A DNA stretch of 64,000 nucleotides from Croceivirga sp. (GTDB lineage: Bacteria; Bacteroidota; Bacteroidia; Flavobacteriales; Flavobacteriaceae), in assembly GCA_028284935.1 (NCBI GenBank), contig JANQQQ010000039.1:310001-374000 (forward strand), in the 5' to 3' direction. The notes under the pieces were generated by a model. The model made no database searches. It was not told where the DNA came from and was given only the letters and a program-made list of their open reading frames with translations. Below, one piece after another: positions 1-64,000 of the stretch. Position numbers and translations under genes: made by a program. Positions within the stretch are counted from its first letter, which is position 1, and each line of letters starts with the position of its first letter.

Positions 1-538
1 CCGCTGCATCCAAAGCGGCCAAAAACATGGCAACAGGACCCTTGGCATCACTTGCCGACCGGGCAAAAACCCGCCAATCGTCTTGATACTCCATGATAGC
101 ACTCCATGGAAGGGATTCCCAACCCACGGACTTCCCCGGTCTTTTGAGTGTAGGGGTGTATGGGGTTTCTTGAAGCCAACGCGTGGTATCCACGGGTTGC
201 CCATCAATTTGTAAATAAATGAGCACAGTCTTTTTGGCTTTTTTATGTTTTCTTTCCGCTAATAGTAAAGGGACGGTCTCTGTTGGAATTCGTGTTGTGC
301 TAAAGTTGCGTTCGCCAAAAGCCTGTTCACACCATAGTACGTTTTTCTCAATGTCCTCCGGATAAAAAGCATCATTGGGAATACTTAGTAGTTCTTTTAG
401 TATGGGGAAAGAGGATTTCGTAAACTTTGCTGCAGTTTTATCAAGTTGGTTTTTATGCAGTTGTTGCCCATGTAGCATACAACCACTGGATAATAGCAAA
501 ACGGTAAAACATGTTCTCAGGATGACAAGGGAAGGCAT
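1..538 (-). CDS. M20-family metallopeptidase, N-terminal part (runs off the window)
   Basis: The minus-strand frame opens at the ATG at 536-538 and stays open to the window edge, so only about 179 N-terminal residues are present. A hydrophobic start followed by SSGC could be a signal peptide with a weak lipobox. The segment FARSASDAKGPVAMF near the break matches the metal-binding, substrate-pocket region of M20 peptidases (R-x-x-x-D-x-K-G, the Asp being a zinc ligand), and the preceding LIYLQIDGQPV fits the strand carrying the first metal site in degenerate form. By family it is a zinc exopeptidase or amidohydrolase acting on small peptides, probably in the periplasm. It lies 51 nt downstream of the alcohol dehydrogenase gene and may be co-transcribed. 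The specific substrate cannot be told. Confidence 0.72.
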   Translation of the reverse strand, partial: MPSLVILRTCFTVLLLSSGCMLHGQQLHKNQLDKTAAKFTKSSFPILKELLSIPNDAFYPEDIEKNVLWCEQAFGERNFSTTRIPTETVPLLLAERKHKKAKKTVLIYLQIDGQPVDTTRWLQETPYTPTLKRPGKSVGWESLPWSAIMEYQDDWRVFARSASDAKGPVAMFLAALDAA

Positions 539-589
539 ATGAAAAATTGAATAGTTTCCTTTAAATGTAACAAACCTTCAACTTTTTCG

Positions 590-1630
590 CTAATTAAACC
601 TATCGATGATACGAACCCCCGTAAGATTGAAATTATTCATTTCGGGGAGTAGTTGAGTGGCTTCTTCCAAAACGATGGTTTCGCTGATCAATTTTTGTGG
701 TTGCAGTTTCCCTTCTTGAATCAGTTGCAATAACTCGGGGTATGCATGGGCTTGCATACCATGACTACCCACAATTTCCAATTCATTGGCAATTACCTGA
801 TTCATTGGGATCTTGGGATGTACATGCTGTCCAGCAACCAATCCTACTTGGACATGACGACCCCTTTTTTTGAGATTGGCAATAGAGTTAAAGCAGGTCT
901 CCTGACTGCCCAAAGCATCAATGGAAACCGCGACACCGCCTAGGGAATGCTCCCTTACCGCTGAGACAACATCATGAGTTTTTGGATTAATGGTCGTTTT
1001 TGCCCCAAAAGCCTTTGCTAGTTTTAAATTCTCTTCATTAATGTCAATGGCAATTATCTCAGCTCCAAGGGCATTCGCAATCATAACAGCGGAAAGACCA
1101 ACGCCCCCACACCCATGTACGGCCAATGTGGTTCCCCTTTTCACCTGTCCTTGGGCGATTACTGCACGATACGCCGTGATAAAACGGCAACCTAAAGTAG
1201 CAGCAGTTACATCTGTAATACTATCGGGAAGTTTTACCAAGTTTGTATCGGCATAATCCAAAGCAACATATTCCGCAAATGAACCCCAATGGGTAAACCC
1301 CGGTTGGAATTGGTAATCACAAACTTGATGGTTATTGCTGTGGCACTGTTCACAAGAGCCACACCCACTGACAAATGGAACGGTTACCCTATCGCCAATG
1401 GAGAAATTCGTGACCTTTTTTCCCTTCTCCACGATAATACCCGCCAGCTCATGTCCAGGAACGTGGGGTAAAACGATGTCTGGGTCATGGCCCATCCATC
1501 CATGCCAATCGCTTCGACATAGTCCTGTGGCGGTAACCTTCAATACCACACCATCATCCTTTGGTCTTGGATCAGGTACATTTTGAACCGATAGTTGTCC
1601 TTGGAACTTTTCGAAAACGACCGCCTTCAT
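590..1630 (-). CDS. Zinc-dependent alcohol dehydrogenase, MDR superfamily
   Basis: A 346-residue medium-chain dehydrogenase, normal length. The catalytic zinc ligands are visible as C38 (in GLCRSDWHG), H60-E61 (in VPGHELAG) and C148. The structural zinc lobe is C90, C93, C96 and C104. The nucleotide-binding motif GCGGVG lies at 173-178 and is followed by an acidic residue at the end of the next strand, as in NAD(H)-dependent members. By family it oxidises alcohols or reduces aldehydes in the cytoplasm; the substrate is not identifiable. It starts 2 nt after the GNAT gene ends, and together with the nitrilase forms a tight three-gene minus-strand block, which suggests a shared role in aldehyde, nitrile or amide handling. 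That last point is inference. Confidence 0.9.
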   Translation of the reverse strand: MKAVVFEKFQGQLSVQNVPDPRPKDDGVVLKVTATGLCRSDWHGWMGHDPDIVLPHVPGHELAGIIVEKGKKVTNFSIGDRVTVPFVSGCGSCEQCHSNNHQVCDYQFQPGFTHWGSFAEYVALDYADTNLVKLPDSITDVTAATLGCRFITAYRAVIAQGQVKRGTTLAVHGCGGVGLSAVMIANALGAEIIAIDINEENLKLAKAFGAKTTINPKTHDVVSAVREHSLGGVAVSIDALGSQETCFNSIANLKKRGRHVQVGLVAGQHVHPKIPMNQVIANELEIVGSHGMQAHAYPELLQLIQEGKLQPQKLISETIVLEEATQLLPEMNNFNLTGVRIIDRFN

Positions 1631-1632
1631 AC

Positions 1633-2160
1633 CTATGTCTTTGCCGTTTTATATAAAATAAAGGTTAGCCCTGTTTTCGTGGGGGTGTGCAGGTACCCAA
1701 GGCTTCCTTTTTTGTCCAACAATTCACCGCCTAGTTTCTCTACGGCCCTTTGCGACCGGTAGTTATAATGGTCGACATGAAACAAGATGTAATCAAAATG
1801 TTCAAAAGCGTATTCAATCATCAGGGACTTAAAGGAGGTATTGTAAAGACCGCCCCAATACTCCCTGGATAGAAAGGTCCATCCAATTTCGATGGCTTCT
1901 TGGGAGTTTTCGGGTCTTTTGAATCTGGAACTTCCTATAATTCTTTTTTTGGCCTTGTCAATAATTACAAAGGCGCCCTTGGAATCCAAAGCGCCTTTGA
2001 AGAAATCCTTAAAAACCTCCAATTCCCATCGATCCGGATTTTGATGTAGCTCCCAAATTTTAGGGTCCTTGGCCGCGCTGTATAAAGCTTTAAAATCCTG
2101 AATTTTAAGGGGACGCATGACCACTAAATCATTTTCCAGGGTGGGTTGAAGGTCGATCAT
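1633..2160 (-). CDS. GNAT-family N-acetyltransferase (RimJ/RimL-like)
   Basis: 175 residues with the Acetyltransf_3 pattern: an N-terminal VVMRPLKIQDFKALY strand-helix, a central IGSSRF strand, IEIGWTFLSREYWGG (the beta-bulge before the acetyl-CoA loop) and FHVDHYNYRSQRAVEKLGGE, the conserved SQRAxEKLG helix of RimJ/RimL-type enzymes. Such proteins use acetyl-CoA to acetylate protein N-termini, amino acids or small amines. The start ATG shares one base with the stop of the nitrilase upstream, indicating translational coupling. The acceptor substrate is unknown. Confidence 0.85.
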   Translation of the reverse strand: MIDLQPTLENDLVVMRPLKIQDFKALYSAAKDPKIWELHQNPDRWELEVFKDFFKGALDSKGAFVIIDKAKKRIIGSSRFKRPENSQEAIEIGWTFLSREYWGGLYNTSFKSLMIEYAFEHFDYILFHVDHYNYRSQRAVEKLGGELLDKKGSLGYLHTPTKTGLTFILYKTAKT

Positions 2161-3092
2161 TAGAACAGGTCTTTTTCAATTTTTATGTCGGGTTGATTCC
2201 TAACACCAAAGGTAAAGATATCATTGCGGGCATAATGTCCACTAACATCAAAGTCCATTTTTCCCTTGATTACCTCGTTCAGATCCAATTCGGCCATAAG
2301 TACTCCAGCTTCCCCAAATAAGGGGCCTTGAATTATTTTTCCTTGTGGATTGACAATAACACTTCCACCGGGGCAAAGCTCTTCCCTATCATTAGTTACA
2401 TTTTTCAGATACTTTTCGGGGTACATGGATTTGGTAAAGTATTGATTGCACCCCAGTACAAAACAGCGTCCTTCCAATGCTATCTGTTGCATGGTAATCG
2501 TCCATTCCGGTCGTGAATCGGCGGTAGGGGCAATATAGATTTCCACGCTTTTTTGATACATGGCCATACGTGCCAAGGGCATGTAGTTTTCCCAGCAGAT
2601 GAGTCCACCCAGTTTACCAATTTTGGTTTTAAAGGTCACTAGGGAGCTGCCGTTGGCCTCTGCCCAAATAACACGTTCCGTTCCCGTAGGCTTTATTTTT
2701 CTATGAATTCCTAGAAGTCCATCAGTTGGGGAGAAATAGGCCATACTACAATAGAGACTGCCGTTTTCTTCCTGTTTTTCGGTCATTCCTACCACCAAAT
2801 AGGTATTGGTCTTTCTGGAGAGCTCAACCAGTCGTTCCATGTCTTTACCATGGGTGGCAACACTATTGACATAATAAGCCGCATACAATGATTTTCCTTC
2901 ATCCGTTCGGCTGCCTATTTTGGCCCCAAAGTCAAATCCCCTAGGATATCCCGGTATAAAGGATTCGGGGAATACCAAAAGACGGCACCCTTTGGAAGCG
3001 TATTTTTCTACAATGGTTTCCAACGTATCCAAGGTCTTTCCCTTATCAAAAAATACTGGATTGGTTTGTACCACACCGACTTTAACCTTCAT
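2160..3092 (-). CDS. Nitrilase-superfamily carbon-nitrogen hydrolase
   Basis: 310 residues, standard for the nitrilase branch. The Glu-Lys-Cys triad is visible: E43 in VFPESFIPGYPRG, K132 in HRKIKPTGTERVIW and C166 in GGLICWENYMPLAR. The sequences around Lys and Cys (HRK-x-x-PT and CWEN) are characteristic of true nitrilases and cyanide hydratases rather than amidases, so conversion of a nitrile to a carboxylic acid and ammonia is the best guess; amidase activity is not excluded. No signal peptide is present, so it should be cytoplasmic. It heads the nitrilase-GNAT-alcohol dehydrogenase block. The 89 nt upstream shows no clear -7 box. Confidence 0.88.
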   Translation of the reverse strand: MKVKVGVVQTNPVFFDKGKTLDTLETIVEKYASKGCRLLVFPESFIPGYPRGFDFGAKIGSRTDEGKSLYAAYYVNSVATHGKDMERLVELSRKTNTYLVVGMTEKQEENGSLYCSMAYFSPTDGLLGIHRKIKPTGTERVIWAEANGSSLVTFKTKIGKLGGLICWENYMPLARMAMYQKSVEIYIAPTADSRPEWTITMQQIALEGRCFVLGCNQYFTKSMYPEKYLKNVTNDREELCPGGSVIVNPQGKIIQGPLFGEAGVLMAELDLNEVIKGKMDFDVSGHYARNDIFTFGVRNQPDIKIEKDLF

Positions 3093-3181
3093 ATGCCATC
3101 CTTTTATAAGCGTTCTTTAGCATATAGAAAGATAAGAATTGCTCCGATAAGGATTTTGAAGGGGAAGTCTAGCGGCTAAAA

Positions 3182-3988
3182 TTAGTCCATTAACGCGTTT
3201 ATGATTCCCAGAATAGGACGCAATTCCCTTTGATCGGTAGCTATGGACTCCAAAACACTGGCACCGACCACCTTGAACTCCTTTTGAAGTACTTTGATAC
3301 AGTTTTGGGATTCTTTAATGGAAAGTCCATGAGGAATCTGGTAATAGGTTTTATCGTATTCTGAGGGTTCCAAACCATCAAAATCAAAATGTAAATACAG
3401 ATGGGTAATCCCTTTTTGGTGAAGGGTACGCACCAAGTTTTCCACACTTAAGTTTTTTTGGGAAAAGATGTTTTCCGTCTCGATAAGGCGTTGTTCCATT
3501 TCGTCCACATCACGCAATCCCACATAGTGTATTTGAGAGGCTTGAATGTTGGAAAACAACAAGTGATCCATTTGTGCCCCATCCTCTCCCAAAAGAATTC
3601 TCAAGGGCATCCCATGAAAATTACAACTTGGGGAATCGGAAGGTTTGTTGATATCGGCATGGGCATCAAACCAAATCACGCCTAGATTGGGATATTTCTT
3701 GTTTAAATAGGAAACAGGAACAATTTCGAGACCACAATCACCGCCGATGATTTGAATGTGGTTTGGATTTGCTTGGGTAAGCGTATCTTTTAAACGTCCT
3801 AATTGCTCTACAATCGCTTTGTAATTATTGATATGACACTCTTGATTTCCTTTTTTGCCGGCAGGCAGGGTAGACAGTGATATTTCAATAATGGATTCAT
3901 CATTCAGATAATCCAAGATGGTCTTTGCCCCATGGAAAATGGATATACCATAACCCGAGCCTTGCCACTGAGGAAAGAAAACTTTCAT
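3182..3988 (-). CDS. Arginase/agmatinase-family hydrolase with Cys at the first metal site
   Basis: 268 residues with ureohydrolase-fold motifs in order: GGDCG at 82-86, WFDAHADIN with D108, H110 and D112, and HFDFDGLEP with D202 and D204. Five of the six usual Mn ligands are kept. The His of the canonical GGDHS is Cys85, a variant seen in some poorly characterised arginase-family groups. Family chemistry is hydrolysis of a guanidino or formimino group, but the substrate is uncertain. Its ATG overlaps the M1 peptidase stop by one base, placing it last in the six-gene run that begins with OtsAB. It could be arginase-like, formimidoylglutamase-like or catalytically altered. Confidence 0.82.
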   Translation of the reverse strand: MKVFFPQWQGSGYGISIFHGAKTILDYLNDESIIEISLSTLPAGKKGNQECHINNYKAIVEQLGRLKDTLTQANPNHIQIIGGDCGLEIVPVSYLNKKYPNLGVIWFDAHADINKPSDSPSCNFHGMPLRILLGEDGAQMDHLLFSNIQASQIHYVGLRDVDEMEQRLIETENIFSQKNLSVENLVRTLHQKGITHLYLHFDFDGLEPSEYDKTYYQIPHGLSIKESQNCIKVLQKEFKVVGASVLESIATDQRELRPILGIINALMD

Positions 3989-5616
3989 TAAAGCGATTTG
4001 CTTTTGATGTAAAAGTTGGCATCTATGGTCAACTCCTCGCCCTTAAGTCTTTCCGTTTTCCATTCGGAGTTCTTTTTTGGGAAGACCCAATGCTCTTTTC
4101 CATCGAGAAAAACCCTTACCGGCATATCGAAATCTTCCACTACATTGGTGTAACGATACTTCAGTTTGTTCCCATCAAAATCATATTCCAACACGGGAAT
4201 ATCTTTGGTTCTTAAGTACTGGTCAAAAAAGGCGGACAAGTCTTTTTCGGTCTTTTCGGAAATGTAATTTTCAATCTGCTCAGTGGTCACGGTTTGGTGG
4301 TAAAAAGTTTCGTTTAAACCACGTAAAACCTGACGCCATAGTTCATCATCCTCTACCAATTGTCTTAGGGTATGTAGCATATTGGATCCTTTGTAGTACA
4401 TGTCTCCGGAGCCTCTTTTGTTCAGGTTGTAACGCCCTATGATGGGCCTGTCATTTAAGATACGCTTGCGCGTGCCAATGACATACTCGGCCGCTGCCTT
4501 TGTACCATGGTGATAATCCAAAAATAAATTTTCCGAGTAAGCAGTAAAACTCTCGTGAATCCACATATCGGCAATGTCCTTGTAGGTAATACTGTTTGCA
4601 AACCATTCGTGACCGGCTTCGTGGATAATGATAAAATCAAACTTTAAACCCCAACCGGAATCCGAAAGATCGGTGCCGCGGTATCCATTTTGATAGCCGT
4701 TACCATAGGTAATTGAACTTTGATGTTCCATGCCCAGATAGGGTACTTCCACCAATTTAAAACCATCTTCATAGAAAGGGTAGGGGCCAAACCAATGTTC
4801 AAAGGCTTCCAACATAGGCTTGGTCTGTTTAAATTGTACTTTGGCTTTATCCAAGTTTTCCCGCAACACAAAGTAGTCCAGGTCGAGTTCGCCTTTCTCA
4901 CCCGGATATTTTTCTCCAAAATGGACATAATCACCAATATTGACATTTACTCCATAGTTGTTGATTGGACTGTCCACATACCAGTGGGTTGTTTTGGTAG
5001 TTGCCGTTTCCTCAATTTTCTTTAGTCGCCCATTGGAAACATTCATTATATCTTTTGGTGCGGTGACGCTAATGGCCATGCTGTCCACTTCGTCATACAT
5101 ATGATCTTTATTGGGCCACCAAACACTAGCTCCCAAACCTTGGCAGGAAGTGGCTACAAAGTGTTTGCCATTGCTGTCCTTTTTCCAAGAAAACCCACCA
5201 TCCCATGGAGCCCTAATGGCTTCTTTGGGGTGTCCTGAATAATACACGACAATTTCATTTTCCTCCCCAGCCTTTTGTTCATCGACCAGAAGAACCATAT
5301 AGGCATTCGTTCCTTCTTTTTTATAACTCAGTTCTTTGCCATTTTGTAAGATCTTATCAATTCTAAGTGGTGGTTGCAAATCTATTTGCATTATTTTCTT
5401 TGGCGTTAACACCTTATAGCGAATGGCATTTTTACCTTCAATGTATTTTTCATCCGGACGTACTTCGATATCCAAATGATAAAAAGTAAGGTCCCACCAT
5501 TCCCGTTCTGGGGTAATGCTGCCCCTAAGGAAATCGTCTTGTGTGAAGCCCATGTCTTCCTGAGCAAATAACACATAAGATAAAAGGATAAAATAGAGGG
5601 GTAAGAATCTTTTCAT
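3988..5616 (-). CDS. Secreted M1-family zinc aminopeptidase
   Basis: 542 residues. Residues 1-18 form a signal peptide ending FAQ. The N-terminal beta domain is followed by the exopeptidase motif as LGMEHQS at 294-300 (GxMEN variant) and the gluzincin site HEAGH at 332-336 with the third zinc ligand E355 in WIHESFTAYSE. The long C-terminal helical domain of large M1 enzymes is absent, as in many Bacteroidota homologues. The likely role is removal of N-terminal residues from peptides in the periplasm or outside the cell. It lies 13 nt after the M28 peptidase, so two secreted peptidases are probably made together. Confidence 0.92.
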   Translation of the reverse strand: MKRFLPLYFILLSYVLFAQEDMGFTQDDFLRGSITPEREWWDLTFYHLDIEVRPDEKYIEGKNAIRYKVLTPKKIMQIDLQPPLRIDKILQNGKELSYKKEGTNAYMVLLVDEQKAGEENEIVVYYSGHPKEAIRAPWDGGFSWKKDSNGKHFVATSCQGLGASVWWPNKDHMYDEVDSMAISVTAPKDIMNVSNGRLKKIEETATTKTTHWYVDSPINNYGVNVNIGDYVHFGEKYPGEKGELDLDYFVLRENLDKAKVQFKQTKPMLEAFEHWFGPYPFYEDGFKLVEVPYLGMEHQSSITYGNGYQNGYRGTDLSDSGWGLKFDFIIIHEAGHEWFANSITYKDIADMWIHESFTAYSENLFLDYHHGTKAAAEYVIGTRKRILNDRPIIGRYNLNKRGSGDMYYKGSNMLHTLRQLVEDDELWRQVLRGLNETFYHQTVTTEQIENYISEKTEKDLSAFFDQYLRTKDIPVLEYDFDGNKLKYRYTNVVEDFDMPVRVFLDGKEHWVFPKKNSEWKTERLKGEELTIDANFYIKSKSL

Positions 5617-5629
5617 TCAACGGTTTTTA

Positions 5630-6970
5630 TTAACGGAATATCCCAGAAGGAAAAACAATGGGACTTTCGTGCCCATCTTCTCCAACTGCTGCAACTCCAA
5701 AGAAATAATTATCAATAACTATGCCTTCTAAGGTTTTTTGTAAAACGTTTCCTACATACATATAATTGTCCCAAGTGGGAGAAGTTGTATCCCGCCAGTA
5801 GATTTTATACCCTTTTGCCCCATCAACTTTATCCCATTTCAGTTTTGTGGATGGTTCCACAATACCACCGATCTCAACTTTTTTAGGTGCCGGAGGAGCC
5901 CAAGCAATGGAAGCTAAATTAATGGCATTTACTGCTGTAAGTTTTTTGGCGTATTCAAAATTTACATGTTCCAACACATCACCATAGGCAATACCATCTT
6001 CCACACGAATGTCTTGGTGTTGCTGGGTATAATTTTCGTGGGCTTCCATAATGCGGATACCGGCATAACCAAAATCGTTGAAGGGACGATGGTGTCCACC
6101 TCTACCAAATCTATCCAGTCGATAGATGAGCATGGGATTCATTTCAGGCATATATGTTCTGGTGGTCTTATGAACATAACGGGCCAATTGTCTGGAAATG
6201 CCGTCCACTTCCCCACCATAAAAGCGTCTTGCCCTTCGCTCCTGGGTGGTCTCCATTGGGGGAACCGGTTCGGAAAATATCCTGAAATCCCGATTGCTTA
6301 TCACGCCGTTCACCCCTTTGATATTTCCAATCATATCATTATTGAGTATCCCAACGATATCCCATTCTTTTCCTTTAGCATATGCAGCAAGGCCCTTTCC
6401 ACCAAAAAGCCCTTGTTCTTCTCCAGAAAGCCCAACAAATAAGATACTACTTTCAAAGTCATATTTGGAAAGCACCCGGGCCGCTTCAAGGGTCCCGGCC
6501 ATACCACTGGCGTTATCGTTTGCACCCGGGGATTCAGAAGTATAATCGTTGGGGTCGCTCACCCTGGAGTCAATATCTCCGCTCATTATGATAAAACGAT
6601 TGGGATATTTAGTGCCTCGCTTAATAGCGACCACATTAACGACCCATACGTCTTTTGCAATTCTTGGGTTCACCCCTTGCTTTACTAAATCCTTTTGATA
6701 GAACACTTCAAGACAATTGTCACATGCAGCAGAGATTCTGTCGAATTCCGATTTTATCCAACGCCGCGCCGCGCCAATTCCCCTCGTATTGGATACTGTG
6801 TCACTTAAAGTATGGCGGGTACCAAAATTGGCAAGGGTCGTTATGTCTTTTTGAATTCGTTCTGCCGATACTGAATCGACAATATTATAAATCTTAAGGT
6901 CGGTTTGCGACCATAGCATGGATGGTAGGATAAATAGGATAAAAAGGAGACAGCGTACACTTTTTCTCAT
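5630..6970 (-). CDS. Secreted M28-family peptidase with C-terminal fibronectin-like domain
   Basis: 446 residues with a signal peptide (1-21, ending WSQ). The M28 core shows SPGANDNASG with bridging ligand D152, GLSGEEQGL with E184/E185, and NNDMIGN carrying the next zinc Asp. The segment corresponding to the first zinc site reads MSGDIDSR: D132 stands where most M28 enzymes have His. The final ~90 residues (KVEIGGIVEPSTKLKW onward) look like a fibronectin type III or similar beta-sandwich. Family function is aminopeptidase or carboxypeptidase activity on exported peptides. The start overlaps the TMEM175-like gene by 4 nt (ATGA). Confidence 0.9.
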   Translation of the reverse strand: MRKSVRCLLFILFILPSMLWSQTDLKIYNIVDSVSAERIQKDITTLANFGTRHTLSDTVSNTRGIGAARRWIKSEFDRISAACDNCLEVFYQKDLVKQGVNPRIAKDVWVVNVVAIKRGTKYPNRFIIMSGDIDSRVSDPNDYTSESPGANDNASGMAGTLEAARVLSKYDFESSILFVGLSGEEQGLFGGKGLAAYAKGKEWDIVGILNNDMIGNIKGVNGVISNRDFRIFSEPVPPMETTQERRARRFYGGEVDGISRQLARYVHKTTRTYMPEMNPMLIYRLDRFGRGGHHRPFNDFGYAGIRIMEAHENYTQQHQDIRVEDGIAYGDVLEHVNFEYAKKLTAVNAINLASIAWAPPAPKKVEIGGIVEPSTKLKWDKVDGAKGYKIYWRDTTSPTWDNYMYVGNVLQKTLEGIVIDNYFFGVAAVGEDGHESPIVFPSGIFR

Positions 6971-7596
6971 GAAAGAAGATTGATGTATTTTTTATGGAAG
7001 TGCTTTGAGTGCCAGAAACATAATGGTCCGATAAGGGTATATACTATCCCAGGGAAACCGAAAACAATGCCGACTTTGAAATAGGCGAGCAGAACGGAAA
7101 TTAAACTGACCACAACAAAAATTGCAAAGTGCCTCGCATAGAAATATAGCAAGGTAGCATTTTCAGTCGACTTTGATTTTTTGTAAGCCCTATGGTACAT
7201 TAAGGAAAAACATAAAAAAATCAACAAAAAACCTATGCCGTACATTAGAAAAAGGTTTGCAAGGTCTTTTGGTGTATTGACGCCTTCGCCCATTCCAGAT
7301 TGTACTAAGTCTTTCAAGGGAAAAACATAATAAAGAGCTACAAACAACAAAATAGAATTTAGGGCTATCAGGCCGTTATCCATATAGTTTGTACGCCTAA
7401 AAAAATTGTAGTGGACCCACCATATTGCTACGAGAACAAAGAAGCTAACAAAAAAGCTTAAAAATCCTGTGGAAATTGATTTCGTTGAGGTCAGGGTATT
7501 GCCCATATCGAAATCAACGACCATTAAAGTTGCGGCGAAAGCAAAAACGCCATCACTAAAAGCTTCAACCCTACTTAGGTTATGAGGTAATTTCAC
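6967..7596 (-). CDS. TMEM175/DUF1211-family membrane protein (putative potassium channel)
   Basis: 209 residues with about six hydrophobic segments. The first helix carries R9 and FSDG at 13-16, the R-x-x-x-FSDG signature of the TMEM175/DUF1211 family, where the conserved residues line the pore. Bacterial members have one such repeat and assemble as tetramers; family knowledge predicts a K+-selective leak channel in the inner membrane. It sits 9 nt downstream of the propeller/NTF2 gene and overlaps the M28 gene by 4 nt. Potassium flux would make sense beside trehalose synthesis, since both serve osmotic balance; that link is inference. Confidence 0.85.
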   Translation of the reverse strand: MKLPHNLSRVEAFSDGVFAFAATLMVVDFDMGNTLTSTKSISTGFLSFFVSFFVLVAIWWVHYNFFRRTNYMDNGLIALNSILLFVALYYVFPLKDLVQSGMGEGVNTPKDLANLFLMYGIGFLLIFLCFSLMYHRAYKKSKSTENATLLYFYARHFAIFVVVSLISVLLAYFKVGIVFGFPGIVYTLIGPLCFWHSKHFHKKYINLLS

Positions 7597-7605
7597 ATGG
7601 ACAAA

Positions 7606-8790
7606 TTATCGAATAAAGGTGACTTTGGCAATTTTACCATTTTCAACCTCATAAATGGCAACGGCAGTAAAGTTCTGTCCATTCATTGTAAGATATTCTT
7701 CATCAATGACTTTGTTTCCGATAACGATCCTACTCTTTATCTCGCAATGCAAATCTGGCGTAGATTCAAAAAACGCCTTATAGGTCTTTATTAAATTCAC
7801 CTTTCCTTTTCCGATAGGGACGTTTGGATAATTGAAAAGTTCCACATTTTCACTGTAGGTGGCGGCAAAACCCTCTATGTCCCTGGCATTATAGGCCTCA
7901 AGCTGTTTTTCAACGATATGTCTCGGAGAGACTTCTGCGACAAATGCTAACCTGGTATTACTTTCGTTGACTGCTATTCTTGAAATATTTTGTATTTCTT
8001 CATCCTCAAAGTGCATTAAGGGCTTCCAACTGCTACCTTTTTCCGGGTTGGCATAAAAAACCATTTTTCCGCTTGCTGTTAGTATGGTGCCATCTTGGAG
8101 CCAACATATATCCTGGGTGTTGGGAATATTGTCCATTATGGTTGTCGTTTCCAGAGTCAAAGGATCAAGTGTTTTTATTTTCCATTGCTCTCCTTCTTTT
8201 TTCAGGTAACTGATTTGGGTCTTATATGGAACCTTGAGCAGCGACCTACCCACATTGTTATCTATAGTTTTGACCTCTCCATTTTGGACATTGGCAACCA
8301 CCAAATTCATTCCGTTTTCAACCAAAACAGTACATACCAACATTCGTTTGTTATACCAAACATGATATCCCACTTTTAGGTCTTTGAGTAAAACATTTGC
8401 ATCACCTACCGCGATATCATATTCATATAAGCGTTGGAGACCATCCAAGTCCAGGCGAATAGCGGAAATGGACGATTTTTCGGGAATTTTCAATGGTGAG
8501 TACTCGCTACCCGTAGGGGTATCCGTAATCCAGGTTTTAAGACTCCCTTTTAATAAATCAAATCTTAAAATATCGGTTTGCCCGTCCCTTGTAGCCGCAT
8601 AGAGCAAGGTATGGTCATCCATGAAAGAAGGCTGGTTGTCATATCCTTCATTATTGGAAATATTTTTTGGATTGTTCAATCCAATATGACCCTCATTCAC
8701 TTCCAAATCAAACAAATACACCTCGGTATCGGATTGAGCAAGGATGAGCTGAGCGCCAAAAAGACCGAACAAAAAAAATAGTCTTTTCAT
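7606..8790 (-). CDS. Exported TolB-like beta-propeller protein fused to an NTF2/SnoaL-like domain
   Basis: 394 residues with a signal peptide (MKRLFFLFGLFGAQLILAQ). Roughly residues 35-285 contain repeated beta-propeller blades of WD40/PD40 type (for example NQPSFMDDHTLLYAATRDGQ and ICWLQDGTILTASGK). From about residue 290 the sequence changes to an NTF2-like fold: VEKQLEAYNARDIEGFAATY, NYPNVPIGKG and the terminal AIYEVENGKIAKVTFIR, typical of SnoaL-like polyketide-cyclase-related domains. The role is unknown; the propeller may bind a ligand or protein and the NTF2 domain may be a binding cup rather than an enzyme. It starts 7 nt after the OtsAB stop. Confidence 0.78.
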   Translation of the reverse strand: MKRLFFLFGLFGAQLILAQSDTEVYLFDLEVNEGHIGLNNPKNISNNEGYDNQPSFMDDHTLLYAATRDGQTDILRFDLLKGSLKTWITDTPTGSEYSPLKIPEKSSISAIRLDLDGLQRLYEYDIAVGDANVLLKDLKVGYHVWYNKRMLVCTVLVENGMNLVVANVQNGEVKTIDNNVGRSLLKVPYKTQISYLKKEGEQWKIKTLDPLTLETTTIMDNIPNTQDICWLQDGTILTASGKMVFYANPEKGSSWKPLMHFEDEEIQNISRIAVNESNTRLAFVAEVSPRHIVEKQLEAYNARDIEGFAATYSENVELFNYPNVPIGKGKVNLIKTYKAFFESTPDLHCEIKSRIVIGNKVIDEEYLTMNGQNFTAVAIYEVENGKIAKVTFIR

Positions 8791-8797
8791 TGCAACT

Positions 8798-11005
8798 CTA
8801 ATTCGTGAATTCCTTCAAAAGCCCACGTACTTTGGAAACCCCTTCCACATGGTACCTCGCATGTGTTTTTTTAAGTCCCACTTTTACGGTTATGGCATTT
8901 TGGGGAAGCTCCTGAAACATAAATTCGTCTGTCCAATCATCACCAATGGCAAAAACAAAATCATAATCATCCTCTCCCAACATCCTTACCGAAGCCCTTC
9001 CCTTGTTTACATTACTACTTTTTACTTCCATGACCTTATTCCCGTTCAAAACACTGATGTCATCATTGCCAATTAAGCTTGTCAATACCGTATTGAGTTC
9101 CGTGGCCCTTTTCTCCCCAAAATCCGGATCGGTATTTCGGTAGTGCCAGGCCAAAGAATAATTTTTTTCCTCAATAAAGGATCCTGGGGTACGATCCACA
9201 AAGGATTCCAGCACCGGCATAATTTTCTCCATCCATTCGCCCTTTACTTTTTCCAGGAGTCGGAACTCCTTTCCGTCTTTTGAAATCCACACACCGTGTT
9301 CGACAATCATATTATACTTTTTGTCCAGGAACCAGCGTGAAAAAGTTTCTTTGTCCCTACCGCTTATCAAAAATAAAGTAGTGTTTTCCTGATGGTGCAA
9401 TGCATCCAAAAGCTGATATAGTTCGTCATCAGGGGAAGCCTTTTGCGGGTCTTTATGAAACCCCGTCAACGTACCATCATAGTCCAAAAACAATAGCCTT
9501 TTCTTTGCGGTATTATATTTTGAAGTAATCCATTCCAAAATCTCTGGTGATATTTTTTGTGAAACGTAGGTTCCAGTTCCCTGCTTTTGGGATTTAAGGG
9601 AATCCATAAATTCATTGGCCCAGACTTCAACACTATAACGGCGCAACCTGTTTTGCAAAAACATGTTCCTTGCCATTTGCTCTTCTTTAGGCATGGTTAT
9701 GGCCCTTTTAAGGGTGTCTGCCTGTTGTTCAAAGTTATTTGGATTGATAAGCAAAGCTTCGTTCATTTCATACGCCGACCCCGCCATCTCACTCAAGATC
9801 AAGACTCCGGTTTTATCCGTTCTGGTGGCGATATATTCTTTGGCCACCAAATTCATTCCATCACGAAGGGGTGTGAGCCATGCGATATCTGAAGAGGTAT
9901 ACAGGTCGATAAGATTTTCGAATGGAAGGGAGCGATAAAAATACCAAATGGGAGTCCAGTTTACTGTGGATAGCTCCCCATTGATCCGGCCAACCAGCTC
10001 ATCAATTTCACGTTTAAGCAATTTGTATTGTGGAACGTTGGCCCTTGATGGAACCGCCAGGATGATGAGTCGCACCTTTTCTTTGTACTCCGGATATTTA
10101 TTTAAAAAATATTCAAAGGCATTAATACGCTTGGCGATGCCCTTACTATAATCCAAACGGTCAATGGATACGATGAGTTTGGTATCTGGAGCGGCTTTTT
10201 TGTGATTGTCCAGTTTCTTTTGAAGATCTGTTCGTTCTTTCCCTTTTAGGGCCGAGCTTTTTAGTGCGGCATTATGAAACTTATCATAATCAATACCCAT
10301 GGGAAAAGAATCGACCTTAATAACCCTGTTTTCCAAATAGATGTCATTAAAGCTCACATCCAGACCAAGCAGGCGTCTGACCGAACTTAAAAAATGCCGC
10401 TCGTAGTCATACGTATGGAACCCAATTAAATCCGAACCTAACAGGCCCTCCAAAACCTCTTCCCTCCACGGTAACGTCCTAAAAATTTCATACGAGGGAA
10501 AAGGGATATGCAAAAAGAAACCAATGGTGGCGTTGGGACGTTTTTCCTTAACCATCTGTGGGACCAACATCAACTGATAGTCATGGACCCAAATGATGTC
10601 ATTGTCATCTGCCTTTTCAAGAATGGCATCGGCAAATTTTTGATTTACGGATTTATAGATTTCCCAGAATTTTAGTTCAAACTCTGTATACTCCAGAAAA
10701 TAGTGGAAGAGGGGCCAAATGGTTCGATTGCTGAACCCAAAATAAAACCCGTCAATTTCATGTTGGGTCAAACCAACTTTTGAACAGCCATTTTCGGCCA
10801 AGGCTTTATCAATCTCCCCTTCCAATTCTGATGGAATGTCCTCTTTGGTCAATCCTGACCAACCTATCCATAGACTTTCACCTCCGTGGTGAACCGATTT
10901 CATTCCTGTGGCAAGACCTCCGACACTGGGTTGTGCCGACAAACCACCATCACTTATTTGCAATTGTACTGGTAGCCTATTGGAAATAATTATAGTTTTA
11001 CCCAT
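8798..11005 (-). CDS. otsAB: Bifunctional trehalose-6-phosphate synthase/phosphatase
   Basis: 735 residues in two parts. Residues 1 to about 470 are a GT20 trehalose-6-phosphate synthase: it opens TIIISNRLPVQL and contains WVHDYQLMLVPQMV, GFFLHIPFPSYEIFRTLPWR and RDGMNLVAKEYIA. From about residue 500 it is a HAD-family phosphatase with LFLDYDGTLTGF (nucleophile Asp) and GDDWTDEFMF near the end. It makes trehalose from UDP- or ADP-glucose and glucose-6-phosphate through trehalose-6-phosphate in one polypeptide, in the cytoplasm. Fused forms are common in Bacteroidota. It is divergent from a GH15 enzyme 99 nt away and heads a run of closely spaced genes, so it is probably part of an osmotic or desiccation response. 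Confidence 0.95.
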   Translation of the reverse strand: MGKTIIISNRLPVQLQISDGGLSAQPSVGGLATGMKSVHHGGESLWIGWSGLTKEDIPSELEGEIDKALAENGCSKVGLTQHEIDGFYFGFSNRTIWPLFHYFLEYTEFELKFWEIYKSVNQKFADAILEKADDNDIIWVHDYQLMLVPQMVKEKRPNATIGFFLHIPFPSYEIFRTLPWREEVLEGLLGSDLIGFHTYDYERHFLSSVRRLLGLDVSFNDIYLENRVIKVDSFPMGIDYDKFHNAALKSSALKGKERTDLQKKLDNHKKAAPDTKLIVSIDRLDYSKGIAKRINAFEYFLNKYPEYKEKVRLIILAVPSRANVPQYKLLKREIDELVGRINGELSTVNWTPIWYFYRSLPFENLIDLYTSSDIAWLTPLRDGMNLVAKEYIATRTDKTGVLILSEMAGSAYEMNEALLINPNNFEQQADTLKRAITMPKEEQMARNMFLQNRLRRYSVEVWANEFMDSLKSQKQGTGTYVSQKISPEILEWITSKYNTAKKRLLFLDYDGTLTGFHKDPQKASPDDELYQLLDALHHQENTTLFLISGRDKETFSRWFLDKKYNMIVEHGVWISKDGKEFRLLEKVKGEWMEKIMPVLESFVDRTPGSFIEEKNYSLAWHYRNTDPDFGEKRATELNTVLTSLIGNDDISVLNGNKVMEVKSSNVNKGRASVRMLGEDDYDFVFAIGDDWTDEFMFQELPQNAITVKVGLKKTHARYHVEGVSKVRGLLKEFTN

Positions 11006-11104
11006 AGGTTGGATTTTTTAAGGAAATTGAAATAAAAATGGTGTTTTTTCGATTATAAAGAAAGAAAAAACCTACAAATATCACCAAACGATAAGAACTT
11101 GCTT

Positions 11105-12904
11105 ATGGATAACCTAAATTACGGAATTATTGGCAACTGCCGAAGTGCGGCTTTAATTTCGGATACCGGTTCATTGGATTGGTGCTGCTTGCCCCAGTTT
11201 GATTCTTCTTCTGTTTTTGCCAAACTTCTGGATGATAAAAAAGGAGGGAATTTTGAGTTGATTACCAAATACAATTATGAAATAACCCAAAAATACCATC
11301 CTAATACGGCCATTTTGGTGACCCGCTTTTCCGATGGGGAAAATATTTTTGAACTACACGATTTCATGCCTCGCTACCATAAGCCCAATGGTAAATACAA
11401 CGCACCTCCGGAAATTATCAGGTATGTAAAGCACATATCGGGCGCGCCTAGGTTTACCGTGCAATATGACCCTAGATTGGAATATGGTAAGGGGGAAACC
11501 ACGCATCATGTTAAAGGTTCGTTCATTGTAAGCATTACCAGCAAACAACAATTTGATTCGCTTTTTCTTTATACCTCTTTCAATAAAAACCATGTCCTTC
11601 ATGGGGAAGAAATCACCTTAAGGGAAGACGGCTATTTTTTGGTCTGTTATAATGAGAAGATTTTACGTCCTTCCACGGAAAAGATTGCTTTGGAATTGGA
11701 GCGTACAAAGATTTATTGGTTGGATTGGGTGGACCGTACGCCAACGTACAAAAAGTTCAATTCCGAGATTATGCGCAGTGCCATTACCTTAAAAATGCTC
11801 ACGTACAACAAATCGGGTGCTGTTTTGGCGGCAGCCACCACCTCATTGCCTGAAACCATTGGCGAGGTTAGGAACTGGGATTACCGTTTCTGTTGGATAA
11901 GGGACGCGTCCATGGTCATCAAGGTGGTCTCTGAGTTGGGACATAAAAACAGTGCTAAGCGATTTCTACAGTTTATCATTGATTTGATGCCGGACAAGGA
12001 TGAGAAACTCCAAATTATGTATGGTATCAATGGTGAAAAAACGCTGACCGAGAAGACATTGGACCACTTGGATGGCTATAAAGGCTCAAAACCTGTGAGG
12101 GTTGGTAATGCTGCTTATAAACAAAAACAAAATGACATCTATGGCATCCTCATGGATGTCATCTACGAGCAATTGCTCCGTTTTAGCAATGACATAGAAA
12201 ACGGGGAGGAGTTGTGGAGTATTACCAAGGCCATTGTTTGGATTGTGGACAAGCACTGGCAAGAACCTGATAAGGGCATTTGGGAGTTTAGGGGGGAAGA
12301 CCGTCATTTTACGTTTTCCAAAGTACTCTGTTGGGTAGCCCTTGACCGGGCCATCAAGGTAGCCAAGATGTTTGGTAAACATCGTAAGATTGAAAAGTGG
12401 GCGGCCATTGAACAACACATCAAGGACGATATCATGGAAAATGCTTGGAATGAGGATGTCAAAGCATTTACCCAGTCCTATGGTTCCTATCATTTGGACG
12501 CTTCAGTATTGTTAATGGAGTCCTATGGATTTATCCATGCCAGGGACCCAAAGTTTGTGAGTACTGTAAAAGCTATTGAAAAAGACTTAAGCAATGATGG
12601 CTTGTTGTATCGCTATAAAAACGAGGATGATTTTGGTTTGCCTTCCTCATCCTTCACTATCTGTACCTTTTGGTTCATCAACGCCTTGTTTAAGATAGGG
12701 GAGGAGGATAAAGCGCTGGCCCAATTTGAGCAATTATTGAGTTACAGTAACCATTTAGGCTTATTTAGTGAGGATATCGATTTTAAGACCAAACGTTTAT
12801 TGGGCAATTTTCCACAAGCGTACTCCCATTTGGCTTTGATAGAGTGTGCCATCAATTTCTCACGAAAACAAAGTGAGGAAAAAATATTGGAATCCATCAG
12901 CTAA
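11105..12904 (+). CDS. Glycoside hydrolase family 15 protein (trehalase or glucoamylase type)
   Basis: I take the ATG at 11105 (599 residues, MDNLNYGIIGNCRSAALI) rather than the TTG two codons upstream. The N-terminal segment with GSLDWCCLPQFDSSSVFAKL is the beta-sandwich domain of bacterial GH15 enzymes. The (alpha/alpha)6 catalytic barrel follows, with NWDYRFCWIRDASM (substrate-binding W/R/D cluster) and PSSSFTICTFWFINAL. Family members hydrolyse alpha-glucosidic bonds with inversion; several with this domain layout are trehalases. Divergent placement against otsAB makes trehalose turnover the most likely role, but glucoamylase or isomaltose-type activity is possible. No signal peptide is seen, so it is cytoplasmic. 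The stop overlaps the convergent decarboxylase gene by 4 nt. Confidence 0.9.
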   Translation: MDNLNYGIIGNCRSAALISDTGSLDWCCLPQFDSSSVFAKLLDDKKGGNFELITKYNYEITQKYHPNTAILVTRFSDGENIFELHDFMPRYHKPNGKYNAPPEIIRYVKHISGAPRFTVQYDPRLEYGKGETTHHVKGSFIVSITSKQQFDSLFLYTSFNKNHVLHGEEITLREDGYFLVCYNEKILRPSTEKIALELERTKIYWLDWVDRTPTYKKFNSEIMRSAITLKMLTYNKSGAVLAAATTSLPETIGEVRNWDYRFCWIRDASMVIKVVSELGHKNSAKRFLQFIIDLMPDKDEKLQIMYGINGEKTLTEKTLDHLDGYKGSKPVRVGNAAYKQKQNDIYGILMDVIYEQLLRFSNDIENGEELWSITKAIVWIVDKHWQEPDKGIWEFRGEDRHFTFSKVLCWVALDRAIKVAKMFGKHRKIEKWAAIEQHIKDDIMENAWNEDVKAFTQSYGSYHLDASVLLMESYGFIHARDPKFVSTVKAIEKDLSNDGLLYRYKNEDDFGLPSSSFTICTFWFINALFKIGEEDKALAQFEQLLSYSNHLGLFSEDIDFKTKRLLGNFPQAYSHLALIECAINFSRKQSEEKILESIS

Positions 12905-14331
12905 ACTACGGTTTTAGCAACTGACTTTATTTTGTCCATGAGTTGTTTTAGGTGGTCCATTGAGGTAAAAGGGTTCATTAGGGTGGTCCTCAAATAATGA
13001 ATACCCCGTAGCTTGGTCTGTACGATATAGTATTCACCGTCCTCGAGAAGTGCTTGCCGAACTTTGGCGTTTAGCAGGTTCAATTCTAAAGATGTCTTTT
13101 CCTTTTGAACCAATCGAAAACATAGAATGTTTGATTGGGGAGAAGTGGCGATCTCGAAATGGGGATCGGCTATAAGAAGTGCTTCAAAAGTTCTAGCCAA
13201 ATCGTATTGGCGGGTTACAAATTCATCAAAAATGTCCTCCCCATAGCTTTTCAAAAGCATAAACCAATGAAGGCACATCATGGTTTTTGTGCATTCAAAG
13301 GTCTTCTTTCCGCTGTTGATCCAGTGTTCCTCCTCCTCATCATTCAATAAATAGTCCGCCTTTTGATTAAAGGTATGTTGGGAGTGCCAAGTGTTCTTGA
13401 AGAGCAATGCAGTAGTAATAGCAGGCATCATCATCATTTTATGGCCATCTATAACAACGGAATCCGCTTTTTCAATTCCATTAAGTAGGTGTCTGTATTT
13501 TTCGGAATAGATGGCTGCCCCACCATGGGCCCCATCAACGTGAAACCAAATCTGTTTTTCATGGGCAAATTGGGCTATAGCCTTTAAATTGTCATAGGCT
13601 CCTGTAGCTGTGGAAGGGGCAGAACCAATGATGGCAAAGATCTCAATCCCTTTGGATGTTGCGCTACCATAGTACTTTTCCAGTTGGGCAACGTCCATGC
13701 TGTAATTTTCCATTGATGGAATCTTGATTATTCCTTTTTCTCCCAAGCCCATAATTTTAGCTGCCCTATCCACACAATAGTGGGCTTCTTCACAAACCAT
13801 TATACCCAAGGGTTTGGTATGACCTTCATTCCATACATCGTGCTTTACAATCGCTTTTCTGGCCGAAAGCAAAGCGGTAAGGTTGGCCAAGGTCCCTCCT
13901 GAGGTAAGAAAGCCGGCAGCGTCTTTACCATACCCAATTTTTCTGCAAATACTATCGGTCACAATTTTTTCGATGGAAGAAGGCGACATCCCCATTTCAT
14001 AAACTGCCATACCGTTGTTTAAAAGTGCGCTCAGCATTCCTGTTAGTAGGGTAATGGGTGCTGTGGCTGCCACTTGATGTCCCAAATATTTTGGGTTATG
14101 GATATGGGTGGTGTGTTTCAGGATTTCGGCGGCTAAATCCTCTTTTTTCCCATTTTCGAAAAAGTATTCCCAGAACTCAAGTTCTTTTGCTGGTTCATTC
14201 CACTGGATGGTTTTCTTGTTTTTATTGGTGACCACTAGGTCAAGATGGTTGGAAATTTGATTCAAGACGGTCACCCCAAGTTCTTGAAAGTCAACGGGGT
14301 TGTACAATTTCTCTAAAAGCGATTCAGACAT
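12901..14331 (-). CDS. Group II pyridoxal-phosphate-dependent amino acid decarboxylase
   Basis: 476 residues of the aromatic-amino-acid/glutamate/2,4-diaminobutyrate decarboxylase family. TSGGTLANLTAL (about 143-154) binds PLP phosphate, HVDGAHGG puts D266 against the pyridine nitrogen, and DGHK places the Schiff-base lysine at K298. The segment after it is methionine-rich (KMMMMPAITT) where aromatic-amino-acid decarboxylases usually have Trp, so substrate prediction is unsafe; glutamate, aspartate, diaminobutyrate or an aromatic amino acid are all possible. It is followed on the minus strand by the convergent GH15 gene and starts 39 nt beyond the beta-oxidation operon terminator, so it needs its own promoter, which I could not identify. 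Confidence 0.88.
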   Translation of the reverse strand: MSESLLEKLYNPVDFQELGVTVLNQISNHLDLVVTNKNKKTIQWNEPAKELEFWEYFFENGKKEDLAAEILKHTTHIHNPKYLGHQVAATAPITLLTGMLSALLNNGMAVYEMGMSPSSIEKIVTDSICRKIGYGKDAAGFLTSGGTLANLTALLSARKAIVKHDVWNEGHTKPLGIMVCEEAHYCVDRAAKIMGLGEKGIIKIPSMENYSMDVAQLEKYYGSATSKGIEIFAIIGSAPSTATGAYDNLKAIAQFAHEKQIWFHVDGAHGGAAIYSEKYRHLLNGIEKADSVVIDGHKMMMMPAITTALLFKNTWHSQHTFNQKADYLLNDEEEEHWINSGKKTFECTKTMMCLHWFMLLKSYGEDIFDEFVTRQYDLARTFEALLIADPHFEIATSPQSNILCFRLVQKEKTSLELNLLNAKVRQALLEDGEYYIVQTKLRGIHYLRTTLMNPFTSMDHLKQLMDKIKSVAKTVV

Positions 14332-14369
14332 GCTGTAAAGCTAAAGGCTTTATTAACGATGAGCAACAA

Positions 14370-14400
14370 AAAACCGCCCACGATTCAGATGGGCGGTTTT
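14370..14400 (-). terminator. Rho-independent terminator of the beta-oxidation operon
   Basis: Perfect 11-bp inverted repeat (AAAACCGCCCA at 14370-14380 and its complement at 14390-14400) with a 9-nt loop. On the minus strand it is followed by a run of T residues. It lies 24 nt past the stop of the acyl-CoA dehydrogenase gene and separates that operon from the decarboxylase gene. Confidence 0.93.
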
Positions 14401-14423
14401 CACTTCCAACGAAGCTATTTGAA

Positions 14424-16235
14424 TTAGTCAAAGGTATAAGCGTTTTCACTGGCAACTTTGTCTGCAATCTGCGTGCGTAATGCCACAACATTGGGATAGT
14501 TGATGTATTTGGTAAATCGCTTAAGGCCCATTAGCATCATTTTCTGCTCGTCTCCTTCCGCAAATGATACAATGCCTTCACGACCCTTTCGGTTCACCGT
14601 CTCTACGGCATTGTATAAATACAATTTGGCCATGGCAATCTGTGTGGCTTGCGCCTCTTCGCCAAAGCGCTTTACATTTTTCTCAGTTCTGAGAATGGTG
14701 GACTCTGCCATATAGATTTCAATAAGAATATCCGAGGCGGCCGTTAACAATTGCTGGTGTTTCTCCAAATCAGGACCAAATTTTTGGGCAGCAGATCCCG
14801 CCACCATTAAAAAGACTTTTTTCAATCGGGCGATCATGTCCTTTTCTTCAGCAAAAGGCATAGAAAAGTCGGGCGTATCAAAAGAAGGGATGCCCATTAA
14901 TTCTTGACCCACAGCTGTTGCCGGCCCAAGTAGGTCCACATGACCCTTCATCGCTTTTTTCACCAACATGCCCACAGCAAGCATTCTATTGATTTCATTG
15001 GTACCCTCATAGATTCTGGCAATACGTGCGTCACGCCAAGCAGATTCCATAGGGGTTTCTTCGGAGAAGCCCATTCCCCCAAAGATTTGAATTCCTTCGT
15101 CAGAACAGTTTTGGATATCCTCTGATACAGCCACTTTTAATATGGAACATTCAACTGCGTATTCTTCCACCCCCTTGAGTTCGGCCTCTTGATGGGAATT
15201 CCCATCGGCCATCCTCATGGCGATTCGGTCCTCTATATTCTTTGCCGCTCGGTAACAGGCCGAGACCCCTGCATAGCAATTGGTGGCCATTTCAGCTATT
15301 TTCGCCTTGATAGCCCCAAAATTGATGATGGGCGTTTTAAATTGTCTGCGCTCATTGGCATAATTGATGGCATGATTGACCACCCTTCTTTGCGAGTCCA
15401 GACAGGCCGCTGCCAGTTTGATACGTCCAACATTCAAGGCGTTCATAGCAATTTTAAATCCGTTGCCGCGCTCCGAAAGCATGTTTTCCACAGGCACCTT
15501 GGTGTCATTGAAAAACACTTGTCTCGTGGATGATGCCCTTATGCCCAATTTATGTTCTTCCTCACCGAGGGTAATGCCATTGTTTGGGTCATTTTCGATA
15601 ATGAAACCTGTGATGTTCTTATCGTCTTCAATTCGCGCAAAGACGATAAAAAGCTGACAAAAACCGGCATTCGAAATCCACATTTTTTGTCCATTGATTT
15701 TATAGTGGGTGCCATCTTCTGATAGGGTAGCGGTCGTTTTGCCGGAATTAGCATCGCTACCCGCACCGGGTTCAGTCAAACAATAGGCTCCAAACCATTC
15801 GCCGGAAGCTAATTTTGGAACGTATTTTTTCTTTTGCTCCTCGGTTCCATAAAGGGTTATGGGCATGGTTCCAATACCTGTGTGCGCCCCAAATGCCGTG
15901 GAAAAGGAACCGGAACCACTGGAGATATATTCACATACCAACATCGTGGAGACAAAGCCCATTCCAAGGCCCTCGTACTCTTCTGGGACGGCGACACTTA
16001 AAAAGCCCAATTCACCGGCTTTTTTCATGCATGCTTCCGTATACCCATAATCTTTGGATTCGAATCTATCCCTATGCGCAACTATTTCACGATCATTGAA
16101 TTCCTTGACGGACTCCCGCATCATCTGTTGCTCCTCTGAAAAGTCCTCAGGCGCAAATACGTCTTCGCAGTCGGTTTCCCTTACTATAAATTGTCCACCG
16201 CGAAGGATTTCTTTCGTTAATGTTTCTGTACTCAT
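14424..16235 (-). CDS. Acyl-CoA dehydrogenase, long form with C-terminal extension
   Basis: 603 residues. The core carries the FAD/substrate motifs YCLTEPGAGSDANS and MWISNAGFCQLFIVFARI and the catalytic-base region near IQIFGGMGFSEETPMESAWRD, ending in RIARIYEGTNEINR. About 170 extra C-terminal residues form a helical extension like that of very-long-chain acyl-CoA dehydrogenases, common in Bacteroidota and absent from short- and medium-chain enzymes. It performs the first, FAD-dependent step of fatty-acid beta-oxidation, passing electrons to ETF. It is the last gene of the MarR-HCDH-thiolase operon (18 nt after the thiolase stop), and a strong terminator follows. Confidence 0.95.
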   Translation of the reverse strand: MSTETLTKEILRGGQFIVRETDCEDVFAPEDFSEEQQMMRESVKEFNDREIVAHRDRFESKDYGYTEACMKKAGELGFLSVAVPEEYEGLGMGFVSTMLVCEYISSGSGSFSTAFGAHTGIGTMPITLYGTEEQKKKYVPKLASGEWFGAYCLTEPGAGSDANSGKTTATLSEDGTHYKINGQKMWISNAGFCQLFIVFARIEDDKNITGFIIENDPNNGITLGEEEHKLGIRASSTRQVFFNDTKVPVENMLSERGNGFKIAMNALNVGRIKLAAACLDSQRRVVNHAINYANERRQFKTPIINFGAIKAKIAEMATNCYAGVSACYRAAKNIEDRIAMRMADGNSHQEAELKGVEEYAVECSILKVAVSEDIQNCSDEGIQIFGGMGFSEETPMESAWRDARIARIYEGTNEINRMLAVGMLVKKAMKGHVDLLGPATAVGQELMGIPSFDTPDFSMPFAEEKDMIARLKKVFLMVAGSAAQKFGPDLEKHQQLLTAASDILIEIYMAESTILRTEKNVKRFGEEAQATQIAMAKLYLYNAVETVNRKGREGIVSFAEGDEQKMMLMGLKRFTKYINYPNVVALRTQIADKVASENAYTFD

Positions 16236-16253
16236 CGCAATTATTTTTTAGTA

Positions 16254-17444
16254 TTAGTTTAAAAATTCAAATATCCCAGCGGCCCCTTGTCCGGTTCCAA
16301 CACACATGGTCACCATACCATGTTTTCCTTGCATGTTTCGTTTTCGCATCTCATCAAATAATTGAACCGAAAGCTTGGCACCCGTACAACCCAAGGGGTG
16401 GCCTAGGGCAATGGCACCTCCATTGACATTCACAATATCATTGTTCAGGCCTAGTTCGCGGATTACCGCCAAGGACTGTGACGCAAAGGCTTCGTTCAAT
16501 TCTATAAGTTCTATCTCCTCCTGTTTCATTCCTGCTTGCTTTAGCGCTTTTGGTACAGCGGCCACAGGGCCAATGCCCATGATTCGTGGAGGTACGCCAG
16601 CAGCAGCGTAACTTACCAATCTAGCCGCTGGTTCAAGATTTAGTTCCTTGACCATTTCTTCACTCATTACCATCACAAAGGCAGCCCCGTCGCTGGTCTG
16701 TGACGAGTTCCCAGCGGTGACGCTTCCGTTGGCAGCAAATACAGGCCGCAATTTGGCCAAGGCCTCTTTGGAAGTTCCCTTTCTCGGCCCTTCATCCTTG
16801 GTTATGGTAAATGTTCTATTGGCCTTTTTACCAGTTGCATCCACAAAGGTTTCCTCTACTTCAATAGGGGCTATTTGGTCTTGAAAACGGTCTTCGTCCA
16901 GTGCTCTTAGTGCCTTAACATGGGAATTATAGGCAAACTCATCTTGGTCTTCACGGGACACCTTGTATTCTTGTGCAACGGCCTCGGCCGTATTGCCCAT
17001 ACCCCAGTAATAGTCTTCATGTCCGGATTTTACCAAATCATAATTGAGTTCTGTCTTGAATCCGGTCATTGGGACTGAGCTCATACTTTCTACCCCTCCC
17101 GCAATAATACAATCGGCCATTCCCGCTTGTATTTTGGCCGTGGCAATCCCTATGGTTTCCAGTCCGGAAGAGCAAAAACGATTGACGGTGACCCCTGGTA
17201 CATCCACAATGTCCAATCCCATCAAGGAAATCAATCGGGCCATATTCAGACCCTGAGATCCTTCGGGCATTGCATTACCCACAATGACGTCATCAATACG
17301 TTTTTTATCAAAATCCGGTAAGTTCCCCATCATGTATTCTATGGTCTCAGCAGCCAGCTCATCTGCCCTTTTAAAACGGAAACCTCCTTTTTTGGACTTA
17401 CCAACAGCGGTTCTATATCCTTTGACTATATATGCGGTTTTCAT
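16254..17444 (-). CDS. Acetyl-CoA C-acyltransferase (thiolase)
   Basis: 396 residues, standard thiolase length. The nucleophilic cysteine is C91 in [12 protein letters not shown]; the other active-site signatures are [17 protein letters not shown] (His) and [10 protein letters not shown] (second Cys, near 380). It cleaves 3-ketoacyl-CoA to acetyl-CoA plus a shortened acyl-CoA, the last beta-oxidation step. Separate thiolase and HCDH/ECH subunits in one operon match the FadA/FadB division, although the partner here has the reverse domain order to E. coli FadB. It lies 3 nt after the 178-residue membrane-anchored protein. Confidence 0.96.
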
Positions 17445-17447
17445 TTC

Positions 17448-17984
17448 TTAGTTTTTAAATTCTGTTTTAGCCTTAAATTCTTCTTTGTAATTCTTGTCAT
17501 CTTCGGAATCGTAATACCAATATTCATCCAATACTGATTTATACCCGACCCTCAATCTTAATTTTGGGATATTATCCACGATGATCTGCGTTTCGTCGTT
17601 ATAGGGCAGACCAAATAGCATGACTTCCTCTCCAGATGTGAACACATAATTGGCAATGGAAGTGTTCCTTAAAATATCATACCCAAAAGTCCGATCAGGA
17701 TTCATGGTATCGAACAGTACATCTTTGTCTTCCATAGGTATACCCTTGTAGTCCACCTGAACGGAGGTCACAATGGCCGGTCCAGTGCCTTTATTTATGA
17801 TTTTTATTCCAAAACCTTGACTGTCGTAGTGTTCCGTAACACTTAAGTAAGGCCATACCATCGACTTTTGCTGTGATTTCATGATACCAGCCTCATAAAT
17901 GGAGGTGACCATGGCGATGACACTGATCACCAACGCCATTATGGTTCCAATACTTTGGAGTCGATCCGTTCTGGTACTAGACAT
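17448..17984 (-). CDS. Unknown membrane-anchored protein inside the beta-oxidation operon
   Basis: 178 residues that I do not recognise. Residues about 11-32 form one hydrophobic helix (IGTIMALVISVIAMVTSIYE), placing the rest probably in the periplasm. The remainder is predicted mostly beta (LSVTEHYDSQGFGIKIINKG, IVTSVQVDYKG) and ends with a charged Lys/Glu/Asp tail. No catalytic motif is visible. It is embedded with gaps of 6 and 3 nt between the HCDH/ECH and thiolase genes, so it must be co-expressed with fatty-acid degradation, but its role there is unclear. Similar small single-helix proteins in Bacteroidota are annotated only as hypothetical. Confidence 0.75.
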   Translation of the reverse strand: MSSTRTDRLQSIGTIMALVISVIAMVTSIYEAGIMKSQQKSMVWPYLSVTEHYDSQGFGIKIINKGTGPAIVTSVQVDYKGIPMEDKDVLFDTMNPDRTFGYDILRNTSIANYVFTSGEEVMLFGLPYNDETQIIVDNIPKLRLRVGYKSVLDEYWYYDSEDDKNYKEEFKAKTEFKN

Positions 17985-17990
17985 AATTAT

Positions 17991-20396
17991 TTAATTCCGT
18001 AACGGTTTACCTGTTTTCAGCATGTGCTGGATCCGTTCCAGGGTTTTTCTTTCAGAGCAAAGCGATAAGAAGGCTTCCCTTTCTAAATCCAACAAATACT
18101 GTTCTGAAACATAACTAGGTTCGGATAAATCCCCACCTGCCATGACATAGGCCAATTTATTGGCAATCTTTTTATCGTGCTCACTGATGTACCTACTGGC
18201 CTCCATAGCGTCCGTACCTACCAAAAACATACCCAAAGCCTGTTTTCCAAGTACCTTGATATCCTTTCGTGCTGGAGGTTTGGTATAGCCCTGCTCCGCC
18301 ATCAATTTGGCATGGGCCTTAGCAGTAGCTATTTGTCGGTCTTTGTTTACCACGATACTATCCTTGCCTTTTTGAAGAATGCCCAAATCAAAAGCCTCGT
18401 AAGCCGAAGTGGATACTTTGGCCATACCGATGGCCAAGAAATATTCCTGCAAAATGTTCAGTTCTACATCCCCTGTTCTCAAGGAGTCCGTAGCGCGCAT
18501 GGCCATTTCTTTGGAACCCCCACCGCCAGGGATGACACCAACCCCAAATTCGACCAAACCGATATAGGTTTCAGCTGCTGCAACCACTTTATCGGCATGC
18601 ATGGTAATCTCACAGCCACCACCCAATGTCATGCCATGGGGTGCGGCTACCGTTGGTATAGAGGAGTAGCGCATACGCATGACCGTATCCTGAAACATTT
18701 TTATGGCCATGTTCAGTTCGTCATATTCCTGCTCAACGGCCATCATGAAAATCATGCCGATATTGGCACCTACAGAGAAATTGGCGGCTTGGTTGCCGAC
18801 CACAAGGCCTTGAAAATCCTTCTCTGCAATATCAATGGCCTTGTTCAAGCCCATAAGCACATCTGCCCCTATGGTATTCATTTTTGATTGGAACTCCACA
18901 TTCAGGATACCGTCACCCAAATCTTCAACAACAACACCTTTGTTTTTAAATACCTCATTGGACTTCCTAATATTATCCAAGATGATGAACGCATCCTGGC
19001 CAGGAATCTTCTCCATGTTCTTGGCGGGGATATCATAGAAATAAGAGGCACCATCTTTAACGGAGTAGAAAGAGGAAATTCCGGATCCCTTCATCTCATG
19101 CACCCAATCTGCTACTTTTAATCCCTCGGCTTCCGCAAATTCTATACCCTTCTCCAATCCTACGGCGTCCCATATTTGGAATGGACCATGTTCCCACCCA
19201 AAGCCGGCACAGGTAGCATCGTCAATTTTGAATAGCTCATCCGTAATTTCTGGAATACGAACGGAGGCGTACGAAAATAAGGCACCAAAGCTTTTTCTGA
19301 AGAATTCCCCAGCTTTGTCTTTCCCGCCGCATAACACCGGGAATCGTTCGGCAACGTTGTCAATGGATTTGGTCAGTTCAAGAGTGGCGAATTTTGCACT
19401 TTTCTTTGAACGATAGTCCATGGTGCCCAAATCGAGGGTAAGGATTTCCTTTTTGCCGTCAGCATTAACTGATTTTTTATAAAACCCTTGACCGGTTTTG
19501 CTTCCTAACCATTTGTTTTCCATCATGGTATTGATGAATTCCGGCATTTTGAAGACATCGCGGCGTTCGTCTTCCTTGCAGTTTTCATAAAGACCATTGC
19601 CCACATGGACCAGAGTATCGAGACCCACTACGTCTACCGTTCTGAAAGTGGCAGATTTAGGCCTTCCAATAAGTGGGCCAGTCAATTTATCCACTTCCTC
19701 AATGGTCATACCCAAATCTTTCATGGCATGGAAGAGCGAAAAAATCCCAAACGTCCCAATTCGATTACCGATAAAGGCAGGGGTATCCTTGGCCAAGACC
19801 GAAGTTTTCCCCAAATACTGTTCACCATAGCCATTTAAAAAGTCCAAGACTTCTGGTGCCGTTTTAGGACCCGGAATAATTTCAAACAGTCTTAAATACC
19901 GGGCTGGATTGAAAAAGTGAGTACCGCAGAAGTGCTTTTGGAAATCATCACTCCGACCTTCGCTCATGAACTTAATGGGAATTCCCGAAGTATTGGAAGT
20001 AATCAACGTTCCAGGGGTCCTATGCTTTTCGAGATTTTCAAATACTTGTTTTTTAATATCCAGGCGCTCTACGACCACCTCAATGATCCAATCCACCTCC
20101 TTCACTTGTGCGATGTTATCCTCAAGGTTTCCTGTAGTGATCCGATTCGCAAATTTTTTGTGATAAATGGGAGATGGTTTTGATTTTAATGCTTTGGCCA
20201 GCGCATCATTTACCAAACGGTTTCTGACTACCTTATCATCCAGGGTCAGCCCTTTGGCCTTCTCTACCTCATTTAATTCCCTTGGAACAATATCCAAGAG
20301 CAGTACTTCAACCCCAATATTGGCAAAGTGACATGCAATACCACTTCCCATAATACCGGAACCGATAACGGCAACTTTGTTGATATGCCTTTTCAT
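17991..20396 (-). CDS. Bifunctional 3-hydroxyacyl-CoA dehydrogenase/enoyl-CoA hydratase
   Basis: 801 residues. The N-terminal half is 3-hydroxyacyl-CoA dehydrogenase: Rossmann motif GSGIMGSGIACHFA near residues 12-25, then FCGTHFFNPARYLRLFEIIP with the catalytic His, and the C-terminal dimerisation repeats. The second half contains a crotonase fold: GLVVGNQAANFSVGANIGMI, AAPHGMTLGGGCEI and EFGVGVIPGGGGSKEM. Dehydrogenase first and hydratase second is the reverse of E. coli FadB but usual in Bacteroidota and other lineages. It catalyses hydration of enoyl-CoA and NAD-dependent oxidation of the hydroxyacyl-CoA. It follows marR by 15 nt in the operon. Confidence 0.95.
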   Translation of the reverse strand: MKRHINKVAVIGSGIMGSGIACHFANIGVEVLLLDIVPRELNEVEKAKGLTLDDKVVRNRLVNDALAKALKSKPSPIYHKKFANRITTGNLEDNIAQVKEVDWIIEVVVERLDIKKQVFENLEKHRTPGTLITSNTSGIPIKFMSEGRSDDFQKHFCGTHFFNPARYLRLFEIIPGPKTAPEVLDFLNGYGEQYLGKTSVLAKDTPAFIGNRIGTFGIFSLFHAMKDLGMTIEEVDKLTGPLIGRPKSATFRTVDVVGLDTLVHVGNGLYENCKEDERRDVFKMPEFINTMMENKWLGSKTGQGFYKKSVNADGKKEILTLDLGTMDYRSKKSAKFATLELTKSIDNVAERFPVLCGGKDKAGEFFRKSFGALFSYASVRIPEITDELFKIDDATCAGFGWEHGPFQIWDAVGLEKGIEFAEAEGLKVADWVHEMKGSGISSFYSVKDGASYFYDIPAKNMEKIPGQDAFIILDNIRKSNEVFKNKGVVVEDLGDGILNVEFQSKMNTIGADVLMGLNKAIDIAEKDFQGLVVGNQAANFSVGANIGMIFMMAVEQEYDELNMAIKMFQDTVMRMRYSSIPTVAAPHGMTLGGGCEITMHADKVVAAAETYIGLVEFGVGVIPGGGGSKEMAMRATDSLRTGDVELNILQEYFLAIGMAKVSTSAYEAFDLGILQKGKDSIVVNKDRQIATAKAHAKLMAEQGYTKPPARKDIKVLGKQALGMFLVGTDAMEASRYISEHDKKIANKLAYVMAGGDLSEPSYVSEQYLLDLEREAFLSLCSERKTLERIQHMLKTGKPLRN

Positions 20397-20411
20397 GTTA
20401 CGATTTGAGTT

Positions 20412-20861
20412 TTATTCAGTTGTTGTTTTTGTATAAATTTTTTTGTCCAGAATAAGCTGATGGATGGTCTCGGTAGTTTTATAAAAGCCTTCCAAATCCT
20501 TTTCGCTTATATGTGCTTTTACCGCTTCATTAAATCGCATGACCACCTCCTTGGATTCCTTTCTTTTTTCCAATCCAAGTGCTGTTAAATGGATGAGCAC
20601 TCCGCGGCCATCATTTGGGTTGGGCCTACGTTCTATATATCCCCGTTCCTCTATGGCTTTTAGAATTCGGGACAGACTTGTGGATTCCATTCCCATACGG
20701 GGTCCTAGCGAAGTACTGGGCGTTCCCTTTTTGGAATCTATGCTCAATAAAGTGAAACCAATCGCCATGGTTAGGTTATAGTTCTTGGCCTCCTCATTGT
20801 ACATTCTGGTCACTGCCTGCCAGGTTGCCCTTAGGGCCCAATCAATTGTCAAATCCTTCAT
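20412..20861 (-). CDS. MarR-family regulator of the beta-oxidation operon
   Basis: I take the ATG at 20859-20861 (149 residues, MKDLTIDWALRATWQAV). The longer frame begins at a TTG (20880-20882) that is the last part of the -7 box TATATTTG, so it cannot be a normal start. The winged helix lies at about residues 45-110: RMGMESTSLSRILKAIEERG is the recognition helix region and YIERRPNPNDGRGVLIHLT the wing with the MarR D-x-R-G-like signature. Flanking helices serve dimerisation. It is the first gene of the HCDH-thiolase-ACAD operon, and a perfect palindrome lies against its own promoter, so autoregulation with release by an acyl-CoA or fatty acid is the obvious model (inference). Confidence 0.9.
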   Translation of the reverse strand: MKDLTIDWALRATWQAVTRMYNEEAKNYNLTMAIGFTLLSIDSKKGTPSTSLGPRMGMESTSLSRILKAIEERGYIERRPNPNDGRGVLIHLTALGLEKRKESKEVVMRFNEAVKAHISEKDLEGFYKTTETIHQLILDKKIYTKTTTE

Positions 20862-20879
20862 GGAACTATTTTGGACATC

Positions 20880-20887
20880 CAAATATA
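20880..20887 (-). promoter_or_regulatory. -7 promoter box of the marR/beta-oxidation operon
   Basis: On the minus strand this reads TATATTTG, an exact match to the Bacteroidota TAnnTTTG consensus for the primary sigma factor. The marR ATG is about 20 nt downstream, giving a very short leader. The -33 region would fall inside the adjacent palindrome; no TTTG is seen there, so the promoter may be weak or activator-dependent. Confidence 0.72.
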
Positions 20888-20888
20888 G

Positions 20889-20920
20889 AAAAATTTATTA
20901 TGCATGCATAATAAATTTTT
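20889..20920. promoter_or_regulatory. Perfect 32-bp palindrome, probable MarR operator
   Basis: Both halves are exact complements (left half AAAAATTTATTATGCA) around a TGCATGCA core. The palindrome begins one base from the -7 box and fills the spacer and -33 region, so a bound dimer would block RNA polymerase. MarR proteins typically bind 16-20 bp AT-rich inverted repeats next to or within their own promoters, so the inner part is the likely binding core. No other copy is visible in the window. Confidence 0.8.
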
Positions 20921-20954
20921 GTGATACAACCATCAAGATTTTAATGAACCGCGA

Positions 20955-21194
20955 CTATTTGGAGCGCTTTTTTAGTTCCCCATCGATCATTGAGGAAATA
21001 ACAATTGGAATAAAAGTCAGCGGACCAAAAACAGTGGGAACAAGAAAGAGAAGGTTTGATTCAATGTCATTGGCACTTTGATACATGCCATAACCCAAAG
21101 CAAAAGCCATCAAACACAACATCACAATGGCTATGATTACCAAATTGCGTTTAAACTTCCTCAGCTTTTCGTCGGGGTATTTTTCAAAGACCAT
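20955..21194 (-). CDS. Small two-helix membrane protein linked to acyl-CoA synthetase
   Basis: 79 residues. A charged N-terminus (EKYPDEKLRKFKR) leads into helix one (about 17-36, NLVIIAIVMLCLMAFALGYG), a short polar loop, helix two (about 48-66) and a basic tail ending KKRSK. I do not recognise a family. Its ATG overlaps the acyl-CoA synthetase stop by one base, so the two are translationally coupled. It could help recruit the synthetase or its substrate to the membrane; that is inference. It ends 34 nt before the marR operator, so read-through into the beta-oxidation operon is possible. Confidence 0.72.
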   Translation of the reverse strand: MVFEKYPDEKLRKFKRNLVIIAIVMLCLMAFALGYGMYQSANDIESNLLFLVPTVFGPLTFIPIVISSMIDGELKKRSK

Positions 21195-22963
21195 TAGCGA
21201 CCGTAAATGTCATTGTAAAGATTAATGTACTTTTCCTTTACAATTTTTCGTCGCAATTTCATGGTAGGGGTAAGGTGCCCATCATCGATGCTCCATATAT
21301 CCGGAGTCATTCGAAACTGCTTTACCTTTTCCCATTTGGCAAAATCTGCATTGGCCTCATCCACCTCCGTTTGCATCATGGCGATAACTTTATCATTGAC
21401 AACAACGTCTGAGTTTTGACCAATGGTAATGTTATTTTGTTCACACCATGATTGCAGCATATCAAAATTGGGCTGAATCAGGGCAGCCGGCATTTTTTCA
21501 CCTTCGCCGACAACCATAATCTGTTCAATGAACCGGGATTGTTTGAAGCGATTTTCCAGTAATTGTGGTGCGACATACTTTCCACCGGAAGTTTTGAACA
21601 TCTCCTTTTTGCGGTCCGTTATTTTAAGAATGCCATTGGAATCAATTTCACCAATATCACCCGTATGGAAGTAGCCTTCCTTTAGCACCTCAGCCGTTTT
21701 TTCTGGATCTTTGTAATACCCTTTCATGACATTGGGTCCTTTGCATAAAATTTCGCCATCATCCGCAATCTTGACCTCAACCCCATCAATAACCCTTCCA
21801 ACAGAGCCAATTTTCCATCCATTATTGGCTTGTTCGTTTACGGAAATGACCGGAGAGGTTTCTGTTAATCCATAGCCCTCCATTACTGGCATCCCAGCAG
21901 CTCCAAAAACCCGTGCCAACCTAGGCTGTAGCGCGGCACTTCCAGAAACCAACATTTCAATTTCGCCACCTAGGGCTTCTTTCCATTTACTGAAAATCAG
22001 TTTTCGGGCAATTCCAAGTTTCTTTGCATACCACCATCCGTTTTTGCCATAGGGTTCAAATTTAAGCCCCAGGTTCACGGCCCAGAAGAACAGTTTTCTC
22101 TTTACGCCATCCAACGCTTCACCCTTGCCAACAATGGCATCATAGACTTTTTCCAAGAGCCTTGGTACCACGGTCATCACATTTGGATTCGCTTCTTTGG
22201 CATTGTCCGAAATTTTATCCAATCCCTCGGCAAAATAAATTTGAATGCCGCAGTATTGATATAGATAAAGAATCATGCGTTCAAAAATGTGGCATACCGG
22301 CAAAAAACTCAATGCCACCGACTCCGCTTTTAGCGGTACCCTTTTTTCGCTGGCAATGACATTGGAAACAATATTGTCATGGGATAGCATCACCCCTTTT
22401 GGTCTTCCCGTGGTTCCTGAAGTATAGATAAAGGTAGCAAGGTCGTCTGGTTGTACAGCAGCTTTGCAGGCCTCAACCTCGTCTTGGTTTGACTCATCCT
22501 TTCCCTTTTCCAGTACTTCGCTCCAATGGTTGCAGTTCTCCAAGCGGTCAAACGAGTATACGTCTTTGAGCTTCTTTACCTTGGAACTAATGGCCAGCAC
22601 CTTTTGAAGTACTTCGTTACAAGAAACAAAACAATATTTTGCTTCTGAATGATTGAGAACATATTCATAATCCTCTTTTGAAATCGTGGGATAGATGGGC
22701 ACCGTCTGTGCACCTGTCTGTAGAACCCCAATATCCATAATATTCCATTCCGTCCTATTGGTCATGGATATTATAGCAATTTTGTCATCCTTTTTGATGC
22801 CCATTCGCAATAATCCGCGGCTAATGGCATTGGCCTTATCCAAATATTCTTGGGTAGAGGTGGCCTCCCATTGTCCATTTTTTTTGGTTACAAGAGCTTG
22901 TTGTAAATCATATTTTTCCTTTTGGTAATAGGGAAAATCGAAGAGTCTGGTTACTGAAGTCAT
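21194..22963 (-). CDS. Long-chain fatty-acid-CoA ligase (AMP-forming)
   Basis: 589 residues of the ANL superfamily. The P-loop-like A3 motif is FIYTSGTTGRPKGVMLSHDN, A5 is GYGLTETSP, A7 YFHTGDIG, and the hinge region is ILKITDRKKEMFKTSGGKYV. The length and the SFLPVCHIFERM segment match the bacterial long-chain FadD15-like group. It activates fatty acids to acyl-CoA using ATP, feeding the adjacent beta-oxidation operon. The neighbouring operon shares its strand and direction, supporting a single fatty-acid degradation locus. No consensus -7 box was found between this gene and the divergent pflB. Confidence 0.94.
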   Translation of the reverse strand: MTSVTRLFDFPYYQKEKYDLQQALVTKKNGQWEATSTQEYLDKANAISRGLLRMGIKKDDKIAIISMTNRTEWNIMDIGVLQTGAQTVPIYPTISKEDYEYVLNHSEAKYCFVSCNEVLQKVLAISSKVKKLKDVYSFDRLENCNHWSEVLEKGKDESNQDEVEACKAAVQPDDLATFIYTSGTTGRPKGVMLSHDNIVSNVIASEKRVPLKAESVALSFLPVCHIFERMILYLYQYCGIQIYFAEGLDKISDNAKEANPNVMTVVPRLLEKVYDAIVGKGEALDGVKRKLFFWAVNLGLKFEPYGKNGWWYAKKLGIARKLIFSKWKEALGGEIEMLVSGSAALQPRLARVFGAAGMPVMEGYGLTETSPVISVNEQANNGWKIGSVGRVIDGVEVKIADDGEILCKGPNVMKGYYKDPEKTAEVLKEGYFHTGDIGEIDSNGILKITDRKKEMFKTSGGKYVAPQLLENRFKQSRFIEQIMVVGEGEKMPAALIQPNFDMLQSWCEQNNITIGQNSDVVVNDKVIAMMQTEVDEANADFAKWEKVKQFRMTPDIWSIDDGHLTPTMKLRRKIVKEKYINLYNDIYGR

Positions 22964-23156
22964 AGTAAGTTACTGTAAAGAAATTGCAAAATAGGGAAAG
23001 GAAGGTTTATTTTAAAATGGAATCGATAAAATTGTTTGTTAATTTTTGGGAATGTCTAAACAAAATGAAGAGGTCGATACTTTATCATCATTAAATCAAT
23101 AGTGATACTTTCAATTAAGCGAATTTTTAACCCAAAGCTGACAATTGTCATTTTAC

Positions 23157-23201
23157 ATGGTTGCAACCACTACTAATTTCGCCATTGAAATTCATCAATA
23201 G
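23157..23201 (+). other. Overlapping 14-codon ATG reading frame at the start of pflB
   Basis: ATG at 23157 is followed by [14 protein letters not shown] and a TAG at 23199-23201. It overlaps the pflB frame, shifted by one base, and is the only ATG near the pflB start. It may be a short leader peptide, or the true N-terminus of PflB separated from the body by a one-base indel or a +1 frameshift at CAA-TAG. Which of these holds cannot be settled from the sequence alone. Confidence 0.4.
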
Positions 23202-25449
23202 TGTTGAACCTAAAAGTAAAACTGTGGTAAAGGAAAAAATTAAAAACGGAGTTTGGACAAAAGAAATTAATGTAAGGGATTTCATTCTAGAAAATATAAG
23301 GCCGTATCATGGAACGGCCGATTTTTTGGTTGGACCTACCCAAAGGACAAAAACGGTCTGGGAAGGTTGCAAGACGGCCATGCAAGAGGAACGTGAGCGG
23401 AATGGTGTGCGCGCCGTTGACACTAAGACAATTTCCACGGTAAGTGCCTTTGAGCCTGGCTATATCGATAAGGATAATGAGGTTATTGTGGGGCTACAGA
23501 CCGATGAGTTGTTGAAGCGAACCATGAAACCCTTTGGTGGTTTTCAAGTGGTTCAAAAAGCACTGGCCGAGCAGGGATTGGAACCGGAACCTGCATTGAC
23601 CGAACTTTTTTCAAAACACGTTAAAACCCATAATGATGGGGTCTTCAGCGCCTATACTCCTGAAATCAAGAAATATCGTTCACTGGGTATTTTGACAGGG
23701 CTTCCTGACAATTATGCCAGAGGTCGTCTTATTGGCGATTATAGACGTGTTGCCCTTTATGGTATTTCCTTTTTAATTCAGGGGAAACTCAAGGATTTAG
23801 AAGCTTTTGAGACCCCTATGACAGAAGAAACCATACGCCTTCGCGAAGAAGTCGCCGACCAAATCACTGCCTTGAAGGAAATGATTGTGCTTGGTGAGAA
23901 ATATGGTTTGGATTTAAATCGTCCGGCTCGTAATGCCCAAGAAGCGGTTCAGTGGACGTATATGGCCTATTTGGCAGCTGTAAAAGAACAGGATGGTGCG
24001 GCGATGTCTTTGGGCAATGTCTCATCATTCCTTGATATCTTCATTGAAAAGGATATTGAAGACGGACTATTGACGGAATGGGAAGCACAAGAGCTCATTG
24101 ACCAATTTGTTATGAAGCTTCGCGTGGTGCGCCATCTTAGAATGGAAGCCTATAACGAAATCTTCGCCGGTGACCCTACTTGGGTAACCGAGGTGATAGG
24201 AGGTATGTTGAACGATGGAAGGACCAAGGTCACTAAAACGTCCTTCCGGTTCTTGAATACCTTGTACAACTTAGGCCCTTCTCCAGAACCTAACTTAACT
24301 GTACTTTGGTCACAGCACTTACCCCAGAATTTCAAGGAGTATTGCGCAAAGGTGGCCATAGATACCTCTTCCATTCAGTTTGAAAACGATGATTTGATGC
24401 GAACCCTAAGGGGCTCGGATGACTATGGAATCGCCTGTTGTGTTTCTCACCAGGATTTGGGAAAATCGATTCAGTTCTTTGGAGCACGTACCAATTTGGC
24501 CAAAACTTTATTATTGGCGTTGAATGAAGGGCGATGCGAAATTACCGGCAAACAGGTGGTTGATGGAATTCCACCCATCGAGGAAGGATATCTTGATTTT
24601 GATGAAGTAGTCAAAAATTATCAAAAAGCATCACGAGAAATAGCTAGGGTTTACAGTGATACCATGAGCATTATTCATTACATGCACGATAAGTATTACT
24701 ACGAAAGGGCCCAAATGGCACTTATTGATACCAATCCAAGTATTGATATGGCTTATGGTGTTGCCGGTGTCTCCATTGTTGCCGACTCGCTTTCGGCCAT
24801 AAAGTATGCCAAGGTTTTGCCCATTCGAAACGAAGAGGGATTGACCATAGACTTTAAAATTGAAGGAGAATTTCCAAAGTATGGTAATGACGACGAGCGT
24901 GTTGACGATTTGGCCACAAAAGTGGTTGCCGACTTTAATACCCAGTTGCAGCAATTTCCAGTGTACAAAAAAGCCAGACCTACCTTATCCGTACTTACCA
25001 TTACTTCCAACGTGGTTTATGGTAAAAAGACAGGGGCGACCCCTGACGGAAGGGCTATGGGAATACCCTTTGCCCCCGGAGCCAATCCCATGCATGGAAG
25101 GGATACCAACGGGGCGATAGCTTCCCTGAATTCGGTCGCTAAAATTCGCTATACAGATGCACTTGATGGCATTTCCAATACGTTCTCCATTGTTCCAAAA
25201 TCCTTAGGAGCCACGGACAATGACCGAATGGCCAATTTGGTGAGTATCCTCAATGGGTATTTTGAGCAACAGGCGCAGCATGTGAACATTAATGTGCTGA
25301 ACAAGGAAACTTTGATGGATGCTATGGAGCATCCTGAAGAATACCCACAGTTGACTATAAGGGTATCAGGATATGCGGTCAACTTTACCAAGCTGACCCG
25401 TGAACAGCAACAAGAAGTAATTACACGCTCGTTCCATGAAACCATGTAA
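23161..25449 (+). CDS. pflB: Pyruvate formate-lyase (formate C-acetyltransferase)
   Basis: 762 residues from the TTG at 23161. [11 protein letters not shown] near the start, [19 protein letters not shown] with catalytic C426-C427, [28 protein letters not shown] and the glycyl-radical loop RVSGYAVNF with G737 are all present, so the enzyme is complete. It splits pyruvate with CoA into acetyl-CoA and formate under anoxic conditions. No ATG exists in frame upstream of the conserved region: candidates are TTG 23161, TTG 23185 and GTG 23224, while an ATG lies in the neighbouring frame. The start is therefore uncertain. The activating enzyme gene overlaps the 3' end. Confidence 0.93.
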
Positions 25450-26275
25450 TCACTTTTTTCCCTTGGTACTGACACCTGACATCCAGAAAAAAAAGGATTC
25501 GGGTGTTGGTACCCCAATCAAAAGGGCATCTCAGGAAATTCCTACCTTGAAAGTGCACTCCATTGAATCCTTTGGGACCCATGACGGTCCAGGAATACGA
25601 ACCGTTGTTTTTCTTCAAGGATGCAAGCTTAAATGTGTCTATTGCCATAATCCTGATGCGATTGCCATGCAGGGTGGCCGTGAATACCATGTGGAAGAAC
25701 TGGTGGAGCGGGTTCTGAAAATGAGGCCTTATTTTGGTGAAAACGGTGGCGTGACCGTTTCCGGTGGAGAACCCTTGTTGCAGGCCAAAGCGCTGATTCC
25801 ATTTTTCAAGAAGCTAAAGAAGGCTGGCATCCATACCAATATTGATACCAACGGACGCATCTTGAACCATTTTACCAAAGAATTGCTGGATGAGTATACC
25901 GACTTGGTGATGTTGGACATTAAGCATATGACGGAAGAGGGCTATCAAGCCATTACCGGTATGCGCAACAAGGAAACCACCTTTAATCTGGCCAAGCATC
26001 GGGAAGCATCCGGTAAAAAAATGTGGTTGCGATACGTACTCATCCCGGGAATCACGGATACCCCGGAATTGTTACATGCCTTGGGTAGGTACTTTAAAAC
26101 GTACAAAACCATTGAACGATTGGAACTGCAGCCCTATCACAAATTAGGGGTACATAAATGGAAAGCACTGGGCTGGGAATACCCCATACCGGAGGCTCGA
26201 GAAAACACCAACCAAGAGATTCGGGACGCTGTGGGTATCCTACAACACTATTTTAAAAGGGTGACGGTGAATTAA
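25436..26275 (+). CDS. pflA: Pyruvate formate-lyase activating enzyme (radical SAM)
   Basis: 279 residues from the ATG at 25436, which overlaps the pflB 3' end by 14 nt. The radical-SAM cluster motif is C63-x3-C67-x2-C70 in [14 protein letters not shown]; the preceding [13 protein letters not shown] is typical of PFL activases, as are [10 protein letters not shown] and the C-terminal [11 protein letters not shown]. It uses SAM and a [4Fe-4S] cluster to make the glycyl radical on PflB. The first ~37 residues are not family-like, and the conserved part begins at a TTG (25547), so a shorter protein of about 242 residues, closer to the usual length, is possible. Confidence 0.93.
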
Positions 26276-26303
26276 GTTGTCCTAGAACCTAATACAATTC
26301 AAA

Positions 26304-27566
26304 ATGGGAAACCAAGCAAAACTTAAAAACCGTTGGTTGATTGCCGCCGCCGCCGTAGGCATCCATATATCCATTGGATCGGTATATGCCTACTCCGTAA
26401 TGACCAACCCCGTAAAGGACATTTTTGAAGTGGATGGCAGCGTTATCAAGTGGGCCTTTAAAATAGCGATTCTTATGTTGGGACTTTCTGCGGCATTCAT
26501 GGGACGGTGGGTGGAAAAAGTGGGTCCCAGGAAAAGCGGTACTGCTGCTGGATTGTTTTATGGCATCGGAATATTGGGAACCGGACTGGCCGTACAACTT
26601 GGCTCCCTATGGCTCTTTTATCTATGTTATGGTGTTATTGGGGGTATTGGTCTTGGTCTGGGGTATATCACACCGGTGAGCACTTTAGTGAAGTGGTTTC
26701 CAGATAAACGAGGCTTGGCCACAGGAATGGCGATTATGGGCTTCGGTTTCGCTGCACTTCTTTTTGGACCGGTAATGCAGGCTTTTTTCGATTTCTTTGG
26801 AGTTTCCAACGCTTTCTTTTTACTAGGGGCCATTTATATGATTCTCATTTTGAGTTCGGCACGTTATATGGAAAAACCGCCGGAAGGGTATTTGCCTGAT
26901 GGTTTTGTACCGGGTGAAGGCAATCGCGTGAAGGCCGATATGGCGAATCTTACAGCCTCCGAAGCCTTAAAGACCCGTCGTTTCTATTACATATGGGTGA
27001 TGATGTTCATCAATATCTCTTGCGGCATAGCTGTCATTGCCGCCGCCAGTCCCATGATGCAGGAGAAATTGAATTATTCACCCATGCAGGCTGCTGGTAT
27101 CGTAGGGCTTATTGGGGTGTTCAACGGATTGGGGAGAATTTTATGGTCAGGACTATCCGATTATCTGGGTAGGGCCAACACCTACATTGTTTTCTTTGCG
27201 TTCCAAGTTTTGGCCTTTTATTTTCTACCCAGTATTTCCATGGAATTGGCGTTTCTGGTCGTGCTGTTTATGGTGATCACAATGTATGGAGGTGGTTTTG
27301 CGACCTTGCCCGCTTTTTTGGGTGACTTGTTCGGTACCAAGCAACTAGGGGCGATACATGGTATGGTTTTGACCGCATGGGCATTGGCGGGTGTTGTAGG
27401 ACCAACCATTTATGACGTTGTTAAAAAAATGACGGGTTCCCTAGATATGACCTTGGGTGTTTTTGCCGGTTTATTCGTTGTGGCACTGATTGTCTCTTTA
27501 CTTATGCGGCAACTGGTGACCAAGGCCCATAAAAAGGACAAAACCTTGCAGTTGGTAAAAACTTGA
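26304..27566 (+). CDS. OFA-type major facilitator transporter, likely formate or monocarboxylate
   Basis: 420 residues with about twelve hydrophobic segments. It opens with NRWLIAAAAVGIHISIGSVYAYS, the hallmark first helix of the oxalate:formate antiporter (OFA) family, and contains FMGRWVEKVGPRKSG (the MFS loop 2-3 motif) and GLATGMAIMGFGFAALLFGP. The family exchanges oxalate, formate, lactate or related acids across the inner membrane. It lies 28 nt after pflA in the same direction, so formate export (or formate/pyruvate exchange) during fermentation is the natural role. Substrate assignment rests on context. No terminator hairpin is visible in the 36 nt before the convergent GNAT gene. Confidence 0.88.
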   Translation: MGNQAKLKNRWLIAAAAVGIHISIGSVYAYSVMTNPVKDIFEVDGSVIKWAFKIAILMLGLSAAFMGRWVEKVGPRKSGTAAGLFYGIGILGTGLAVQLGSLWLFYLCYGVIGGIGLGLGYITPVSTLVKWFPDKRGLATGMAIMGFGFAALLFGPVMQAFFDFFGVSNAFFLLGAIYMILILSSARYMEKPPEGYLPDGFVPGEGNRVKADMANLTASEALKTRRFYYIWVMMFINISCGIAVIAAASPMMQEKLNYSPMQAAGIVGLIGVFNGLGRILWSGLSDYLGRANTYIVFFAFQVLAFYFLPSISMELAFLVVLFMVITMYGGGFATLPAFLGDLFGTKQLGAIHGMVLTAWALAGVVGPTIYDVVKKMTGSLDMTLGVFAGLFVVALIVSLLMRQLVTKAHKKDKTLQLVKT

Positions 27567-27602
27567 GGTTGAAATGGGAGGAATGTTTTGCTTTTAGGCG
27601 GG

Positions 27603-28061
27603 TTATGCCCTTAAGTGTAACTTCATTCCCTCGTGGGAGGCCTTGAATCCAAGATTTTCATAAAATTTTAAGGCTTCAGGTCGCTTTTTATCCGTGGTCA
27701 ATTGCACCATATGTGCCCCTTTATTTTTGGCCCTTTCAATGGCCCATTCAAATAAATGTTTTCCCAGACCTTTGCCCCGCATGCTTTCATGAATTCTAAC
27801 CTGTTCAATTTGTGCTCGAATCCCACCTTGGTAGGTCAAATATTGAAGGAAAGCGAGTTGTAAAGTACCCATAACCCTTCCCAAGTCATCCTCTAACACC
27901 ACCAATTCTTGATGAGGGTCAGTATCGATTCGTTCAAAAGCGTTCCAATAGACATCTGGCAAGGGGTCTTTAACCTGTTCACGGTAACGCCCCAATGAAT
28001 CGTTCGCCAGCATTTCTACAATGGCAGGAACATCTTTCTTGGAAGCTTTTCGGATTGTCAT
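27603..28061 (-). CDS. GNAT-family N-acetyltransferase
   Basis: 152 residues with a clear Acetyltransf_1 core: MTIRKASKKDVPAIVEML start, VMGTLQLAFLQYL, the acetyl-CoA-binding HESMRGKGLGKHLFEWAIE (R/Q-x-x-G-x-G/A loop) and ALKFYENLGFKASHEGMKL. The substrate is unknown. The ATG overlaps the stop of the exported DinB-like protein by one base, so they form a two-gene unit. Confidence 0.88.
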   Translation of the reverse strand: MTIRKASKKDVPAIVEMLANDSLGRYREQVKDPLPDVYWNAFERIDTDPHQELVVLEDDLGRVMGTLQLAFLQYLTYQGGIRAQIEQVRIHESMRGKGLGKHLFEWAIERAKNKGAHMVQLTTDKKRPEALKFYENLGFKASHEGMKLHLRA

Positions 28062-28708
28062 TAGGAGGTAATCCTACTTTTTAAGAATTTAAAAACGCCA
28101 TTATGGTTCGATTCATGTTCGCAGACATGAAACCATTTACAATAGTTGTTTGTTGGACCCCAGGGGAAATCATTATCCACCGAAAACAGCCAATCGTCAT
28201 CCCGCTTCTTGAACTCTGCAAGCGTATTTTCGCGGATAGTTGACATTTCTTCAAGATAGTAATCCAAGGGTTTTCCTTTGATTTCCGATCTTCCTCTATC
28301 ACCGAGCATGGAGGCGGCACCATACTTTATTAGGTCCTCTTCTGGGAAATCACCCCACCTTTTATTGTTAAACGTGTTGATTTGATAAAAGCGTTCCGTA
28401 GCGGCTAAATGCATAAGCATGGCCCCAATAGTATTGGCTCTTTCATCAATTAAATAGTCCAAGTCCGAAACGCTCATTCCTCGGACAGGAACAAGCATTA
28501 CTTCACGCATCCAGTTCATCATCGACACTAAAGTTCCAATATGGGGCGAATATCCCTTCCTTGGACCTATAACATTCATATTCTCCAGTGTTGCGGAAGG
28601 GATTGAAGTCGGTACTGAAGTCGCACCCATGAGTGGAGCGGCTACGGCACTCATAGCCAAAAAAGAACTATGTTGAATAAATTTTCGACGTTTGAAAGAA
28701 TTCTTCAT
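28061..28708 (-). CDS. Exported DinB-like metal-binding protein with twin-arginine signal
   Basis: The ATG at 28706-28708 (215 residues, MKNSFKRRKFIQHSS) is preferred over a TTG 14 codons upstream because it begins directly with a Tat-type signal: RRKFIQ followed by the hydrophobic SSFLAMSAVAAPLMGA. The body is a DinB/YfiT four-helix bundle with His in AMLMHLAATERFYQ and a His pair in WFHVCEHESNHNGVF, matching the three-His divalent-metal site. Most DinB proteins are cytoplasmic and act in thiol-dependent transfer or hydrolysis; a folded, metal-loaded, exported form would explain use of Tat. The function is unknown. Coupled to the downstream GNAT gene. Confidence 0.82.
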   Translation of the reverse strand: MKNSFKRRKFIQHSSFLAMSAVAAPLMGATSVPTSIPSATLENMNVIGPRKGYSPHIGTLVSMMNWMREVMLVPVRGMSVSDLDYLIDERANTIGAMLMHLAATERFYQINTFNNKRWGDFPEEDLIKYGAASMLGDRGRSEIKGKPLDYYLEEMSTIRENTLAEFKKRDDDWLFSVDNDFPWGPTNNYCKWFHVCEHESNHNGVFKFLKSRITS

Positions 28709-28819
28709 GTCGTTTTCGTTTATTCTAAAGATAAAAGAAAACAAGTCCAATCCCCTGATGAAAAATCAAATATATTGACCACTTGTCTTCTTGGGACGGA
28801 AAGAAGCTTCTAAACCAGG

Positions 28820-31800
28820 TTATTCATTAACGTTTTCCACCCACTCCCGTGCATTGATAAAGGCCTGGATCCAAGGAGAGATTTCATCATTTCTATCCTT
28901 TGGGTAATGCGCCCAGTTCCAGGGAAATATACTTCGTTCCATATGGGGCATGGTTACCAAATGGCGGCCTGTCTTATCGCAGAGCATCGCCACGTTGTAA
29001 TCACTTCCATTGGGATTGGCAGGATATTCAGCATACCCATATTTGGCGACGATATCATAATGGTCTTCTTCCAAAGGTAGGCTGAATTTGCCTTCGCCAT
29101 GGCTTATCCACACCCCTAAAGTGCTTCCTTCCAAGTTGGATAGCATTACCGAAGGATTCTTTTGAACTTTGACCGAGGTAAAATTACTTTCGTGTTTATT
29201 GGAATCGTTGTAGGTCATTTTTCCATGTTGTTCCCCATGTTCGGGATTGATCAAATCCAATTCCATAAACAATTGGCAACCGTTGCAGATACCTATGGAA
29301 AGGGTATCCGGCCTTGCAAAGAAATCGTCAATGACCTTTTTGGCTTTTTCATTGTACTTTATGGCGCCTGCCCAACCTTTGGCCGAACCCAAAACGTCAG
29401 AGTTGGAGAACCCTCCCACAGCCCCTAAGAACTGGATATCCTTTAAATCTTCACGACCGGAAATCAAGTCGGTCATATGCACATCCTTAACCTCAAAACC
29501 AGCCAAATACATAGCATGGGCCATTTCTCGTTCAGAGTTGCTCCCTTTTTCACGAAGGATGGCGGCTTTTGGCCGGTCACTTCGAGTGGCCCCAGTGACC
29601 GGATGGCTGAGGTTACTCGAGGTCACCCATTTTGGAAAGGTATACGTTAAGGGCTGCTTTTTGTAGTTCTCATAACGGTCTTTGGCCAGCCCATTTGAAG
29701 TTTGTTGGTTATCCAGTAAATAAGAAGTCTTGTACCACGTATCACGAAGGGAGCTTACGTTCAATCCCAATTCCACGCCTCTATTTTTGATTTGCAAAAT
29801 AGCTTCTTTTAGAGGCTTGCCAATCTGTATGAGGTTCAGTCCTTGGGCCTTTAACCGCTCCTCAACTGCATGATTTGCTTGGAACACGATCCCGATGTTT
29901 TCCGAAAACAAAAGTTTAATCGTATCCGACTCCTCCAATCCACTTAAATCAATATCAGCGCCCAAATCAGTATCAGCGAAGCAGATTTCCAATAGGGTCG
30001 TAATCAGTCCTCCCGAACCAATATCATGGCCTGAAACGATGTTTCCAGCCTTGATTTCCTGTTGCACTGCATCAAAAGCCTTTTTAAAGTAAGTAGCATC
30101 TGAAATGGAAGGCGCCTCACTTCCCACGGAATTCAATACTTGATGAAAACTGGAACCACCTAATTTATAGCCATCCCCACTTAAGTTGAGGTAGTAAATA
30201 TCACCCCCATCTTTTTGAAGGACAGGTTCTATGACTTTCTTCAAATCCGAGCAATGGCCCGCAGCAGAAATGATGACCGTACCCGGTGCAATGACCTCCT
30301 GATTCTTATATTTCTGTTTCATGCTCAAGGAGTCCTTCCCCGTGGGAATATTGATACCCAATTCAATGGCAAACTTGGAACAGGCTTCCACAGCATCGTA
30401 CAATCGGGCATCCTCTCCAGGATTACGGCAAGGCCACATCCAGTTGGCGGAAAGGGAAACCGATTTCAGGCCTTCCTCCAATGGTGCCCAAATGATGTTG
30501 GTCAAGGCTTCGGCGATACTGTTTCTACTTCCCGCAACCGGATCGATCAAACCGGAGATAGGGGAGTGGCCAATACTGGTAGCGATTCCTTCCTTTCCCT
30601 TAAAATCCAGGGCCATGACCCCACAGTTATTAAGTGGTAATTGAAGCGGACCGGCACATTGTTGCTTCGCCACACGGCCACCCACGCAGCGGTCCACTTT
30701 GTTGGTCAACCAGTCCTTACAAGCAACGGCTTCCAGTTGTAATACCTGTTCCAAATACTCGTGGAAATGCTCCAACGTGTATGAGCTGTTCTTGAATTGC
30801 GTTTCGAGCTTCGCATCTTCCATAATGGTTTTGGGAGAGCTCCCAAATAGGGCAGAAAGTTCTACGTCCATAGGTTTTTCCCCAGTGGTCTTGCTTTCAA
30901 AGGTAAAGCGCTGGTCCCCCGTAACTTCTCCCACCTCAAATAGGGGGGAACGTTCACGTTCTGCAATTTTTTTTAGGGTGGTCATGTCCTTTTCGCCCAT
31001 GACCAAGCCCATGCGCTCCTGACTTTCATTGCCGATTAACTCTTTGGCCGAAAGGGTAGGATCTCCAACAGGTAGTGCATCCAGATCAACATGGCCACCT
31101 GTTTCTTCCACCAGTTCGGAGAGGCAATTTAAATGCCCACCCGCGCCATGGTCATGAATCGATACTATCGGGTTTCCCTCACTTTCCACCAAACCTCGTA
31201 TCGCATTGGCCGCCCGTTTCTGCATTTCTGGGTTGCTACGCTGTACCGCATTCAGTTCAATGGCAGATTCAAACTCACCGGTATCCGCACTGGAGACGGC
31301 AGCTCCACCCATACCAATACGGTAGTTGTCGCCTCCAAGGATAACCACTTTGTCGCCCTTTTTCGGCGTGTCCTTTAGTGCCTGTTCGGTTTTTCCATAG
31401 CCAATTCCACCGGCAAGCATGATGACTTTGTCATAGCCCAACTTTATATGGTGGCTGAGGTTGCTCGAAGCCATCTTTTCTTGGTCATTTCGAGAGGCCT
31501 CAGTGACCTCTTGATGTTCGAAGGTGAGTAAAGACCCCGCAATCAAAGGTTGGCCAAATTTGTTCCCGAAATCGGAAGCCCCGTTACTGGCCTTGATCAA
31601 AATGTCCATGGGGGTTTGGTACAACCATTCCCGTTCCGGAAAGGCCCTTTCCCAGGGTCTTGATGCTTCCAAACGAGAGTATGAGGTCATATAGACCGCA
31701 GTTCCTGCCAAGGGAAGACTTCCTTTACCACCTGCCAATCGGTCACGGATTTCCCCACCCGAACCGGTAGCGGCACCATTAAAGGGCTCTACCGTTGTCG

Positions 31801-32554
31801 GGAAATTATGGGTTTCTGCTTTTAGGGAGAGTACGGAATCGAATTCGGTTTCTTTGTAAAAATCGGGTTGATCTGCCCTTTTTGGAGCAAACTGTACCGC
31901 TTTTGGGCCCTTGATGAAGGCCACGTTGTCTTTGTAGGCGGAAACAATACCATTTGGATGTTCCTCGGAGGTCTTTTTGATGAGCTTAAAAAGGGACGTG
32001 GGTTTTTCTTCCCCGTCAATCACAAAAGTGCCATTAAAGATTTTATGGCGACAGTGTTCGGAATTCACCTGACTGAAGCCGAAAACCTCGGAATCGGTCA
32101 ATTTGCGATCTAGGTCTTTCGAAAGCTTTTCCAGATAGGCCACTTCGTCATCACTCAAGGCCAGGCCTTCCTTTTGGTTGTAAGCTGCAATATCCCCAAT
32201 CTCCAAAATGGGTTCTGGGGTAATGTTGATAGTAAAAATATCCTGCCCCAAACTAGGGTACTTTTGGAAAAGCATGGGATCGTAGTCTTGGTGCCCCTTT
32301 TCAATCGCCCAGAACTCTTCGATTCTCACAATACAGGAAATCCCCATATTTTGAGTAATCTCAGTGGCGTTGGTACTCCAAGGGGTAAGCATGGTGGCGC
32401 GGGGACCAACAAAAAAGGCGTCAAGTGACGCCGCTTCTATCTTGGGTTGGTTGCCGAACAACCATGTTAGTTTTTCTTGGTCCTGTCGAGAAAGCTCTTG
32501 ATGAGTCTGTAGTGCGAAAACCTTGGTTTTTGGGTCTCCGAAAAAGTGAATCAT
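28820..32554 (-). CDS. purL: Phosphoribosylformylglycinamidine synthase, large single-chain form
   Basis: 1244 residues combining the FGAM synthase domains and a C-terminal glutaminase. Visible are EVFGFSQVNSEHCRHKIFNG, ETHNFPTTVEPFNGAATGSG, MLAGGIGYGKTEQAL, HDHGAGGHLNCLSELVEE, GICNGCQLFMEL (glutaminase Cys) and SHGEGKF (His). It converts FGAR, glutamine and ATP to FGAM in de novo purine synthesis. Two short segments (about residues 349-369 and 976-995) are encoded by a palindromic repeat inserted in frame. They fall between LTFEHQE and LGYDKVIML, and in the linker before KAAILREKG, both places where surface loops are expected, so activity is probably retained. A -7 box lies 20 nt upstream of the start. 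Confidence 0.97.
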   Translation of the reverse strand: MIHFFGDPKTKVFALQTHQELSRQDQEKLTWLFGNQPKIEAASLDAFFVGPRATMLTPWSTNATEITQNMGISCIVRIEEFWAIEKGHQDYDPMLFQKYPSLGQDIFTINITPEPILEIGDIAAYNQKEGLALSDDEVAYLEKLSKDLDRKLTDSEVFGFSQVNSEHCRHKIFNGTFVIDGEEKPTSLFKLIKKTSEEHPNGIVSAYKDNVAFIKGPKAVQFAPKRADQPDFYKETEFDSVLSLKAETHNFPTTVEPFNGAATGSGGEIRDRLAGGKGSLPLAGTAVYMTSYSRLEASRPWERAFPEREWLYQTPMDILIKASNGASDFGNKFGQPLIAGSLLTFEHQEVTEASRNDQEKMASSNLSHHIKLGYDKVIMLAGGIGYGKTEQALKDTPKKGDKVVILGGDNYRIGMGGAAVSSADTGEFESAIELNAVQRSNPEMQKRAANAIRGLVESEGNPIVSIHDHGAGGHLNCLSELVEETGGHVDLDALPVGDPTLSAKELIGNESQERMGLVMGEKDMTTLKKIAERERSPLFEVGEVTGDQRFTFESKTTGEKPMDVELSALFGSSPKTIMEDAKLETQFKNSSYTLEHFHEYLEQVLQLEAVACKDWLTNKVDRCVGGRVAKQQCAGPLQLPLNNCGVMALDFKGKEGIATSIGHSPISGLIDPVAGSRNSIAEALTNIIWAPLEEGLKSVSLSANWMWPCRNPGEDARLYDAVEACSKFAIELGINIPTGKDSLSMKQKYKNQEVIAPGTVIISAAGHCSDLKKVIEPVLQKDGGDIYYLNLSGDGYKLGGSSFHQVLNSVGSEAPSISDATYFKKAFDAVQQEIKAGNIVSGHDIGSGGLITTLLEICFADTDLGADIDLSGLEESDTIKLLFSENIGIVFQANHAVEERLKAQGLNLIQIGKPLKEAILQIKNRGVELGLNVSSLRDTWYKTSYLLDNQQTSNGLAKDRYENYKKQPLTYTFPKWVTSSNLSHPVTGATRSDRPKAAILREKGSNSEREMAHAMYLAGFEVKDVHMTDLISGREDLKDIQFLGAVGGFSNSDVLGSAKGWAGAIKYNEKAKKVIDDFFARPDTLSIGICNGCQLFMELDLINPEHGEQHGKMTYNDSNKHESNFTSVKVQKNPSVMLSNLEGSTLGVWISHGEGKFSLPLEEDHYDIVAKYGYAEYPANPNGSDYNVAMLCDKTGRHLVTMPHMERSIFPWNWAHYPKDRNDEISPWIQAFINAREWVENVNE
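29573..29628. repeat. Palindromic element, in-frame copy in the purL interdomain linker
   Basis: First half: perfect 9-bp stem CCGGTCACT (29573-29581) with AGTGACCGG (29594-29602) around the 12-nt loop 29582-29593. Second half: GGATGGCT (29601-29608), 12-nt loop, and 29621-29628, pairing at seven of eight positions if G-T pairs are allowed. Read in the purL frame it encodes VTSSNLSHP then VTGATRSDRP. The half-units are in the opposite order to the other two copies. The same sequence families occur at 31450-31508 and 38770-38828. Confidence 0.88.
31450..31508. repeat. Palindromic element, in-frame copy in the purL first synthetase domain
   Basis: First half: GGTGGCT (31450-31456), 12-nt loop, AGCCATC (31469-31475). 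Second half: GGTCATT (31483-31489), 12-nt loop, AGTGACC (31502-31508). Each stem has one G-T pair and no mismatch. In the purL frame it reads VTEASRNDQEK then MASSNLSHH, interrupting the stretch between LTFEHQE and the conserved GYDKVIMLAGG. It shares orientation and spacing with the intergenic copy at 38770-38828. Confidence 0.9.
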
Positions 32555-32574
32555 TGCAATGAATTTGGAAAATA

Positions 32575-32582
32575 CAAATTTA
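32575..32582 (-). promoter_or_regulatory. Probable -7 box upstream of purL
   Basis: Minus strand TAAATTTG, an exact TAnnTTTG match, 20 nt before the purL ATG. No good TTG lies 19-21 nt further upstream, so only half of the promoter is supported by sequence. Confidence 0.45.
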
Positions 32583-32758
32583 AGTGTTTATACTAAAATT
32601 CACATCCAGTAGAAGTAGACTTGTTAACGGGAGGTGTTGATAGCAGTAGTGCGTTTTGCTCAGTGTTTGGGTTTAGGTGCGAGTTGAAAACTCCCACTAG
32701 TGGAAGGACTGCACTTTGTTAACATCAGTTTTTTACATTCTTGCAGTTTAGACGAATT

Positions 32759-34156
32759 TTATAATCTTCTTTCAATAGTCTTTATGAATTCATTATTATG
32801 ATTAAACTCTAACCTTTGAGTTTTTTCTTTGTCTGTTTTTTCAAAGGTTATCTTTAATGGAATTAAATCAGAATAAAAAGTGTATTCATCACTCGGATAA
32901 ATATACATTGGATTATCACCATGTGATGTCAAAGTCATTTTGCCATTAATGATTTTGATTTCTACCGTTGTTTTTTCGGAAGGGAAATCATAAACTCCAA
33001 TATGTTTGTGCATAAATTGGGTTAATGGAAGTTTTGCAGGAGTCTGTTTTGGTAATTTATACTCCTTGTCCATAAGTATTTTTTGGATGGTATGCCCCAA
33101 TAAACTTCTTTCACTATACTCACTATTGGTCAAAACAATAACTACTATATTTTCTTTTTTATAGTATCGATGCATGGCTTTGTACCCATAAATTCTGCCT
33201 GCAAAGCCATAAATAAAATAAGGTTTGTCTTTTTTGGAATAATCCCAAACTTCCCAACCATAAGTGTTAAATGGCCGAGGCTCTTTCTCTAACGCCCATC
33301 TTCTTTTCATAAGTTCAACACTTTTCTTCGATAGTATTTTTGCCTTTTCGACCGACAAATGAAATTTGTAAACATCATCAACTGTAGAATACAACGAACC
33401 GCCTCCTCCTAAAGAGTAACTGTCAAAATATTTTGCGTGTGCCAAATTGTCCACACCATATTGGTCTGGAGCACGATTAATTCCGATGGACAAGTTTTTT
33501 ATTCTTCTATTTTTGTGCTTTCTAATACCTGTATTTTTCATGTCAGACGGTCTGAAAATGTGGCGCTTAAAATAGTTTTCATACGTCAAGCTGCTTACTT
33601 TTTCTAAAATATGCGTTAGGGCATAGAATCCCACATTGGAATATTCACTTTTCGTGCCCGGTTCAAAATTGAGAGTATCATTTTTTACGGATTGCACTCT
33701 TTCCAAAGGAGTTACCTCAGCATCATAATCTAAACGCGAATCTCGCCTTAAGCCTGACTGGTGACTTAGTAAATGATGAATGGTAATCTTATCTGAGTCT
33801 CGTATTTCTGGCAACCATTTAGACAATTTGTCTTCCAAACTGAGTTTTCCTTTTTCTACTAATTGCAAAATAGCTACGGTAGTGAATTGCTTCGTAATTG
33901 ACCCAATAAAATACCTTGAACCAATATTGTTTAAGGTTTTTTTTTCAAGATTTGAATACCCAAAAGCACCCCTATATATAATACTGTCATCTTGTGCAAC
34001 TAATACAGATCCACTGAAAGGAGTTAGACTATTGACATTTGCCTCTAATAATTCATTTATTTTAAGGGAATCATAGGATTCATCGGGTGAGCTTTGGGCA
34101 AAAGATAGTGTTGGGATAAGAATAATTGCCAACGTTATTATTTTATCTGCGACCAT
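32759..34156 (-). CDS. Secreted serine hydrolase, class C beta-lactamase-related
   Basis: 465 residues with a signal peptide (about 1-20, IIPTLSFAQ-like end). The penicillin-binding fold has nucleophile motif S86-I-T-K89 in FIGSITKQFTT, and Y172-S-N174 as the second motif. The third, usually HxG or KTG, is not obvious; YGFAGRIYGY near the expected position may substitute. A small C-terminal beta domain (DUF3471-like, HIGVYDFPSEKTTVEIK) follows. Such proteins are peptidases or esterases rather than true beta-lactamases in most cases. The gene is visibly AT-richer than purL and lies 17 nt after a shortened MarR regulator, so the pair may have been acquired together. Confidence 0.88.
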   Translation of the reverse strand: MVADKIITLAIILIPTLSFAQSSPDESYDSLKINELLEANVNSLTPFSGSVLVAQDDSIIYRGAFGYSNLEKKTLNNIGSRYFIGSITKQFTTVAILQLVEKGKLSLEDKLSKWLPEIRDSDKITIHHLLSHQSGLRRDSRLDYDAEVTPLERVQSVKNDTLNFEPGTKSEYSNVGFYALTHILEKVSSLTYENYFKRHIFRPSDMKNTGIRKHKNRRIKNLSIGINRAPDQYGVDNLAHAKYFDSYSLGGGGSLYSTVDDVYKFHLSVEKAKILSKKSVELMKRRWALEKEPRPFNTYGWEVWDYSKKDKPYFIYGFAGRIYGYKAMHRYYKKENIVVIVLTNSEYSERSLLGHTIQKILMDKEYKLPKQTPAKLPLTQFMHKHIGVYDFPSEKTTVEIKIINGKMTLTSHGDNPMYIYPSDEYTFYSDLIPLKITFEKTDKEKTQRLEFNHNNEFIKTIERRL

Positions 34157-34173
34157 GGTGAAATATTTTGAAA

Positions 34174-34482
34174 TTATTTTGTACGATTTTCGATGATTTG
34201 ATTTACGGTTTCTTGAAGCTTGATTAAATCTTTTAACTCCATGTTTAAGATGGCCGTCGCTTTGTTAGAGGTAATGATTTGTTTTAATTTTGCAATGGTA
34301 TTATGCCCTTTTTTGTGGGTGAAATTTTGCAATGGCAACGTTTTTTTGTTATTTCTACGTTGTAAATAACCATTCTTCCTAAGAATTTCTACCATTCCGG
34401 TAACGCAAGCTTTGTCTTTCAAAATAATATTACTGAGTTCTACTTTCGTGGCTTCATTATCAGTTAAATAAACTAAAATCAT
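34174..34482 (-). CDS. MarR-like winged-helix protein lacking the N-terminal helices
   Basis: 102 residues. The frame begins at the end of helix 2 (MILVYLTDNEATKVELS), goes through the recognition-helix region LKDKACVTGMVEILRKNGY and wing LQRRNNKK, and ends with the C-terminal dimerisation helix. MarR proteins are normally 135-160 residues, with about 35-45 residues before this point, which are missing. The region upstream (34483-34620) has no frame with convincing MarR homology, although a palindrome sits at the spot where the promoter of a full-length gene would be. It may be a decayed gene or a naturally short protein. It is 17 nt upstream of the serine hydrolase and probably once controlled it. 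Confidence 0.68.
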   Translation of the reverse strand: MILVYLTDNEATKVELSNIILKDKACVTGMVEILRKNGYLQRRNNKKTLPLQNFTHKKGHNTIAKLKQIITSNKATAILNMELKDLIKLQETVNQIIENRTK

Positions 34483-34623
34483 AGCTTAGTCTAAGGTTGT
34501 GTGGTTGAAAAGTACATTTACCTGTTTCTGTGCAAACCCTCCTACATTCGTTTATTGCCCGTTTAATACCGTAAAACCGTCTCGTTAGGTTGTTTAAACG
34601 TTCTAATTTAAAACATTGACACA

Positions 34624-34649
34624 AATATATTTGATATATCAAATATATT
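34624..34649. promoter_or_regulatory. Perfect 26-bp palindrome upstream of the shortened MarR gene
   Basis: AATATATTTGATA followed by its exact complement, with TTTGATATATCAAA as the core. It lies about 142 nt before the present start codon, which is roughly the length of the missing N-terminal coding region plus a short leader. It is a likely MarR operator. It differs in sequence from the palindrome at 20889-20920. Confidence 0.62.
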
Positions 34650-34813
34650 ATTAATTTTTTAAATTTTAACAATTTGAAATTATGTTCAACTGTTGGTTGT
34701 GTGCGATTGGGTATATTGCTTTTCAGATATGATTAAATCATCTTAAAATTGGTGACAACGGTCTCCTTTACCCTCAAGCACCTAACTTAATAAAGGGAAA
34801 GAAAAGAACTGAA

Positions 34814-34834
34814 AGGGCTCTAACTTAGAGCCCT
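34814..34834 (-). terminator. Possible terminator after the arsR-SRPBCC pair
   Basis: Perfect 8-bp stem AGGGCTCT (34814-34821) and AGAGCCCT (34827-34834) with a 5-nt loop. On the minus strand it is followed by a pyrimidine-rich stretch with scattered T runs rather than a clean T tract, so strength is doubtful. It lies 142 nt after the SRPBCC stop. Confidence 0.45.
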
Positions 34835-34976
34835 GCCTAGCGATTCCATGTATGGCTAAGCCATAGATAGCTATAGTTGGATACTATGCGAAAGATTCCC
34901 CAGTTTTGTGGTTTCTTTATGGATTTGATCGTAGATTCCTTTTGCTTTTGGCGATAGTTTCACGTTGTTTTTTTAA

Positions 34977-35423
34977 CTACCAAGTTCGCAGTGCCTTTCC
35001 TTTTTCAAGATATTCCTGTAACGATTCGTGGATGAGATAGTTCCAACCGCCCACAAAATTGTCCCGAACAAAATCCGGATTATCCCGTGGAAAGCTATGT
35101 AAGCCTTCGTGGGTAAGCTTCAATAGGGTAGTGTCGCCTTGATCAAATAGCTCAAAGGTCACGAAGGAAAGCCCGGTGTACCCTTGATATTTCCAAGAAT
35201 ATTTGAGTTTTTTAAGGGGGACAATCTCCACAATCTCGCATTCATGTATATAGCGACGACCCTCCTTGCCGCCTTCAAAATGAAAGATTGCGCCTATCTG
35301 CAGTTGGAAGTCTGGGATGTCAAAATACCATTTCTTCATCAATTCTTTGTCAGAGATACACTTCCAAACCAGGGCAACGGGTGCTTTGTATTCTTGTTTA
35401 ATAACAAGGGGTTGCTCACTCAT
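34977..35423 (-). CDS. SRPBCC (AHSA1-like) ligand-binding domain protein
   Basis: 148 residues with the START-like pattern: an N-terminal IKQEYKAPVALVWKCISDKELMKKWYF, the paired strands FHFEGGKEGRRYIHECEIVEI and LKYSWKYQGYTGLSFVTFEL, and the C-terminal helix GGWNYLIHESLQEYLEKGKAL. These proteins bind hydrophobic ligands in a central cavity. Genes of this type are frequently paired with an ArsR-family regulator, as here (2-nt gap). The ligand and role are unknown; the small size argues against an enzyme. Confidence 0.88.
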   Translation of the reverse strand: MSEQPLVIKQEYKAPVALVWKCISDKELMKKWYFDIPDFQLQIGAIFHFEGGKEGRRYIHECEIVEIVPLKKLKYSWKYQGYTGLSFVTFELFDQGDTTLLKLTHEGLHSFPRDNPDFVRDNFVGGWNYLIHESLQEYLEKGKALRTW

Positions 35424-35425
35424 GA

Positions 35426-35767
35426 TTAGGATTGTTTTGATGGGTTATTTCTGGGTTGGGTTTGCAGTTCCCGCAAGAGGTCGTCGAGCTTGTTGAGCCT
35501 GCTGGCCCAAACTTCCCTGAAGGGTGCCAACCAATCGGCCACTTCGCCCAATTTTTGAGGCTCAAGGCGACAATAGCGTTCGCGACCTTCCTTTTTGACG
35601 GTGATGACGCCACATTCCTTCAAGTATTTGATGTGTAGCGATACAGCCTGTCGGGTCATATCGAACCGATCCGCCAATGCATTCACATTATGTGCCTCTT
35701 TGGTAAGCGACAGCAAGATACTCCTTCGGGTGGGGTCGGCGATGGCATTGAATACATCTCTTTTCAA
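35426..35767 (-). CDS. ArsR-family winged-helix repressor
   Basis: I place the start at the TTG at 35765-35767 (113 residues, MKRDVFNAIADPTRRSIL), where family homology begins. The longer open frame runs back through the promoter and operators and its first 41 residues do not look like protein. HTH: VNALADRFDMTRQAVSLHIKYLKECG, then wing ITVKKEGRERYCRLEPQKL. No metal-binding ELCVCDL-type Cys motif is present, so it is not a classical metal sensor; this subgroup usually pairs with SRPBCC proteins. Inverted repeats on its own promoter indicate autorepression. Confidence 0.88.
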   Translation of the reverse strand: MKRDVFNAIADPTRRSILLSLTKEAHNVNALADRFDMTRQAVSLHIKYLKECGVITVKKEGRERYCRLEPQKLGEVADWLAPFREVWASRLNKLDDLLRELQTQPRNNPSKQS

Positions 35768-35769
35768 AA

Positions 35770-35812
35770 TGCAAGTGTTTGCTTGCAAATATATAAGCAA
35801 GTTTTTACTTGC
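35770..35812. promoter_or_regulatory. Promoter and overlapping operators of arsR
   Basis: The minus strand has a -7 box TATATTTG (35786-35793) with TTG 20 nt upstream, a good match to the Bacteroidota promoter. Overlapping it are inverted repeats built from the same unit: TGCAAG/CTTGCA (35770-35775 with 35782-35787), CTTGC/GCAAG (35782-35786 with 35797-35801) and GCAAGT/ACTTGC (35797-35802 with 35807-35812). A repressor bound here would cover both promoter elements. Confidence 0.82.
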
Positions 35813-35894
35813 GCAACTATTTTTTTGGACTTTACGTACGAAAAGCATCCAGTAGGGAAGTTGTTTACGGAGTTTGTGACTACAGAACAAAAAG

Positions 35895-38105
35895 CTACAG
35901 CCTAAAATTATACCGTACTTTTAATAATATCTGTCGGTTTTGCAACTCCCAAGGCTGGTTGTTGATATTATTAATAGTATTGTTGTTAAAGACCAAGAAG
36001 ACATCGCCCAGGGGTGAAAATATCCAATGTATACGGGCGTTTAATCCCAAGACCCGGCTATCCGTATCGTATTGCAGGTAACTGTTTAATTGCAAATTGG
36101 AGGTGACATTAAAGCGAACACGAAGCCCAGCCAAGGTCTGGTTAAAATCCCCGAAGGGCAGTCTGGCCCGGTTGTGCAATCCGGCGAATTCAAAGGCCAA
36201 CAAAGCACTGGGGTTCCAATTGAGGCTCAATTCGAACTCATCCAAGTTCCCTTCATAAAAACTACCGAACCACCACGTGGCCTCCCCGCTCAACCGACGT
36301 TTACGCGCAAATTCCGCTTCGAGGCGATAGCGCATAAAATTATATTCCCCTACGGGAATGGTGACCCCATCCGATATCTCAAAAGGTCCCAAAATGTTTT
36401 CACCAACCGGTCTGATATTGGCTTCAATGCGATCACCACTTTCCAATCGCCAGTTAATGGGTGCAGTAAATACACTATACGATTGCCAAGGTCCTGAAAG
36501 GGTATTGATATAGGTGACAAAAAGTTCATGGAACATTTGGCGTAGCCAAGGGGCCTGCGGTCGAGGGGCAAAAGTACCGCCAACACGATAAAAATTCACA
36601 CCGCGGCGGGGCACAAACCCCAAAGAAGGGTCAAAATCCTCTCCAATACGGGCATAGGTCATGGCAATATCCCATCGATCGTTCGGATAATCAATTTTGA
36701 ATCCTGCAGCAGAACGGTCACCTGCTAAATCCTCTCGGTTGGTAAAGAGGGCCCAACCTCCAACGATAAAGTTTTTATCCCCGTTGAATCGTGTCGTCTG
36801 AAAGGTAAAATCAGCCCCCGACATCCAACTGCCATCACGCCCCAAAGGATCTCCTGAGGTGGCTATGAACCCTACCGAACTTTCTGTAAGCACGTTGCGA
36901 CGCACCCGTACTACCCCCATATTGGTAGCACTAAAGCTATCCTCTTCCAAATTGAAGTCCCCTGTGCGGATACCCAACCCCCCAAAAGCGGTCTTCCCAA
37001 TACGACCATTGAGTTTAGTGCCCCCAACCACAGGAATCTGCACATTATTGCGTAAGCCAATACGTCGACTAAAAAAGGGAAGTACAGTGCTGCGACCCGT
37101 TCCAAAACCGAACTCGAAAATATCGGAACCTTCGAGAAAAAATATTCTCCGCTCAGGAAAAAATAAGGGAAAGCGGGTCAAGTTCGTCTGTCTAGTATCT
37201 ACCTCGGTTTCCCCAAAATCAGTATTTGCAGTGAAGGTCGCCAAAACGTTCGGACCAATACGCTGGTTCGCATCCAAACTAATATCAGGCTTCACTACCA
37301 TCGCACCATTGGGTCCCGTTTGATTGGCATTGGCAATCAATGACGGACGTACATTGACCCCTACGCCATAATTGAATTCGGGAAGCCCTGTGACCAAGCC
37401 TGCACGACTAGTCTGGGCAAAAAATTGGTCCCGTTTCACATTGGCCCAGCGAATGGTTTCCAGGTTTCGCTGTATCCTACGTTCGATATTAAAACCCCAT
37501 TTCGATAACCCTTTTTTAAAGGCAATACTTTGAATGGGAATCACAATTTCGGCCGTCCAACCCTTCTCGGTAATCTGGGTCTTGGCATCCCAAACGGCAT
37601 CCCAGTCCTCATTCTCACTTTCACCGCGATCCGAAACCAGGGCATCATAGCGGGCCGCCAAGGAATTGACGGCAAAGATGTAACCCGATTGTCCATCCAG
37701 AAAGGGATCAATGACCACTTTCACATGGTCTTCTTCAGAAATATCGGCATCCCGAAGTTTGGAGAAGCGAATAATGCCCTCTGGGTTGGTATCCTTACAG
37801 GTTATGCCGATGACCACGTTTCGTGCATTGGCAATGACTTGGACCCAGGTGGTCTGCGAGGGCGTGCCCCCTTCTTCAGGGACTGTTGTTTTTAAGGTAT
37901 TGAGGATGGGAGCATTTTTCCAATCGGCTTCGTTCAACGCGCCATCAAAATCCAAGGGTTCCGTTAATGCACCGGAAGCGAATTCAGGTCGCTGCACGGT
38001 CTGGCCCATGGTAGTACCCGGTAGTACAAGTACAGCCAAAATAAGGAAGAAGGCATTAAGGCAACAGTTCAGTTGTTTGGTTTGTACGGTTTGGACTGTA
38101 TTCAA
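35895..38105 (-). CDS. DUF5916-type outer-membrane protein with N-terminal CBM9-like domain
   Basis: 736 residues. The only start giving an intact signal peptide is a TTG at 38103-38105; cleavage is likely after TTMGQ. Residues about 40-230 match the family 9 carbohydrate-binding-like domain common at the N-terminus of DUF5916 proteins (LDGALNEADWKNAPIL-like segment, DEDHVKVVIDPF, IPIQSIAF). The rest is rich in amphipathic beta strands and ends RYNFRL, an aromatic/basic C-terminus typical of outer-membrane barrels. Family function is unknown; surface binding or uptake of a carbohydrate or lipid is plausible. The arsR promoter lies just past its 3' end, so it is an independent unit. Confidence 0.85.
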   Translation of the reverse strand: MNTVQTVQTKQLNCCLNAFFLILAVLVLPGTTMGQTVQRPEFASGALTEPLDFDGALNEADWKNAPILNTLKTTVPEEGGTPSQTTWVQVIANARNVVIGITCKDTNPEGIIRFSKLRDADISEEDHVKVVIDPFLDGQSGYIFAVNSLAARYDALVSDRGESENEDWDAVWDAKTQITEKGWTAEIVIPIQSIAFKKGLSKWGFNIERRIQRNLETIRWANVKRDQFFAQTSRAGLVTGLPEFNYGVGVNVRPSLIANANQTGPNGAMVVKPDISLDANQRIGPNVLATFTANTDFGETEVDTRQTNLTRFPLFFPERRIFFLEGSDIFEFGFGTGRSTVLPFFSRRIGLRNNVQIPVVGGTKLNGRIGKTAFGGLGIRTGDFNLEEDSFSATNMGVVRVRRNVLTESSVGFIATSGDPLGRDGSWMSGADFTFQTTRFNGDKNFIVGGWALFTNREDLAGDRSAAGFKIDYPNDRWDIAMTYARIGEDFDPSLGFVPRRGVNFYRVGGTFAPRPQAPWLRQMFHELFVTYINTLSGPWQSYSVFTAPINWRLESGDRIEANIRPVGENILGPFEISDGVTIPVGEYNFMRYRLEAEFARKRRLSGEATWWFGSFYEGNLDEFELSLNWNPSALLAFEFAGLHNRARLPFGDFNQTLAGLRVRFNVTSNLQLNSYLQYDTDSRVLGLNARIHWIFSPLGDVFLVFNNNTINNINNQPWELQNRQILLKVRYNFRL

Positions 38106-38191
38106 TACTCACATCTAAATCACAAGGAAAGATAGTTCATAGTTAATTCCTAAAGCCGATACCTGTTTAGTTTAGTGTGGTTCTAAATACG

Positions 38192-38734
38192 TCAAGGGAC
38201 CAATTCAATTCTTGAAATGGTCAATTCAAAACTTTCGGGAACTTTATTGCCGATGAGCAAGGCAATTTCTTCAATGGTCGTATGATTGAAATTGGGAAGG
38301 TTCAATCGCCTTCCTCGAAACCTGGGGTAGAGGTCCTTTAATTTGAACGCCACCGTTTGCCAGTTTCCATCGGTATCAAATGGAATGATATAGCTATAAT
38401 ATTGGTCCCTTTGGTTTTTTACCCTCAATTGATATCGCTTTCCATCCCCCTTCAATCGTAAGCTAATGGTATGCTCAGGGCGTACGATTGTTTTGGGAAT
38501 TCCGTACCGAACGGAGGAAAAGCCCCCATTATTTTCCAAGGATACCTTGCCGTAAAATCTGGCATGGCCTTCTTCCGTAATTTCAAGTTGTCCATTGGAA
38601 CGTCCGCCCATGACCACGTCATCCAGAACGTACCAGCTTTCTGGGCTTGGAGTGTTTTTACTATCGAAAAGGGCTTGTGCGTTCATAGCGATGGATAAAA
38701 GTAAAAACAGTAATGTACTTGACTTTATTTTCAT
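38192..38734 (-). CDS. Exported CIA30-family (NADH dehydrogenase complex I assembly factor 30-like) protein
   Basis: 180 residues with a signal peptide (LLFLLLSIAMNAQA). The pattern WYVLDDVVMGGRSNGQLEIT, YGKVSLENNGGFSSVRYG, LRLKGDGKRYQLRVKN and LPNFNHTTIEEIALLIGNK is characteristic of the CIA30 galactose-binding-like beta sandwich. Despite the name, bacterial members are not assembly factors of a known complex; they are thought to bind sugars or proteins in the periplasm. It lies downstream of the intergenic palindromic element. Confidence 0.88.
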   Translation of the reverse strand: MKIKSSTLLFLLLSIAMNAQALFDSKNTPSPESWYVLDDVVMGGRSNGQLEITEEGHARFYGKVSLENNGGFSSVRYGIPKTIVRPEHTISLRLKGDGKRYQLRVKNQRDQYYSYIIPFDTDGNWQTVAFKLKDLYPRFRGRRLNLPNFNHTTIEEIALLIGNKVPESFELTISRIELVP

Positions 38735-38769
38735 TGTGCCTTTGCGGCTTGTTAGGTTTCATTGTATCA

Positions 38770-38828
38770 GGTGGCTGAGGTAACTCGAAGCCACTTTGTT
38801 TCGGTCACTTCGAGTAACCTCAGTGACC
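38770..38828. repeat. Palindromic element, intergenic copy
   Basis: First half: GTGGCT (38771-38776), 12-nt loop, AGCCAC (38789-38794). Second half: GGTCACT (38803-38809), 12-nt loop, AGTGACC (38822-38828). The halves are inverted copies of one another with different but internally complementary stems. On the minus strand one frame is open and reads VTEVTRSDRNK then VASSYLSHL, closely resembling the peptide encoded by the purL copy at 31450-31508. Confidence 0.9.
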
Positions 38829-38931
38829 TATTATCGTCCAACATTAGATATTTAACTTCCATTTGTTACATCTTTCAATTGAGGGTTTCTCATGCTAACA
38901 GGTTAGGTTCGAAATGACAGCGTATTGGTTG

Positions 38932-38983
38932 TCGTCGTTTCGACAGAGCTGTGACACTGAGCTTGTCGAAGTGGATGCGACGA
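38932..38983. repeat. Second hairpin repeat type (TTCGACA...TGTCGAA)
   Basis: TTCGACA (38939-38945) pairs with TGTCGAA (38964-38970), and an outer arm TCGTCG (38932-38937) pairs with CGACGA (38978-38983). It is unlike the purL-type element in stem sequence. Short TTCGACA-type repeats are common in intergenic regions of Bacteroidota. Only one copy is visible here, between the exported methyltransferase and the other repeat. Confidence 0.65.
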
Positions 38984-38997
38984 GAAATCCAATATTT

Positions 38998-39699
38998 TCA
39001 TTTTACGAAAACCATACAATGTTGCCACGGTAGATTGACAATATTTTCTTTGAGTTCAAATCCAATGGCGTTCATTTCCTTTACCGCTTGTTCCTCTGTC
39101 ATTTTGTGCAATCGTTTGATGGGCACCTTGGGGTCTTCGCCACGGTATTCAATCAAATAAATTTCGCCACTTGGTTTCAATGCTTTCTTTATGGAACGCA
39201 TCATCTCCACAGGGTGACTCATTTCGTGATAGACATCCACTATCAACACCTTATCCAAACTATTGGGCCCAAGGTTCACACTTGTTCTTGTACCCTGAAT
39301 CAGTTTTACATTGGTATGATTACCTGCTTCTTTTTTGATTTTCATGGCTGAAATCATCTCCTTTTGAATGTCGACCGCATAAATGATTCCATCTGTTGCG
39401 ATTTTGGCCATTTTAAAAGCATGATATCCAGAACCCGCTCCAATATCAGCAATATGATCCGTTTTTTTGATGTTCATGTTTTGGAGGAGGGTGGTCGTTT
39501 TTTCTTCTTCCTCGCGTTCCCTTCGCTCCAACCAAGACATGCCTTGATAACCCATGACATAGGCAATTTCACGACCCATGAACCATTTTCCAATACCGCC
39601 ATAGTCCCCACTTTTATAGGTGTATAGGGAGTCTTGGGATTGCAGGATACCTGAAAACAAAAGAAGAAATCCAAGGAGTTTTAAGGGGAAACTATTCAT
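38998..39699 (-). CDS. Exported class I SAM-dependent methyltransferase
   Basis: 233 residues. Residues 1-21 look like a signal peptide (LKLLGFLLLFSGILQSQ). The Rossmann methyltransferase motifs are IADIGAGSGYHAFKMAK (motif I), IIYAVDIQKEM (acidic end of strand 2), LDKVLIVDVYHEMSHPVEMM (motif IV/post) and SGEIYLIEYRG. SAM-dependent enzymes are normally cytoplasmic, so export is odd, but proteins with this layout occur in marine Bacteroidota. The substrate is unknown. It is flanked by repeats upstream of CIA30 and by SulP. Confidence 0.82.
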   Translation of the reverse strand: MNSFPLKLLGFLLLFSGILQSQDSLYTYKSGDYGGIGKWFMGREIAYVMGYQGMSWLERREREEEEKTTTLLQNMNIKKTDHIADIGAGSGYHAFKMAKIATDGIIYAVDIQKEMISAMKIKKEAGNHTNVKLIQGTRTSVNLGPNSLDKVLIVDVYHEMSHPVEMMRSIKKALKPSGEIYLIEYRGEDPKVPIKRLHKMTEEQAVKEMNAIGFELKENIVNLPWQHCMVFVK

Positions 39700-39779
39700 G
39701 CATTACTATTTCCTTGGTTGGCTGTTGTCCAAAAATACGATGATGAAATCTAGGGACTTCCTAAAATTCTTCTAAAGTT

Positions 39780-41429
39780 TTACTCCAGTTGTTGTTTGAG
39801 GTAGTCGAAGGCCCTATCTACTTTCTCAAAGATATCCTCTTCAGGTACCAGATCAGGGATGATGTCAATTTCCGTCAATTGATCAAAAGGTTGTTCCTGT
39901 AACCCGGTTAAAATGACTTCAATGTTTTGCGCACGTAAATCAAAAATGGCCTCTTCCAAGGCATATACTCCAGATTGGTCAATAAAGGGAACCCGGTCCA
40001 TTCTGATAATCAGGGCTTTAATGTCGCTCCCCAAATTCTTGATTCCATCTTTAAAATAAGAGGTAAACCCAAAGAAGAAGGGGCCATACAAGTGTTTAAT
40101 GATGACCTTGTCCTTATAAGTTTCATAAAATTCCAACTCATCTTGCCATGGCTTTTCACCGTCAAAATCCGAAACCGGCCCAACATCCAATCCCTTTACT
40201 GCCAAATCGCTGGATTTTTTCATGAAAAGCAAAGCGGCCAGGGCCACACCTATTCCCACGGCATTGATCAAACTGCCAAAGGTGGTAATCAACAAGACGA
40301 TGATAAGCACTATCGCATCGGCTCTGGGAACTACTTTTAGATGTTTTAAGCCCTTGAAATCAATAATTTTGAATCCCACTGGGATCAAAAGGCCAGCGAG
40401 GACTGCCAATGGAATATGTGCTGCCAAGGTGCCCAAGCCCAATAAAACAGCCAAAAGAAATAGGCCATGCAATGCACCGGATAGACGTGTTTTTCCACCT
40501 GCGTTGATGTTAACCACAGTGCCCTTTGTTGCTCCTGCTCCTGGAATGCCTCCAATGATTGCAGCCAACATGTTCCCGATGCCCTGACCAATAAGTTCCC
40601 GGTTGCTATTGTGTTTGGTCTTGGTCATGTTGTCTGCAATGACCGAAGTAAGTAAAGAATCAATACTTCCCAAAACGGCCAAGACAAAGGCGTACTCAAC
40701 GATAATGCCATAGGCATCGGCATCAATGGGCCACATGGTTCCGATTTGTAAGGCCGGAAGTCCGGAAGGGATTTCCCCAATAACGGGAACGTCCCATTTT
40801 AGAAAATACGCAGCTAATGAGGCCACCAAAAGTGCTACCAAGGCGCTAGGGATGGCCTTTGTTATTTTTGGAAACAAATAATACACCCCTACAGTTAATC
40901 CTCCCAATGCCAGCGCATACAGATTGGCTTCGGTAAACATTCGGGGCAGGTCTTGAATCACCGCGACCGTGGATTTTGGTGATGACAATCCTACCAAAGG
41001 GAATAATTGCAATATGATAATAATGAGCCCAACTCCGCTCATAAAACCAGAAACCACGGGATAGGGAAAATACTTGACATATCCGGCAATATTCAAGAGG
41101 CCAAAAATTATTTGTATCAATCCTCCCAATAAAAAAGTAACCAGAATAACACCTATGGCATTGTCAAGACTACCGTTCATTTGAATGGCTCCTGCCACAA
41201 GGGCTGCAGAAACCACTGTCATTGGACCCGTGGGCCCACTGGCTTGTGTTTCCGTACCTCCGAAGAGTGCTGCAAATATCCCCACGGCAATGGCACCATA
41301 AAGTCCAGCGGCAGCTCCCATACCGGACTGAACGCCAAAAGCAAGGGCCAGGGGTAGCGCAATAACTCCCGCTACCAGTCCTCCGGTTAAATCCCCTTTG
41401 AAATTCTTGAAATCATATAGTCTTTTCAT
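39780..41429 (-). CDS. SulP-family inorganic anion transporter with STAS domain
   Basis: I use the ATG at 41427-41429 (549 residues, MKRLYDFKNFKGDLTGG); a TTG upstream would add 17 unlikely residues. The membrane part has 10-14 hydrophobic helices with GLVAGVIALPLALAFGVQSG and GGTETQASGPTGPMTVVSA, both SulP signatures. The last ~110 residues are a STAS domain with RMDRVPFIDQSGVYALEEA. The family transports sulfate, bicarbonate or dicarboxylates with Na+ or H+; in marine bacteria bicarbonate transport (BicA-type) is common. Which anion cannot be said. It is divergent from gntP. Confidence 0.92.
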   Translation of the reverse strand: MKRLYDFKNFKGDLTGGLVAGVIALPLALAFGVQSGMGAAAGLYGAIAVGIFAALFGGTETQASGPTGPMTVVSAALVAGAIQMNGSLDNAIGVILVTFLLGGLIQIIFGLLNIAGYVKYFPYPVVSGFMSGVGLIIIILQLFPLVGLSSPKSTVAVIQDLPRMFTEANLYALALGGLTVGVYYLFPKITKAIPSALVALLVASLAAYFLKWDVPVIGEIPSGLPALQIGTMWPIDADAYGIIVEYAFVLAVLGSIDSLLTSVIADNMTKTKHNSNRELIGQGIGNMLAAIIGGIPGAGATKGTVVNINAGGKTRLSGALHGLFLLAVLLGLGTLAAHIPLAVLAGLLIPVGFKIIDFKGLKHLKVVPRADAIVLIIVLLITTFGSLINAVGIGVALAALLFMKKSSDLAVKGLDVGPVSDFDGEKPWQDELEFYETYKDKVIIKHLYGPFFFGFTSYFKDGIKNLGSDIKALIIRMDRVPFIDQSGVYALEEAIFDLRAQNIEVILTGLQEQPFDQLTEIDIIPDLVPEEDIFEKVDRAFDYLKQQLE

Positions 41430-41530
41430 AGCATTGGTCAATGTTATCCTTAGCTTCGGTAAGATAAAAAAATTGAGCAATTTTCATCATTTTTAAATTC
41501 CCTACTTTTAAACCAAACTGAACCAATTTT

Positions 41531-42844
41531 ATGACCTTACTTATCGTTATTGGTGGCATTTTGTTATTGTTTGCCCTCATTGCCGGATTAAAACTGAACT
41601 CCTTTCTCTCATTTATCATCGTTTGTCTTTTTGTTGGCCTTTTGCAGGGAATGGAGCCTTTGGCCATTATTGGTTCCATTCAAAAAGGAATTGGAAGTAC
41701 CTTAGGTTTTTTGGTGCTCATACTCGGTCTTGGGGCCATGTTGGGTAAACTGGTAGCGGATTCAGGGGCAGCCCAGCGCATCACGACCAAATTGGTGGAT
41801 ACGTTTGGCATTAAATACGTACAATGGGCGGTAGTGCTTACGGGATTTATTGTGGGTATTCCCATGTTTTATTCCGTGGGCTTCGTTATTTTGGTGCCCC
41901 TGGTCTTTACGGTGGCGGCAACCACCCGACTCCCCTTACTTTATGTAGGCTTGCCCATGCTGACCTCATTATCGGTTACCCATGGTTATTTGCCCCCGCA
42001 TCCTGCGCCCACTGCCATCGTGACCATGTTCAATGCCGACTTTGGCAAAACCTTGCTTTATGGACTTATTGTTGCCGTACCAGCAATCATTGTAGGTGGT
42101 CCCCTGTTCGCTAGGACCTTAAAGAATGTCGAAGCCAAGCCCTTGGCCAAATTTTATAATCCACAGGTATTGGAAGACCATGAAATGCCGAAAACAACAA
42201 TCAGTCTTTTTACGGCCCTTTTTCCTATTCTACTCATTTTTATGGCCATTGTTGCCGAGCAGTTTCTATCGGAAGGACCTTTGCAGACCTTTTTTATCTT
42301 TTTGGGCAATCCTGTTATGGCCATGTTGTTAGCCGTATTGCTCGCCATCTATACCTTAGGGATCCGGGAGGGAAAGAGAATGCAGGATGTTATGGCCACC
42401 GTTGTTGATGGCGTTGTGGGTATTACCATGATTCTTTTGGTCATAGGGGGCGCAGGAGCACTAAAACAGGTGTTGATTGATAGTGGGGTCAGTGATTATA
42501 TCGCGGGATTGTTGGAGAATTCTAACTTTTCGCCCATTATATTGGCATGGCTTATTGCTACAGCCATACGCGTTTGTGTGGGTTCAGCTACGGTTGCGGG
42601 TCTTACCGCTGCCGGAATAGTGTTGCCTTTGGCCTCAAGTGACGGGGTAAGTGCTGAACTCTTGGTCCTGGCCATAGGTTCGGGTAGTTTGATGTTGTCC
42701 CACGTCAATGATTCCGGCTTTTGGTTGTTCAAGGAATACTTTAACCTATCCGTGAAACAAACGTTGAGAACATGGACGGTCATGGAGACGCTAGTGGGCA
42801 TTATGGGGCTTTTGGGCACTTTGGTTTTAAGTCAATTTATATAA
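41531..42844 (+). CDS. GntP-family gluconate/organic acid:H+ symporter
   Basis: 437 residues with about 12-14 hydrophobic segments, standard for GntP. Signature regions: GIGSTLGFLVLILGLGAMLG, LPMLTSLSVTHGYLPPHP (pore-lining H-G-x-x-PPHP), RVCVGSATVAGLTAAGI and SHVNDSGFWLFKEYF. Members import gluconate, glycerate, fructuronate or D-serine (DsdX belongs to this family). With D-amino-acid-type enzymes in the next three genes, uptake of D-serine or another small hydroxy acid is plausible. It is the first gene of the four-gene operon. Confidence 0.92.
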   Translation: MTLLIVIGGILLLFALIAGLKLNSFLSFIIVCLFVGLLQGMEPLAIIGSIQKGIGSTLGFLVLILGLGAMLGKLVADSGAAQRITTKLVDTFGIKYVQWAVVLTGFIVGIPMFYSVGFVILVPLVFTVAATTRLPLLYVGLPMLTSLSVTHGYLPPHPAPTAIVTMFNADFGKTLLYGLIVAVPAIIVGGPLFARTLKNVEAKPLAKFYNPQVLEDHEMPKTTISLFTALFPILLIFMAIVAEQFLSEGPLQTFFIFLGNPVMAMLLAVLLAIYTLGIREGKRMQDVMATVVDGVVGITMILLVIGGAGALKQVLIDSGVSDYIAGLLENSNFSPIILAWLIATAIRVCVGSATVAGLTAAGIVLPLASSDGVSAELLVLAIGSGSLMLSHVNDSGFWLFKEYFNLSVKQTLRTWTVMETLVGIMGLLGTLVLSQFI

Positions 42845-42851
42845 ATACCCT

Positions 42852-43319
42852 ATGGAGATTTCAATAGAAGATAGAATTAAGGAATTGGGACTGGAATTAC
42901 CTCCTGCACCTCCCCCAGCAGGGGTGTATCGCCCAGTATTGAAGGTGGATAACCTTTTATATGTTTCAGGGCAAGGGCCTGTAAGTTTGGATGGAAGTCT
43001 CATGATTGGAAGGGTCGGGAAGGATACGGATAGGGATGGTGGAAAGTTAGCTGCCCGGCAGGTAGGCCTAACCATGCTCTCCACCATAAAGACCCATTTT
43101 GGTGCCTTGGACCGAATAAAAAGGATGGTCAAAGTTTTGGGCATGGTCAACTGTACCCCAGAATTTGGTGAACACCCCTATGTCATCAATGGGTTTAGTG
43201 AATTGATGGCGGACGTTTTTGGAAAGGAAAATGGTATTGGTGTCCGTAGTGCGGTAGGTATGATGCTCCCTAGTGGGATTTTGGTAGAAATAGAAGCACA
43301 TTTTGAATTGCATCCCTAA
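42852..43319 (+). CDS. Rid-family (YoaB-like subgroup) protein
   Basis: 155 residues, 7 nt after gntP. The Rid chorismate-mutase-like fold shows in LLYVSGQGPV, VNCTPEFGEHPYVINGFSEL and VRSAVGMMLPSGILVEIEAH. Canonical RidA deaminases carry an essential Arg just before the LP motif; here that position is Met (VGMM-LPSG), which fits the YoaB-like or other non-RidA subgroups that lack proven 2-aminoacrylate deaminase activity. Its role may still be to handle a reactive imine made by the PLP enzyme encoded by the next gene (one-base overlap), but the missing Arg argues for caution. Confidence 0.88.
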   Translation: MEISIEDRIKELGLELPPAPPPAGVYRPVLKVDNLLYVSGQGPVSLDGSLMIGRVGKDTDRDGGKLAARQVGLTMLSTIKTHFGALDRIKRMVKVLGMVNCTPEFGEHPYVINGFSELMADVFGKENGIGVRSAVGMMLPSGILVEIEAHFELHP

Positions 43320-44431
43320 TGGCATATAAAGAGTGGTTTGTAGTCGATACTATTGAGAAGATCAATACCCCTTCATTGTTGGTATATCCAGAACGTATTG
43401 AACATAATATACGGGAAATGCTTCGTATTGCCGGTGGGCCAAGAAATCTTCGACCCCATGTAAAGACCTATAAAATGGCTGAGGTGATCCAAATGCAGTT
43501 GAAACATGGGATTGATAAATTCAAATGTGCAACCATTGCCGAAGCGGAACTGTTGGTAAACACCGGAGTCAAGGACATCCTATTGGCAATGCAGCCCGTG
43601 GGACCCAATGTTTCCAGATTTTTTGATTTGGCATCCCAGTATCACGATTTGGATTTTTCGTGCTTGGTGGATAACCCTAAGTCCCTAAATGACATCTCCA
43701 AGGAAGCCCAAAATAGAAATCTGGACATAGGCGTTTTTATTGATATCAATAATGGGATGAACAGGACGGGGATGGTACCCGGTCCTAAGGTTATTGAATT
43801 GTTTATCGCCATTGAGCATTCCTCTTTCCTAAATGCTAAAGGATTTCATGTCTACGACGGCCATCTACGAATCCCTGATTTGGAGGAACGAAAAAAGGCT
43901 TGTGCAGCTGCCTTACTTCCCATTTTAGAACTTAGGGGAGCATTGAAGGATAAAGGGGTAAACGTAGGTTCCATAGTGGTTGGAGGTTCACCGACCTTTC
44001 CCGCTCATGCCCAAGGTGATGATATTGTACTATCCCCGGGTACGGTACTATTATGGGATGCTGGGTACGGTACCAAATTCCCTGATATGAATTTTCAGCA
44101 TGCAGCTGTATTGATGACGCGATTGATAAGCAAGCCGAAGAAGGACCAGTTCTGCCTTGATTTGGGGCATAAGGCTTTGGCCTCTGAAATGGCATTTCCC
44201 AGGGTGGAGTTTCTGAACACTCAAGACTTTGGGCAGATAGGTCAGAGTGAAGAACACTTTGTAGTATCAGTAGCGCATCCGGAGCGCTATGAAATAGGCG
44301 ATGTGTTTTATGCCGTTCCCATGCATATTTGTCCGACTGTTGCAAAATATCCCCAGGTTATTACTGTAGTGGACCACCAAGTCACCTGTAGCTGGAAAGT
44401 GGCTGCTCGTGACCATAAAATCTCCTTTTGA
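43319..44431 (+). CDS. D-threonine aldolase/D-serine dehydratase-like PLP enzyme (fold type III)
   Basis: 370 residues. The alanine-racemase-like barrel begins TPSLLVYPERIEHNIREML, with the Schiff-base lysine K49 in LRPHVKTYK. A C-terminal beta domain contains MHICPTVAKYP, the His/Cys metal site of this family (Zn2+ or Mn2+). Family members cleave D-threonine or D-3-hydroxyaspartate, or dehydrate D-serine; which applies cannot be decided. It starts on the last base of the Rid stop and overlaps the dipeptidase start by 4 nt, so translation of the whole operon is coupled. Confidence 0.92.
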   Translation: MAYKEWFVVDTIEKINTPSLLVYPERIEHNIREMLRIAGGPRNLRPHVKTYKMAEVIQMQLKHGIDKFKCATIAEAELLVNTGVKDILLAMQPVGPNVSRFFDLASQYHDLDFSCLVDNPKSLNDISKEAQNRNLDIGVFIDINNGMNRTGMVPGPKVIELFIAIEHSSFLNAKGFHVYDGHLRIPDLEERKKACAAALLPILELRGALKDKGVNVGSIVVGGSPTFPAHAQGDDIVLSPGTVLLWDAGYGTKFPDMNFQHAAVLMTRLISKPKKDQFCLDLGHKALASEMAFPRVEFLNTQDFGQIGQSEEHFVVSVAHPERYEIGDVFYAVPMHICPTVAKYPQVITVVDHQVTCSWKVAARDHKISF

Positions 44432-45504
44432 TGGACGGCCCTTTCATTTTTGATGCCCATCTGGATCTTTCGATGAATGCCATGGAATGGAATCGTGATT
44501 TGCGATTACCGGTGCATGAAATTAGGCAATTGGAAAAGGGGATGACCGATAAACCGGACCGCAGCAACAATACGGTATCACTTCCGGCTATGCGTGAGGG
44601 AAATATAGGTCTTTGTGTGGCCACGCAGATCGCCCGCTACGTAAAAAGGGGAAGTAACTTGCCTGGATGGCATTCGCCTGAACAGGCATGGGCACAGACC
44701 CAGGCCCAATTGGAATGGTATAGAACTATGGAAGTATGTGGCGAAATGGCACAAATCACCAACCTACAGGGTTTACACAACCATTTGGATACCTGGAAGA
44801 AGGATGCCCAGACTACTCCTGTTGGATATATTCTAAGCCTTGAAGGTGCCGATTCCATTATTGACATGGGATATTTGGAACGGGCATATGGGAATGGCCT
44901 TCGAGCTATTGGCCCTTCGCATTATGGTCCTGGCACTTATGCGTATGGAACTGATTCTGATGGTCCGTTGGGCCAAAGAGGACGGGAGCTTATCAAAAAA
45001 ATTGAAGAACTTGGTTTGATTTTGGACGTCACCCATTTGAGTGACACCTGCTTTTGGGAGGCGTTGGATATGTACTCCGGAGCCCTTTGGGCCAGTCACA
45101 ACAACTGTCGTGCTTTGGTACATCACAATCGCCAGTTTTCTGATGAACAAATTAAGGAAATTATTGATCGCGGGGGCGTAATAGGTGTGGCTTTGGATGC
45201 ATGGATGCTGGTGCCCAAATGGCAAAGAGGAATCTCTACGCCTGAGGATATGGGAGTGGGTTTGAAGCAAGCCATTGATCACATGGACCATATTTGTCAA
45301 TTGGCGGGTAATTGCGATCATGTGGGTATTGGAACCGATTTGGATGGTGCCTTTGGTAAAGAGCAGTCCCCCAGAGATTTGGATACCATTGCGGATTTAC
45401 GGAAACTACCGCAACTCTTAAAAAAACGTGGGTATTCCAATTATAATGTGGAGCAAATTCTGAATAAAAATTTCATCTCATTTTTGCAACGGGTTTGGCA
45501 GTAA
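44428..45504 (+). CDS. M19-family dipeptidase (renal dipeptidase-like)
   Basis: 358 residues. Metal ligands typical of M19 are visible: H-x-D in FDAHLDLSM, Glu in YILSLEGADSI, His in LDVTHLSDTCFWEAL and His in GALWASHNNCRALV; GIGTDLDGAFG lies near the C-terminus. No signal peptide, so cytoplasmic. M19 enzymes cleave dipeptides, often with a D-residue at the C-terminal side, releasing D-amino acids. That fits upstream D-amino acid enzymes and the GntP permease: a salvage pathway for D-residue dipeptides or D-hydroxy amino acids. This is inference from context. Confidence 0.92.
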   Translation: MMDGPFIFDAHLDLSMNAMEWNRDLRLPVHEIRQLEKGMTDKPDRSNNTVSLPAMREGNIGLCVATQIARYVKRGSNLPGWHSPEQAWAQTQAQLEWYRTMEVCGEMAQITNLQGLHNHLDTWKKDAQTTPVGYILSLEGADSIIDMGYLERAYGNGLRAIGPSHYGPGTYAYGTDSDGPLGQRGRELIKKIEELGLILDVTHLSDTCFWEALDMYSGALWASHNNCRALVHHNRQFSDEQIKEIIDRGGVIGVALDAWMLVPKWQRGISTPEDMGVGLKQAIDHMDHICQLAGNCDHVGIGTDLDGAFGKEQSPRDLDTIADLRKLPQLLKKRGYSNYNVEQILNKNFISFLQRVWQ

Positions 45505-45580
45505 CCAAATCCTATATATTCTGCTAACATACTAAATGACAATTTTTTAAGTTATAGTTCCTAACCCCAAACATTGAACT

Positions 45581-46360
45581 ATGACATCTAAATCATTTAC
45601 GCTCATCTTGTTATTATTTGTAGGTCTCTCGGCCAATGCAAACCCATTTGAAGATGCCCCCGCCACCTGTTCGGATTATCACAAAGGCACCATTACCCTT
45701 AAAAATGGAAAGACCAAAGAGGCTTATATTTTTATTGATAATTGTAATCCCCACAACTTTCAGCAAGGAAACATCATTACCATTGGTGAGAAAGCCTTTA
45801 AGAAATATAAAAAAGGAAAACGTATCAAGAAAAAAGTGATGGAAAAATACAAAGTGAAGCAGATTAGAGGCTTTGTGCTTGACAATGGCCGGGAATTCCG
45901 TCAGGTAAAATACGTGAACCTTTCCGCAACGACGAAAGTGGGAATGTTACCAAAACGCTTTATGCTTGAAGTCGTTGCTGACGGTGATATTACCGTGTTT
46001 AGAAAATTCTACCGCACCCAAAATGGTTTTATTCACAAACCGGTAATGGATTCCAAACTGGAAGGAGGGAACGAACACCTGGAGTTCATCACCAATAATT
46101 TTGAATTATTGGTTCAAAAGGATAAGGACAAGAATCCGCGTAATATTAGAAACGTGAATTTGAAGAATTACATTGGTGACAAACCTGGGATTGATGACAA
46201 ATACCTCAACGGGGATTATGAATTTAGGGTACAATTTCAAAGGCCCTCAACCTTTGCATCCAACTGTGATACCCCATTTATGGAAGCCTTATTGGAATTG
46301 GTCAATGAATACAATGAACAACCCAAAGGCGGATATGCAAACACGGTTTTTGAAAACTAA
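45581..46360 (+). CDS. Exported protein of unknown function
   Basis: 259 residues with a signal peptide (LILLLFVGLSANA). The mature part is basic and beta-rich, with GTITLKNGKTKEAYIFIDN at the start (a motif found in several Bacteroidota secreted proteins of unknown role), a lysine-rich KKYKKGKRIKKKVMEKYK segment and an acidic Asp/Asn-rich C-terminal part. I recognise no catalytic motif. It stands alone between the dipeptidase operon and a shared terminator. Confidence 0.75.
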   Translation: MTSKSFTLILLLFVGLSANANPFEDAPATCSDYHKGTITLKNGKTKEAYIFIDNCNPHNFQQGNIITIGEKAFKKYKKGKRIKKKVMEKYKVKQIRGFVLDNGREFRQVKYVNLSATTKVGMLPKRFMLEVVADGDITVFRKFYRTQNGFIHKPVMDSKLEGGNEHLEFITNNFELLVQKDKDKNPRNIRNVNLKNYIGDKPGIDDKYLNGDYEFRVQFQRPSTFASNCDTPFMEALLELVNEYNEQPKGGYANTVFEN

Positions 46361-46380
46361 TGGTATAGGATAACAAATTA

Positions 46381-46402
46381 AAACCCGCTCGAAAGCGGGT
46401 TT
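46381..46402. terminator. Bidirectional terminator between the unknown exported protein and rsmB-like gene
   Basis: Perfect 9-bp stem AAACCCGCT (46381-46389) and its complement (46394-46402) with a CGAA tetraloop. A-rich left flank and T-rich right flank allow function on both strands. It lies 20 nt past the + strand gene and 3 nt beyond the stop of the - strand gene. Confidence 0.95.
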
Positions 46403-46404
46403 TT

Positions 46405-47619
46405 TTATTTCCTCTTTTCCAAAAGCGCCATATAGAATCCATCAAAACCGCTATGGGAAGCGTAAATGTTTTGTTCTTTGATGAATGAAAAATCGTTACC
46501 GGCATCAGAATCCAAAAACTTCTGGACCTGTTTCGAATTTTCTTCTGGAAGAATGGAACAGGTAGCATAGACCATCTTTCCACCCGGCTTAACCATTTTG
46601 GAATAGTTGAAAAGGATGTCTTGCTGTACTCCTTTAATACGTTCCAAAAATTCCGGTTGCAATTTCCATTTACTATCTGGATTCCGCCGGATGACCCCTA
46701 GTCCGGAGCATGGGGCATCCAATAAAACGCGATCGGCCTTAGCGTGAAGTTTTTTTATGGCCTTGGAGTTTTCAATGATCCGTGGTTCCATATTATGGAC
46801 CCCATTTCGCCTAGCACGAATCTTTAACTTTTTTAGTTTGCTTTCGTAAATGTCCATGGCAATCAATTGTCCCTTGTTTTCCATAAGGGAGGCCAAGTGC
46901 AACGTTTTTCCACCAGCTCCGGCACAGGCATCAACCACGCGTTGTCCAGGCTTTACATCGAGATACGGGGCTACCAATTGTGACGAAGCATCTTGGACTT
47001 CAAAAAGACCGTCCTTGAACGCCTGTGTGGTAAATACGTTTTTTCGCTCCTTTAGCCTTAAGGCGTCGGTGGCACCAGAAATGGTATCCGTTTCAATACC
47101 TTCATCATTCAACAACCTTCTGAGGTCGTTTTTATTGGTTTTTAGCGTGTTGGTTCGCAAAACCACTTCGGCCTGTGCATTTAAGGCGGCACTTTCCCTG
47201 TTCCATAAATCCTTTCCTAAGGCCTTTTCTCCCAATTCATCCAGCCAATCGGGATAGGATTCCCGAAACTTTCGGATTTTGGAGAGTTCATCGAACCGAC
47301 CTTTAATGCGTCGTACCGGGGTTTCTTCCAGCTGTTTCCAATTAGGCAGGGAAATGCCCCTTAAAACGGCCCAAACCGCAAACAAACGAAACAGGTTGGA
47401 TCGTGAATACGGCTCGTTCACTTCAGCAATCTCAGAATACAGTCGTTTGTAACGAACAATTTCATAGGTGGTCTCGGCGATAAATCCACGATCCCGAGCC
47501 CCCCAACGTTTGTCATATTTCAGCACTTTTTCAATGACCTTATCGGCATATTCATTTTCATTGAAAATCAGGTTTAGGGCATCAATTACGGCAAAGACCA
47601 AATTTCTGTGAAGGCGCAT
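46405..47619 (-). CDS. RsmB/NOL1/NOP2-family RNA cytosine methyltransferase
   Basis: 404 residues. The SAM-binding region is VVDACAGAGGKTLHLASLME followed by AMDIYESKLKKLK; the two catalytic cysteines of m5C RNA methyltransferases lie in LLDAPCSGLGVIRRNPD and YATCSILPEEN. The N-terminal domain of about 130 residues resembles a NusB-like RNA-binding fold. By family it methylates a cytosine in 16S rRNA (position 967 in E. coli), but tRNA targets are possible. It is monocistronic: no close neighbour on its strand. Confidence 0.93.
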   Translation of the reverse strand: MRLHRNLVFAVIDALNLIFNENEYADKVIEKVLKYDKRWGARDRGFIAETTYEIVRYKRLYSEIAEVNEPYSRSNLFRLFAVWAVLRGISLPNWKQLEETPVRRIKGRFDELSKIRKFRESYPDWLDELGEKALGKDLWNRESAALNAQAEVVLRTNTLKTNKNDLRRLLNDEGIETDTISGATDALRLKERKNVFTTQAFKDGLFEVQDASSQLVAPYLDVKPGQRVVDACAGAGGKTLHLASLMENKGQLIAMDIYESKLKKLKIRARRNGVHNMEPRIIENSKAIKKLHAKADRVLLDAPCSGLGVIRRNPDSKWKLQPEFLERIKGVQQDILFNYSKMVKPGGKMVYATCSILPEENSKQVQKFLDSDAGNDFSFIKEQNIYASHSGFDGFYMALLEKRK

Positions 47620-47672
47620 ACTGGAATTTAAGAAGGCAAAGGTACTCTTAAACTTATGGAGATTCTAATTTC

Positions 47673-47680
47673 TATTTTTG
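47673..47680 (+). promoter_or_regulatory. Probable -7 box of the YCF48-like lipoprotein gene
   Basis: TATTTTTG, an exact TAnnTTTG match, 16 nt before the ATG at 47697. No clear TTG is present at the -33 spacing. Confidence 0.5.
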
Positions 47681-47696
47681 CCGAAATTATTTATCC

Positions 47697-48731
47697 ATGG
47701 ATAAGTTGCTTTTCATTTTAGGAATAATTACGCTAGTGTCTTCTTGTTCAACCCAAGAAAGATCGCATGACTTTTCCTCCGTTGAAATTGAAACCGTATT
47801 CGAAGATTCGGTAAGCATACGGGCCATTGAATTTCTGGACCACAATACGTTGGCTTTTGCCGGAAGTGGGGGTATGTACGGCTCGGTGGATGTGAATTCC
47901 GGTAAGGTAAGATCAAATGTCCAAAACTACGATTCCATTGCCCTTGGGTTTCGTGCCGTTGCACATACCAAAACGGATTTCTTTATGCTCTCCGTTGGAA
48001 GTCCTGCACTCTTGTATAAAACAGGGGCTGAGGGAGAGATGGAATTGGTATATAAGGAGAAGGGAGAGGGGGTATTCTATGATGCCATGACATTTTGGAA
48101 TGATGAGGAAGGAATTGCCATTGGTGATTATAACAACGGTTGTTTTGCCATTATCCTTACAAAGGACGGGGGTAATACCTGGAATAGGTTGCCCTGTGAC
48201 GACATCCCCGATTTAAATGAAAATACGGGTGCCTATGCCGCCAGTAACACCAACATTGCCGTTGTAGGGGATAAAGCTTGGGTGATAACATCAAAGGAGC
48301 AGGTTTTGTACACCCCAGATAAAGGAAACACTTGGAAGGTTGTAGAGATTCCAATACAAATTAAGGAAATGTATCAAGGTATTTATTCCATCGATTTTTA
48401 TGATGCCATGAACGGCTTTGGAATTGGCGGTGATTTCAGCAAACCGGAACTGAAAGAGTCCAATAAGATTAAAACACTGGATGGTGGCAAAACATGGTCT
48501 TTGGTTGCTGACGGTGAACATCCGGGATATAAAAGTTGTGTGCGTTATGTTCCAAATACTGGGGCGAAAGACTTGGTGGCGGTAGGTTTTACGGGAATCT
48601 CTTACTCTAGGGATAACGGGGTTACATGGGACCCATTGAGTGACGAGGGATTTTACACAATTCGTTTTTTAAATGATTCCATAGCCTTTGCGGCTGGGAG
48701 AAATCGGATTGCAAAACTCACTTTTCAATAA
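47697..48731 (+). CDS. BNR/YCF48-like beta-propeller lipoprotein
   Basis: 344 residues. A short lipoprotein signal ends with lipobox LVSSC, so the protein is anchored to a membrane, probably the outer one. The body has repeated sialidase-type Asp-box motifs (LTKDGGNTWNRLP, YTPDKGNTWKVVEIP, LDGGKTWSLV, YSRDNGVTWDPL), forming a YCF48-like beta-propeller. Homologues in plants and cyanobacteria assist photosystem II assembly; in non-photosynthetic Bacteroidota the function is unknown. Its stop directly abuts the convergent S66 peptidase gene with no intergenic base. Confidence 0.85.
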   Translation: MDKLLFILGIITLVSSCSTQERSHDFSSVEIETVFEDSVSIRAIEFLDHNTLAFAGSGGMYGSVDVNSGKVRSNVQNYDSIALGFRAVAHTKTDFFMLSVGSPALLYKTGAEGEMELVYKEKGEGVFYDAMTFWNDEEGIAIGDYNNGCFAIILTKDGGNTWNRLPCDDIPDLNENTGAYAASNTNIAVVGDKAWVITSKEQVLYTPDKGNTWKVVEIPIQIKEMYQGIYSIDFYDAMNGFGIGGDFSKPELKESNKIKTLDGGKTWSLVADGEHPGYKSCVRYVPNTGAKDLVAVGFTGISYSRDNGVTWDPLSDEGFYTIRFLNDSIAFAAGRNRIAKLTFQ

Positions 48732-49784
48732 CTACGTCAATGACTTTTGTAGCAGTTGAAGGGAAAAGCTATCCGCATCCAATAGGGCTTCAATGCCTAT
48801 GGGAAAGGTAAAGCTTTCGGTAATGTGTCCAAAACTCATTCCGTAAACAGCTGGAATTCCCATGGATCCAATACGGTTCATAACCACTTCTTTTAAGGAA
48901 AAGGAGTCGGAACCTTCCTTTTTGTCACATCCTGAACAGACTCCAAACAAAACTCCCGCCGCTCTTTTAAAACTTGGAGTGGATAATAATTGGGTGAGCA
49001 TACGATCAATACGATAGGGAGCTTCACCCACGTCTTCAATACAGACCAGGCAATCGGTATAATCAATGTCATAATCCGTACCGTTCATGACGGATAATAA
49101 GGAAAGATTGCCACCCACCAATTTACCAGAAGCCTTTCCAGGGGTTATTACATATCGTTCATATACGGAATCGGTCAAAGTGTCCCCATCAAATTCATAA
49201 TTGGTTATGGTTCTTTTCTTTTTGGGGTTCATGACCATGGCTTTTACACAACGATAGGCGTAGGAATCCGGTTTAGGCCCCATGGCCCCGTGAAAACCTA
49301 CCAATCCAATCTTCATGTAAAATGCATTCAGTAAGGCAGTAACGTCACTATATCCCAATAGTATTTTTGGGTTTTGTGCGATACGTTCAAAATCGAGCAT
49401 ATCCAATATTCGGGTACAACCATAACCTCCGCGAATGCAAAAAATACCCTTGACCTTTTCATTGGTGAACATATGCATAAGGTCGTTGGCCCGTTCTTCA
49501 TCGGTATTACTTAGATATCCGTGATTTCCAAAAATCCTTTGGGTATGATAGGGTTCCATGCCCATGGACTTCAATTGATTGATGGACGCCTTCAGCATTT
49601 CCGAGGTAATGGAATAGCCCGGGGCAATAAGACCGACAACATTCCCTTTTTTTAGCTGTTTTGGTCGAATAATATCCGTATTTTTTTTATTCTTCTGAAG
49701 ATCTTTGCCAGACCCAACCAAGGGTATGCCCAACGCCAATGCTGAAACAGTCGATTTTTTGATGAAATCCCGTCTTTTTGTCAT
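48732..49784 (-). CDS. S66-family LD-carboxypeptidase with Tat-type signal
   Basis: 350 residues. The N-terminus KRRDFIKKSTVSALALGIPLVG fits a twin-arginine (Tat) signal better than a Sec signal. The catalytic Ser of S66 is in LGYSDVTALLNA, the Glu in VCIEDVGEAPYRIDRML, and the His in MSFGHITES; IRGGYGCTRIL precedes the nucleophile. The family cleaves the L,D bond in peptidoglycan tetrapeptides (LdcA) or microcin C7-like adducts (MccF). LdcA is cytoplasmic in E. coli, so an exported form would act on peptidoglycan in the periplasm. Confidence 0.88.
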   Translation of the reverse strand: MTKRRDFIKKSTVSALALGIPLVGSGKDLQKNKKNTDIIRPKQLKKGNVVGLIAPGYSITSEMLKASINQLKSMGMEPYHTQRIFGNHGYLSNTDEERANDLMHMFTNEKVKGIFCIRGGYGCTRILDMLDFERIAQNPKILLGYSDVTALLNAFYMKIGLVGFHGAMGPKPDSYAYRCVKAMVMNPKKKRTITNYEFDGDTLTDSVYERYVITPGKASGKLVGGNLSLLSVMNGTDYDIDYTDCLVCIEDVGEAPYRIDRMLTQLLSTPSFKRAAGVLFGVCSGCDKKEGSDSFSLKEVVMNRIGSMGIPAVYGMSFGHITESFTFPIGIEALLDADSFSLQLLQKSLT

Positions 49785-49882
49785 GGTTCGAAGTTACTTT
49801 AAATCATTTCAAATTCATAAAACAGCATTCGCTGGTACGCAACCTTTTCCAAACGGAAATATCTTTATACAAAAGGATACCA

Positions 49883-50263
49883 ATGAAGTTTCATTTCCAA
49901 TTTTTACATGCCGCCCTTCGCTTAATACTCCTTCTGTTGATAGTATCCATTTCCTTGTCCTGTTCAGATGACGACGATGATGATCAAGTACTTTTCTTAT
50001 GGAATCAAACGGGATGTGCCGATCCATGGGACACAGGACCCACCGATTCCAATGAAGAAACAACGGAAGCAATGGTTTCCTACCTAGCTGAAAATGGAGT
50101 GGAAAATGCAAGAATCGCAAGGTTTGAGTTTGATGAATCTGTAGCAACTTCCTGTTTAGCCTGCAGTTGTACCACGGGCACCGTCATTTATGTAATGACT
50201 TCCGAAACCAATAGTTCTATAATGGAAGACCTGGGCTTTATAAAGGAATTACAAAAAACGTGA
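49883..50263 (+). CDS. Small acidic lipoprotein of unknown function
   Basis: 126 residues from the ATG at 49883, which begins a clean lipoprotein signal with lipobox SLSC immediately followed by DDDDDD, a usual exported-lipoprotein Asp tail. The mature domain has four cysteines, including a CLACSC cluster, and looks like a small compact fold (alternating strands and helices). No family is recognised. The frame could be extended upstream to 49778, but the additional residues are not signal-like. Confidence 0.75.
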   Translation: MKFHFQFLHAALRLILLLLIVSISLSCSDDDDDDQVLFLWNQTGCADPWDTGPTDSNEETTEAMVSYLAENGVENARIARFEFDESVATSCLACSCTTGTVIYVMTSETNSSIMEDLGFIKELQKT

Positions 50264-50271
50264 AGAATAAA

Positions 50272-50295
50272 AAAGAGCGCTTACGGGCGCTCTTT
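50272..50295. terminator. Bidirectional terminator
   Basis: Perfect 9-bp stem AAAGAGCGC (50272-50280) and GCGCTCTTT (50287-50295) with a 6-nt loop, between the convergent lipoprotein gene and the DUF6515-like gene. Confidence 0.9.
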
Positions 50296-50325
50296 CAACT
50301 AACAACTAACTAATCCTAACATATG

Positions 50326-50676
50326 CTATACATTTACTACCACATAGTTTCTTCCTGATTTTTTATACCAAACACCTTTGTATTTGTACAGTTTTCTTCC
50401 ATTCATCACCACCACTTTGTTTCCGCGGGGTAGACTTCTTACTTTAATGCCAACAGGGGCTCCCACAACCACATATTTTCTTCCTCTTGCTCTGTACCAA
50501 ACGCCATCGGCAAAATAAAAGTTGGTTCGTTTATGAACAAAGACTTTTGGCCTATTAATAGTTGTGACCACTGTTCCACGCTTTGGATACACGCGTACAA
50601 CGGTTCTTTGGGCAGATACGGTTAACATTCCCCCAACAAGGGCCATGGTCAAAAAGATAAGTTTCAAATTTTTCAT
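50326..50676 (-). CDS. Small exported DUF6515-like protein
   Basis: 116 residues with a signal peptide ending TVSAQ. The mature part is strongly basic and beta-rich with repeated W/Y-Y motifs (FYFADGVWYRARGRKYVVV, YKYKGVWYKKSGRNYVVV) and APVGIKVRSLP, the pattern of DUF6515-type proteins found in Bacteroidota, whose function is unknown. A duplication of a roughly 35-residue unit is apparent. It is monocistronic. Confidence 0.75.
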   Translation of the reverse strand: MKNLKLIFLTMALVGGMLTVSAQRTVVRVYPKRGTVVTTINRPKVFVHKRTNFYFADGVWYRARGRKYVVVGAPVGIKVRSLPRGNKVVVMNGRKLYKYKGVWYKKSGRNYVVVNV

Positions 50677-50830
50677 CAGTATAAAATTTTAGGGTTAATA
50701 GAATGTCCCAAAAATTTTAAGACATCCAGTAATTCACACAAAAAATATTAATCGTTACTTCAAAAACCACGGATTAAATTTTTTATGCTCATTTCATAAC
50801 AATTGATTTATTTGGGTTTATCTCTTTGAC

Positions 50831-51448
50831 CTATGGAACATGAAATGGTTTAAGTAGTGTAGGTTGTTTTCGATAAACGGCAAAACCTATCGATAAAAGC
50901 ATAAAAAGGACACTTATTAAAAAAATCAACAATATATAGCCAGTAAATTGATTTTCAGTAGTTTGAATCTCACTTGAGACCCTGTTCCCACTAGCATCAA
51001 GGAGGTAGTGTTTTTTTATGTCATCAGAATAAACAAAGACATGGTTCTTCGCCCTCCTATAGATGTCCACAAAGCTCAATACTTCAACTTCAAAACTTTT
51101 GGGTTTTAAGGCTATGCCATTCATTCCAAAACTTAAGGTGGCTTCATGCGCATTCAAATCGGTACGCCACAATGCCAACGAAACGGGTTGGTCGTCCACC
51201 ACAAACCGAATAGTTTTATTGAAATAGGCTTCAAAATCGATAGCATAGGCTTGAAGGGAAAAACTGCTTTGATTCTTTAATTGTGGATGAAGCTTTTCCA
51301 AGATATCAATGGCCGATTTTGGGGTGAGATGAATGACCAGTTCCTTATCATCCAACTTAAAGAAATAACTTATTTCATTGGGGTTATGGGCTTGTGTTAT
51401 CCCTGTTCCAAACATGCTCACCAGTAGTAGCGTGAAATATCGTTTCAT
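50831..51448 (-). CDS. Exported single-pass protein of unknown function, partner of YHYH protein
   Basis: 205 residues. Signal peptide (MKRYFTLLLVSMFGTGITQA), a mainly beta extracytoplasmic region beginning HNPNEISYFFKLDDKELVIH, and one C-terminal transmembrane helix (about 172-193, GYILLIFLISVLFMLLSIGF). The overall plan resembles DUF6702-like proteins or the soluble part attached to HupE-type transporters, but the match is too weak to assign. It starts 2 nt after the YHYH lipoprotein gene, so the two are co-expressed. Confidence 0.7.
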   Translation of the reverse strand: MKRYFTLLLVSMFGTGITQAHNPNEISYFFKLDDKELVIHLTPKSAIDILEKLHPQLKNQSSFSLQAYAIDFEAYFNKTIRFVVDDQPVSLALWRTDLNAHEATLSFGMNGIALKPKSFEVEVLSFVDIYRRAKNHVFVYSDDIKKHYLLDASGNRVSSEIQTTENQFTGYILLIFLISVLFMLLSIGFAVYRKQPTLLKPFHVP

Positions 51449-51450
51449 AA

Positions 51451-52395
51451 CTATGGCCTACCAAAACTTGTATCTGGGGTACCGGAAAAACAAATGGGCA
51501 TGGAAGGGAAATTATCTGTAATCACATAATAATATTCCTCCTCCGCTTCAGGAGTTTTTCCGAAACGACCGTTACATTCATCCAAGGTAGAAATGCCATT
51601 TACATATTCGTAGTCTTGGAAATAGTATCCATCGGGACATCCATCGGGGGCGGAAACCCCATCCCCCCCTCGAGGTTCCGTTTTTAATTGATACCCACTC
51701 TCCAGAGAGATTATGGTGTTCCCATCATCGTCATAGACATATTTGTAGTAGATGGGAAAACCATCTGCAGCATAACCCACCTTGACCATTTGCGATCCAT
51801 CAATATTGAGTTCATCCACATAATTCGATGGCGTTCCATGATAGTGATAACGTCCGGTGGGTTGCACGTGGGCATTGTTGCAGTCCAAGCCCAAAGATGT
51901 TGTGGATTGCAAGGTGGTAATATTCCAATCCCGATTGATGGTGCCGTTGGAGCCTATGAAAAATTCTGCAGTGTAAGGCTCAATCACAACTCCCGATAGT
52001 AGAATTCCTGTGGTATAACCAGACCCATAGGTAATGCTATTGGCCAATGATGGTACCGTGGTCATGCTGTATGTTTCGGACACTTCCGATATGGTATTTG
52101 GGTTGCCTCCGTTTGGGAATTCCCCCACCAAGTGGTTGGCAATACCATTAATGGAAATAGTTCGCGTAGTACCTGAAATGGACTCTGAATATAGGGAGTT
52201 ACTGCCTAATTGGGATTGAATGTCAACACTGCATGTCGTAGGATCAAGACTAATGGTAAAGACACCTAATGGGTTGGAGCAGTCCAGATTGGAAACAAGG
52301 TCATCTTCCATCATCACAGATTCAGAATCATCGGAATTGGAGCAGGAGATCAGAAGTAACAGGTTGAAAACTAAAAGGGTTCTAAGGATATTCAT
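51451..52395 (-). CDS. YHYH-domain lipoprotein
   Basis: 314 residues. A lipoprotein signal with LLISC and then SNSDDSE. The YHYH domain is clear: NAHVQPTGRYHYHGTPSNYV, GYAADGFPIYYKYV, and C-terminal CPDGYYFQDYEYV with LDECNGRFGKTP. Domains of this kind occur in large secreted proteins of marine bacteria; they lack known enzyme activity. Cysteines near the C-terminus may form disulfides. It starts a two-gene operon with the 205-residue membrane protein. Confidence 0.85.
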   Translation of the reverse strand: MNILRTLLVFNLLLLISCSNSDDSESVMMEDDLVSNLDCSNPLGVFTISLDPTTCSVDIQSQLGSNSLYSESISGTTRTISINGIANHLVGEFPNGGNPNTISEVSETYSMTTVPSLANSITYGSGYTTGILLSGVVIEPYTAEFFIGSNGTINRDWNITTLQSTTSLGLDCNNAHVQPTGRYHYHGTPSNYVDELNIDGSQMVKVGYAADGFPIYYKYVYDDDGNTIISLESGYQLKTEPRGGDGVSAPDGCPDGYYFQDYEYVNGISTLDECNGRFGKTPEAEEEYYYVITDNFPSMPICFSGTPDTSFGRP

Positions 52396-52453
52396 TGGTC
52401 TGTTGTTTTATAATTAGTGATATGACCCTAATCCTTGGCATTGGTTTAACCAA

Positions 52454-52476
52454 AAAAAGGGGCTTTGCCCCTTTTT
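52454..52476. terminator. Terminator past the ECF sigma/anti-sigma module
   Basis: Perfect 10-bp stem AAAAAGGGGC (52454-52463) and GCCCCTTTTT (52467-52476) with a TTT loop, 24 nt after the stop of the LTxxQ-type protein gene on the minus strand. A-rich and T-rich flanks make it functional in either direction. Confidence 0.9.
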
Positions 52477-52499
52477 AATGAATATTTAACAATCTAAGA

Positions 52500-52943
52500 T
52501 CATTGTCTCCTCCGTTGACCAACACGTTGCAGAAGTCGTTTTTTGAAGTCTTCCTCGGCTTTTAGCAGCAGGACGATTTTCTTGGCAGGAAGTACATTTT
52601 CCAAATCGGCAATGAACTTTTGCTCCAAGGCGTGTTTTTCTGTTTGGATGGCACTAAATTCAGATAGTAGCTTGGATGCTTCGTTCTCTGATAAATCATT
52701 CAAATAGGGCAATTGACTTCCAAAGCGTTGTCGTTCCTTTCGCCTCAATTTTTGCAAAGAGGCGTCATGTGCATTGTAGACGGGCCAGAATTGCTGTGCC
52801 TCTTGGGGTGTCAATCCTAGACGTTCTGTAATAAAAGCTACCTTAAGTGTTTTTATGCGCTCCTGGGCAGGCCTTTGGGCAAGGGCACCCGTGGTCAGCA
52901 GTACCGCCAGTATAACTATTATTTTAATATTCCAGTTCTTCAT
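52500..52943 (-). CDS. Exported LTxxQ/Spy-like protein of the ECF module
   Basis: 147 residues with a signal peptide (LLTTGALAQ). The mature part is helical and contains RLGLTPQEAQQFWPVYNAHD, the LTxxQ-type motif of Spy/CpxP-like chaperone-sensor proteins, then a long basic helix with a LRRKERQRF segment and a C-terminal KRLLQRVGQRRRQ. In Bacteroidota such genes are commonly annotated as sensor of an ECF-type sigma factor because they sit directly after the sigma and anti-sigma genes, as here. Overlaps the anti-sigma gene by 20 nt. Confidence 0.82.
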   Translation of the reverse strand: MKNWNIKIIVILAVLLTTGALAQRPAQERIKTLKVAFITERLGLTPQEAQQFWPVYNAHDASLQKLRRKERQRFGSQLPYLNDLSENEASKLLSEFSAIQTEKHALEQKFIADLENVLPAKKIVLLLKAEEDFKKRLLQRVGQRRRQ

Positions 52944-53457
52944 AATTCAAATCTAGGTCCTCTACATCCTCCACATGTTCATCCAAATATTCCAATATAC
53001 TTTCCTCTTGAAGGCTTTTCTCAGTGAAGTCAGTTATGGAGATATCCTCCAAATTTACAGTTTCTGCAATCTCATAGGAGGAAAGTCCAACCTCATTGTT
53101 CTCAAAATAGGCCTCAATATCGGTACTGGCAAGGTCTTCAAAGTTCAAATCTGGACTATTGTTCCAGTTCCACCCAAGAGTTAGTACAAGCAGTACCGCT
53201 ACCGCTGCTGCGGCATAATAAAACGTTCTATATCGGTTGAAGGAAATGACCTTTGGGGCTCTTTTTTCCAATTGGGATTGAACACTGGGATACACCGTAT
53301 CAAAATAGTGTTCTGGGATACCAAAACCATCTTTCTGGGGAAGAAAGTCGGTATTGGGTTCCCCTTCTTCGGTTTCCAGACGCGCAAAAAGCCGTTCATT
53401 GAAGCTTTCAAAGTAACCCTCGGGGGTTTTGAATTTATTTTTGTGGTCCTGATTCAT
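52924..53457 (-). CDS. Putative anti-sigma factor
   Basis: 177 residues. An N-terminal cytoplasmic part of about 80 residues contains two related KTPEGYFESF/GIPEHYFDTV units, then a transmembrane helix near residues 79-98 (FYYAAAAVAVLLVLTLGW) and an acidic C-terminal extracytoplasmic tail ending DLDLNYEELEY. There is no ZAS zinc motif. Its position between an ECF sigma factor and an LTxxQ protein, on the same strand, supports an anti-sigma role. Overlap with the downstream gene is 20 nt. Confidence 0.75.
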   Translation of the reverse strand: MNQDHKNKFKTPEGYFESFNERLFARLETEEGEPNTDFLPQKDGFGIPEHYFDTVYPSVQSQLEKRAPKVISFNRYRTFYYAAAAVAVLLVLTLGWNWNNSPDLNFEDLASTDIEAYFENNEVGLSSYEIAETVNLEDISITDFTEKSLQEESILEYLDEHVEDVEDLDLNYEELEY

Positions 53458-53490
53458 GCTATCCTTTAGATACTTTTTTCTTTAAAAGGT

Positions 53491-54036
53491 TTAATCCGCA
53501 TCCGTAAGATACGATTCAATTTTCTTTACGGCCAAGTGATAGGAGGCCTTTAAGCCTCCTACCGAAGTTTCCAGCACTTCCGAAATCTCCTCATACTTCA
53601 TTTCCTGAAAATACTTCATGTTAAATACCAATTTCTGTTTTTCGGGAAGTGTGGCCAAGGCCTTTTGGAGTTTTAATTGAATTTCCTCGCCCTCGAAATA
53701 GACATCGGAGTGCAAGTTCTCAATCATGGTTTCTTGTAATTCCTCATTGGAAATTCCAGACTTTTTGGATTTCTGTTTTAAAAAGGTCAACGCCTCATTA
53801 GTCGCAATGCGATACATCCAAGAGTATAATTTGCTTTCCCCTTTGAATCCTTCAATGCTTCTATACACTTTGATAAAGGTGTTTTGAAGCACATCATCGG
53901 CATCGTCGTGATTGAGTACGATCCGCCGAATGTGCCAATACAAGCGTTCTTTATAGGTATTCACCAATACCTCAAAAGCTTGGGCCTGTGTAGCTTTGTT
54001 CTTTAGCTTTAAAACCAGTGTCTCCTCCGTCGACAA
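53491..54036 (-). CDS. ECF-family RNA polymerase sigma factor
   Basis: 181 residues. Region 2 contains RLYWHIRRIVLNHDDADDVL, NTFIKVYRSIEGFKGESKLY and WMYRIATNEALTFLKQK; region 4 has LPEKQKLVFNMKYFQEMKY and VLETSVGGLKASYHLAVKK. The start is a TTG (54034-54036), and no in-frame ATG exists near it, which is unusual but the frame is supported by conserved region 2 right after it. It should direct transcription of a stress regulon, possibly including the divergent serpin gene. It is the first of three genes. Confidence 0.9.
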   Translation of the reverse strand: MSTEETLVLKLKNKATQAQAFEVLVNTYKERLYWHIRRIVLNHDDADDVLQNTFIKVYRSIEGFKGESKLYSWMYRIATNEALTFLKQKSKKSGISNEELQETMIENLHSDVYFEGEEIQLKLQKALATLPEKQKLVFNMKYFQEMKYEEISEVLETSVGGLKASYHLAVKKIESYLTDAD

Positions 54037-54185
54037 AAGGGGTGTTTTGGTGGTTGGACCATAAAAATAAGGAAAGGTTTAGTTTGGTACGGTGATAAAA
54101 TTTAGAGACAACCATATCCAAGGGATTACATCTTAAGGTAAATCTTAATGCTATTATTAAGATCCTAACCCAAAAAAAAATAGTT

Positions 54186-55391
54186 ATGAAAATTAAAAAT
54201 GGTGTATTGCTTTCCCTAGCAATAGTCTTGGCGAGTTGTAGTAATACCTCTGAGAATGAAGGTGGATCTGGACGTGATCCAGACCTGCAAACGGTAGCGG
54301 CAAAGGCCATGGTAGCGGCCAATAATGATTTTGCCCTTGAGCTCTTTAATGAAGTTGCCGGTGCCGAAGCAGCCGAAAACTATATGGTATCCCCATTAAG
54401 TGTTTCGTTGGCCTTGGGCATGACCTATAACGGTGCCGATGGCACCACTGCTTCTGAATTTGGCAATGTTCTGGGGTATACCGATGTTGCTGCTGCCAAT
54501 AGTTTTAACCAAAAATTGATTACATCCCTTACGGCGTCCGACAGTGGAGCAAAACTGGACTTGGCCCAAGCAATATGGATTCAAGATGATTTTCTAGTTG
54601 AACAAAATTTTGTGGAGGCCACCCAGACCCATTACGATGCGGAAGTAGCCAATCTGGATTTTTTAAGTTCAAATGCAGTGAATGTTGTGAATGACTGGGC
54701 TTATGAACATACCAATGGTAAGATAGTGGATTTTGTGGAGAGCTTTGATGCCGGCACCGTACTCTTTTTAGCCAATGCCCTATATTTTAAAGGAACATGG
54801 AAATATGAGTTTGATCCCAACGATACAAGTGACGCTCCTTTTTATACTGCCAATGCTACCGAACAGACCCCGATGATGTACCTAAATGCTACGGTACCCT
54901 ATTTGGCAAACAATAGATTTTCCTCCATTATCCTTCCTTATAAAAATGACCGGTACCAAATGATGGTATTCTTGCCCAATGAGGGTTTTACCACCAAGGA
55001 CATTGTTTCTGAATTTAATATTACCAATTTGAATGCTTGGTTGGACACATACATTGAAGGGGAATTGGATATCAACTTACCCAAGTTTAAGATGGAATAT
55101 GAAAATGAACTCACGGATGAATTGATCAATCTAGGTTTGGAAACCGCTTTCTCCGAAAGCGCGGATTTCAGTAAAATCAATAAAGATGCAGCTTTGCTGA
55201 TATCCAAGGTGATTCACAAAACCTTTATCGAGGTGAACGAGGAAGGTACCGAGGCAGCAGCGGTTACTGGGGTGCAAATTGAGCTGACATCCGCAGGGCC
55301 ATCTTTTGTGGCAAATAGACCGTTCTTGTACATGATTCGAGATAGTTTTACCGGTTCCATTTGTTTTATGGGTCAAGTCGGAAAGCCTTAG
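54186..55391 (+). CDS. Serpin-family lipoprotein (serine protease inhibitor)
   Basis: 401 residues with lipoprotein signal LASC, so anchored to the membrane. The serpin fold is complete: NYMVSPLSVSLALGMTYNGA, LANALYFKGTWKYEFD, LDINLPKFKMEYE, VIHKTFIEVNEEGTEAAAVT (hinge) and NRPFLYMIRDSFTGSICFMG. By alignment to antitrypsin the P1 residue is Thr in IELT-SAGP, suggesting a target that cleaves after small residues, such as an elastase-like or subtilisin-like protease. The Ala-rich hinge indicates an inhibitory serpin. It lies divergent from the ECF sigma gene. Confidence 0.93.
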   Translation: MKIKNGVLLSLAIVLASCSNTSENEGGSGRDPDLQTVAAKAMVAANNDFALELFNEVAGAEAAENYMVSPLSVSLALGMTYNGADGTTASEFGNVLGYTDVAAANSFNQKLITSLTASDSGAKLDLAQAIWIQDDFLVEQNFVEATQTHYDAEVANLDFLSSNAVNVVNDWAYEHTNGKIVDFVESFDAGTVLFLANALYFKGTWKYEFDPNDTSDAPFYTANATEQTPMMYLNATVPYLANNRFSSIILPYKNDRYQMMVFLPNEGFTTKDIVSEFNITNLNAWLDTYIEGELDINLPKFKMEYENELTDELINLGLETAFSESADFSKINKDAALLISKVIHKTFIEVNEEGTEAAAVTGVQIELTSAGPSFVANRPFLYMIRDSFTGSICFMGQVGKP

Positions 55392-55417
55392 GATAATAAG
55401 TTATTTCCACAACTAAG

Positions 55418-55456
55418 GGATTGGATTGAACTTATGGGAAATCCAATCCTTTTTTT
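55418..55456 (+). terminator. Terminator after the serpin gene
   Basis: 9-bp stem GGATTGGAT (55418-55426) and ATCCAATCC (55441-55449) with a 14-nt loop, followed by TTTTTTT. The T-run overlaps the stop codon of the convergent ABC transporter gene. Confidence 0.88.
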
Positions 55457-57287
55457 AGGATAACGTCTGTAACTCCACCAGTTTTTTATAGCCCTTCTTG
55501 GATTGCATTAGTTCCTCATGAGTACCCTGCTCCTGAATTTTGCCTTTGCTCATGACCACAATGGAATCCGCATTCTGTATGGTCGACAGACGGTGCGCAA
55601 TGACAATTGATGTGCGGTTTCGCATCATTTTTTCAAGGGCATCTTGCACCAATTTTTCACTTTCCGTATCCAAGGCTGAGGTGGCTTCATCCAAAATCAT
55701 GATAGGTGGATTTTTCAAAACCGCCCGAGCAATGGATAGGCGTTGTTTTTGACCGCCACTGAGCTTATTTCCGCTATCCCCAATGTTTGTGTCATATCCT
55801 TGGGGCAATTCCATGATAAAATCATGGGCATTCGCAATTTTGGCCGCTTCAATGATCTCTTCTCTAGTGGCATTATCCTTTCCCAAGGCAATATTGTTTT
55901 TCACCGAATCATTAAAGAGGATGGAGTCTTGGGTCACTAATCCCATGAGGCCGCGAAGGGATTTTTTGGAGATGTCCTTGATGTTGACACCATCAATTTC
56001 TATACTGCCATGGTTTACATCATAAAATCGGGTGACCAGATTGGCCACCGTACTTTTGCCACTTCCCGATTGGCCCACCAAAGCGACGGTATGGCCTTTA
56101 TTGACCTTTAAGTTAAAATGCTCCAGGATATTTTCGTTCTCATACCTAAAAGAGACACCTTTAAATGCAATTCCAGTGGAAAGGGAAGTCAATACCTTGG
56201 GATGTGCCGGCTCCTTGATATTGTTTTCGGTTTCCAGTATTTCAAAAATACGTTCGCCCGCTGCATTCCCTTTTTTGATGTTGTAGTTGACCGTGGTTAT
56301 GGCCTTTACGGGATTGATGATGGTATAAAATAGGCCAATATAGCCCATAAAATCTTGAGGTTTCAATGTACTGTTTTCGTCAAAAACCAAGCTTCCCCCA
56401 TACCATAGCACGGTAATGACGACGGCGACCCCAAGAAATTCACTCAAGGGTGAAGCCAATCCTTTGCGTTGCAGGACAGAAGTCATGATATCCTTAAAAC
56501 GATTAGTGGATTCCGTAAACTTTTGGGCCAATTTACCTTCTGCGTTAAATCCTTTGATTACCTTTAAACCGCCCAATGTTTCCTCCAAAAAAGAGAGGAA
56601 TACTCCATTTTCTTTTTGTGCGGCCAAAGATTGTGCTTTTAGTCGTTTCCCCACAGCAGAAATGATAAAACCTGTTATGGGCAGAAAAACAAATACGAAC
56701 AGCGTAAGCTTCGCACTGATCAATAACATGGACATCAATACAATAATAATGGTAATGGGTTCGCGAACCAGGGCTTCCAAAGAGTTGATAATAGACCCCT
56801 CAACTTCTTTAACATCGGAGGTCATTCGCGCCAACAGATCCCCTTTTCGTTTTTCTGAAAAAAAAGAGATGGGCAGGTCTACTATTTTATGATAGAGGTC
56901 ATCTTGAATATCCTTGACCATACCAGTGCGCAAAAAGGCCAAAAAGTACATCGCCAAGTATCGAAAAAGATTCTTCAGAAAGAAAATTAGGATACTGGCC
57001 AGGCAAATAAAAACCAAAGCCGCCATGGGGCCATCGTCGGTGACCTTCTGCGTGAGAAAATAATTTAAGGAGTCCTCAGCATAGCCCTTAAGGTTACGAA
57101 ATCCTTGATAAACAGGTTTTTCAAAGACTTCTTCCTGCTTGTCAAATAATATTCCAAGGGTGGGAATAAAAATGATAATGGAAAGCACATTAAAAAAGGC
57201 ATACAAAACATTGGATAAAATGTTGAGCATGCCGTAAAATTTATACGGTCGGGCAAACCGCAATAATTTTCGCAAAATGTTGTTCAT
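55455..57287 (-). CDS. ABC exporter, fused permease and ATPase (MsbA-like)
   Basis: 610 residues from the ATG at 57285-57287 (a TTG one codon earlier gives the alternative). Six transmembrane helices in the first ~320 residues, with the intracellular loop LISAKLTLFVFVFLPITGFI, then an ATPase with Walker A GQSGSGKST, Q-loop MGLVTQDSILFN, signature LSGGQKQR and Walker B PIMILDEATSALD. It is a homodimeric lipid or drug exporter; MsbA-like lipid A transport is possible, but the specific substrate cannot be inferred. It follows the phosphosugar mutase with a one-base overlap (TGATG). Confidence 0.92.
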   Translation of the reverse strand: MNNILRKLLRFARPYKFYGMLNILSNVLYAFFNVLSIIIFIPTLGILFDKQEEVFEKPVYQGFRNLKGYAEDSLNYFLTQKVTDDGPMAALVFICLASILIFFLKNLFRYLAMYFLAFLRTGMVKDIQDDLYHKIVDLPISFFSEKRKGDLLARMTSDVKEVEGSIINSLEALVREPITIIIVLMSMLLISAKLTLFVFVFLPITGFIISAVGKRLKAQSLAAQKENGVFLSFLEETLGGLKVIKGFNAEGKLAQKFTESTNRFKDIMTSVLQRKGLASPLSEFLGVAVVITVLWYGGSLVFDENSTLKPQDFMGYIGLFYTIINPVKAITTVNYNIKKGNAAGERIFEILETENNIKEPAHPKVLTSLSTGIAFKGVSFRYENENILEHFNLKVNKGHTVALVGQSGSGKSTVANLVTRFYDVNHGSIEIDGVNIKDISKKSLRGLMGLVTQDSILFNDSVKNNIALGKDNATREEIIEAAKIANAHDFIMELPQGYDTNIGDSGNKLSGGQKQRLSIARAVLKNPPIMILDEATSALDTESEKLVQDALEKMMRNRTSIVIAHRLSTIQNADSIVVMSKGKIQEQGTHEELMQSKKGYKKLVELQTLS

Positions 57288-58996
57288 CAACCTAAATTCA
57301 GTTCAGCTACAATACCGTTTAGCTTGGCATCCAACTGCGAATTTACGGTTTTATAATCTGAAGCATTTGCCAAAGTTGTGTTAGTACTCATATAAAACTT
57401 GACCTTAGGTTCTGTTCCTGAGGGCCTTGCGGCAATCCGTGTCCCGTCTTCCGTTTCATAAATGAGAACGTTGGATTTTGGTAAATCAATGGTTTTCTCC
57501 TCACCGGTTACGACATTTTTGGCTATGGAGGTATTGTAATCTTCTATCCAGACTACTTTGGAACCTTGTACGGAGGCCACAGGATTTTCCTTAAAATCCT
57601 TCAACATTTGTTTGATTTCCTCAGCGCCACTAATCCCTTTCTTGGTCAGCGAGATCAATTTCTCCTTGTAAAAACCAAACTGTACATAACAATGAATCAA
57701 CTCTTCATAAAAGGAGCTGCCATTTGCCTTGGCCTGGGACGCCACTTCACAGGCCAACAGGGTAGCGGTCACTGCATCCTTATCCCGCACAAAATCACCT
57801 ACCATATAACCAAAGCTTTCCTCCCCACCTCCAACAAAGGTCGACTCGGGAAAATCCTTGATCATTTTCCCAATCCATTTAAAGCCTGTGAGTGCGGTTT
57901 TGAATTCCACTCCATAAGCTTTTGCCATTTGCTCCATCATGGGTGTGGAGACAATGGTAGTAGCTATAAATTCATTGCCCTTAAGCCCATTGGCCTTATG
58001 CCGGTCCAAAAGAAATTTGGTCATCAATACCATGGTCTGGTTGCCATTGAGCAATTCCATCTTGCCATCAAGATTTCTTACGGCAATGCCCAAACGGTCA
58101 CTATCCGGATCCGTGCCTACGACCATGTCAGCACCTATCTCCTCCGCTTTTTTTAAGGCCATCGCAAGGGCTTCGGGTTCTTCGGGGTTTGGGGATTTTA
58201 CAGTAGGGAAATTTCCATCGGGCGTTGCCTGTTCTTCAATAACGTTCACGTTTTTATAACCGGCCATTTTCAAAACTTCGGGAATGGCGGTTATGGACGT
58301 ACCATGAATGGAAGTAAAGACAATTTTGAAATTGTCCTTCCCTTCCGCATCAAAGTTCCCTGCTTTGACCGAGGCTTCGAAAAAAGCTTTATCGACCTTG
58401 GTATCTATGGCTTCTATTAAATCGTAATTGGCTTTAAAATTGACATTTTCAAAGGATAGGCTGTCAATTTCAGCAATGATTTCCCCATCTTGGGGCGGAA
58501 CAATCTGTCCCCCATCACCCCAATAGACCTTATAACCGTTGTACTCCGGCGGATTGTGGGATGCTGTCAAAACAATACCTGCGTGGCAGTTTAAATGTCT
58601 AACGGCGAAGGATAGCTCTGGAGTGGTACGTAGTGCCGAAAAACGATATACCTTAATTCCATTGGCCGAAAGGACTTCCGCCACCGTTTGTGAAAGGGTA
58701 TCACTGTTGTGACGACAATCATAGGCAATAACTACTCTGATTTCCTCTGACGGATAGGTTTTCTTAAGGTAGTTGCCTAACCCTTGCGTACTCTTTCCCA
58801 GGGTGTACTTATTGATTCTATTGGTTCCCACGCCCATAACACCCCGCATACCACCGGTTCCAAACTCCAAATTTTTGTAAAAACGTTCCTTGAGTTCTTC
58901 ATAATCGGAGTCCATTAATTGTTGTACTTCCTGCTTTACTTGGGTGTCAAAAAAGTCGGTCAACCAAGATTTCGCGGTGGTCAAAAAAGTGTCCAT
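57287..58996 (-). CDS. Phosphoglucomutase/phosphomannomutase-type enzyme
   Basis: 569 residues of the alpha-D-phosphohexomutase superfamily. The catalytic phosphoserine is in GIVLTASHNPPEYNG, the metal loop is GTDPDSDRLG, the sugar-binding loop is GGGEESFGYM and the phosphate-binding loop is ARPSGTEPKVKFY, all intact. The length fits the bacterial phosphopentomutase/phosphoglucomutase group with an N-terminal extension. It interconverts glucose-1-phosphate and glucose-6-phosphate (or mannose analogues), feeding sugar nucleotides and trehalose. A -7 box (59022-59029) lies 26 nt upstream of its ATG. Confidence 0.94.
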   Translation of the reverse strand: MDTFLTTAKSWLTDFFDTQVKQEVQQLMDSDYEELKERFYKNLEFGTGGMRGVMGVGTNRINKYTLGKSTQGLGNYLKKTYPSEEIRVVIAYDCRHNSDTLSQTVAEVLSANGIKVYRFSALRTTPELSFAVRHLNCHAGIVLTASHNPPEYNGYKVYWGDGGQIVPPQDGEIIAEIDSLSFENVNFKANYDLIEAIDTKVDKAFFEASVKAGNFDAEGKDNFKIVFTSIHGTSITAIPEVLKMAGYKNVNVIEEQATPDGNFPTVKSPNPEEPEALAMALKKAEEIGADMVVGTDPDSDRLGIAVRNLDGKMELLNGNQTMVLMTKFLLDRHKANGLKGNEFIATTIVSTPMMEQMAKAYGVEFKTALTGFKWIGKMIKDFPESTFVGGGEESFGYMVGDFVRDKDAVTATLLACEVASQAKANGSSFYEELIHCYVQFGFYKEKLISLTKKGISGAEEIKQMLKDFKENPVASVQGSKVVWIEDYNTSIAKNVVTGEEKTIDLPKSNVLIYETEDGTRIAARPSGTEPKVKFYMSTNTTLANASDYKTVNSQLDAKLNGIVAELNLG

Positions 58997-59021
58997 AAAT
59001 GGGTAGTTGTGTTTGTTAAAA

Positions 59022-59029
59022 CAAAGGTA
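59022..59029 (-). promoter_or_regulatory. Probable -7 box upstream of the phosphosugar mutase
   Basis: Minus strand TACCTTTG, exact to TAnnTTTG. There is no TTG at the proper distance upstream, so the call rests on the -7 box and its position 26 nt before the ATG. Confidence 0.42.
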
Positions 59030-59047
59030 AGAAGAATCGTATCTTTT

Positions 59048-60001
59048 TTAGTCCTTAAGATTGGCAGTTTCCCGTATTTTATATGCCTCACTTTGTTTCT
59101 TAGTCCTAATGAATAATTCCCCTAAAAAACCAGCCAAAAAAAGCTGTGAACCAATAATCATACAGCTAAGCGCAATATAAAATTGGGGACGATCGGTTAT
59201 CAACCTTCCCGTAGGATTTAGGAAGAGTTTATCCACTCCAAGATAAACGGAGAAACCAAATCCAATGATGAACATGACTACCCCCCAAGCCCCAAATAGG
59301 TGCATAGGTCGTTTTCCGAACCTGGATACAAACCAAATAGTGGTCAAATCCAGGAATCCGTTGATAAATCGTTCGGCGCCGAATTTGGTGGCCCCATATT
59401 TTCTTGCTTGATGTTTCACCGCTTTTTCACCAATACGATCAAATCCTGAATTCTTGGCCAGAACAGGGATATAACGATGCATTTCCCCAGAAACCTCAAT
59501 CGTCTTTATTACTTCTTTTTTGTAGGCTTTCAAGCCACAATTAAAATCGTGCAATTTTACACCGGAGGTGCGTCTTGCTGCCCAATTGAATAATTTGGAG
59601 GGTAAGTTTTTGGCAAGAATGGAATCAAATCGCTTTTTTTTCCAGCCCGAAATGAGGTCAAAATCTTGCTTTGAAATCAAGTGGTACAATTCCGGTATTT
59701 CCTCGGGATTGTCCTGCAAATCAGCATCCATCGTGATGACCACATCCCCTTGAGCCGCTTTAAAACCGGCATGTAGTGCTTGTGACTTGCCAAAGTTCTT
59801 TAAGAATCGAATGCCTTTGACGTTTTGGTCCTTTTGGGCAATTTTTGAAATGGTTTCCCAAGAGGTATCCGTACTGCCGTCGTCAATAAAAATGAGCTCA
59901 AAAGAAAGACGATTGGACTGCATTACGGATACAATCCAATCGTATAGCTCTTGTAGGGATTCTTCTTCGTTCAGTAAGGGAATAACAAGGGATAATTGCA
60001 T
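59048..60001 (-). CDS. Family 2 glycosyltransferase with two C-terminal membrane helices
   Basis: 317 residues from the ATG at 59999-60001 (MQLSLVIPLLNEEESLQEL). The GT2 fold has FIDDGSTDTSWE, the DxD metal site in VVITMDADLQDNPEE, SGWKKKRFDSILAKNLPSKL and the acceptor region HRYIPVLAKNSGFDRIGE. Two hydrophobic helices near 235-260 and 276-300 match the dolichyl/undecaprenyl-phosphate sugar synthase-like group (DPM1/GtrB). It should transfer a sugar from a nucleotide donor to a lipid phosphate or a lipid-linked glycan at the membrane. A possible -7 box lies at 60022-60029. Confidence 0.9.
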   Translation of the reverse strand: MQLSLVIPLLNEEESLQELYDWIVSVMQSNRLSFELIFIDDGSTDTSWETISKIAQKDQNVKGIRFLKNFGKSQALHAGFKAAQGDVVITMDADLQDNPEEIPELYHLISKQDFDLISGWKKKRFDSILAKNLPSKLFNWAARRTSGVKLHDFNCGLKAYKKEVIKTIEVSGEMHRYIPVLAKNSGFDRIGEKAVKHQARKYGATKFGAERFINGFLDLTTIWFVSRFGKRPMHLFGAWGVVMFIIGFGFSVYLGVDKLFLNPTGRLITDRPQFYIALSCMIIGSQLFLAGFLGELFIRTKKQSEAYKIRETANLKD

Positions 60002-60021
60002 GGTTATCACTGGAAATTCCT

Positions 60022-60029
60022 CAAAAGTA
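60022..60029 (-). promoter_or_regulatory. Possible -7 box upstream of the GT2 gene
   Basis: Minus strand TACTTTTG, TAnnTTTG match, 21 nt before the GT2 ATG. No supporting -33 element is seen, and the DUF4199 gene ends just upstream, so read-through is the alternative. Confidence 0.3.
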
Positions 60030-60040
60030 CCCAATTTTTG

Positions 60041-60559
60041 TTAGTAGGAGGGCTTGGCTTTTTTGAAAATTAGGCCGAAAATCAAACCGAATACCAAACC
60101 TATCAAAACGTTAATGATGATGATAAATGGATAGCCCATCCACCAGAAATTAATGCTCTGTTCTTTCTGCATGTCAAACTGTTCTTGGGTTATTTCCCCA
60201 CTTTCAAGCTTTGGAGCCAAACGGGCATCCATGATATCGGATTTGGCATTGACGTCAATAACCTCCACCAAGGCGACGTTGTACAAAACAGAAATAATGC
60301 CAGCAACTAGGGCGATACCAGCACCTATTTTTACTGCTTGGCCCAAGGATAGCGTGCCATCATTCTGTTTTTTGAAATTGGTAATGCCAAAATAGGTTAC
60401 GGCAGCGGCCAAAACCAATCCAATAATCATAATTGCAGGGCTCTGCGAGGTATGCATATCCTGTAAGTACAGCATCACGCCAAAAACGACACCGACTGCA
60501 CCGAGGATTATACCGTAGTTCAATGAAAACTTTCCAATTTTAGGTTGATTACCTTCCAT
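60041..60559 (-). CDS. DUF4199 membrane protein
   Basis: 172 residues with four hydrophobic segments: GIILGAVGVVFGVMLYLQ, AIMIIGLVLAAAVTYFGI, VKIGAGIALVAGIISVLYNV and YPFIIIINVLIGLVFGLIFG. The central loop between helices three and four is helical and charged (DIMDARLAPKLESGEITQEQ). This plan matches DUF4199, a Bacteroidota-specific family with no known function. It is divergent from the L31 gene with 153 nt between starts, and lies 39 nt upstream of the glycosyltransferase on the same strand. Confidence 0.9.
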   Translation of the reverse strand: MEGNQPKIGKFSLNYGIILGAVGVVFGVMLYLQDMHTSQSPAIMIIGLVLAAAVTYFGITNFKKQNDGTLSLGQAVKIGAGIALVAGIISVLYNVALVEVIDVNAKSDIMDARLAPKLESGEITQEQFDMQKEQSINFWWMGYPFIIIINVLIGLVFGLIFGLIFKKAKPSY

Positions 60560-60657
60560 GATTTTAATTTTTAAAGTTGATTACCGGTAGTTTGTTGATA
60601 TTCTGAACAAAATGTTACAATTTAAAAATACAATTTTTGTTTTTTGCTAGAAACCAC

Positions 60658-60687
60658 TTGTTTGTCAATGGAATTTATCTAAATTTG
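60658..60687 (+). promoter_or_regulatory. Promoter of the ribosomal protein L31 gene
   Basis: TTG at 60658-60660, a 19-nt spacer and TAAATTTG at 60680-60687: a full match to the Bacteroidota -33/-7 promoter. The ATG follows 25 nt after the -7 box. Confidence 0.82.
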
Positions 60688-60712
60688 CAGTCCGAAAAAT
60701 TGAAGTATAGCG

Positions 60713-60973
60713 ATGAAAGCAGGAATTCACCCAGAAAATTATAGATTGGTAGCTTTTAAGGATATGTCCAATGACGATGTATTCATTACAAAGTCCACTG
60801 CGGAGGCCAAGGAAACCATTACTGTTGACGGTGTGGAATATCCTTTGGTGAAGTTGGAAATCTCCAGAACTTCCCATCCCTATTATACTGGGAAGACGAA
60901 GTTGGTGGATACGGCCGGTCGTATCGATAAGTTCAAGAACAAGTACAAGAAGTTCAAAAAGGAGGAGAAGTAA
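60713..60973 (+). CDS. rpmE2: 50S ribosomal protein L31, type B
   Basis: 86 residues beginning [20 protein letters not shown], with [20 protein letters not shown] and the basic C-terminal tail [14 protein letters not shown]. The zinc-binding CxxC pairs of type A L31 are absent, marking the type B form that can work without zinc. It sits at the small/large subunit bridge of the ribosome. Single gene with its own promoter and terminator. Type B L31 is the standard form in many Bacteroidota, so the zinc-limitation role known from other bacteria need not apply. Confidence 0.96.
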
Positions 60974-61002
60974 ATTCTTGCCTTTGGAAAATATAGAAAC
61001 AG

Positions 61003-61032
61003 CGCCTTCGTTACCTTTACGAAGGCGTTTTT
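61003..61032 (+). terminator. Terminator of the L31 gene
   Basis: Perfect 9-bp stem CGCCTTCGT (61003-61011) with ACGAAGGCG (61019-61027), 7-nt loop, followed by TTTTTATTTTT. Confidence 0.95.
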
Positions 61033-61059
61033 ATTTTTGACCAACCCAATTGAGAAGTC

Positions 61060-62235
61060 ATGAATTATATTCTTTCTGACGGTACAGCACGAAAGGCTTT
61101 GATGCCCTTTACCTTTACAAGGCCAGTGGCAGCAATCAGAATAGGTATTTTGACCATTGCAGAAAAGTGGGGCAACTATCTGAATACGGATTTGAGTTTT
61201 CTAACGGAAGGCTACCTCCAAGATAAATTCCCCTTAGTCGTTGATAATGATAATGTGGTGATCAACGGTTCGTATTTGCCCAATGCTTCCTTGGTTGCAC
61301 TGATTATGTCGCTACAACCCAATCAGGCTGTTGTAGCTGGGGATACTATTATTGCTTATAGGACTACGGACCCCAAGAGGGCATTCGATAGGTCAAGCTT
61401 TGACGTTATCCCTTTTGAGGGGGAATGCCTTACCGTAAAGAATACTTGGGATATCTTTTCAAAGAACGGCGAAGCCTTGCAGGCCGATTTCGATTTGTTG
61501 ACCGAGGGAAGGCAAAGTGCCCCAATTTCCAAAACGAATCACCTGATTAACCCAGAAAACATCTTTGTGGAGGAAGGGGCACAGGTGGAATATAGTATTC
61601 TTAATGCTACCGAGGGTCCTATCTATGTGGGAAAAGATGCCCAAATTTGGGAGGGAAGCTTGATACGTGGAGGTTTGGCGCTTTGCGAGAATGCCATTGT
61701 AAAAATGGGGGCCAAAATCTACGGCCCGTCCACGGTTGGACCGCATGGGAAGGTATGTGGAGAGCTGAGCAATTCGGTCATCTTTGGCTATTCCAGTAAG
61801 GGGCACGAAGGGTATTTGGGCAATGCCGTTTTGGGGGAATGGTGCAATATTGGGGCAGATTCCAACAACTCCAATCTTAAGAACAATTATGCCAAAGTTC
61901 GGCTATGGAATTATGAGACCGAAGGGTTTGACCGTACGGGACTTCAATTTTGTGGTCTCATGATGGGCGATCACAGCAAATCAGCCATCAATACCATGTT
62001 TAATACGGGAACGGTCATCGGGGTGAATGTCAACGTATATACCCCTGGTTTCCCCAGAAACTTTATCCCAAGTTTTAGTTGGGGCGGGGCTTCTGGCTTT
62101 CGAACCTATAACCTAAAAAGCGCCTTTGAAACGGCAGCAGTGATGATGGCACGTAGGGGAAGGACCTTTGATGAAAAGGAACAGGCCATTTTGGAACATG
62201 TTTTTGAGTTGACGAAGAAGTGGCGGAAGGAGTAG
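61060..62235 (+). CDS. GlmU-like sugar nucleotidyltransferase-related protein
   Basis: 391 residues. It begins NYILSDGTARKALMPFTFTRP, typical of a Bacteroidota family annotated as GlmU-like that lacks the canonical GxGTRM nucleotide-binding loop of GlmU. The second half is a left-handed beta-helix (hexapeptide repeats): GPIYVGKDAQIWEGSLIRGG, VKMGAKIYGPSTVGPHGKV and TMFNTGTVIGVNVNVY. Function is not established; it may be a nucleotidyltransferase with an altered site or a sugar-phosphate acetyltransferase-like scaffold. Directly follows the L31 terminator, and no -7 box is apparent. Confidence 0.85.
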   Translation: MNYILSDGTARKALMPFTFTRPVAAIRIGILTIAEKWGNYLNTDLSFLTEGYLQDKFPLVVDNDNVVINGSYLPNASLVALIMSLQPNQAVVAGDTIIAYRTTDPKRAFDRSSFDVIPFEGECLTVKNTWDIFSKNGEALQADFDLLTEGRQSAPISKTNHLINPENIFVEEGAQVEYSILNATEGPIYVGKDAQIWEGSLIRGGLALCENAIVKMGAKIYGPSTVGPHGKVCGELSNSVIFGYSSKGHEGYLGNAVLGEWCNIGADSNNSNLKNNYAKVRLWNYETEGFDRTGLQFCGLMMGDHSKSAINTMFNTGTVIGVNVNVYTPGFPRNFIPSFSWGGASGFRTYNLKSAFETAAVMMARRGRTFDEKEQAILEHVFELTKKWRKE

Positions 62236-62288
62236 TTTTAGATGGTTTTGGAATATTTGGTCTCATTAATCAAAGACTAAGATTAATA

Positions 62289-63341
62289 TCATAAATCTTT
62301 GTTGCTAGCTTTGACTTCTTTTAACATCTTCTCTTGGTCCTGAAAAGAAAGTACCGAGTCACTGTAATAATTGGCCGTCGATTTATCAGAGTTTTCTAAT
62401 ATTTTAATTAATGCCAAACTATGAATTGCTAAATACTTTCCCAAGCTATGATAGTTAGCATTCTCCCTCTTGTAAAGCCTCACAGTAAAATTGATAATCA
62501 AATTTTGATAAGCTGTTAAAGTCTCTTTTAAGGCTTGAATATTGTTCAATCCATATTTGTCAAAAATCTCCAATACGTGGTCAAGATTTCCAACACCATC
62601 ACCAATAGGAACTTGCATTTCTTTGGATATAGTCTCGTTTATTCGTTGTACCAGGTTACTTTCTTCCATGTATTTAGTGAGTGTAACAAGATTGAGTTCT
62701 TCTTGGGTTAAGCTTTCATAGCTTAAGCTCTCTACTTTAGCCTGGTATTCACTTAGCTTTTCCTTAATACTTTGAAAGCCAATGTCCGCGGATTCTAAAA
62801 GTGCAGCTATTCTATAAAAATCTCTTCTTAGAAAATCTGGTATTTGTCTTTCTCCCTTATAGCCAATATCATGTTCTATTTCTGCCCAGGAATGTTGAAG
62901 TATTGTCCTTATCTGAATTTCGAAAGGAATGTCTGCATAATCAGAGTATTCACGATTACCTAGTCTTCCCTTGTCAAATTTGCAGATGTAGTGCAACGAT
63001 TTGTAACCAAAACGATCAAGCTCCTTTTGTCTTTTATCAATTGAGTTCTCCAAATCAATCTCGAATTCCTTGGATATAACGTCGGCAATAATATCAACTT
63101 CATCTTCGTAATATGTTATTATTCTTAAGCCTACAATATCAGTTATCTGATTTAAGTCATCGTACTTGTAGTTTTTATCAATTATTTTTTTCTTTAATGA
63201 GCTCGTAGTTTTAACTCTAGTAGTAATCTGATGATATTGAATTTTTTCTTTAGACAAAAGGGTTCTTACCAAAGAATTAATTGTGGATTCCAAATTCTTG
63301 TACAAGTCGATTCTTCCCTTGTATATTTCTAGTAATTCCAT
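62289..63341 (-). CDS. RelA/SpoT-domain protein (possible (p)ppGpp-type synthetase)
   Basis: I place the start at the ATG at 63339-63341 (350 residues), because the TTG that gives the longest frame (63405-63407) is the end of a -7 box. Synthetase motifs are all present (numbered in the longer frame): R64-x-K66 and K73, D90-x-x-G93-x-R95, YKSLH at 135-139 and EIQIRTILQHSWAEIEH at 163-179. The rest is helical with no HD hydrolase, TGS or ACT domain. It may synthesise an alarmone or pyrophosphorylate tRNA or nucleotides, as in ToxSAS-type toxins or CapRel-type phage defence proteins. The gene is visibly AT-richer than neighbours. No antitoxin-like neighbour is evident. Confidence 0.82.
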   Translation of the reverse strand: MELLEIYKGRIDLYKNLESTINSLVRTLLSKEKIQYHQITTRVKTTSSLKKKIIDKNYKYDDLNQITDIVGLRIITYYEDEVDIIADVISKEFEIDLENSIDKRQKELDRFGYKSLHYICKFDKGRLGNREYSDYADIPFEIQIRTILQHSWAEIEHDIGYKGERQIPDFLRRDFYRIAALLESADIGFQSIKEKLSEYQAKVESLSYESLTQEELNLVTLTKYMEESNLVQRINETISKEMQVPIGDGVGNLDHVLEIFDKYGLNNIQALKETLTAYQNLIINFTVRLYKRENANYHSLGKYLAIHSLALIKILENSDKSTANYYSDSVLSFQDQEKMLKEVKASNKDL

Positions 63342-63404
63342 TCCATAAGTTGTTAATAAAGTTGAATTGGATATTTTTTTTGGATTTTGAAAGGAAAATG
63401 ATGA

Positions 63405-63412
63405 CAAAGTTA
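63405..63412 (-). promoter_or_regulatory. -7 box overlapping the apparent start of the RelA/SpoT-like gene
   Basis: Minus strand TAACTTTG, exact TAnnTTTG. A TTG lies 17 nt further upstream, slightly close for the -33 element. The final TTG of the box is also the first codon of the longest reading frame, so transcription from here would leave the ATG at 63341 as the usable start. Confidence 0.55.
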
Positions 63413-63477
63413 TCCTAATAAACCATTATCAATGACTTACCAATTAATTTTTACAATTCTTTTTAGGCTCAATTCAC

Positions 63478-63485
63478 TATTTTTG
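63478..63485 (+). promoter_or_regulatory. Probable -7 box upstream of mtaB
   Basis: TATTTTTG, exact TAnnTTTG match, 20 nt before the ATG at 63506. The same octamer precedes the gene at 47697. The -33 element is not clear. Confidence 0.5.
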
Positions 63486-63505
63486 CACCCCGTTTTCAGT
63501 AGGTT

Positions 63506-64000
63506 ATGGCACAAAAAGTCGCATTTTACACCCTAGGTTGTAAACTGAATTTTTCAGAGACGTCTACCATTGCACGAAACTTCAAAAATGAAGGTTTTGA
63601 ACGCGTGGATTTTGGGGAGCAAGCGGACATTTATGTCATCAATACCTGTTCGGTTACGGAGAATGCGGACAAACGCTTTAAGACCATTGTAAAGCAGGCA
63701 CAAAAAGCCAATCCGGATGCTTTTGTGGCAGCAATTGGATGTTATGCCCAATTAAAGCCAGAGGAATTGGCTGCCGTGGATGGTGTGGATTTGGTGTTGG
63801 GCGCTACCGAAAAGTTCAAACTCACGGATTACCTCAATGACCTTTTCAAAAATGACAAGGGGGAAATCCACTCCTGTGAGATTGAGGAAGCCGATTTTTA
63901 TGTGGGCAGCTATGCCATCGGCGATCGGACCCGCGCTTTTTTAAAAGTGCAGGATGGTTGCGACTATAAATGCACCTATTGCACCATACCGCTGGCCCGT
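63506..64000 (+). CDS. mtaB: tRNA t6A37 methylthiotransferase MtaB, N-terminal part (runs off the window)
   Basis: 165 residues are present. The N-terminal UPF0004 domain supplies three cluster cysteines in YTLGCKLNFSETS, VINTCSVTENADKRF and AAIGCYAQLKPEEL. The radical-SAM motif CDYKCTYCTIPLAR is at the window edge, so the catalytic domain is cut off. MtaB adds a methylthio group to threonylcarbamoyladenosine at tRNA position 37, using two [4Fe-4S] clusters and SAM. The KLNFSETS sequence identifies MtaB rather than MiaB or RimO. Confidence 0.95.
   Translation, partial: MAQKVAFYTLGCKLNFSETSTIARNFKNEGFERVDFGEQADIYVINTCSVTENADKRFKTIVKQAQKANPDAFVAAIGCYAQLKPEELAAVDGVDLVLGATEKFKLTDYLNDLFKNDKGEIHSCEIEEADFYVGSYAIGDRTRAFLKVQDGCDYKCTYCTIPLAR

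Follow-up and report, generated by a model that had tools for sequence, protein, structure and literature searches.

The purL gene of this Croceivirga genome contains, in frame and at two separate places, pairs of inverted REP-like palindromes. Such palindromes stand in frame, are absent from many relatives and have other copies; different families occupy the same loops, and decayed forms occur as well. We consider it highly probable that REP-like palindromes were inserted more than once into permissive loops, were kept in frame and then decayed to spacer, and repeat DNA appears in this way to have been turned into additional protein segments. The features concerned are collected in Table 1; the window is the whole stretch of 64,000 nucleotides that was analysed (contig JANQQQ010000039.1, positions 310,001 to 374,000).

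Table 1. Position of the purL gene and of the palindrome pairs in the window
Feature	Coordinates	Strand	Remarks
purL, phosphoribosylformylglycinamidine synthase	28820..32554	-	1244 aa, frame intact; Pfam FGAR-AT_N, linker, AIRS_C, PurM_N-like, GATase_5
Site 1, pair of inverted REP-like hairpins in frame in purL	31450..31508	-	net +18 residues relative to the 7-residue form
Site 1 half-element GGTCATTTCGAGAGGCCTCAGTGACC	31483..31508	+	covariance-model E 1.4e-5; among the sequences from which the model was built
Site 1 half-element GATGGCTTCGAGCAACCTCAGCCACC	31450..31475	-	covariance-model E 9.3e-6; among the sequences from which the model was built
Site 2, second in-frame pair in purL	29575..29627	-	order of halves opposite to site 1; encodes WVTSSNLSHPVTGATRSDR
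Intergenic pair	38770..38828	+	flanked by minus-strand reading frames 38192-38734 and 38998-39699

The element at site 1 is a pair of inverted hairpins of 59 nt that, as first proposed, leaves the PurL frame intact, and its coding strand reads VTEASRNDQEKMASSNLSHH. Matching copies had been announced near 29573 and 38770, and both exist; what the original prediction missed is that the former, our site 2, is itself in frame in purL. According to Pfam, AIRS_C starts at residue 398, downstream of site 1, and the glutaminase domain GATase_5 at residue 994, immediately after site 2, with the domain placement as a whole resting on Pfam together with alignments to solved PurL structures. The statement of the original prediction that E. 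coli PurL is shorter at this place agrees with the solved bacterial chain 6jt9, one of the 1t3t group from Salmonella, whose segment at the site 1 position is shorter than the window's in the alignment. An AlphaFold model covering PurL residues 200-640 reached a mean pLDDT of 45.5 and was set aside as poor. A 24-nt half-element pattern with up to three mismatches matched the window three times and had no match in 100 shuffles, and Rfam returned for window positions 28000-40000 a single match (E 0.58), far under the gathering score. A different palindrome-like element, TTTCGACAGAGCTGTGACACTGAGCTTGTCGAAGTGG, occupies 38930-38980, some 100 bases beyond the pair at 38770-38828.

Each half of a pair comprises 26 nt around the core CTTCGAG-NNN-CCTCAG. 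The 7-bp stem of the original prediction was retained, and its 12-nt loop was resolved into a loop of 4 nt on an inner stem of 3 bp (GAG/CTC), set off from the outer stem by a bulge of 2 nt (TC). In a gap-free alignment of 12 halves (ten from the window's genome, two from relatives), 87.5% of the cells were paired, against 21-41% when the partners were slid. The covariation score of these halves exceeded that of all 500 shuffles, with the structure drawn from the same sequences, and changes on both sides occurred at two stem pairs, which is not above the shuffled mean of 2.3. Because the halves are inverted copies of each other, a single long hairpin is the main fold of four of the five pairs of the genome, and the pair in the M1 peptidase gene forms two; the strongest RNA fold among the five (-32.0 kcal/mol) belongs to the intergenic pair.

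Those five pairs, three of them in the window, were found in the 4.23-Mb genome by DNA search and the half-element pattern. The two beyond the window lie in frame in the genes for an ATP-dependent DNA ligase and an M1 family peptidase, which brings the in-frame pairs in conserved genes to four of five, purL being counted twice. The repeat is thus dispersed inside and outside genes, as had been anticipated. A covariance model built from the ten halves of this genome and two others recovered those ten, by construction, at E<=1.1e-4 and gave no further match below E 0.28 among the 150 of 843 first-look candidates that were scored. The wider core CTTCGA-N2-6-CTCAG had 21 matches in the genome versus 3 for the backward control, and among these are halves of the five pairs, some codon matches due to chance and several sites between genes. 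Three copies of this wider core (L110, L111 and L112; contig C2 at 46717, 54052 and 68731) stand about 20-30 bases upstream of the apparent start codon (MLKN...) of three similar genes, where they are possibly a common leader element.

We compared 81 PurL proteins, namely that of the window and the best 80 of 480 loci, in which the length of both loops differs from one family member to another. Site 1 measures 7 residues in 55 of the 81, often near QEEARKL by eye, and 11-37 residues in the other 26. The segment is missing from those 55 proteins, the closest relative (L017) included. The refuting conditions that were checked did not apply: the segment is not universal in relatives and other copies exist. 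L017 combines its short site 1 with a decayed form of the window's site-2 pair, and the same-genus genomes L165-L167 likewise have a short site 1 and a site-2 pair whose stems are broken and whose frame is kept.

Among the 26 longer site-1 forms, a palindrome is recognisable in 12, with differing families, orientations and frames; in the remaining 14 no palindrome was recognised. Ten of the 12 bear the core (window, L019, L021, L060, L062, L063, L067, L072, L073 and L084), four of them (L060, L063, L067 and L072) from one Maribacter clade, and the other two, L025 and L053, bear the TCTCGACTNCGCTCGA palindrome. The TCTCGACTNCGCTCGA palindrome was also seen at the PurL positions that correspond to site 2 in L062, L037 and L040, and L042 has it outside purL. 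In L019 the half-element has become a tandem triple with a 24-nt period that encodes VTEATRSSVTEATRSSVTEATRSD, an expansion within an essential enzyme; at the same PurL place L168 has a pair of another type, and L084 has a mixed array of palindromes. Cores like CTGAGCGTAGTCGAAG were seen in L168, L021 and L062. Matches to the L019 site-2 palindrome were confined to L019 and L169, each time at purL, and a pattern for the L021 type gave no match in 297 loci, being so strict that it misses L021 itself. Both count as palindromes by their own sequence, and are not established as dispersed families.

Within 83 purL genes (L089 was left out, its site 2 not being parsed) 38 core matches were counted when one mismatch was allowed, of which 17 fell at site 1, 12 at site 2 and the other 9 in the remaining 300 kb. 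The two loops hold 29 of these 38 in 7.7 of 308 kb (2.5%), and the codon-shuffle mean for 84 whole genes was 21.8 matches. Two of the 29 loop matches, L056 at site 1 and L079 at site 2, look like chance and were treated as such in the counts of frames and in parsimony. All three reading frames are used by the cores across species (19, 5 and 2 of 26), and the consensus, as we read it, is open by its composition in two of three frames in each orientation. The claim that the element evolved to be translatable is not supported by these two results, and the tolerance of the survivors suffices; the rest of the original reading, a dispersed, in-frame, RPE-like palindrome, stands.

On a PurL tree of the 81 rows, built after removal of both sites and without L168, the site-1 state (7 residues versus longer) changed at least 13 times by parsimony, and recognisable cores changed 10 times at site 1 and 7 times at site 2, counts in which gain and loss are not distinguishable. 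The ends of the insert relative to the short alleles are ambiguous, the pair having 59 nt and the net gain being 54 nt, and no target-site duplication, such as marks the ends of a classical MITE, is definable. Many retained inserts have weak hairpins (L041 -2.0 and L045 -5.7 kcal/mol, as against -21.8 kcal/mol in the window) and the frame persists.

Loops of other proteins were compared as well. Of 14 aligned ligases, that of the window's genome has the longest loop; L206 carries there a CTTCGACTTCGCTCAG-type pair, unlike that of the window's genome, and L207-L209 have a core-like stretch without gain in length over L212, L214 and L215, which makes these three weak cases. The nine remaining aligned ligases showed no core by eye. 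Counted by eye, the M1 peptidase loop has 27 residues in the window's genome and, among 17 relatives, 24-40 residues in L176-L178 and 7-18 in the remaining 14. Other genomes showed an in-frame core in L151 (isoaspartyl peptidase), L146 (LD-carboxypeptidase-like protein) and L288 (PrmC-like protein, named from its sequence); the proteins of L151 and L146 have only a few residues more than their best solved relatives. The pattern CTTCGAG-N1-3-CCTCAG was matched in 48 of 397 genomes of Flavobacteriaceae, and of 29 loci from other genomes that were inspected by eye, 16 were palindromes between genes, 2 held cores in frame and 11 were codon matches due to chance.

These observations can be ordered into the following scenario. 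A pair of inverted REP-like palindromes from a family dispersed in the genome would enter a purL loop without breaking the frame, and the insert, given that open frame, would be translated as part of PurL. Two loops of PurL, together with loops of the DNA ligase and the M1 peptidase, would tolerate such insertions, and the PurL loops of Flavobacteriaceae would be filled repeatedly by palindromes of differing family, orientation and frame. After insertion the hairpin would decay by substitution, while frame and spacer stay. The direction is probably insertion rather than loss, and survival may be a matter of neutral tolerance.

One could instead suppose that one or a few old insertions spread through recombination of purL alleles, the body of the palindrome being replaced by gene conversion from resident repeats. 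The flank ATATRAAGTTGG is common to the window and L019, and the flank AAGTTCGSCTTGG to L168 and L021; some inserts are therefore common or exchanged alleles. Moreover, L025, L030 and L053 have similar 17-residue inserts at site 1, their species being scattered on the PurL tree, which suggests exchange of purL alleles among Muricauda-like species. However, the species differ in the frame and orientation of their cores, other loops are filled too (site 2 of PurL and the ligase loop, the latter in two genomes), and the PrmC-like protein and others contain cores in frame. As a general account, we judge spread of alleles rather unlikely. A bolder version of repeated insertion holds that in Flavobacteriaceae several REP-type families, whichever is resident, keep refilling the same loops of housekeeping enzymes as a continuing source of protein segments, the spacer or hairpin being selected, e.g., for PurL linker length or domain folding, and not merely tolerated; this we regard as doubtful.

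It seems to us very improbable that the linker was always long and fast-evolving, with a coincidental or secondary palindrome and with short forms that arose by deletion. The variable length of both loops, the 14 of 26 long site-1 forms without a recognised palindrome and parsimony counts that do not separate gain from loss would all suit such an ancestral loop, but the identical 7-residue length in 55 of 81 proteins, often near the same motif, the use by core-bearing long forms of sequences found elsewhere in the genomes, and the concentration of cores in the two loops argue against it. Hardly likely, finally, is a hairpin kept for a role in the mRNA, e.g., ribosome pausing between domains: site 2 abuts GATase_5, site 1 is 5' of AIRS_C and stem changes on both sides separate copies at two pairs, but such changes may predate insertion, arising in dispersed copies, and the many inserts with weak or lost hairpins keep their frame, which agrees better with inserts that were tolerated and decayed than with a hairpin of lasting function.

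As to the source of the inserts, the median number of core copies per genome was 29 in 15 genomes with a purL core and 15 in 33 without (Mann-Whitney p=0.0098), in a test without correction for kinship, in which the purL copies are part of the count and the comparison group includes L025 and L030, which bear another palindrome type. The 48 genomes came from 50 chosen out of 80, namely all 15 with a purL core, L025, L030 and 33 others taken in order. A single Y1 transposase match was found in the window's genome, and among 20 Y1 loci from 12 genomes, several of them broken or partial, the core occurred in the examined flanks of 2; in this the element differs from GTAG REPs and REPtrons, which have the Y1 (RAYT) association. 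No enzyme was linked to the repeat, which may be moved by an enzyme acting in trans. By eye, the Y1 gene of this genome (L097 ~1243-1800, contig C16) is accompanied close to its ends by other inverted repeats, CCCCGCTACCGC and GCGGTAGCGGGG, and its locus looks like a GTAG-type REPtron distinct from the purL element.

Translated palindromes are a kind of element already known, from the RPEs of Rickettsia and from intragenic GTAG/CGTC REPs (PMC3733652). For RPEs, the review PMC10969869 gives a length of ~150 bp and a total of ten families, and it counts 44 integrations in R. conorii. The purL element shares with them the presence of palindromic repeats in frame in unrelated conserved genes, here purL twice, DNA ligase and M1 peptidase, and it differs in being ~59 bp long as two 26-nt halves and in the five pairs found in the genome. 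The host phylum also differs from that of Rickettsia. The analogy drawn in the original prediction is therefore apt in that the purL element appears to work like an RPE; yet this comparison, one of descriptions, does not make it a member of an RPE family. The reuse of a loop by several families across species is a feature seen here in Flavobacteriaceae PurL.

A further precedent is the report from 2013 of intragenic REPs in several other bacteria, by which the phenomenon is not confined to Rickettsia (PMC3733652). In the parts of its main text considered here, GTAG/CGTC REPs are small palindromes whose dimers encode 20-30 residues, lie in DNA ligase and repair genes among others, sometimes two per gene, and occupy about the same site in recB of two Xanthomonas species; flexible linkers or loops are suggested as neutral places for REPs, and CGTC repeats are mentioned in Bacteroidetes (PMC3733652). 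The name purL is absent from its main text, and the parts considered report no repeated occupation of a site by different repeat families among the species of one bacterial family (PMC3733652). Like those REPs, palindromes of 20-40 bp and often inverted dimers, our elements consist of 26-nt halves in five inverted pairs, but by eye no constant GTAG or CGTC motif flanks the stem in the 12 halves. A literal REP, mostly extragenic and in many copies, does not describe the five pairs of this genome, four of which are inside genes, although the related core in other genomes of the family is mostly intergenic (16 of 29 loci, by eye). A REPIN or BIME consists of two inverted REP units close together; the pairs resemble it in that two close inverted units can fold as one hairpin, and they differ in their number of five and in having no linked Y1 transposase. 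Among the literature matches listed, seen as titles and starts of abstracts, none described an in-frame palindrome in Flavobacteriaceae. What looks new is the host group, the untagged repeat family and the occupation of the same loops by more than one family.

The finding extends protein-coding palindromes to the Flavobacteriaceae. It further provides, within one essential enzyme, a comparative series made up of the short form, the regular palindrome, the tandem expansion and the decayed spacer, on which the conversion of repeat DNA into protein, the neutrality of its survival and the frequency of hits on the same loop can be tested. It also calls for caution: where PurL linkers vary in these bacteria, they may represent repeat DNA of recent origin and not a conserved function.
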